The notes beneath the pieces were generated by a model that was given only the letters and a program-made list of their open reading frames with translations, searched no databases and had not been told where the DNA came from. The position numbers were made by a program, and so were the translations under genes. A stretch of DNA of 36,200 nt from Temnopleurus reevesii (lineage: Eukaryota; Echinodermata; Echinoidea; Temnopleuroida; Temnopleuridae): the NCBI GenBank assembly GCA_036244855.1, contig BQKZ01000747.1, positions 111,445 to 147,644 on the forward strand, given 5' to 3'. This document shows, piece by piece, positions 1 through 36,200 of the stretch (its first letter is position 1; every line of letters begins with the position of its first letter).

Positions 1-95
1 AGGTACCAATTCATCGACCCTGGGTCGAGAACAGCATAATGCGGATGAATTTCTTGCTGAAGGAAATTAACATCATGGGTGGGAACATACTGCCC
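1..95 (-). mobile_element. tRNA-derived SINE fragment
   Basis: The reverse complement carries the same body sequence as the plus-strand SINEs at 28418 and 35641 (tttccttcagcaagaaat, then the segment resembling gcactcaacccaggtgag). It is cut off by the window start and lacks the tRNA head. Confidence 0.8.
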
Positions 96-200
96 TCTAG
101 TTGAAAGACGAAAGTCAGAGCCGTATAACAGGATGTGAAGATGGAAATGGGGAGACAGGGAAAGGGGACATTAAGGAATCAGGGGGTAATAAGTACTTAC

Positions 201-291
201 GTCCCAAGTCTGTGCCAGTCTGCTCACACTCATATGACTCAGTCCCATGATGATGGCAAAGAAGGAATTCATATTCTGATACTCCTTACAA
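201..291 (-). CDS. RAPGEF4: EPAC exon, CDC25 catalytic domain (last exon in window)
   Basis: A 91-bp exon, phase 2 in and phase 0 out, reading (H)[19 protein letters not shown], then [11 protein letters not shown]. It matches the CDC25 core CKEYKNLNSFFAIVMGLSN.AVSRL..TW. The acceptor is TTGAATAG|TTG and the donor GAC|GTAAGT. The catalytic domain continues beyond position 1 in exons outside the window. Confidence 0.95.
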
Positions 292-1085
292 CTATTCAAG
301 AATAAGATGAAAAGAAAAGTGAAAACTTTCTATAATATACAGTTTTGCTTTGCATTTCTCACAGAAATTAAGAAACCTCCTTATTGAATAGAAATTCATT
401 CTGATAATGCACAAAATGTGTCCTATTTTTTTTTTACTTATCAGAAAAATCAAGTATCTTTACATTATGTCAATATTTCATTTCAAGGCTTCTTTATTCA
501 GTCATAAAAACCACATTAAAAAGTGACAAAGATAACATTAAATGCAAAAGTATACATCGAAATACAAAAAAAGAAATATACACTGACAATAAAAAATAAA
601 AAAAAAAAAAGACCAAAAATGGCAAATGAGCACTGTAGGGCGGCAGTCAGAGCGGCACCAGTCAACTGTCCCCCCCAAACAAAACCCAAGACTCTGAGCA
701 AGTTTTTCTTTTATCTTTGTTTTATCATATACTTAGTAATCAGCTTTTTCAATTTAATATAAAGATATAAACATTATGTTACCTTGGGGTGGGCGTAATC
801 TGCAAATTATCTATGTTTTGTATAAAAATCACTAATTTCACAATCCTACATTAATAAATAAATACCTAGTATTATCATTTCATGATATCCTACCCAAGAG
901 GTCTATTAAATGGAGGATGAAAATGGATTTAGCACTAATCACAAATTTTGGGGCAATCAACACTTTCCAAATGAGTACCAGAGGACATTAAATCAAGAGT
1001 GGATTGTAAACTCCCTATTTGCACTGATGTAAATCCCTTGCTGAAAGTGTAAGATTAAAAAAAAGATATTGAAGAGCATACTTAC

Positions 1086-1264
1086 TGGGCAGCAATTTTG
1101 ATGAATTTCTTTAGCAGATGGACCCGTTTATTAATGTTTGGTGTCAGACATAGCTCGGTGACGACCCAGGATTGGACTTCATTAAAACGACGGAGGAAGA
1201 CGTCAAGATTAGCTGTGATGCGGCGGTACTTATGCCTCCCAAATGTATGGTAGATGAACTCACA
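1086..1264 (-). CDS. RAPGEF4: EPAC exon, CDC25 catalytic domain
   Basis: A 179-bp exon, phase 0 in and phase 2 out, reading [20 protein letters not shown], then [20 protein letters not shown] and [19 protein letters not shown]. It contains the CDC25 conserved segments NL..FL.RFNE...WV.TE and KFIKIA. The acceptor is TTTAATCAG|TGTG and the donor CCCA|GTAAGT. A 144-bp hairpin element begins 34 bp upstream of the acceptor. Confidence 0.95.
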
Positions 1265-1297
1265 CTGATTAAATTTAAATGAAATAAGAAGAAAATG

Positions 1298-1441
1298 GTA
1301 TACAAATATATACTGTTATGAAAGGTTCTGGTTAAAACTACGGGCCCGATGTGCCTGCAAATAGTTCTTTTGCAGGCACAGAGGGACCATAGTTTCAATC
1401 CAGAACCTTGAATGAACACAGTATATATTTGTTTCATATAC
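1298..1441. repeat. Long hairpin (MITE-like palindrome)
   Basis: Two imperfect arms of about 65 bp (gtatacaaatatatactg... and its complement ...cagtatatatttgtttcat) close on a perfect 12-bp stem, TGTGCCTGCAAA / TTTGCAGGCACA, with a loop of about 7 bases. No coding content. Confidence 0.85.
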
Positions 1442-1803
1442 TGGATTTGTAAAAAGATAAATTAATGGATTTCACATAACACATTGCTCGCTAACACATC
1501 GCTCACCATAACACATCGCTTGCTATTCCGGGTATCCGGGAAGAGCGCCACCAATTGTTTAAATTAGGACATAATCCGTGAATAGTCTTTAGGTACTATT
1601 TACGGATCGATACTAAGATAGTTGGTTTATTTTTAATCAAGTGACATTCATTAAACCAATCAATGAACAGAGATAAATGTATCCAGTATATAATATGTAA
1701 CAGGATTCATGTACAGAATGTTCCGTATTAACCCATTTATTACTGGAACCAGGTAGTCCCATCACATTTATAGAATTCAGTAGTCAATAGGTTGATAGTT
1801 TAA

Positions 1804-1975
1804 CGGGGTGTTGTTCAAAATCAACTGCAAATCAACTGCAACTTTGCAAATTGTAACGCGCATTTCATTTGCGCACGGTACGCGCATTGAAACATTGATT
1901 TTGACTGGCGCGTTCCAATCAACTGCAACTTGCAATCAATTGTAACTTTTGAGCAACACCCCCTTAGACAAACTG
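1804..1975. mobile_element. MITE family M1, copy 1 (3-bp TSD)
   Basis: Ends cggggtgttgttcaaaatca and its inverted partner ttttgagcaacaccccctt, with internal copies of 'caactgcaact' and a CG-rich centre. It is flanked by TTA on both sides. A 3-bp TWA-type target duplication is typical of PIF/Harbinger MITEs (inference). Confidence 0.8.
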
Positions 1976-2433
1976 AGTGAAACAATCTTCTTTCTCAAGC
2001 AAATGAATGTGGCTGCCCAGTCGTGTTGTGTCTTCTGGTTAAAAGACAATATGTGAAACAATTATAGACTTATGGTCCAATTTTGCATCAACAAAGAGAT
2101 TAACATGAAGTTCTTGCGCAGGATTGGAGCTGCTCCATTTTGAAAAAATAGATGTTCAATGAAGAAAATTTGGAGATGTTTGCTTTCAATGTCTAATATT
2201 AGTTTCAATCCACAAAAGTTGAAACATTTAGCTTGAAACAACAGGATCATATGGAAAATCTTTTTCTCCAAACGCTATAAAACACTGTGGATTTATCACT
2301 CTAATTGATTTACTTCATTTGAAAACACAAACGTTCATGCCACACTTTTGTGGTAGAAATAAATTGATTTTCTAGTTTACCTTACAGATGTTAGGTAACA
2401 TTTCTTTTCGAAAACATAATATTATAACCCTAC

Positions 2434-2559
2434 CTCATGTGTACATAGGAATAATTGCCAGTCGTACATCGTCATCTGATAAGCGAGCTCTCTTGAACTG
2501 GTCGGCTCTAGAAATGAAACAGAGCCCTCAATTGGTCCTTCTTGTTCAGGCAATGGTGT
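2434..2559 (-). CDS. RAPGEF4: EPAC exon, start of the CDC25 catalytic domain
   Basis: A 126-bp exon, phase 0/0, reading [20 protein letters not shown], then [20 protein letters not shown] and [11 protein letters not shown] and LAYQMT.YDW.LF are diagnostic of EPACs. The acceptor is TCTTCCCAG|ACA and the donor GAG|GTAGGG. Confidence 0.96.
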
Positions 2560-2954
2560 CTGGGAAGAGAAAATGAAATAACTAGGTATTTTTTTCATGA
2601 TCCAACACATTCCTTTTTAATAAAAGGGCTCTTAAAATAATGGATATATGAACAGAAAGAAAAAGAAAGTCTTAACTAAATCTAACTATTGTTTAGGTGT
2701 AACAATCTGTTATTAAATGCAAGAAACATTTTCTCTTTTATTAAATTTATTATTAGTTTTTAAATCATTATCTCAACGTACATTGGAAATTTTTCATTTT
2801 CCACAATATTCAATTAAGTATCAAATACCATTACACATAATGGATATATATTAGAACTTGAATGAAATAAATAATTGTTTTACATGCAATATGAATTATG
2901 GTATCTTTTATTTCATTTCTTTTCATTTGTGGTAAAATATATCCCTTAACTTAC

Positions 2955-3052
2955 CAAGGCATCTAAGTGATCCCTAGGCGCTATAAATATTCTTCCATTA
3001 CAGCTAAGACTTGTTGCTATGCACACATCCTTCTGATGGAATGATAACCGCT
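2955..3052 (-). CDS. RAPGEF4: EPAC exon, RA-like domain, second part
   Basis: A 98-bp exon, phase 1 in and phase 0 out, reading (E)RLSFHQKDVCIATSLSCNG, then RIFIAPRDHLDAL. It matches [26 protein letters not shown]...L in EPAC2. The acceptor is TTTTGCAG|AGCG and the donor TTG|GTAAGT (consensus). Confidence 0.94.
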
Positions 3053-3806
3053 CTGCAAAATATAAATCAATCAGGATTGATGTATATTCAAGCATTGATT
3101 TCATTTCTTGGGTCTATAAATGCCCCAAAATTGCAAATGTATGCATCATCCCTTTCTTGAAAGCTCAACTATTCAAAGTTATAGAAAATATGTATAATAA
3201 AAAAGATTAAATTCTAATTTGTGCACAGCTGCAAACTTTCAGATTAATTCCTTGCATCACAACTATATTCTGCAATATCACTCAATCAAGTAAAACACTC
3301 CATTCCTAAATCATGATTGATTCTGTTTTGAAATAATTTTCACAGTCTGGTGAGGAGGCAGGTGCCCTTTTGTGTGGGTGTTTTATGAAGTAAATAATAC
3401 CCTCATTTCATCTTCGACATCAATGGAGAATATAATGCCTTCTGCCTGCCAGATGGAGAGTTCATAGGTGAGCTTTCAGTTCTCTTACATTTACAGGGGG
3501 AGTTGCAACAAAATTATAGTTGATCAAAATGCACCAATCATGCGCTTGTCATCAAAATTGTGTGAATGAAGATTTCAATTTGTGATTGATTTGCAGTCAA
3601 ATTGTAATATTGAAGAAAAACCACCACACTTGGATCCTATTAGCAAATGCAATTACAACCATCACAACTATACCCATTTACCATACAGTAGACACTGAAA
3701 TGTTCTTTGGCTCTTAGAAAAGTATTGTAAATGTGTAAATATATGAAATATACTATTCTTCTATCAAAATATTGATGATGTAAATGAGAAATAAATTCAA
3801 ACCTAC

Positions 3807-3953
3807 CTCCTGAGGACTTGACCTCACAAAGCACCAATTCATTCCCAAGGCACATCTTCTCTGATACAGTCTGGATGATGGATGTCACAGCCGTATCCAT
3901 GGTAACACGGAGTGTAGTGTAGGTGTGGTCTGCGCAGTACACCTTGAATATTG
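3807..3953 (-). CDS. RAPGEF4: EPAC exon, RA-like (ubiquitin-fold) domain, first part
   Basis: A 147-bp exon, phase 1/1, reading (T)IFKVYCADHTYTTLRVTMD, then TAVTSIIQTVSEKMCLGNEL and VLCEVKSSGG. It matches EPAC2 LFKVYCMDHTYTTIRV...SSGGE. The RA domain binds Ras-GTP in EPAC2 (family knowledge). The acceptor is GCTATTAG|CAAT and the donor GGAG|GTAGGT. Confidence 0.95.
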
Positions 3954-4352
3954 CTAATAGGGAAATGGAAAATAGCCAGAGGTAATTTATTTGAGAGGTG
4001 TTTAAAAGTAGGTTTTAAAGTCAGTTCAAGTCATGAGAATCAATGCACTGATCAATATGAACTATAAATTAGATATGCATGACAACAAAATCTTTCTAGA
4101 ATACACTTTATGTAGAGGGCAAAATAGACATTATGAATGGACCTGGTATGAACTTGGATCTGTCATTTCATTCTTCTTTTAACAAAAACTTTCATTTATC
4201 AGCCAAAATTCCTTCCTAGAACGGATTAAAATTGTAATGTTGACTTTGTTGATGTAATTTCCCATCTTCATGCATTAGAATTAAATGCAATGCCAATATA
4301 TAAAGAAGCCATGTGAAAATCTACAGCCCATAAAGAGAAAAAAAAATCTTAC

Positions 4353-4422
4353 TTTCATCTTTAGCTTTGATTGGTGTTCTATGTAGCTCATCCTCCATGT
4401 GAGTTCTGGATTCACTAAGTAC
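4353..4422 (-). CDS. RAPGEF4: EPAC exon, REM-RA linker
   Basis: A 70-bp exon, phase 0 in and phase 1 out, reading VLSESRTHMEDELHRTPIKA, then KDE. It corresponds to the EPAC2 linker VLLQQFNTGDERAQKRQPI. The acceptor is TGCTACAG|GTAC and the donor GAAA|GTAAGA. The weakly conserved sequence is supported by VL at the start, phase and position. Confidence 0.85.
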
Positions 4423-4490
4423 CTGTAGCAATTATGAATACAGAATAGTAATGAGTAGCAGTTTGGAAGTCAGGCAATAAATGAACACTA

Positions 4491-4656
4491 AGGGGGGTGT
4501 TGTTAAAAAGTTGCAATTGATCGCAAGTTGCGCCAATCAAAATCAGTGTTTAATGCGCGTCTTGGTAAATGCGCGCACCATGCACGAATGAAAATGCGAG
4601 ATACAATGTGCAAAATTGCAGATGATTTGCAGTTGATTTTGAGTAACACCCCATAA
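4491..4656. mobile_element. MITE family M1, copy 2
   Basis: Same ends (ggggggtgttgttaaaaagt ... gagtaacacccc) and same internal organisation as the copy at 1804-1975. Flanked by TAA. Lies just outside exon 4353-4422. Confidence 0.8.
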
Positions 4657-4782
4657 AACTACAATAAATAACATTTGATTATGACCATTCAACATTTCTA
4701 AATCAAATATCTCAGTATTTCCCCAATCCCCTCTATTCTTTTTTGTCTAATTGGAATATCATCTGAGTATCTGATTCAATAT

Positions 4783-4850
4783 GCTTCATATATCCCACCG
4801 CTGCCATCCAAATACAAGCCCGTTATTTGTGGAATGGCCTGTAAGGGAAA
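4783..4850 (-). repeat. GSGGIYEAY repeat, copy 1 of 4
   Basis: The minus strand reads LQAIPQITGLYLDGSGGIYE, then A-Y-stop, after a pyrimidine tract and CAG. Copies lie at 5092-5160, 7886-7950 and 8203-8265. The readable ending is shared by all copies. It may be a transposon end or an unknown terminal exon; I do not recognise it. Confidence 0.6.
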
Positions 4851-5091
4851 AAATATTGAAATACTTATTGTATACCCTGAAATTTGTGGGAATTTCACGG
4901 TTTTGGTCTTGGTCAAAAATTTCCACTTTGTATGATGCACTTTAATATGTGTGTACAAATACTGTGAAATACTGTGAAAATAACAACATGCCAACGTGTT
5001 GAACAGGTTCAAAACCACAAAAAATATATGTATGATAAAATATTGACAATGTTTTTGAAGAGGAAATATCGTCTAAATATCCTGATTCACT

Positions 5092-5160
5092 ATGCTTCAT
5101 ATATCCCACCGCTGCCACCCATATAAGAGCCTGTTATCTTTGGAATGGCTTGTAAGGCAA
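5092..5160 (-). repeat. GSGGIYEAY repeat, copy 2 of 4
   Basis: Reads LQAIPKITGSYMGGSGGIYE, then A and a stop. It lies about 309 bp from copy 1. Confidence 0.6.
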
Positions 5161-5574
5161 TAAGGTAAAAAAATGGTGAAATACATTGTTTTTATGGGTT
5201 TTTTTTACGAGGAGACAACTGCTTCCTTTATTAAACACTGAATCAGTGATTAGCAATACTTAAACAAAAGTCATTTAGACACTCAATCCTACACTTGCAT
5301 TCCACTACATCCAACATACAATTTTTTTTATATAATATAAGATTTGCTACCTTTGTGCAGAAATACACAACAGAGAAGTTTGAATGTTCAATTGTTGGCT
5401 TGTCCTTGACATGCGTCCATGTTAATGTCAGTAAAACACCTATCCTGCATATTCACAGGCTCAGGGACTGCATTTTAAATCTCATACACACTGGGCACAT
5501 AGGTTGGCTATAAAACCAAATAGGAAGTAAGCCTTTGTAAAATCAATCAATTAATGGATCAACTAATTCCCTAC

Positions 5575-5712
5575 CTGTGTTTGGACCTGCCATGTATGTG
5601 ATGCTGAATTCTTTGTAGACTTTACGGCTTTCAAGACCTGCTCCAGACTTGCTAGAGGGTCCTGAAGACTTGGGTACGCTGGACAATCGTCGCACACAGC
5701 TGAGAATAATGT
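5575..5712 (-). CDS. RAPGEF4: EPAC REM-end exon, cassette A
   Basis: A 138-bp exon, phase 0/0, with exactly the same 46-residue product as 8625-8762 and 14 synonymous codon differences. The acceptor is CATGCAG|ACA and the donor CAG|GTAGGG. It is followed in the transcript by exon 4353-4422, which joins in phase 0. Confidence 0.93.
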
Positions 5713-6111
5713 CTGCATGGATACAACCATTGTAATGTGTAATAAAATGATGAATTGCTTACACTACAAGACACAAACTATTCAATATATATCAACTAGT
5801 TTTTTTTCTTCCTTCCCCTTCAGAGTCAATTCACAATGGACAGCAGGGTATACAAATAAACAAGATAGAGAATAGTGAAATACTGCCCTCTGGTTTGAGG
5901 ATGAACAAATCGCAGCTTGTTTTTGTTTATATCCAGGCTGATTATCCTTCAGTGATGATATCATTTGATAAAAAAGTTAATTTCAAAAATCATAAATTGC
6001 CACAGAAACATGAAGAAGATTGCACTTCCCATTTTCATGTTTAAGTATTGGTACATCAAGAAATTAGGATTGATGATTATTGTTTTAAAGTTAATTCTTA
6101 GTTCAGCTTAG

Positions 6112-6230
6112 TTTGTAATTAAGCACCCACCCCCAAATAAATGAACATCATTACCTCTAAGAACTGCATGATGACCGGGATCTTCTTTGAAAGCAAAACC
6201 AGCTACCACATGCCATAAACAGAAAAGCTA
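6112..6230 (-). pseudogene. Third, broken copy of the REM exon (3' part)
   Basis: Minus-strand sequence matching the second half of the REM exon, from LCLWHVVAGFAFKED to the donor GAG|GTAATG. It has a stop where the Gln codon should be and an extra base in GATCCCGGTC that shifts the frame before VIMQFLE. The flanking intron (6112-6152) aligns with 9217-9263, so by position this is the counterpart of the intact exon 9264-9425. The 5' half is missing next to the inserted element at 6293-6785. Confidence 0.82.
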
Positions 6231-6292
6231 GATTTCCCATCTTTTTCTTCTTCATTTTCTAATTAACCGTTTCTTTATTCAAGGTTTACTTA

Positions 6293-6785
6293 GACCCCGG
6301 TTAGATAGCGAGTCTGGGGCTAGCCTAGGCTAGACCAGGGTCAGCCCCAGGCCCGCTGTCTAACCGTTCCAAAAGGACCTTACCCCAACCTAAGTGAGTC
6401 CGTTTTCGGTCTACATATTGGGATCGACCAGACTCCGACTCTGGTTGAGCCCAGTCCCACTGTGTAACCAGGGGTAGACCGATGGGCCCGCTATTTGCGG
6501 TTTTTGTTGACGTCAAATATGTTGACAGATTTTCTATTGCGCCATCGATTGTTTACATGGAAAGTGCCACAACTATCTCACGTTCAAAACGAGCATAGTC
6601 GAGATACAAAAGTGGGCCTGGCACGGGCCACACCGTGGTCTCGGGAGCGGTTAGACAGCGAGACTGGGTTAGCCCAGAGCTGACCCTGGTCTAGCTGTGT
6701 AACCAAGCAAAAGGGGCCGGCCCATGGGCCGGCTCATACCTGGCCTAGGACAGGTATGGGCTAGCCCGTTCTGTCTAACTGAGGA
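6293..6785. mobile_element. Non-autonomous DNA transposon, about 490 bp, GC-richer than its surroundings
   Basis: Terminal inverted repeats GACCCCGGTTAGATAGCGAG and GTCCTCAGTTAGACAGAACG (reverse complement of the right end), flanked by TA on each side. The body has many subterminal copies of ggctagcc, ctgtgtaacca and ggttagacagcgag. No transposase ORF. It interrupts duplicated block A and has no counterpart in block B. Confidence 0.82.
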
Positions 6786-6834
6786 CTAAGAAACCTTCCC
6801 CCTCCCCCAAAAAACAAAGAGTGATAATCTTTAC

Positions 6835-6996
6835 CTCTAAGAACTGCATAATGACTGGATCCTCTTTAAAAGCAAAGCCAGCAACCACATGCCATAGACA
6901 AACCAGCTGGACCACCCTTCTCTTGTTGTTCACGATGTAGTCTATTGTCTCCTGCTCTGGGCCTCTGGATGTCCTCTCAGAGTGATAGGTATGCAA
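6835..6996 (-). CDS. RAPGEF4: EPAC REM exon, cassette A (second in transcript)
   Basis: A 162-bp exon with the same splice sites and phases as 9264-9425. It reads LHTYHSERTSRGPEQETIDY and continues identically. Only residue 2 differs (H here, C in cassette B), while 13 other codons differ silently, including an AGG/CGC Arg swap. The acceptor is CTTGACTAG|TTG and the donor GAG|GTAAAG. It looks fully functional. Confidence 0.93.
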
Positions 6997-7440
6997 CTAG
7001 TCAAGGAGTGAATATTATCAATGAAAACCATCAAGAAATGTCTGTAACTTAACCAAAAATGACTTATTCTGGTCAAATATGGTTAAATATGGCTAGAAGA
7101 TGTTGACAAGCTCAAACTCAAGCTCAAACTTGTATATAATTTTCAAAACTATAAATAAACATTATATTAGTCAAAAAAATATGTGTAATGACTGAGTAAT
7201 GCTCAAATACTATTGAGGAAATGGAACTCGTCATGCCCATAAATGATCTAGCCATATATTCACTGGGTTACAATAAACCATAGGAGAATGTAAACAGGTT
7301 GTTGTTTAGATAAAATGTTCAGTTATCAGTTTTTCACCATTTCGATTAGACATTCCCTGTGCTACTTCTAATGGTAAAATATAAACATCTAGAATTATGC
7401 TCCACAGTTTATTATCAAAATTTACACAGAATCCAGAATC

Positions 7441-7883
7441 CAGACAAGTTTTTTTTTTCTTTTTTTTGACCAGCTGACTGGCTCTCTTTATTTAGCTTCC
7501 AAATCCTGACTGGTAGTACATGTACAATGCATAACATTTTTTCCACATTGAAACAATAGTAAAACATACATCAATTTGTTCATTAACTTATTAAAGTCTG
7601 CCACTTCTTGGCATGAAAAGACAAATTACCTTTTCTTGTTGCTATGATTTTTTCAACTTTTTCTAAATACATAATTTCTTTCTTGAAAAGATTGAAAATT
7701 AGTTGTTTGTCTTGATATTTTTGCTTATAAATAAAGTGTTTACCCGCCAAATGTCTATCAAGTCAAAATCTTCTTTTAAAATGTCAATTTCGGCTTTACA
7801 ATGAGGATGGTATTGTGTATGTAGTGGATGGCGGTCGAGACTAGGGTCTAGTACGGTATTCATATCTCCGCCAATTATGAGTG
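7441..7883 (-). mobile_element. LINE fragment with endonuclease motif (L1/Tx1-like)
   Basis: The minus-strand reading LIIGGDMNTVLDPSLDR ... DLIDIWRVN matches the endonuclease core of L1-like retrotransposons (GGDFN, DR, D.WR; family knowledge). The open part covers about 7699-7883 and is cut at the N at 7884. The remainder is T-rich and not clearly alignable. Short, truncated and inactive. Confidence 0.75.
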
Positions 7884-7885
7884 NA

Positions 7886-7950
7886 TATGCTTCAGATATC
7901 CCACCGCTGCCATCCAAATACAAGCCCGTTATTTGTGGAATGGCCTGTAA
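7886..7950 (-). repeat. GSGGIYEAY repeat, copy 3 of 4
   Basis: Nearly identical to copy 1 (one change, GGISEAY). It is the equivalent of copy 1 in duplicated block B and starts immediately after the N at 7884. Confidence 0.6.
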
Positions 7951-8202
7951 GGGAAAAAATATTGAAATACTTATTGTAGACCCTGAGATTTGTGGGAAAT
8001 TCGCAGTCTTGGTCTCGCAAAAATGTTCACTCTGTATGACCCACTTTCATATGTGTACAGACACTGTCAAAAACGTGACATTAACAACATGCCAACGTGT
8101 TTAACTGGTTCAAAATCATAAAAATATATGTATGCTAAAATATTGACTTACGTGCTAAATTGTTTTCTAGAGGAAATATATAAATATCTTGATATTTATG
8201 CT

Positions 8203-8265
8203 TCATATATCCCACCGCTGCCACCCATATAAGAGCCAGTTGTGTTTGGAATGGAATGTAACACA
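8203..8265 (-). repeat. GSGGIYEAY repeat, copy 4 of 4
   Basis: Reads LHSIPNTTGSYMGGSGGIYE, then A and a stop. It is the equivalent of copy 2 in block B. Confidence 0.6.
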
Positions 8266-8624
8266 TTTTGAATTCCTTCGGATTTTTAAAAGGACACAAA
8301 TACGGCTTCAATCAATCAATGAATGAGTGATCAGGGTGTCCAAAATTAATTATTCAATTCGTCATTTACACACAAAATTCCACACTTACACTTAAATAAA
8401 TCCAATATATGTGTCATTTTAATTTTGTCTTCTTGATGAGGAAATACACACAAAAGGAGCCTGAATATTCATTTTTTTTTGCTTGTCTTTGACATGTTAG
8501 CATCGGCCAAAAGTCTACCCAGTTTTTTATGATCAGGGAGTGCAATTTAAATTTCATATACCCTGAGAATATGATGTGTGATTATGAATCAATCAATTAT
8601 TGGATCAATTGAAATGTACCCTAC

Positions 8625-8762
8625 CTGTGTTTGAACCTGCCATGTATGTGAAGCTGAATTCTTGGTAGATTTTACGGCTTTCAAGACTTGTTCCAGACTC
8701 GCTAGAGGATCTTGAAGACTTGGATAAGCTGGACAATCATCACACACAGCTGAGAATAACGT
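8625..8762 (-). CDS. RAPGEF4: EPAC REM-end exon, cassette B
   Basis: A 138-bp exon of 46 codons, phase 0/0. It reads TLFSAVCDDCPAYPSLQDPL, then ASLEQVLKAVKSTKNSASHT and WQVQTQ. It corresponds to the EPAC segment after FLEE (FYVSVSDDARMI...LPELEKIVKQ). The acceptor is TTTATGCAG|ACG and the donor CAG|GTAGGG. The protein is identical to that of 5575-5712 although 14 codons differ. Confidence 0.93.
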
Positions 8763-9157
8763 CTGCATAAAAATGTTACAATCAAGAATGGGATTGGTTT
8801 GTCATCATCATATTAAAAACTTTGTATACCAACCCATCAGGATTATAAAAGAGAGCCACAAGAATGATTTTGAACTGCAAGGTGCATACGACTTTCAAAA
8901 TAAAAAAATTTCCTTACCTCAAATTTGGCGCCCCCTGGGGGGGCTAAGCACAAATTTTGCCGCCCCTGCCCCTTTGGCGCCCCCTTATAAGCGCATTTAG
9001 TCAACAAATTTTTGCCCCCCCAAAGCCCCCCCCCCCCCTAGTTGCGCGCCTGACTTTAGTGGTATCTTTGTGTTTAAACGTTTCAATGACATGTCAGCAG
9101 GTATTGCAAAAACGTTTACGAAGAAATGTCAATTATGCAAAATATCAACACCCGACA

Positions 9158-9216
9158 AACTAGCTGTACTACTTTTCTCTTGTTGTTCACGATGTTATCT
9201 ATCGTATCTTGTTTCT
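9158..9216 (-). pseudogene. Fourth fragment of the REM exon (middle part)
   Basis: The minus strand carries a decayed version of the EQETIDYIVNNKRRVVQLV coding segment, with insertions and a stop (AGATAA) just before ATCGTGAACAACAAG. It lies 48 bases below the intact exon 9264-9425, with no splice sites. Confidence 0.65.
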
Positions 9217-9263
9217 GCGTTTGTAATCAAGCACACTGTCCCCATATAACAAATCAACGTTAC

Positions 9264-9425
9264 CTCTAAGAACTGCATGATGACAGGATCCTCTTTAAAA
9301 GCAAAACCAGCTACGACGTGCCATAGACAGACCAGCTGTACTACGCGTCTCTTGTTGTTCACTATGTAGTCTATTGTCTCCTGCTCAGGGCCTCTGGATG
9401 TCCTCTCGGAGTGATAGGTACACAA
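9264..9425 (-). CDS. RAPGEF4: EPAC REM exon, cassette B (first in transcript)
   Basis: A 162-bp exon of 54 codons, phase 0/0. It reads LCTYHSERTSRGPEQETIDY, then IVNNKRRVVQLVCLWHVVAG and FAFKEDPVIMQFLE. It matches the EPAC REM segment EQEKMDYALNNKRRV...FLEE. The acceptor is CTTGACTAG|TTG and the donor GAG|GTAACG (strong). It pairs with exon 8625-8762. A second intact version, cassette A, lies downstream. As both cassettes are phase 0/0 and 300 bp together, either or both could be spliced without a frameshift. Confidence 0.93.
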
Positions 9426-9980
9426 CTAGTCAAGGAGTGAATGTTATCACTGAAAAAACCATCAAGGATAAGCTGTTCTTTATCCTACTCACAATAATTT
9501 ATTCTGGTCAAATATGGTCAAATATGGCCAAACAAAACTTGCATATAATTCTCAAAACTATATAAACATTACAGTCCAAAAGAGTATGTAATGACTGAGT
9601 AATGCACAAATACAATTCTGAAAATGGAACCTGTGATGCCTTTGAATAGCCTGGCATTATACATTATTTGCTGGGTTACAGTATAGAAAAAGAGAGAGGA
9701 AGCATGTGGTTATTGATATGAATACATTTATCTCAATTTTCCACCAGTTTGATTACTTCTTCCTTGTGCTACTTCTAATGGTGAAAAATAAACATCTAGA
9801 ATTATGCTCCACAGTTTATTATCAAAATTTACACAGAATCCAGAATTGTAAATAGAATAATCAGAAGACATATAAGATACAAGCAGAGACATGTTAAAAC
9901 CTACATTTTGTAATAGACTTTTGACGGAAAATGACAATAAGATATGAACAAATCGTAAGATCTACAATCCACTTAAGAAC

Positions 9981-10161
9981 ATTCAGTTTTAAAGGATATT
10001 GTTGTAGAAGAGCTGGACAGAGCTTCTCACTGGGCATGAAGACGATGTGTGTGAGGAGAAAGTCCTCAAGGAATGTATCAGTTGGATCATACTTGCTATC
10101 TATCCTCGTTTCTAAGAGATGTTCTAACATCTTTTCTGGAACGCCAGCCATCACTGAATAC
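9981..10161 (-). CDS. RAPGEF4: EPAC exon, start of REM domain
   Basis: A 181-bp exon, phase 2 in. It reads YSVMAGVPEKMLEHLLETRI, then DSKYDPTDTFLEDFLLTHIV and FMPSEKLCPALLQQY. It matches the EPAC REM N-terminus (VMSGTPEKILEH...LCPAL). The acceptor CTCTACAG|GTATT is good. The donor is uncertain: AAT|GTTCTT is the only phase-0 choice I found, giving PLKLN at the end. If the true donor differs, the low boundary shifts by tens of bases. Two partial copies lie immediately upstream in the transcript. Confidence 0.88.
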
Positions 10162-10202
10162 CTGTAGAGGTAAAGAGAGAGAGGGAGAGAGAGAGAGAGA
10201 GA

Positions 10203-10305
10203 TTAAGTCATGAATGTATCGGTTGGATCATACTTGCTATCGATTCTCGTCTCTAAGAGATGCTCTAACATCTTTTCTGGAATGCCAGCCATCACTGAAT
10301 ACCTG
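10203..10305 (-). pseudogene. Partial copy 1 of the first REM exon
   Basis: Retains the acceptor CTCTACAG|GTATT and reads YSVMAGIPEKMLEHLLETRI, then DSKYDPTDTF, followed by M-T-stop. It differs from the true exon by a single amino acid (V to I). It breaks off after 30 codons with no donor and is flanked by (GA)n. Confidence 0.88.
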
Positions 10306-10344
10306 TAGAGGTAAAGAGAGAGGGAGAGAGAGAGAGAGAGAGAG

Positions 10345-10450
10345 AGATTAAGTCATGAATGTATCGGTTGGATCATACTTGCTATCTATTCTTGTATCTA
10401 AGAGATGCTCTTACATCTTTTCTGGAACGCCAGCCATCACTGAATACCTA
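10345..10450 (-). pseudogene. Partial copy 2 of the first REM exon (nonsense mutation)
   Basis: Starts YSVMAGVPEKM, then TAA, then EHLLDTRIDSKYD. The acceptor has become CTGTAG|GTATT. It is the third member of a tandem series with a period of about 141-145 bp, also linked to (GA)n tracts. Confidence 0.85.
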
Positions 10451-10947
10451 CAGAAAGAGAGATAGAGAGAGAGAGAGATAGCACATGTCAACCGAATTGA
10501 CCAATTCTCTCAGAGTTTTTTTTTTTTTTACTCATGATCTTAACTCTCCAAGTTTTTAAAATGTGTTATGATCTCAAGAAGATAGGAAAAAAGCGGACTC
10601 TGTATAGGAATGCAATCAGAATTTCGATCTGGAAAGCCAACCATATAAAACTGTCAAGCTATCAAGCAAAATCTGATATCGTTTCGAGTGTCTCAAACTG
10701 AGTTATGCATGGCTGAGATCTTTTTAATATTTAACTCCATACAGTTTAGGCGGATGTCAACATTGCTTTTAAAATTTGCAAATGACTCTGGAAAATTATT
10801 AGCCAAGCATTCTTTGTGAATCATTTTATTGACACCACTTACTTTTTTAGTGCAATAGTGGAAGGAAAATGAATATAAGCTACCACTGCTGCTAACTTTA
10901 TTGTTTATCCTGATTTTTTTATGGGGGTAAGACCTTGTCTTTCTTAC

Positions 10948-11066
10948 CTATAGCTGACATGATGATGCTTGTTGTTGTTGCTATGTTGGGTGTTCGTGGG
11001 AATCTTCTCTAGTACTAGACTATCCTGGCCATGCTCTTTTAACCTCACAGTGTTGGCTTCAACATC
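10948..11066 (-). CDS. RAPGEF4: EPAC exon, end of CNB, hinge and linker to REM
   Basis: A 119-bp exon, phase 0 in and phase 2 out. It reads [20 protein letters not shown], then [31 protein letters not shown] is the conserved end of the EPAC CNB; LVLEK corresponds to the VLVLE motif that contacts the catalytic half in the active state (family knowledge), here with Ser in place of the first Val. The Asn/His-rich tail is a variable linker. The acceptor is TTTGCAG|GATG and the donor ATAG|GTAAGA. Confidence 0.95.
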
Positions 11067-11338
11067 CTGCAAAGAATAACAGAAAGAAAGTTTGCTATCT
11101 TCTGAAGATATGAAACAAGCACACAACTATACAACGGTTCTGAGGCAACCAATTCAAGAACAAAATTTTTTCATCATTATAATGTGCATATTCCATAGGA
11201 GAGTGATGACCTTTAGCGCTGAATTGCACATGAGTTGTTTCAAGCGTCATGCATAGCATTATGAAACAGCTTTATGAAACACAACCCAGGATGGTACATG
11301 TATTATGCAACAATAAGGTACCCAGTTATCTCACTCAC

Positions 11339-11562
11339 CCTAAGTATCCTATTAAAGTCATATTTATCAACCCTCAGAAACTGGCAGTTATCCTCCCGCA
11401 GGACAATGGAAGCGGCTCTTGGAGCATCGTTCACCAAGGCTAGTTTGCCAAAGTCGTCTCCTTCATGTAGCGTACAGACGACACCCTTCCCGTACTTGAC
11501 GACATTTACAGAGCCTCTGAGGATGATAAACCAGGACCGGCCCTCATCACCTTGATGGAATA
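11339..11562 (-). CDS. RAPGEF4: EPAC exon, CNB core with phosphate-binding cassette
   Basis: A 224-bp exon, phase 1 in and phase 0 out. It reads (L)[19 protein letters not shown], then [32 protein letters not shown] and [23 protein letters not shown]. The cassette FGKLAL...PRAAS binds the cAMP phosphate through its Arg (family knowledge). Lys in FGK is the EPAC2 form. The acceptor is TTTCACAG|TATTC and the donor AGG|GTGAGT. A truncated second copy lies 5' of it at about 11637-11802. Confidence 0.96.
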
Positions 11563-11636
11563 CTGTGAAAAAGAGTGAAAAAGAGGTGAAGGTCATGGTC
11601 AATGTCATTTTAAAGTGTGAAGGACATTGTGAAGAC

Positions 11637-11802
11637 GATTGATGCGTCCCTCGGTGCGTCGTTCACCAGGGCAAGTTTGCCAAAGTCATCTCCTTCATGG
11701 AGCGTACAGACGACACCCTTGCCATACTTGACAACGTTTACAGAGCCTCTGAGGATGATAAACCAGGACCGGCCCTCATCACCTTGATGGAATACTGTGA
11801 AA
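11637..11802 (-). pseudogene. Truncated copy of the CNB core exon
   Basis: The copy keeps the acceptor TTTCACAG|TATTC and 56 codons up to [10 protein letters not shown], then runs into intron-like sequence with a stop eight codons later. The part encoding [13 protein letters not shown]...ILR and the donor are absent. The first 18 codons and about 50 bp of flanking intron are almost identical to the true exon. The rest has 15 synonymous and one amino-acid difference (A to D in PRAAS). The A/D change falls inside the cAMP cassette. Confidence 0.92.
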
Positions 11803-12379
11803 GAGAGTGAAAAAGAGGTGAAGGTCATGGTCAATGTCATTTTAAAGGTATTGTGAAAGGCACTATGAATGTCATTATGACAGACCAGACTATGCATGAA
11901 CTATTACTCTTCATTATCTTCATTACCCCTGATGGCATTTTGGTTGAGAGTGGGGGAAAGAGAAGAGGGAAGAGGATTGGGGGAGAGACAGAGCGATTAA
12001 ATATCATGTTCATTGTCTTTGTGAATGATATCTCAAAGTTATCCCATGTGTAAGGAACCACATACAAAGATATTGCAGCCAAAAACACATCTTTATGTTA
12101 CCAAAACTGATCAGTTTTATATTGTGACAGGAGTCAATGGTACTTTAGTAATTGAACAACCTGTTACATTACGTACACATAATACGTCATTATTCTACCT
12201 CCTACCAGAACCCCTCCCCCCAAAAGAAAACAACTCTTGGGTACATGCAGCAGTGTTCATGAATTTCTTGCAGAAGGAAAATCCATGCATTCTTCTCTCA
12301 TGCTAGTAATTTGTATTGTCTTTCTTGTATCTAGTGCTTATATTGTACTTGATTTGAAATGCCAAGTACAAAGTAATAA

Positions 12380-12450
12380 GATCATAGCTGGGATTTAAAC
12401 CAACAACCCTTCAGAGGAGCAAATTAGTCTCAACCATTAAGTCATGTCAT
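12380..12450 (-). mobile_element. tRNA-like SINE head (possible)
   Basis: The reverse complement holds an A-box-like TGGTTGAGAC and a B-box-like GGTTTAAATCC at tRNA spacing. At about 12235-12290 a second minus-strand fragment resembles the SINE body (gaatttcttgcagaagga). Both are decayed. Confidence 0.45.
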
Positions 12451-12664
12451 TAATTCTTTGTGATTCTGTTACAACCATGCAATGATGGTGTATGATCTTG
12501 GCATTCTCATGAAATAGTCCAACATCCCAGAGACTTGCGTTCATTTCGTCAACGGCGGTGGACTAATTGAATCTTTATATACTTTGTGCACAAAAGAGAC
12601 ATGCGCAGGACAAGAGAGGTGGCTAATTCATGAGATGGCCATTGTCTTTTCTTATCAAACTTAC

Positions 12665-12810
12665 AGACTGTTCCAGCTTTCTCATGGCACTCGAAGACGA
12701 GAACGCTCGTGAGTTGACGCTTGACCATCGTTGACAGGTGAGCCAAGGCTTTGATGTGAAGTAGCTCTTCATAAATAATCTCTAAATCATCAACACTTCT
12801 CTCCTGAGAA
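12665..12810 (-). CDS. RAPGEF4: EPAC exon, start of the cAMP-binding (CNB) domain
   Basis: A 146-bp exon, phase 2 in and phase 1 out. It reads (P)[19 protein letters not shown], then [20 protein letters not shown] and [26 protein letters not shown] is almost invariant in EPACs. The acceptor is CCTATAG|TTCTC and the donor TCT|GTAAGT (consensus). The joint to the next exon restores GTVLFHQGDEG. Confidence 0.95.
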
Positions 12811-13800
12811 CTATAGGGGGAGACAAACAACACAAAGAGAGAGAAAATATCTCATGGTTACTGTAAAAGCTACAATTTTCACCGGGGTTTTATTTTCACG
12901 AATTTTGCGACAATGAATTTGCTAAAATTTTCACTCATTAGAATGTCCCCAGACTTGAGTACAATAATCTTTCAAAACATGAACATAACAACTCGCTAAT
13001 ATGTGAAAAGGGCTGAAATTGAGTAGATTTATAAAAATGTATGCACGCTAGATATCGGCATTTACAGTATAGGGTTCATTTTTTTGTTGAGGGGCAACGG
13101 AGCCTGAGCATTCTACGCTGAATTCCTTGAATTTATGTCTACCTGCCGTATACAGACTTTGCTATCCATTTGTAAAGTAATTTTTTCCAAAGCTATATCT
13201 GCATGAAAGTGCATGAAAATATTAAAAGTAAAGAACACATGAATCTCTATCAAAGCTATATATTGTGGCATATCATGTAAGCAGATACCATGGTTCTTGA
13301 AACTTGATTGAAAAGAACAAACCTAAAATTGCCTCATTTGGTGACTTATAGAAATAAAAATGTAGAAGTAGTTTGTTAAAGTTAGACGGAAATCAAAAGG
13401 CTGTTCCTTAGAGCAGTCTTAGTTATCGGTTAAATATTTGATATTCAAATCTTTGTCTTATTGAATATTTTGTATCCAACTCATATTTGGAAGAAAGTGG
13501 GTCAATTCAAATTATAGTATACAATAAGGCACAAGATGGCAAAGAAGCAAACAAAAGAATTAAGCATGTCAGTTTAACAAAATTACATAGAATAAAGAGT
13601 AGATTAGTAAAATCATGTCAGCCTAATTTCCTAGTCAAAGTTAGTTCATCAAAGAGAAAATACTTCTTTGAAAATAAACAACAGATTGATATAGCTCAAA
13701 GGTATAATATGAATGGTTACATGTAGTTTAGAAGATCAAATTAGCAAGAAGCATTCTACATTATGACTGGAAGAAAGCAAATAGAACAAACACTCCTTAA
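12811..13800. other. Intron, nothing recognised
   Basis: AT-rich intron sequence upstream of exon 12665-12810. A plus-strand open stretch (13487-13726) has no family signature and no splice context. Confidence 0.6.
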
Positions 13801-13804
13801 ATCG

Positions 13805-13895
13805 GAACCGGGTTGCAAAGTTGAATACACAGCGTACAGTTCTACTGTCTGTGGCCCACTTAACTCTTTGGAAATAGTTTATATCATATTTTTTA
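13805..13895 (-). mobile_element. MITE family M2, half copy
   Basis: The reverse complement has the M2 left end (atatgatataaactatttcc, then taagtgggcc), shared with copies at 24102, 27387, 31660 and 34693. The other half is missing. Confidence 0.6.
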
Positions 13896-13899
13896 TTTT

Positions 13900-15400
13900 A
13901 ATTTCCAACATAAATATGAATTCAACAACAATGAAATAGTGCATTGCATAAAGCAAGTACAAATTACAAAATTTTGAGATTAAAAAAAAGAGCAAAATTT
14001 AGAAAAAATAGTAGGAATAACATCTTGTTGTTAAGCAATATTGAAGTGATAATTGCACAGAAGGACATATTTTCATTATCTTTTCAATAAACCTAAATTA
14101 TTTGTAATTTGCATTCACCAATCTCGGAAGCAGGACTTATATCATACTTACAATGTAAATATGCATAATCTGCTCAGAAAGATTAAATGATTGCTTCCAT
14201 CATATTATCCCAAAAAGATTTGCAAGCCCAAAAAATTAATTATATTAATGGTTTTCAGTAAATGCAACTGGATAAAGCATTGTAGAAGATGAATAACAAA
14301 CAGAATAATGTAGGTAAATTCGAGTCTTCCTTTTACTTTTTGTGTCTGTACATAGAGTTTTGTTGAATAACTAATGCGCTCTTTGCAAAGCACGAGAAGC
14401 AAAAATCCAATCATCTACTGGTGATATTGCTGCCGCGTTATTACCCGCCATAAGCTGATGGATCTGAAGTTAGTTTATAATGACGCAATGCCCTCCTTCA
14501 TTACTTTATAAGTACCTTGTTTAATGACCCTTCCTCGCATACATTATTACAATATTATTATTCAAAGGCCAGTCTTAAATTGCTGCGTGGATCAGAACAA
14601 CGAACCGTGTTTCATAGATTACTATAAGGCTGCAAGCTAGAGGCCTTTCTGAAATTGCTTTAGGGCTTCTATCAGCTACAGATTCGGCCAATAATGTAAA
14701 TTGCTTGCCCTCCACCGACTTACTGAAAATGCTTCGACTTGACTTTATAAAAATTTATTATCATTCATTTTTTTCTTTGTTCATGAAAAAATAAGAATGA
14801 AAAAAAATTTGTACAAATATTTGACTATACCCTGAAAACTCATTTTCAAAGGTTAATTTGCTTTCCTACCCCCATATCTCCATTTCCTCATTTCAACGTA
14901 TCCAAAACAAAAAATGCATTCCCCGACTCAAAGAACCTATTTTGTTAAACATTACTTTTTTGGGCAACCTAATAATTTCTTTGTCTGGGCCTAATGTTGA
15001 GACATAAAGGTGTTTCTTTATTTCAAAAGTTGTTGTGTAAAATCGCTTCCCTTTTCCTATCTCAGTATGAATATCATAATTGAAAGTTTTCCTTGATCAT
15101 GTTAAGCTAAACTCAACAAATATTTAAACAAAAAATAATACAAATATAAACTGGCCTTCTTTGTGTTAAAAATACCCCAACTTCATTGACATTCTAACAA
15201 TATTGTATGTAATCATGATCTTTATGTCAACACTTAAGAAATGTAGAACGTGACTTCATTCCCTCTGATAACAATGCAATTGAAAATACATTCTTATTCA
15301 TGAGAAAATGCAGTGCATCAAATAGAAATATACTCCGCATTACAAACAGAAGATGTCTTATAATTAAAGTGCTGGCGAGTGGATTTATATAGGGACAAAA
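13900..15400. other. Intron, nothing recognised
   Basis: AT-rich sequence with no splice-bounded coding segment, repeat family or RNA gene that I can support. Confidence 0.55.
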
Positions 15401-15407
15401 ATTACAA

Positions 15408-15735
15408 TAACTCTAGAATAAATGTACATCTTCATGGCACTTTCAGTCTTCCATACTCCCTTCATGGTATTTGCTTTCTTCACCATAACATCCAAACTAA
15501 ATGGAGTAACTCTAGAATATCTGTATATCTTGGTAGCATTTTCAGGCTTCAATACTACCTTCAAAGTATCCGGTTTCTTTGCCTCACATCCAAACTAAAA
15601 TGCCGTAACTCTACAATATTTGCACGTCTTAGTGGCACTTTGAAGCTTCCATACTACCTTCAAACATGTAGTATTAGATTTATTCACCTACACATCCAAA
15701 CCAAATTGCAATAACTCTAGAATATTTGTTATTGA
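15408..15735. repeat. Minisatellite, three units of about 100 bp
   Basis: The motif taactctagaatat recurs near 15408, 15507, 15605 and 15711, with the intervening sequence (ggcactttcaggcttccata ctaccttcaa) alignable between units. Units are diverged, so the array is old. The open frame through it on the plus strand (15379-15714) reflects the repeat and shows no known domain. Confidence 0.8.
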
Positions 15736-17070
15736 CAGAGTACAATAAAAAATCCAACTTGAGAATATTAATGTCATTTGAGCTTAGCTTTCCAAGAATA
15801 AAGATGAATAATATGTTCTATATTAGTCACACTTGCATTTGAAGTTTCATGCAATTAGGCATGCAAAATTATTTTCTTTAGATTTGCAAATAGAGAATCA
15901 TTTTATATAGTATCAAAGCTAGATGATGTGATCTGCCATTAGAAACAATTTGATTATCAGTAAATATAATCACCAAGAACCTTTTGAGATATATACCAAA
16001 ATCTCTAACTTGTAAAATCAAAGAATATGGTTGATCCTGCCCCAATGAGGAAACAAATATGACTTCCTACGGATTCTGCAGTGTCATGTTAAAAAAAATC
16101 ATTAAGACCAATTAATGAAAGCAAGTTTAGAATGATTCTAAATCAATTATTCTGTTCAAAATGATAAAATGGTAGGTCTCATTATATGTCAGTCTTGCAC
16201 ATTTCGTAGCAACAATTTATATTCTTACTGTATGAAATTACATTTTTTGTTAAATTTTTGTATATTCTCATGTAGCAGAACACATCATCAGATTTGATAA
16301 TCATCATATAAAAATAAATGATATGGATATCAGTATATGAGTCACAGAAAAAATGCATGCAAATATATGACAATATGAAAAAGCTGTAAGCTATATGGCA
16401 CCATCAATTATTTAATTTTAAAGGACAATTATTGTTTGAACATCTATCGAACCGAGTATGTCACAAATCAATTGTTCATGCTTTCACACCGTTTCATGCA
16501 AAGGAAAGTGCTTTTCACTATGCCAGGCAAGCAGGATAGCTGATGATGCATAAAATATTTGGCAATGGTAAATCTATCCCAACATTTCCTAAAATATCCT
16601 ACAGCTAATTGCTCCTTATCTTTGAATCAAGTTATCATTATGAACCTTAATACCTTCCTACGGTATATGTATTACTAATGTGACTTGAATCTGTTCAATT
16701 TAATTGCCATAATGACTATTCACTCATGCAAAATTGTTGCAAGATAAATATATACTTCACAACAGATGATAGCTAATAGAATTTTATATCTTTATCGAAG
16801 CACATAAACAATTGAAAGTGAAAAATTACTATAGGAGCAAGCTTTCATGCACTAGGGAGTATAATTTTCTTCCATCTAAATGTTAACGCTAACATTTGTT
16901 TAATCCCTAACCTATCTGTGCAGAAGGTATGCACATAAGCCATGTACATATCATACTTAGTGTGGGAATATTGACAAGATTGTCCAATGTTTTTCTGAAG
17001 TAGAAAAATTGTAAGATGAAATAGAGGTGGGGTTATAGGATAGAAACAGAAGAAATTAAAGTAATATAAA
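15736..17070. other. Intron, nothing recognised
   Basis: Very AT-rich. No supported feature. Confidence 0.55.
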
Positions 17071-17074
17071 ACAA

Positions 17075-17440
17075 CGAGGAAAAGCAGGGAAAATGAGAAG
17101 GAAAGTAAGGGAGATATAGAAAGAGAAAAAAAAGGGATAGAGATATAGCTAAGTAACGAGAGAAAGAGAAAGAGAAAGAGAGAGGAGATTAGAGGATTAG
17201 GGGTTGCAAGAGAGGAAGAGAGAAAGAGAAAAAAGGGAAAGAGATATAGCAAACCAAAGAGAGAAGGAGAAAGAGAAAGAGAGAGGAGATGAGAGGATTA
17301 GGGGTTGCAAGAGAGGATNAGTAAGGGAGATATAGAAAGAGAAAAAAAAGGGAAAGAGATATAGCTAAGTAACGAGAGAAAGAGAAAGAGAAAGAGAGAG
17401 GAGAGAAAAAAAATGAGAGGGGAAGGGTGAGAGGACAGAG
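17075..17440 (+). repeat. Polypurine tract with internal triplication and an N
   Basis: Almost all A/G on the plus strand, built from repeated blocks such as gggaaagagatatagctaag, then gagaaagagaaagag and gaggattaggggttgcaaga. Blocks repeat about every 110-120 bp. An N at 17319 lies inside. Mirror-symmetric polypurine of this kind can form triplex DNA (inference). Confidence 0.85.
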
Positions 17441-17934
17441 ATAGATGAGGGGTTGGTTAGTCTAGGCGTTATTGCTAAAATTGGGTTAGTGCACTGAACG
17501 AAAATGTGAGGGTTCAGGTATAAAGCTTGAATTTTAGCCTTCTCTAACGGAAAGAATTACCATGGCAACAAGGCAATGTACTTACTCGAACCCCCATGCT
17601 CTTATAGGAGTGCTATATGTGAGTATAAAATTGTGAAAAAAAACAACAAGAAACAAAAAGGGGGATGCTTTATCTAAAGCAAATCAAAAGAAATTCATAT
17701 TGATTCAAAGTTATATAACACAATAACTTGCAACATGCAATATAGTTATACATACCTAAAAAGTAAATTAATAGCAATATGTTTTTTTTTATTTAAACCA
17801 TATTTCTGATATTTCAAATTTGTTTATTACAAAGGTATTTCACCCAGTGGAGAGATGTAAATCCTAGATAGATTTTCTTCAAATAATAATTGAAAATGCA
17901 ATCATGGTGTGGCCATAACGTCCAAAATGTCTAT

Positions 17935-18040
17935 GACATTTGGTTCATAACCATGCGTAGTTATAAAAAAGAGAATTTTCCTTTCCTGACATTTGGTTCA
18001 TAACCATGCGTAGTTATAAAAAAGAGAATTTTCCTTTCCT
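17935..18040. repeat. Exact 53-bp tandem duplication
   Basis: gacatttggttcataaccat... ends at 17987 and repeats without change to 18040. Recent event. Confidence 0.92.
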
Positions 18041-18220
18041 GTTTGATGTTCAATTTAGGCCCTAGCTTAGATAGTTATGTAATCTTATACTGCAGGAATA
18101 ATATAATTTTGTTTGCATTGTTTATTCCTCTTAATATCTTAGTAAGAGTGATACATTCCCTGTGATGGGGGGTGGGGGATAATCTCATGATTTCTAAATT
18201 TCAATCACATCAAAGTGCTT

Positions 18221-18246
18221 ATATCTTATATATATATATATATATT
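18221..18246. repeat. (TA)n microsatellite
   Basis: A short run of alternating T and A. Confidence 0.9.
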
Positions 18247-18564
18247 CTAAATTGATATCCATGTGAAAATCATACTATTAAGCCTTGACTTTACCTAAAT
18301 GAGCAATGAATATAATGCCTTAATGGACGTGTTATAGTGAGAAGTTGAAATTGTGTTGATGATGAAAATGTATTTTGTGCAAAAAAAGTTACAGCATGTA
18401 CAAATGATAGTTGCAAATTTGAAGAATAACAAGTATTGTAGATTTTCTCATTGTGATGTCAATGATGAAATGTTGATTCCAAAGGCATTATAGATGTATT
18501 TGCAAAGCTCAAAGTCATGAAAAGGAGTGAATATTGATAGAATACAGATGGTGTTAATAATAAC

Positions 18565-18619
<55 letters not shown>

Positions 18620-18985
18620 CTGCTGCTGCTGATAGTGGTGATGGTCTTGGTGATGATGATGATGATGATGATGATGACGATGATGATGACGATGATGATG
18701 ACGATGATGCAGATGATGGTGGCAATAACGATGAGGGTTAAGACGATAAGAATGATGATGCTGCTAATGCTGCTAATGCTGATGATGATGATGCTGCTGA
18801 TAGTGGTGATGGTCTTGGTGATGATGATGATGATGATGATGATGATGACGATGGTGATGGTGATGATGATGATGATGATGATGATGCTGGTGATGCTGAT
18901 AGCGGTGGTGGTGGTCTTGGTGATGATGATGATGATGATGATAATGATGATAATGTTGGTGGTGTTGTTGGTCATGCCGATGACG
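18565..18985. repeat. (GAT)n compound microsatellite, about 420 bp
   Basis: gatgatgat runs interrupted by gac, gct and ggt variants; the segment tgctgatagtggtgatggtc, then ttggtgatgatgatgat, recurs at about 18621 and 18795 and, with changes, at 18894. The open frames over it on both strands (poly-Met, poly-Ile, poly-Ser) follow from the repeat. Confidence 0.95.
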
Positions 18986-18999
18986 ATGATTTCATGAGA

Positions 19000-21095
19000 A
19001 TAATTGTGAACACTTGTGAAATATGTCAAATAAAGCTTCCAAAACATTAATGAAGGAAAAAATTGGGATGATAACTCCAAAGTAACGTACAAGGGAATGA
19101 CTTCTAATTAATGAAACCGTCAACAATAATTACAAAACAGAAAACCAAACATGTTAATAAATTCATATACATATATAACAATTACATTTTTTAAAACAAA
19201 TACATGCTTTGCACTTATGCAAGTGTGACTAATAGTTGATTTTTTTCATAGAAAGGCAAATTCAAGACTTTTTCAGCATCAACAGGGTCTCAAAATTGAA
19301 CAATTTTTTGAAAATCTTTTCACATGTTTTTCCCAATTCCTTTAACAAATTTGAAAAAGAATACTCTGAATTGAACAGGCACCAATGTCTTTTCATCAAG
19401 GCAAGATTTTTATAATATTAATATCAACAATTTTTATATATTGGATTTTTTTTCTCAATATCTGGCTAGATTTGTTAAAACATCTCTGGCAATATTAAAG
19501 TTACATGAATTTTAGAATTAAGCTTCTCTTTGGTTTATTTGAGTTAAAGCAATATTCTTCTAAAATATGCGATTACAATGATATTTTCTAAAAAGGTAAC
19601 ATTCATGGGAAACACAATATACCACATGCGCAGTTGTTGTCTGAAAAGCATACAATAATTCACTCAAAACGTTCATCAAAACATTCAACGACACACAAAC
19701 TGGCAATGACTTATTACAGGCACTGACAAAACAATTTTTACGATCTGCAGCGGCAAAAGCGTCTTTGTAGCTTATTATTGAAATACTAATAAATAGTAAT
19801 ATATTGAAATTTCTCTATTATTATTTTCTGCACTATTTCATGGGATAAAAACTTGTGTCAGCTGTTGGATATGCTATGAAAAGTATATTCTACTTTTAAA
19901 TCGTCTGTGGAGATGAACATTAATGAAATATATCTATTTTCCATTCATGGTTGCTCAGGGAGTTGAAGCAAAATATTTAGAAACTACTTGAAATCTTCCA
20001 TCATTATACAAAATGCCTTCACTTTACCTCTCACTCACACTCGTTCTCTCCATGTATGTGTTATTAGTCGACTGAATATGAAACTTTAATCTAATCCTCG
20101 TTTAGGAAAGTAGTATAATTTAGTAAAGTTAGAATGTCAAACATCTGGGGAAGAGTCAGTCGTGAGGAAATATTTCAAAAAGATTTAATTACACAAATGC
20201 ATTGTTAACTCACTGAAAGTGTAATAAATTGGCCTTACCACTTTAGAGATTAACCTTGTGCAAGGAAAACATATCAATCAAGAAAAGAAAAAGGTTATAA
20301 AAATCTGATATTTTCTTCATATTTGGTAAAGGAAAACGCAATTTAGAGGTTTGTGGTATAGTCAAATTTGCTGTTAAAACTGGGGAAAATTATCTGATTA
20401 AGTTGACATAAAGAAGAAACAAATCTGTTCTGTATGAACTTCTTGAAAGGTTTAAAGTTAGATAACATTTTCTGCTTGCAGAGTGTTAAAGACACGCATT
20501 GTTGAGGTTTTGATTTGTCACAGTCACAGTCGGCTGGAAGTAAAGATCAATACGTCAGCTGCTCTCGTTCAGTCACTCCCAAAATCAGTTTCAATTTCAG
20601 TTGACTAATTGCATTTGACGTCACAATGACATCTAAAGAAGAGGCACACACTCGATCAGTGAGCAAACAGAAAAATCAAGAAATACTTGTGACATATTAT
20701 GATTGTTTCTCTCCTATCTGACCAAAAAGTAAGTCATGGGCTAAATACGAAATGTTGGTAATGGCCGCCTTAATTTGCATATTACGCAATTTGCCCAAGG
20801 GTGCCAATCCGGCACCATGCAGATTCTGAATCAGCATACCTCAAAGATATAAAATCGGCAAAGAAACTTTGTGGGTACGCAAAATTCACGGTGACTGCCA
20901 AACTGCTGGACAATAACTGTGACGTACAGTGCACAGCTCCGCGCAAAACGTGACACATACTTCTACTCCACTGTGACCGTCACGAATGAAATCAAAACCT
21001 CCATATAATTCAATTTCTCTGGTAGTTGCCATACCACCATTTATCTTGGCTGTTTTTTCCCCAAAGACAAATAGAGCTGCCAATAGGATTTTACT
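19000..21095. other. Intron, nothing recognised
   Basis: Unique-looking AT-rich sequence with no coding exon or repeat family seen. Confidence 0.5.
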
Positions 21096-21097
21096 TT

Positions 21098-21259
21098 TAG
21101 GGGGTGTTGCCTCAAAAGTTGCATTTGATCGCAAATCAACCGCATATCAGTTGCAAAGTGTAACGTGCAGTTTCATTCGCGCATGATTCAGATTGGCTTG
21201 TTCTGATCAACTGCAACTTACAATCAATAACAACTTTCAAAGAACGTACACCCCCTTAG
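21098..21259. mobile_element. MITE family M1, copy 3
   Basis: gggggtgttgcctcaaaagt at one end and acacccccTTA at the other, flanked directly by TTA/TTA. Third copy of the family, about 55 bp downstream in the transcript from exon 21314-21497. Confidence 0.8.
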
Positions 21260-21313
21260 CCTTAAAAATATAACTGCTTGTCTGCCTTGGATTATTCTTC
21301 AAGGTATACTCAC

Positions 21314-21497
21314 GGTTTTCTTAGAATGAGTCTCATCATGGCGTCTGGGGCAACTTTGGCCAGCATCCCAACAATCTCTGGAAGCTCCTCCTCCGCTGCC
21401 TTCTTCTGGGATGAGGTTGGGGTGCTGGTGATGCCCAGATCATCTTCGCGGAACCGGTATTGGTGGCCTGCATCTTGGAATGGATGTTCCCTGTTCA
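21314..21497 (-). CDS. RAPGEF4: EPAC exon, end of DEP and DEP-CNB linker helix
   Basis: A 184-bp exon, phase 1 in and phase 2 out. It reads (V)NREHPFQDAGHQYRFREDD, then a linker, then EIVGMLAKVAPDAMMRLILR-K-P. It corresponds to the EPAC2 segment that starts (V)DQEHHFQD and ends MRMILRKP. The acceptor is CTTCCAG|TGAAC and the donor CC|GTGAGT (strong). It is the founder or endpoint of a nine-member tandem array extending to about 22862. Confidence 0.93.
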
Positions 21498-21568
21498 CTG
21501 GAAGTTTGAAAAAAGAAAACAACCTTTAAACATCAATATCAACATTTCTGTCACATATGCTGTTGTGC

Positions 21569-21658
21569 AGAGATGAGATGGAGAGCTGGAAGTGCCCAGA
21601 TCATCTTCACAGAACCGGTATTGGTGGCCCACATCTTGGAATGGATGTTCCCTGTTAA
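21569..21658 (-). pseudogene. Exon-derived repeat copy C1
   Basis: Partial copy of exon 21314-21497: the acceptor CCAG|TTAACAGG is kept and the reading VNREHPFQDVGHQYRFCEDD stays open for about 30 codons, with no donor. It diverges after SSSPS. The next members are C2 to C8. Confidence 0.8.
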
Positions 21659-21735
21659 CTGGAAATGTAGAATAGAAATATCACCAAAGGAGAAGATGTT
21701 ATAGATAGTTCAGTCCTCAAAGATGTCGACCATCT

Positions 21736-21830
21736 TGTTTTGAGGTGACGTTGGGGTGATGGTGATGCCCAGATTGTCTTCAAGGAACTAGTATTAGTGG
21801 CCCGCATCTTGGAATGGATGTTCATTGTCT
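21736..21830 (-). pseudogene. Exon-derived repeat copy C2 (two stop codons)
   Basis: Aligns as NEHPFQDAGH-stop-Y-stop-FLEDNLGI. The acceptor is disrupted by an insertion (gtctgttatc instead of ctgttaactgg). Clearly non-functional. Confidence 0.78.
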
Positions 21831-21852
21831 GTTATCAAACAGGAAGATGAAG

Positions 21853-22013
21853 AATGGCATCTGGAGCAACCTTGGCCAGCATCCCAACAATCTCTGGTAG
21901 CTCCTCCTGAGCTGCCTTTTTCTGAGATGAGGTCGGAGTACTGGTAATGCCCAGATCATCTTCACAGAACCGATATTGGTGGTTCGCATCTTGGAAGGTA
22001 TGCTCTCTGTTAA
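21853..22013 (-). pseudogene. Exon-derived repeat copy C3, nearly full length and open
   Basis: Covers about 53 of the 61 codons of exon 21314-21497 with no stop: VNREHTFQDANHQYRFCEDD, then a linker ending EIVGMLAKVAPDA. The acceptor is retained, but the last part (MMRLILRKP) and the strong donor are missing. Against the true exon I count about 16 synonymous and 4 amino-acid differences (P/T, G/N, R/C, E/Q), a pattern of past coding constraint. Confidence 0.85.
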
Positions 22014-22091
22014 CTGGTAGATGAAGAAGAAAAATATCATTTAAAGAGAAGATTTTTACACATAATTCATTCTTAGAAGATGACCAACCGT

Positions 22092-22189
22092 CTTATTCTA
22101 GGATGAGGTTGGGGTACTGGTGATGTCGAGATTGTCTTCAAGGAACTGGTATTGGTGGCCCGCATCTTGGGATGGATGTTCTCGGTTAA
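22092..22189 (-). pseudogene. Exon-derived repeat copy C4
   Basis: Reads VNREHPSQDAGHQYQFLEDN, then LDITSTPTSS and a stop. The acceptor CCAG|TTAACCG is retained. There is no donor. Confidence 0.78.
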
Positions 22190-22249
22190 CTGGAAGAGAG
22201 AGAAGGGAAGATTTTTCAGATAATTCATTACTCAATGATGACCAACTGT

Positions 22250-22347
22250 CTTATTCTGAGATGATGTTGGGGTGCAAGTGATGCCCAAATCGTCTTCACT
22301 GAACCAGTATTGGTGGCCTGCATAGTGGAAGGAATGTTCCCTGTTAA
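22250..22347 (-). pseudogene. Exon-derived repeat copy C5 (open)
   Basis: Reads VNREHSFHYAGHQYWFSEDD, then LGITCTPTSSQNK, with no stop. The acceptor is retained; no donor is visible. Confidence 0.78.
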
Positions 22348-22424
22348 CTGGAGATGGAGAATAGAAATATCACCAAAGGAGAAGATGTTATAGACAGTTC
22401 ATTCCTCAAAGATGTCAACTGTCT

Positions 22425-22530
22425 TATTCTGAGGTGATGTTGGCGTACTTTTTTGTATTAGTGATGCCCAGATCATCTTCTCGAACCCGATATTGGTGGC
22501 CCGCATCTTGGAAGGAATGCTCTCTGTTGA
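22425..22530 (-). pseudogene. Exon-derived repeat copy C6 (open)
   Basis: Reads VNREHSFQDAGHQYRVREDD, then LGIT and a small insertion. The acceptor CCAG|TCAACAG is retained; there is no donor. Confidence 0.78.
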
Positions 22531-22608
22531 CTGGAAGATGGAGAAAGAGAAATATCATTTAAAGGGAAGAGTTTTAAACATAATTCATTCCTAAAAGATG
22601 ACCAACTG

Positions 22609-22707
22609 CTTTAATTTGGGATGAGGTTGGGGTAGTGATGATGCCCAGATTGTCTTTTCGGAACCAGTTCTGATGCCCTGCATCTTGGAAAGGATGTTTT
22701 CTGATAA
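22609..22707 (-). pseudogene. Exon-derived repeat copy C7 (open)
   Basis: Reads VIRKHPFQDAGHQNWFRKDN, then LGIITTPTSSQIK, open. The acceptor is retained; there is no donor. Confidence 0.77.
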
Positions 22708-22779
22708 CTGGTAGATGAGAAGAGAAATAATTTATGTAAAGTGAATATTCTACAGACTTCTAATACCTCAAAGATTCCC

Positions 22780-22862
22780 AAGTGAGGTGTAATACTTTGA
22801 TTATATTCACGAAACGATATTGATGGCCTACATCAGCATCTTTACGGGATTTACTCTGTTGA
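22780..22862 (-). pseudogene. Exon-derived repeat copy C8 (most decayed)
   Basis: Only VNR at the start and GHQYRF in the middle are recognisable, and the two are out of frame with each other. It marks the far end of the array. Confidence 0.6.
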
Positions 22863-22869
22863 CTGTTAA

Positions 22870-23490
22870 CTCTTTGTGTGTTAACAAGGGAATCTTGTGG
22901 TGGTTGCATTCCTTTGGGGTAAAGGAAACTGGTCATGTTTCCAAGACTAGTTTGGACGCAAAACAATAGACAGACCCTTGTGGTTATTGATTTTTTTATC
23001 TGTGTACTTCCTGTGTATTCTGTTATAGGTTTTTCTCACAATAGGTTCCCATATCCACAATGTTCCCATGGTACAATACAATACATTTTCGCTTAGTTGT
23101 GGACATTCAGACCCAGATCAGACTTCTCCCTATGGAGATTTAGTGTATTAATATATGTCTATGGGGAATCGCGTGTATGTGCGATTTTGCGAACGAAACC
23201 AGTGCCTTCATGATAATTTCTGCGAAAAGAACACAGGAAGAGTTAACAAATGTTTATGATGCACTTACAGTGATGATCCATCCTAACAAATGGGTTTATA
23301 TAGTGGGATACAGGAGTCTTTTAAAACCAATGTCATGGAAACAGCATTAAAAACAAAATGCATCAACTATACATTTTTAAGATTGATCATTTCCTGCGAT
23401 TACTTTCTTGACAAATTATTTACAATTCTCTAAAGAGTAACTCTCTAGAAACACGTTTTACTGAAAAAAGATAAAATAAAAAATTCTTTT
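22870..23490. other. Intron, nothing recognised
   Basis: Sequence between the nine-copy array and the DEP-exon copies. No coding similarity detected. Confidence 0.5.
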
Positions 23491-23491
23491 G

Positions 23492-23590
23492 ACCTTTTAG
23501 TAAAGCAAGCCATATCCATTTGGTCTCAGGTTGCAACTTTACCAGTGACATCTGACATTGCCTCACTAGCCAATCAACCATCTCCCATTA
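23492..23590 (-). pseudogene. Partial copy 2 of the DEP exon (3' half), more decayed
   Basis: The minus-strand reading EMVDWLVRQCQMSLVKLQPE, then TKWIWLALLKG, again aligns with the middle and end of the DEP exon. It is open but diverged, and lacks the conserved end VITEG and the donor. Together with 23650-23770 and the true exon it makes a three-member tandem series with spacing of about 160-180 bp. Confidence 0.75.
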
Positions 23591-23649
23591 TATTTATAAT
23601 TCTTTGAAATACATTTTTTTTAAAAATAAATTCAATGAAGAATATTCAT

Positions 23650-23770
23650 CTAAGCCTTCAGTGATGACCGGCTCATGTAGAAAGGTCTGGCAAGTCCCTA
23701 TGGCCGGGGGTCGCGACCTCACCAGTGACATCTTGCCTCGTCTCACCAGCCAATCAACCAGTTCCCATTA
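23650..23770 (-). pseudogene. Partial copy 1 of the DEP exon (3' half)
   Basis: The minus-strand reading LVDWLVRRGKMSLVRSRP, then AIGTCQTFLHEPVITEGL, aligns with the real exon's VDWLMQQGQMSLVRSRPQAIGMWQALLEEGVITEG. It is open in frame but lacks the first half of the exon, has no acceptor at an equivalent site, and the donor position reads GGCTTA instead of GGTTTG. It is a tandem copy of the neighbouring DEP exon and probably not spliced. Confidence 0.8.
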
Positions 23771-23834
23771 TTTTATAGTTCTCCCAAATCTCTTTAAAAA
23801 AATACAAATTAAATTAAAAAATACTTCTTCAAAC

Positions 23835-24069
23835 CTTCAGTAATGACTCCCTCTTCCAAAAGGGCCTGCCACATCCCTATAGCTTGAGGTCGTGACCTGA
23901 CCAATGACATTTGACCTTGCTGCATCAGCCAATCAACCATCTCCGATCCCACCATGCACTTGCGATAAGTTCGTAGGTTGTTCTTCCTGTCCTTGATGAG
24001 GTTCGGTGACTTGGCAAGCACAAGAGTTCTGAAGATGGTCCCTGCATGTGACAGCCTGTCTGATGGCAC
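23835..24069 (-). CDS. RAPGEF4: EPAC exon, DEP domain (first part)
   Basis: A 235-bp exon, phase 0 in and phase 1 out, of 78 codons plus one base. It starts VPSDRLSHAGTIFRTLVLA and includes the DEP core IKDRKNNLRTYRKCMVGSEM followed by VDWLMQQGQ. It matches the EPAC DEP domain, which moves the protein to membranes (family knowledge). The acceptor is CCCCCAG|GTG; the donor is GAAG|GTTTGA, a weak but usable site. Two degenerate copies of its 3' half lie just downstream in the transcript (about 23650-23770 and 23492-23590). Confidence 0.93.
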
Positions 24070-24101
24070 CTGGGGGAAGAGAATATTGGGGAAAATATAT
24101 A

Positions 24102-24265
24102 AATAACACAATATAAATTATTTCCAATAAATAAAGTGGGTCATGGGACGATAGATCCGTACGCCGTATATTGAACTATACGGATACAACAATCACAAGC
24201 CGGTTTGGTTTTGAATAGTATTACAAAGAAGCAAACATGTTAGAAAATAATTTTAAAACAGTGTG
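24102..24265. mobile_element. MITE family M2, copy
   Basis: Begins aataacacaatataaattatttcc and ends gaaaataattttaaaacagtgt in inverted orientation; the interior (aatcacaagccggttt) matches the reverse complement of 27387-27557. Confidence 0.75.
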
Positions 24266-24269
24266 AAGC

Positions 24270-25555
24270 TCCCTCGCATTACATACAGGTCACAATATAC
24301 CCATGATTCCATTGAATTGCATTGTATTGTATGCCATAATGCCATAATGCCACTAAACCTAAGAAACCATCATTCATGTTATCATGAAAAACTATTCAAG
24401 TGTGATGAAAAGGAGTTTGGAATGATACATTCTTCAATTCCAAATACAAGTCTGTTGGATGGTCTTAGTTGTTGTAACATAATAAACACAAAAATTTAAT
24501 ACAGAGTAACAACATTAATAATGAGCAACATGAAAAAAAAAAGAATTTTTAACATGCAAAAATTACTAAATGGTGGTTTTCATCCATAACCTTCCAACCA
24601 AAACAATAATAAATAAAAGAACAGGTGAATAAAATTGAATTCAATTCCATAAGCATCACTTTATTTCATCACCTATACATTCTCTTATCTGATTCCGCTA
24701 CAGTGAAAATTGAAAATAAGCAAATACACAACATTAATATTTATTAAAAGTAGTTATTATGGAAGAACGAGCTTTGGCTAAGGAAATGGAGACATATTCA
24801 GAACATTAAGAGACTACACAGATGTAATTTTATAAGAAAAGTAAAACTATACTATTCATTGACATATTCCGGATATGTTTTGAGCGATTACGGTATCCTT
24901 TCTGTCTACTGGGCAGGCTCAGCTGGATTCTAGCCTGGGGGATGAATTTTAGATTACAGAAGTACTTTAAGAGGTTGATATCTACTTTAGATATATATCT
25001 GCTCAGTTTAATGGTAATAAACAGGATGAAAATGAGGGCTGGTAATTCAATCTTATTTTATCTTCTTTATCTACTTTTCTCTCCCTGTTTTAATGTCTCT
25101 TCATTTCAAATTTCCTTTCTTCCTCCAGGCCTCTTCAATCTTATCTTTCCATATTCACCTCATCATATAATCAACCCATCCGTTGAATGTTTAGCTAATC
25201 TCCCATACTTAAATGGTCTTTTTTTCATTTTCCCTTCTCATCCTTTCTTTCACCAACGCGCCATCCCTCTGGTTTCTCAGTTAAATCTCTCATTTAACAT
25301 TCCAATGAATGAATAATATGTTTATGACAGACTTTGAGTAAATCTCTTAATTATTTTCAAAAACATATTGATGAAAAATTACCTGAGAAATATTTCAGAT
25401 TTATATAAGTATAAGGCTATGCTTAAGAAGTATTCATTTAACAAATAATTTGCATGTACATGAGCACAGTGCACAATATCAGATGTACATTGTTTTCTTG
25501 CTTTTTAAAGCAGATCTATATTCTCCACTCTCCATTCTGTTATTTCCTTTTCTGC
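24270..25555. other. Intron, nothing recognised
   Basis: AT-rich. Open frames at 24263-24499 and 24942-25316 show no domain or splice support. Confidence 0.5.
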
Positions 25556-25635
25556 TCTGTAAGCGCATAGGGACATGCTATGGTTATGTGTTATGCGCTA
25601 TAAAAGAACTGAATATTTTTATCATTATTATTTTG
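25555..25635 (+). mobile_element. SINE/LINE tail remnant
   Basis: 'tatgcgctataaaagaactg' followed by 'atcattattatttt' matches the tail of the complete SINEs. No head is visible. Confidence 0.5.
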
Positions 25636-25639
25636 TGAA

Positions 25640-26995
25640 TACTGTTTTTTGCTTGTCTGAAAATTAATCTAACACATCCCCAGCACTCAAATGAAATCCT
25701 GGCTGCGCACCTGTTATCCCTGAAAAAAAATTCGAGAAAATCTATTTCATTATCTAGCTTCTGTAATGAATCAATGTTGATCAGTCATATTTTGTACATG
25801 AATGTACATTTAAAGAAAATAAACAATCATGTAAGCTTTGCTTCAAAGGCTATTACTTGTGCTTATCCAACCGTAAAATGCTTATCAATACATGAATCAT
25901 TCAAAATTTACCACAATATCATGGCAAATTCTCAGTTGTTGCATATCACCTTTTACAATGTAAATCAAGCAAAATTTGGTGGCTTCCATATCGGTTACAT
26001 AATTAGGTTAAATCAAAGCAATTGTTTTGCTAAAATGATGTTTGAACCATTGAATAATTGGTTATTGATACATTATTTACGACAATATGATCAGCCATCT
26101 GTAAACAATGTAAGTCCAACGACATTATTCCTGTTTCATTTTTCCTCTCTTCTCATATCACATTTTCCATCTCATTCCCACAGCAAGGACACCATACTGT
26201 GTCCTATCTCCCGTCCCATCGTGCTTACACACCACAACAAAATCGCAGCTTGAATTATTAATAAACGAATATTAGCTTCCCGGGAAGTCGCTCACGGTAG
26301 GAGGAGAAATATTGATCTGAAATATTAACGGATCAAGACGCCCGCCCACCAACGCTTGAGTGCAATGTACATATAGGCAAACAGGTCGAGACGGGATCAT
26401 ATAATGTCTCACACGAAAATTACCATATAATTTCTCTTTTCGTGCACAGGCTGTCTGGGACCTTTTGAAACCATATGTTTATTGGAAGTTATTAGATATA
26501 TTTACAACAAATTTAGCTGGTTATAAGAATTCAAATGAAATGAAATATGTTTTGGATAATGTACCCTTCTTGTTCTCAAAATATGATATACCGGAAGGGA
26601 TGTCCAGTGGAGGTCCAAATTATTTTGGACAATGTGATCATGTCAAAACTAATGCAGCTATCCTGGGTAATCAAAACATATTTCATTATTATTATCATTC
26701 ATAAAGAATATTTACTTTTATAAATTTTGCATCGCTAATATTTCTTCAACTCCACAAAGTTAAACAGGACATGCAGCTTAATCTTTGAATTTCTAAATCA
26801 TAATTTCAACAACAATCAAAGATAATGTTTCGTAAAATTATAATTAAATGCTACCTCCGTTCATTCCTCCTTGTGTATTGATCCTCTCAACAATCCCTGT
26901 ACTCTCTCAACGATAAATCCTAAAAATTGCAAATTAGCTGGCCCAAAAGGAATATGCATTCTTGGCAATGTTCTTTCCAAATAATTACACATCGT
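25640..26995. other. Intron, nothing recognised
   Basis: Open frames at 25774-26253 and 26465-26704 have no recognisable domain and lack splice or start context; no repeat family assigned. Confidence 0.5.
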
Positions 26996-26999
26996 TATA

Positions 27000-28300
27000 T
27001 ATTCATAGCTTTCTGCTGGCCGGGTCTTTCATTATCTGCGAGGTATTAACGAGGGACTAACCAGTAAAACGAGGAGCTATATGTCCGAGGTAATGACATT
27101 TTATCTTGCATATTCCTAGAATACATTTGAGGCAGGGGAGGGGAAGACTTAAAAGAAGAATGGCAAAAATATGATTAAGGTATCATTGACATATAATTTA
27201 CATTACATTATAATATTTAATTTTATCTAGCTTTTCCTTGACGGGTCTTTCACTATCGCCAAGTTAGGGGTCTAACTTATAAGACGCAGGATTTTATAAT
27301 AGCAAGGGTAAGGAGACAGAGAAATTCTCCCTTGAATTATCTTTATAATACATTCGAGGTAAGGAGTGGGGTCATGTTCAAAGATACTGGAACACTATAT
27401 AATCTATTTCCGTAAAATTAAGTTGAACGCCAATTCAATGCTATTAAAAGTGAAACCGGCTTGTGATTGCTGTGTTCGCACATTCGATACATGGCATACG
27501 GCTCTGTTGCCTAATGACCCACTTTATTTTATGGAAATAATTTATGTCGTGTTATAGGAAAAATATGATTCAGGCATCATTTACATTCTGCCATAGTTCT
27601 ATTTTATATAACCCTGTGTTATTTCATATAACTAAGTATTCATAGTTTTCTCCTTGATGGGTCTTTCATTATTTTAAGATTATTAACAAGGGACTGACCG
27701 ACAAAATGAGTGAATGCATAACCAGTAGGATGAAACTGAGATATTGATACTTTGAATACCTTTAAAATTTATTTTGAGGTACGGAGAGGGGTCATGTTCA
27801 AAGAATTTAGCTATGCAAAGAATTTTAGCTATGCAAATTAAAGGCTGAGGCATTTTTTACAAAAAATAGTGTCTTATATTATCTCATTTAGCATCATGCA
27901 TTAATAGCGTTTTCCTGGCTAAGATATATACATGTAGCTATCTGCTAATAGTAACAAGGGACTGACTTATAAAATAAGTATGTATATAGCTTGGATTAGG
28001 AGACAGTGAGATCTCACTTTATCTTTACAAAATTGCATTCTGTGGCGAGGAGAGTGGTAATTTTTAGGAAAGTTAGACAAAATAGTATTAAGGCACTATT
28101 TACATACTAGTTCTCTTTTATATATTATTATTCTATTTCATATTATGTATTCATAGCTTTTTCCTGGCTGGATCTGTCATTATCTGGAAGGGTATTAACG
28201 AGGGGTTAGCCAACGAAATGAGAGAATGTATACTCAGTATGAGACAGAGATATTGAACCTCTCGCTATTGTTAGTATATTAACATTGAGGCAGGGATTAA
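27000..28300. repeat. Five diverged copies of a ~155-bp unit
   Basis: Units start near 27000, 27232, 27640, 27905 and 28148. Shared order: 'tcatagctttttcctggctg', 'ggtctttcattat', 'attaacgagggact', 'gagacagagatatt' and 'cattgaggcagggag'. Spacing is irregular because other sequence (for example the MITE at 27387) sits between them. Confidence 0.75.
27387..27557. mobile_element. MITE family M2, copy
   Basis: Ends ctggaacactatataatcta, then tttccgtaaaattaagt, and inverted (c)tataacacgacataaattat, then ttccataaaataaagt; about 171 bp. It sits between units of the 27000-28300 repeat. Confidence 0.8.
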
Positions 28301-28417
28301 GGGTGTTGAATTAAGAAAAAAAATACATTCAGAGACTATTTGCATGTATGTGACATGATGAAGCAAAACTAAACATTTTGCAGCAAAATTTAAAACTGAG
28401 ATTCCAAAATAATCTGA

Positions 28418-28690
28418 AGGAATCGTGGTGTAGTGGTTCTGACTCTCACCTTTCAACCCGAGGGTCGTAGGTTCGAATCCTACCCATGGCGTCAATTTCC
28501 TTCAGCAAGAAATTTATCCACATTGTTCTGCACTCAACCCAGATGAGGTGAATGGGTACCGGTAGGAAGAAATTCCTTGAATGCAGTGAGTACCGAATGG
28601 TAGCCATGCTATAGTCAGGTAATAATGCACAGTGCGCTTAGAAACACTTTGTATTAAGTGCTATATAAATGTTGTGTATTATCATTATTC
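28418..28690 (+). mobile_element. tRNA-derived SINE, full length
   Basis: tRNA-like head with A-box region (tagtggttctgac, from 28431) and B box ggttcgaatcc (28470-28480), then the body tttccttcagcaagaaattt and cactcaacccagatgagg, and the tail agtgctatataaatg ... atcattatt. Transcribed by RNA polymerase III if active (family knowledge). Confidence 0.9.
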
Positions 28691-29751
28691 AATGTCTTCA
28701 CAGATGCAAATCAAACAAAGTGTAACAATATAATAAGCATTTTTATTCTTATAGACTCCATCAATGTTGCCAATCGCAAGAATCCCCATCAGCGGCAGGG
28801 ATAAAAATTTCTTGACTTTTAAATATATTGTCTGATTATGCTCACATTTTGACAGTTTCTCAGGTTACTCATCTCATATTTCTTCATTCAATGAGAGCAT
28901 GATAATTCCAGGGGTTGGTTCGATCCCCTTTAATATAGAATATTTTTTTTGCTTTCATCTATTTATCTTACATATACATTTGCTTTGCAAGTCGTAAGTT
29001 ACCTTGAATCACCATTATGCTAAATTCAACAAAATACCATTACATTGTACATTGCCACTTTCTTTGTCAATTCCAATGTCACAGAAAAACCTTGTCATTA
29101 TAATAGTTTTTGAGTCAGCCTCCAAAGAGTATATAATAACGGAGGTCGAAGAATATTGCTTCCTTCAAGCGTCGGAAATTCATGAATATATGATGAGTTT
29201 GATCATTGGAAATAAACAAACTAAAATGTATGATAGATGAAGCAAATGAGGCAATCATAAGCAAGGGGTAATAACTTATGCATGCACTTTAAATAGCTCT
29301 GACCTTACTTTTTCATTTGGGAATTTGAGAATACTTATATACTGCGAGAATTGATTGAAAAAAAATCTGAATATATTCATGAATCCCAAAAGTTTTATTG
29401 AACTGATGAGAAATATTCATTTTAATTCTCTGAAAAATCTGTACAACATCGAGTGAATTCATATATTACAGTATGTGCTATTGCAGGAAAGTTGCTAGTT
29501 GGAATACCAATTTCCATTCACTAATGAGGCAAGCTTTTAAAAAGACGCGCATGAAACAGTGAGTATGATTGATATGTGCCAATCAACTCCACTTTGTGAT
29601 AAATGTGACTTTCTAGCACCAGCCCCATTTGCTACTTTGCAATAAGATTTTGCATATTTCATCAATTAAAATAATATAGATTCTGAACAAGAAAAATATG
29701 AAATTTTAACATGTGTAATTTTGAAACCTGTAAGAGGAACAAATTTGTTAC

Positions 29752-29817
29752 CTTGACGATGGGAAGAGCAGGATGGATGGGATCGAGGCCGTCATGGGTT
29801 CTTGCAGGAGACGTCCT
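29752..29817 (-). CDS. RAPGEF4: EPAC exon, linker upstream of DEP
   Basis: A 66-bp phase 0/0 exon of 22 codons reading RTSPARTHDGLDPIHPALPI then V-K. It has a TTTCAG acceptor (a second AG two bases on is possible) and an AAG|GTAACA donor. It joins in frame to the DEP exon, which begins VPSDRLSHAG. The low-complexity sequence fits the linker between an N-terminal region and DEP in EPAC2-type proteins. It is the most upstream exon I can see. Its short length makes it the least certain exon; support comes from splice signals, phase and position rather than from strong similarity. Confidence 0.6.
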
Positions 29818-30284
29818 CTGAAATGGATAAAGAAAAGAGGGAAGAAAATAGGATCATAACTGGATTTGGTTTCATTCTTCGTTAACAATGGTAATAAATA
29901 GGATTCTACATACATCTAATCCCATACCATTTTATCAATGTACCCGTGAGCAGTACTGGCCAGCAAAGGTTGCTGAGAAAATTCACGTTTTTGCTTCCAG
30001 GGTATGATTTTCCGGGCATCACATCACAATTTGCTTTGTATTTACCATGATTGCTTACAAAAGATGTTATGTGTTGCAACTTTTTTTCACATAGATATAC
30101 ACAGGAAAGTGTTGAAAATATTTTCGTTTTGTCCAAACTGTTTATCAAATTTGAAGAGTAAAATCATTCCCTGGCTTCTCTGATCCATGATGACAGGAGC
30201 TATGGGAATACTGGCAGTAAGCAACCATCACTGTTGGTTTTGCAAGTGTGACACACGGCAAGAATCCAGTAAGAGATGATATTA

Positions 30285-30360
30285 ACTCTAAAGTGCTTTG
30301 AGCAGATATAGTATACTATCACACTATATAAATTTCAATTATCAATTATTAATATATTCA
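30285..30360 (+). mobile_element. SINE tail remnant
   Basis: 'aaagtgctttgagcagatat' ... 'cactatataaatttcaatta' resembles the end of the SINE at 35637-35930 (cgccttgagca ... gctatataaat). The head is absent. Confidence 0.5.
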
Positions 30361-30426
30361 AGCCAAAGTGATAAATCGTCATCTTAGTATTTTTCAAGGG
30401 ACCCAAGGTGAATATTGACCTTTAAT

Positions 30427-30803
30427 GCATATCAACTTCCTAGAGTCTGTCAAGTAGAATGCATAAACATTGCAATGTCAGAATACAAAACCATCAAGGT
30501 TAAAGAGAAAAGGTGCAGACGGAATAAAAATAGAATAAGGGGAGGAGAGAAGGAGGGGCAGGGAGAAGAGAGAGAGGGGGGATTATATTTTAAGTGGGTT
30601 TCCTACAGGTGGTATGAGTAGTCGTCTTCCTTGCTACTGTCAAGCAGAATGCATAATGGCATCCCATGAATGTCATGCGACAAAAACATCAATGCCAAAA
30701 AGAAAAGTACAGAGGGAATCAAAAAGGAATAAGGGGAGGAGAGAAGGAGGGGCGGGGAGAAGAGAGGGGGGGGGGGATTATATTTTAAGTGGGTTTCCTA
30801 CAT
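30427..30803. repeat. Tandem duplication of ~190 bp with purine-rich core
   Basis: Two units (30427-30611 and 30612-30803) share 'tgtcaagcagaatgcataa', the tract 'aataaggggaggagagaagg' and 'attatattttaagtgggttt' + 'cctaca'. About 10% diverged in the second half, more in the first. Confidence 0.85.
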
Positions 30804-31659
30804 GTGGAAAAGTCTGGAGTTCCCTCGTTCTCATGAAATGTCACTTTTGTGAGGTAAATATGCAGAAGTGAGAAGAGGTGTTGCTTAACGCAATACCATT
30901 GGCCACATCGCTTGCACAAATGTTTGAAAGTTATAATCTTCAGTGACCAATTTTCTTCCTTGAAAATATGGCGACAAATTGATGCTTTTTCAATACTTAA
31001 GTTAAGCATTTAAAAAGAAAAATGAGGGAATGGGAGAAGTGAAAGAAGTGTGTGTAAGTGTTTTTGCATGAGTATAAGAGCAAGACTCAATGAGGTAGAA
31101 GGAGAGAGAGAGCGGAAGAGAGAGAGAGAGAGAGACAGAAACTATAAGAGAGAAAGAGAGGTCAAGGGAAGGATAATGGATTTCAATCTTAAACTTTTAA
31201 TATATGAAACTTGGAAAAAGGATCATTCTAAATGACTTGCCATCAATCACCAGCGTACATCTGACAAAACAACACATTGAAGTACCTATATGCAGTCCTT
31301 AATGACACCTTTTCCTCAGCTCTTGCTTCATTATGGTCAGTTGAGGTAAATAACACCAAAGTTGAGAGCGTCACACCCAAGAAATACTCATTACATTAAT
31401 GAAGGCTATGGTCATGATAATCCTTTTAGCTGTATCATTATATTTCCTTGTGGTCAATAATAACAGCATTAAGTCAGTTACATCTCCACAAATACCTATT
31501 ATAGAGGCGTTAATGATGATGTTCCCTTTAGCTAGGTCGTTATGCATAGTTGCAGTAAATAACAAGAATTTAGTTAGTCACACCTCCAGAAACCCATATT
31601 TCTTAATCCACACATAAATCCACAGCTCCACAGGTCCCATAGCTTAATCCATAGCTTAA

Positions 31660-31812
31660 TAAACAACTCCTTGATTTATGGACGACAGATACCTTCGCAG
31701 TGAATTGAAATGCGTGGACGCAACAATGACAAGCCAGTTGAATGGTACTACAAAGGAGCATTGAATTGGTGTTCGACTTAATTTAACGGAAATAGTTTAT
31801 ACCGTGTTCTAA
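31660..31812. mobile_element. MITE family M2, copy
   Basis: Interior 'caacaatgacaagccagttg' and right end 'cgacttaatttaacggaaat' + 'agtttat' match the copies at 34693 and 27387. The left terminus is poorly preserved. Confidence 0.65.
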
Positions 31813-32039
31813 AAGTGTGCCATAATTTCTTTACCAAAGTTCGATATTAAACTGTCTCTTTGGTTTGATGAAGCTGATCGGGCACATTTACAAATTTGAA
31901 TATTGTAGAATTTGGATCCAGCATATAAACATATAAAATCAACCAAAATTATCTGACAAGATATGCGTTACTAGTTAAGGAGTTAAAAACAAATAAATTC
32001 AATTTCAATTTCATTTATTCAATTTCATTTATTTCACAT

Positions 32040-32062
32040 TTGCATTAAAAAAAAAAAAAAAA
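32040..32062 (+). repeat. Poly(A) run preceded by short attca repeats
   Basis: 'atttcaatttcatttattcaa' repeats, then about 17 A. May be the end of a retroposed fragment. Confidence 0.4.
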
Positions 32063-32559
32063 TACAAAAGGCATAATGTAATAGAAAGATAATACATAAA
32101 TATAGAATGAATACAAATGTGAGGTATATACAAAGGCCAAAGGCCTATCGAGGTAAATCCCTTAATAACACTAGCTATGTAACATCTTTTTTATTTGTCA
32201 TTTGTTTATGTAGATTTGATATAAACTGCTTGGTGTCTGAACTTGGGATGAATTATTTAATGCTTGAATAAAATATTATCTTCACCCACACAAGGGCTTT
32301 TCAGATCTTATGGGATTTCATGAAATAAGGAAGAGACCCCGGATATCATTTCATCTTCAATCGTCTCTTTTCTGTTATAGATCAGGGAATCGTAATTCAA
32401 TTCATCATTTTTATTTCCACTAAATGAGTCTAAACAGTCACTAAAATTTCCTAATCTTGACATCTCTTGAGGATGAATTATAATTAGGCAATGGATGGGC
32501 ATGAAAGGAGCAGAGAAGGACTGATTCTGAAAGAAAACTTGATATCAATAATCATCTCA

Positions 32560-33315
32560 TTATTTGGACATCTCAAACCAACTCCTCAATAACCAAATTG
32601 CATTTTCTATAACCCCTCTATAACCTCCCTAGATTTCTCCTTACCTCACTGTCCAAAAATTCATCTCTTGCCACACTGACTAGACTATTTGATGTGTGGT
32701 GCCGAATCCTCTAAAATATTCTCTATATATCAGGAATATAATACTGAGGAAAGCTCCTCGCCTCATGCCTAAATTAACTTTGATTTAAATGTCTATCTGT
32801 AAAGACTCTGGATTCTCTTCTTAATTATGTCTCTCTGGTCTAGCTTCAAAATCCATATTTAAAGAAAAAAACCCACGCTGACTCAAATTTTAATACTATC
32901 CTCCAATAAAATCTACCTATTTCTTCAACCAAATTCTGCTCCTCTTTAACTTAGCCATATATTCATCGCACAAGCATACTCTTTGCAGCTCACAAGACAC
33001 ACTACTGCTTCCGACAACAAATCGTAAAACAAAAGTCACTCTAGGAGATAGATCATTTGCATGTGCAGCGCCCAAACTCTGGAATACACAACCTCTTGAT
33101 ATACGAAATATACAAAATTCATCCTCTCTAAACACATTCAAATAAAAGTTTTCAACATATCTTTTTGACACAACATAGTAAAGTGTAAGTGTACTTTACT
33201 ACCCATGTCTTTACCTAATAATAGGAGTCTTTTAGCGCAGTAGAATATATTGAGAGTTTCTGCGCTTTATGAGTGTGTGTTGATATTATCATTATTATTA
33301 TTATTATTATTATTT
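32560..33315 (+). mobile_element. CR1-like LINE 3' remnant with (ATT)n tail
   Basis: At 32960-33150 the plus strand reads GDRSFACAAPKLWNTQPLDI, then RNIQNSSSLNTFK and, past a stop, FSTYLF. This is the usual C-terminal end of CR1/L2-type reverse transcriptase proteins (GDRAFS.AAP.LWN.LP..IR; family knowledge). It is followed by a short UTR with 'ctgcgctttatgagtg' and a tail of ATT repeats (33286-33315). Interrupted by stops and inactive. The upstream limit is approximate. Confidence 0.75.
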
Positions 33316-33785
33316 GACTGATATGAAAGCCCCCATCCGTTCAACAAGAATAACTGTCTCTCCTCCAACACCCCTACTACTCCTTCCAATTCTACTCCTC
33401 TATAATCATGCCACATAATTCAACATTATTGGTCTCGCATTAAGTGGATTGAGTAAGAGTTGCTTAGCGAGGTAATTGAATCGCGATTGATTTTTCCGCC
33501 GCCGCTTGCGCGAGCAATAAGAATCCCGGTCCCTCCGAAACTAGTAGAGGAATGATTTGATTCCTAACTAGTATTAGATTAAGAACCACATAACCTTATC
33601 TCCACATCGGGAGAGAAAATGAACAAACTGTCTGCACCCGTCTGCCGAACATCCCAGCATCCCGGAAATGCACTGAGTCAGAGCGATTGTGAAAATGAAA
33701 ATGCGATTTAGGCAATCTTATAGATGAGAGAATAGAAATCTATATGGAAACATAGAAGTATGATGAACAACAAGTCACGTGTGTC

Positions 33786-34010
33786 ATGAATTTTGCGATG
33801 AGGGTCATGTTACATAAAGCTACTCGTATTCATAAATATACGCAGGTTTCTACGAACAACTGGTGACCCTGTCCTACGATCAATGATATAACTCCTGTTC
33901 CTGAATCGCTGCTGAGAAACGGTCACTAGTCTTTTGTAGAATCCTGTGTATATTCCTGAATATAAGTAGCTTTATGTAACATGACCCTTGTCGCAAAATT
34001 TGAGTCATGC
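33786..34010. mobile_element. Long terminal inverted repeat element
   Basis: Left arm (33786-33876: 'gggtcatgttacataaagct' ...) pairs with the right arm (33916-34010: 'agctttatgtaacatgaccc' ...) over about 90 bp with about 85% match, around a spacer of about 40 bp. No ORF. Further related 'caaaatttg' repeats continue to about 34190. Confidence 0.85.
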
Positions 34011-34692
34011 ATACCTCTACAAACAGCTTCATAAAACAGGTCCCAGAACACAAAATTTGCGAATGGGCAAGTTACATTTGTGACCTGAAAAGTAAAGTTT
34101 GTATCCACGGATGCAAAATTTGAATTCTGGGGTGCAAACTTTGCATCGCAAGTCACAAACTCCACAGTCACCCATCACAAATTTCATAACCTCTTGTTGT
34201 TGTATTTGTCGGCGCATCCAACACCAGCTCTGCTTCTGGATCTCCGCCCTTTTCCTTCAATTTTGTTAATGTACCTTAATGATTCATGTTCTAATTACCC
34301 TATAATTTGGTTACAGTTGTAAATTGCTACACTGTACAACACTGGTTTATTTTTTATGTTGAAGGAAATAAATAAATATTATTTTGAATTGAATTTAATA
34401 AAAGTCATCATATATATACATGGGCCTGTTGTTGATCGTCCTTCCAGGCTCTGATAAAAATCAGCTTTGCAGATGATTTCGTGATGTGACCTTCACCCAA
34501 TCACCCAAAGTGTAGCAATTGGCGATGAAAATATCTCTAAGGTTATGACTCATCAAAATCAAATTTGTGATGTCTGTGGCATGCAGGATAGAGGAATGTA
34601 CATTTTCAGTTCATACTATTGTGAACATCCAAAGTTTATATTTGGATTACAAGGAAATTGGTAAATTGCGTATTTTTGTTAGTATTATAAAG

Positions 34693-34878
34693 CTATAAAC
34701 ACGATATAAACAATTTCCGAAAAGTAAACTAGAACGCATGCAATAGACCTGTACACCATATATTCAACTGTGCAGACACAACAATGACAAGACGGTACCG
34801 AATTCAATAGCGTTATAGAGGAGCATTAAAATTGCATTCGACTTAATATTTCGAAAATACTTTATATTGTGTTTATAG
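34693..34878. mobile_element. MITE family M2, best-preserved copy
   Basis: Ends ctataaacacgatataaaca and (inverted) ctataaacacaatataaagt, about 38 bp each; 186 bp in total. The interior contains 'caacaatgacaag', as in the other copies. Confidence 0.85.
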
Positions 34879-35636
34879 AAGGAGTACTGCAAAGATGAAT
34901 GCCTAACACATACACCCCCTTATTGTCTTACGGTGGGCAGTTCTTAGCTAAAATTAGGTTAATGTATAGATCATTTTCCAAAGTTGCTTTGAAATAATCC
35001 ACTTTCAGTTTGCCAAATAATATGAGCAATAGGCTTTATGAATTATTCACTCAGTATAATTTTCCTCGCAGTGGGAATATTTTATAAATATTTGAGGAAT
35101 GATCATGGAAGACAAAATTATGAGAATGTAGACAATGTCAATCATTATTTCTCAAAAAGGTTATCAAAATTACCTGAATCAGAAACATATGAAACAAAAA
35201 TTGATACCCAAACTAATGTGACATGTAATTAAAAAAAATGTATCAAACACTCTAATGTTCTCTCTTCAACCCCATAACATACACATAGGAAAACAAAACA
35301 TGTTTTGCCATAATGTTGTGGGGAGACTTCCATATTGTTTTTTATCTCCAGTAATTTCTCCCTTCTATCCAAATATAAATTGGTTTGCTTCCTTGAAATG
35401 ACAATCTGGGAATTGAAATGGTTTATGTGCTGATTGAAATGGAGGATGGAAATATCTTATTCTCCCTCCTGCCATTAAACAGACACTGGATGAATGATAA
35501 TGATGATTCAATTTAGTATACAGTCCAATTTTGCTGTTCCCTTTCCCAGACCTGTATTCATCTGTCTTTTTTTCATTTTCATGAAATATATCAGGTTCTA
35601 AGTTGTCTTGCAAAGTACAATAAGACAATAATTTGT

Positions 35637-35930
35637 ATGGGAGCGTCGTGGTGTAGTGGTTCGGACTCTCGCCTCTTAACTAGAGGGTCGGTGGTTCGAA
35701 TCTCTCCCAGGGCGTTAATTTCCTTCAGCAAGAAATTTACCCATAGTGTGCTGCACTCAACCCAGGTGAGTTGAATGGGTACCTGGCAGGAATCTTTATT
35801 CCTTGAAATGCCAAGTGTGCTGGTGGCTGCCGGGCTAAAGCCAGGGTAATAAATGCAAAGCGCCTTGAGCACTCAGCAATGAGAGTGGATACGTGCGCTA
35901 TATAAATTGCATATATTATTATTATATATA
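35637..35930 (+). mobile_element. tRNA-derived SINE, full length
   Basis: A-box region gtgtagtggttcggac and B box ggttcgaatct (35693-35703), the same body as at 28418, with additional 'gccgggctaaagccagggta' and the tail 'gcgctatataaattgcat' plus (TAT)n. Confidence 0.9.
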
Positions 35931-36013
35931 TTGTTGGATGTCAAAATTTTCCTTTCCCCCTGACTTTCTTCTCTTTCGAGCTAGGTTCCTTTATTTTTTT
36001 ACTATGGTGGTTA

Positions 36014-36200
36014 CTATGGTGTAGCGCGATGGTTCTGACTCTCGCCTTTCAACCAGAGGGTCGTAGGTTCGAATTCCACTGATGGTGTTGATCTCCTTAA
36101 GCAAGAACTTTATCCACATAGTGCTGCACTCGACCCAGGTGAGGTAAATGGGGATGGCAGCAAGAAACTTCTTGTAAATAGGAGCGCTGGTAATAGTGAG
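36014..36200 (+). mobile_element. tRNA-derived SINE, truncated by window end
   Basis: Head 'tatggtgtagcgcgatggtt' + 'ctgactctcgcc' with B box ggttcgaattc (36066-36076), then the same body (ttaagcaagaactttatcca). It lies about 80 bp downstream of the previous SINE in the same orientation. Confidence 0.88.

Follow-up and report, generated by a model that had tools for sequence, protein, structure and literature searches.

A piece of the EPAC gene made up of two exons (E1 and E2, together one cassette) was found twice in the Temnopleurus reevesii assembly, one copy on each side of a one-letter gap. We consider it probable that these copies, A and B, are diverged haplotype versions of a single E1-E2 pair which the assembly presents as a false tandem. 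Feature coordinates in the window, by which we mean the whole stretch of 36,200 nucleotides that was analysed, are given in Table 1.

Table 1. Coordinates of the features discussed in the text.
Feature	Position	Strand	Remarks and basis
E1 copy B	9264..9417	minus	154 nt, corrected border; sequence, match to homologous protein P0001
E2 copy B	8625..8762	minus	138 nt; U2-type GT donor
E1 copy A	6835..6988	minus	154 nt, corrected border; sequence
E2 copy A	5575..5712	minus	138 nt; U2-type GT donor
Single-N assembly gap between copies A and B	7884		N positions in the window are 7884 and 17319
Block B, homologue of block A in the middle contig	7885..9846	minus	blastn; begins at the first base past the N
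Block A, homologue of block B in the left contig	4779..7439	minus	blastn
Predicted U12-type 5' splice site ATATCCTTT	9991..9999	minus	no other exact occurrence in the window, both strands searched
E1 copy B, predicted AC acceptor with U12 branch motif TCCTTGAC	9418..9436	minus	motif search
E1 copy A, predicted AC acceptor with U12 branch motif TCCTTGAC	6989..7007	minus	motif search
LINE-like remnant where the left contig ends	7448..7883	minus	poly-A side at 7448; identified by eye
High-copy repeat of ~510 bp, probably a mobile element	6285..6795		confined to block A; lies between E1A and E2A
Decayed remnant, 3' half of E1	6152..6245	minus	between E1A and E2A
Decayed remnant, middle of E1	9154..9211	minus	between E1B and E2B
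EPAC exon upstream of E1, encoding the first half of REM	10000..10160	minus	ends ...CTACAACA before the U12-type donor; sequence, translation, P0001 alignment
Next EPAC exon after E2	4363..4422	minus	translation; 3' border set by eye
Left-contig head with two GEF exons of EPAC	1..1728	minus	repeated at C747:99594-101323, 99.4% identity

The EPAC gene and its two cassettes

The encoded protein carries the Pfam domains PF00027, PF00610, PF00618 and PF00617 (cNMP-binding, DEP, REM and RasGEF), and a phmmer search against PDB matched RAPGEF4 chains (best E = 4.3e-46). Its domains follow the same order as in EPAC (RAPGEF3-RAPGEF4), namely DEP, cNMP-binding, RasGEF_N (REM) and RasGEF, and it shows no notable difference from these proteins, the first cyclic-nucleotide domain not being seen in the window; identity to S. 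purpuratus RAPGEF4 is 92% over the region searched. The Pfam REM match covers residues 308-420, and its second half (369-419) is encoded by E1; E2 supplies the stretch following the REM domain. Across the genome, 33 of 36 EPAC protein matches fell on this scaffold, the remaining three being a RasGEF relative, in two rows at 45% and 39%, and a single short match to the N-terminal part, and no second EPAC locus was found in the N-free sequence of the 558-Mb genome. When E1 DNA (162 nt) was searched for in the same genome it was found at four places, all inside the window, which are the two E1 exons and two short remnants; a search of the plasmid collection with E1 gave no match. Each of the four echinoderm protein records that were found has a single E1-E2 segment. 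Short tandem duplications of parts of exons also occur in the gene within contigs, with no N between the copies, so real tandem duplication does take place in it.

The sequence-only reading had placed two open cassettes on the minus strand, which we confirmed. Its splice sites held in part: the GT donors of E1 and E2 and the AG acceptor of E2 are present in both copies, but the phase-0 AG acceptor of E1 had to be given up. With the corrected E1 border, E1 and E2 together span 292 nt, and cassettes A and B agree in 98 of 98 residues. The C/H residue change reported earlier is intronic, because the E1 acceptor is AC and not the upstream AG. The 27 silently different codons counted earlier were recovered when both cassettes were compared (28 bases differ), and purifying selection on both copies, which had been proposed, is supported by these silent codons and by the zero residue changes; silent-only divergence is equally expected of two functional alleles. 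Calculated for the pair, silent divergence (NG86 dS) amounts to 0.61, a value that agrees poorly with alleles. Differences are more frequent at fourfold sites than at intron sites (15/42 vs 235/1142, with a further 152 gap columns in the introns; Fisher p = 0.03), from which we do not conclude that exons evolve faster than introns, because the intron edges are unusually alike.

The E1 remnant in block A agrees with copy A at 8 sites, with copy B at 13 and with neither at 4, the corresponding counts for the remnant in block B being 4, 5 and 4; by these counts the remnants were uninformative for polarising the silent changes. The high-copy repeat in block A matches at least 39 other places in the genome (best 40 of 959 candidates scored).

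A predicted U12-type intron upstream of E1

Judged against the U12 consensus for splice sites and branch points, the intron preceding E1 carries predicted U12-type AT-AC signals. The ATATCCTTT donor, at 9999, coincides with the end of the upstream exon, and TCCTTGAC occurs on the minus strand of the window exactly twice (at 9436 and 7007), each time immediately before an E1 copy. Degenerate U12 motifs were found 2 and 5 times in the window against 1.1 and 2.0 expected, so it is the position of the motifs, rather than their number, that serves as evidence for a U12 intron. The AT-AC junction translates as CPALLQ-H-YHSERTSRG; S. purpuratus RAPGEF4 reads CPALLQHYHSERTSSRG across the junction of the upstream exon with E1, and the homologous protein P0001 has CPALLQHYHSERT, in agreement with the AT-AC junction. 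The AG acceptor claimed earlier adds the residues LCT/LHT, which are absent from all four echinoderm proteins found. Because the S. purpuratus protein reads through the AT-AC junction, we set E1 at 154 nt, entered in phase 2, and we predict that the upstream exon is joined to it by a minor-spliceosome AT-AC intron. Neither a published EPAC exon duplication nor a RAPGEF4 minor intron was found among open-licence literature listings.

Contig junctions at single-N gaps

The single N at 7884, exactly at the start of copy B, had been overlooked in the sequence-only reading. By convention, a single N may stand for a negative gap; a literature search gave no confirmation of this usage. From its first base on, the head of the right contig at this N is homologous to sequence inside the tail of the left contig (blastn, 73% for 4779-5718 vs 7885-8768 and 78% for 6831-7439 vs 9260-9846). 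The left contig is matched up to 445 bases before the N, and its last 445 bases, which look LINE-like by eye, have no match in the right contig, so that the overlap is not a complete dovetail; an insertion private to this haplotype would account for the unmatched end. Mismatches between the blocks amount to 7/180 in three outer-edge windows vs 228/962 in the other intron columns. The alike left edge sits in an element occurring four times in the window, and its likeness may come from this shared repeat rather than from allelism. At the other end of the left contig, the repeat of its head, in the tail of the neighbouring contig at C747:99594-101323, ends one base before another single N (C747:101324) and provides a further and more clear-cut case of false duplication in this EPAC gene.

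Six single-N gaps were examined (window 7884 and 17319, C79:211423, C8289:9601, C747:101324 and C6498), a small and non-random sample in which three belong to this scaffold and two others were reached through matches of one repeat. Homology from the first base was found at the first four, and three gaps had a first-base match of at least 200 columns; it was absent at C747:101324 and at C6498, the latter having only 346 bases on its right. Among random N-free positions, taken as a control with a 6-kb reach, 20/400 had a match starting within 5 bases, 3/400 had one of at least 200 columns and 7/400 touched both ends; an earlier control gave 15/300 and 4/300 at a 3-kb reach, which is shorter than that of the tested gaps. 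None of six long N runs with usable flanks started with first-base homology, one of them having a 51-base match that touches the left end.

Two of the gaps overlap end to end: C79:211423 (right 1-1793 against left 1821..2) and, in pieces, C8289:9601 (right 1-1516 against left 1105..1). The first 500 aligned bases of the C79 overlap contain 5 mismatches, nine interior windows range from 15/96 to 37/88, and the last five windows have 2/99, 4/100, 4/99, 16/99 and 1/77. Blocks A and B appear similar to this profile, with alike edges and a diverged interior; C8289 is without a clean alike-ends pattern (1/100, then 27/99 mismatches). Overall mismatches are 255/1738 for C79, 112/1065 for C8289 and 7/1727 for window 1-1728 vs C747:99594-101323, all three overlaps being less diverged than A vs B.

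Origin of the two cassettes

We propose that two parental versions of this region were assembled as overlapping contigs and placed next to each other at the single N, the left contig presumably having stopped where its haplotype carries the LINE-like insertion. Each chromosome would have one cassette, and copies A and B, which we infer to be alleles, would each be spliced from the upstream exon to E1 through the U12-type AT-AC intron and from E1 to E2 through an ordinary GT-AG intron. Both alleles would be functional and hence encode the same 98 residues, with drift confined to silent and intronic sites. In favour of this explanation we observed where the N falls, an overlap geometry at this and other single-N gaps, and a 99.4% overlap at the contig's other end. 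The haplotype or assembly artefact that the earlier reading had named as its own refutation is now the leading explanation.

Divergence is the weak point of an allelic origin, since a dS of 0.61 is very high for alleles. Ordinary low-divergence alleles are ruled out by the divergence of A and B, and only strongly diverged haplotypes fit. For comparison, a heterozygosity of 3.2-4.2% in amphioxus is called exceptionally high in PMC12862219. False heterotype duplication, as it appears in PMC2864568 (where 'duplicated overlapping contigs' are described) and PMC9516828, has the same similar overlapping neighbours across a gap and single-copy gene parts outside it; however, the ~20% intron divergence and the dS found here are far above the usual allelic range. 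The hyper-divergent haplotypes of Caenorhabditis and Heligmosomoides share very old haplotype divergence at restricted places, although the present case concerns a conserved signalling gene without protein difference, in one assembly.

A real and old tandem duplication, with cassette B followed by A on one chromosome and the two used in mutual exclusion for the same protein, is unlikely. It would accommodate a divergence too high for ordinary alleles in copies that are both intact, predicted U12 acceptors included, and short tandem exon duplications do occur within contigs of this gene; yet the N sits exactly on the border of the unit, divergence is much lower at the outer edges than inside, the next contig junction is plainly a false duplication, and the segment is single in the four echinoderm records. 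In that case the U12-type donor of the upstream exon would be spliced to E1B or to E1A. Mutual exclusion would arise because the U12 acceptor of E1A is not expected to be used by the U2-type donor of E2B, and because any such joining would shift the frame: when modelled through the AC acceptor, joint inclusion gives 154 residues of the modelled stretch and then a stop, while doubling E2 alone keeps the frame. Such U12/U2 splice incompatibility is treated for JNK genes in PMC3584512, and PMC5740500 counts 5 human clusters with it. If the duplication were real, it would share with the exclusive exon clusters in PMC5740500 and PMC3584512 the predicted U12 acceptors, the U2 donors and the frame clash, but here the copies encode an identical protein and the tandem is seen only across a gap. 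An EPAC with two REM cassettes, each with its own U12 AT-AC acceptor, and with protein-silent mutually exclusive splicing would be quite improbable. The mutually exclusive cassettes or repeated REM segment suggested from the sequence are unsupported, since the copies abut an assembly gap with overlap geometry.

It is very unlikely that the left and middle contigs are mis-scaffolded pieces of different EPAC loci (paralogues) or of two species. Silent divergence is indeed like that of separate loci or species, but other EPAC exons have no second copy in the N-free sequence of the 558 Mb, E1 DNA matches are confined to this window, and an E1 remnant lies between E1 and E2 in both blocks, as for one locus; the functional paralogue considered earlier is likewise disfavoured by the scaffold's share of the EPAC matches. 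Inclusion of both cassettes in one mRNA, with ~100 residues repeated through a join of E2B to the AG 8 nt upstream of the E1A acceptor, is extremely unlikely: the modelled join is in frame and without a stop, but the AG site is not reflected in the four related proteins, repeating E1, and with it the second half of the REM match, would likely disturb the domain, and the duplication would have to be real.

Were the duplication real, the choice of cassette would affect only splicing rate, dosage or mRNA sequence. An origin from two haplotypes would remove the puzzle of two cassettes with one protein, and would illustrate how unmerged haplotypes of a polymorphic genome can mimic an exon duplication under selection. 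The predicted U12-type AT-AC intron within the REM region of EPAC is a point of interest. Two haplotypes of this sea urchin would, in short tracts, be 20-35% apart at silent and intron positions and much more similar in the flanks.

The EPAC gene and a cassette seen twice in the assembly

The minus strand of the window (C747:111445-147644) carries most of one EPAC gene, the joined exons of which match the Pfam domains DEP, cNMP_binding, RasGEF_N and RasGEF as well as RAPGEF4 chains in the PDB. Four matches were found by protein sequence search among 52 candidates, all echinoderm: S. purpuratus (92% identity across the searched region), Diadema antillarum (87%), Asterias rubens (61%) and Patiria miniata (55%). 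From these identities the animal is likely a sea urchin. When the assembly (558 Mb, 10433 contigs) was searched with the EPAC protein, 33 of 36 matches fell on this scaffold, the other three being a RasGEF relative on C1951 (two rows, 45% and 39%) and a short N-terminal match on C1078. Judged from these matches, EPAC exons appear to be single in the genome, local copies aside. Tandem partial-exon copies occur at several exons of the gene.

Coordinates of features in the window
Feature	Position	Remarks
E1, E2 of cassette B	9264-9417, 8625-8762	minus strand
E1, E2 of cassette A	6835-6988, 5575-5712	minus strand
Block B	7885-9846	middle contig
Block A	4779-7439	left contig
Single Ns	7884, 17319	the two Ns of the window
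Decayed E1 remnants	6152-6245, 9154-9211	between E1 and E2
REM-exon tandem units	10000-10481	~141-145 bp, each acceptor + 5' part of exon; last copy alone (10000-10160) complete
Cyclic-nucleotide-domain exon copies	11402-11869	tandem, 232 bp (89%); no intervening N; upstream copy truncated
Copies of part of exon past DEP domain	21335-22784	about eight in tandem, 158-183 bp
Copies of 3' part of DEP exon	23498-23953	three in tandem, spaced ~180 bp
Dispersed SINE-like repeat (tRNA-derived by eye)	28423-28560, 35646-35783, 36019-36156; 1-122	last on opposite strand

The sequence-only reading had described a duplicated, intact two-exon REM cassette (exons E1 and E2, copies A and B). Both copies are indeed present and open, with 27 silent codon differences, but the E1 border was misplaced. 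At the end of the upstream exon stands CTACAACA, and ATATCCTTT comes next at 9999, the sole exact occurrence of that motif on either strand of the window. TCCTTGACTAGTTGxxTAC directly precedes each of the two E1 copies, and TCCTTGAC is found on the minus strand of the window only before them. This donor and these motifs follow the U12-type AT-AC pattern, and the intron upstream of E1 is predicted to be of that type. The AT-AC junction yields CPALLQHYHSERTSRG, the same in S. purpuratus RAPGEF4 except for one inserted serine. Because the junction is taken as AT-AC, the single residue change once claimed (C/H) becomes intronic. E1 is then 154 nt and E2 138 nt long; E1 encodes query residues 369-419, within the Pfam REM match (308-420), after which E2 comes.

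All 98 encoded residues are identical between A and B, and the 27 codons differ by 28 bases, among them 15 of the 42 fourfold sites and 12 of the 53 remaining degenerate third positions, giving an NG86 dS of 0.61. By-eye comparison of S. purpuratus with the same residues counted seven replacements and one insertion. Intron mismatches number 7/180 in three edge windows of the blocks and 228/962 in the remaining intron. Decayed E1 remnants lie in both blocks, from which an E1 duplication is likely older than the A/B split.

Single-N gaps and contig ends

Block B starts at the first base past the N and is homologous to the left contig from the start of block A onward. The last 445 bases of the left contig, LINE-like by eye with the poly-A side at 7448, have no match in the right contig, and a high-copy repeat of ~510 bp is present in block A and absent from block B. 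At its other end, the cassette-A contig begins (window 1-1728) with sequence that matches C747:99594-101323 at 99.4% identity; the latter is the tail of a neighbouring contig and ends one base before another single N. This repeat doubles two GEF exons with introns of the same EPAC gene, as the genome-wide protein search agrees; between the copies lie an N run and a 6-kb contig with only four short matches to its surroundings. This is a clear case of false duplication.

Six single-N gaps were compared, a non-random set (three on this scaffold, two found via matches of one repeat), in which homology at the very start of the right side occurred at four and a match of at least 200 columns at three. 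Contigs overlap end to end at C79:211423 and C8289:9601 (the latter in several pieces), and at window 17319 a stretch of 85 bases from the left contig recurs at the start of the right one with 98.8% identity, inside a GA-rich repeat. No direct overlap was found across C747:101324, nor at the C6498 gap, with only 346 bases on its right side. Among 400 random N-free positions searched over the same reach, 20 had a match beginning within 5 bases, three a match of at least 200 columns and seven a match touching both ends. None of six long N runs with usable flanks began with homology, one having a 51-base match touching the left end.

The C79 overlap spans 1.8 kb, its mostly near-identical ends flanking ~900 bases with 16-42% mismatch per window: after 500 bases with 5 mismatches come nine windows of 15/96 to 37/88, and the far end has mostly low-mismatch windows, with one at 16/99. 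Its interior is possibly a hyper-divergent haplotype tract.

Diverged haplotypes or tandem duplication

The cassette is duplicated most likely because the assembly set two diverged haplotypes one after the other, and we infer that A and B are allelic. The weightiest evidence is the doubled GEF exons at the contig end, together with the shape of divergence in blocks A and B, which resembles that of the C79 overlap in its alike edges and diverged interior. Greatest similarity at the two outer edges is what haplotypes rejoining a common sequence would show; an old tandem duplication gives no reason for it. Caution is due, as the left edge of A/B sits in a locally repeated element and the C8289 overlap lacks a clear alike-ends shape. 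A dS of 0.61 is a large divergence that speaks against haplotypes; to our knowledge it far exceeds any ordinary allelic value. In amphioxus, a heterozygosity of 3.2-4.2% is termed exceptionally high (PMC12862219). The remaining overlaps are also less diverged on average than A/B, and short tandem partial-exon copies exist inside contigs of the same gene. Given the size of the divergence and these within-contig copies, we retain a real, old tandem duplication as an unlikely but appreciable alternative.

Were it real, two types of splice site would be involved, U12-like acceptors on E1 and U2-like donors on E2, classes described as generally incompatible (PMC3584512); five human clusters with U2/U12 incompatibility and 377 with frame incompatibility have been listed (PMC5740500). 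A splice from E2B into the AC acceptor of E1A puts the message out of frame, and the modelled stretch meets a stop after 154 residues. Either cassette alone, or mixed E1B-E2A, keeps the frame and gives the same protein; E1B + E2B + E2A is also in frame, likewise a join via an AG 8 nt upstream. Mutual exclusion of the cassettes is thus only a prediction for a real duplication, and such use would yield one single protein. Two features may be real and worth interest, namely the predicted U12-type intron and how far the haplotypes diverge.
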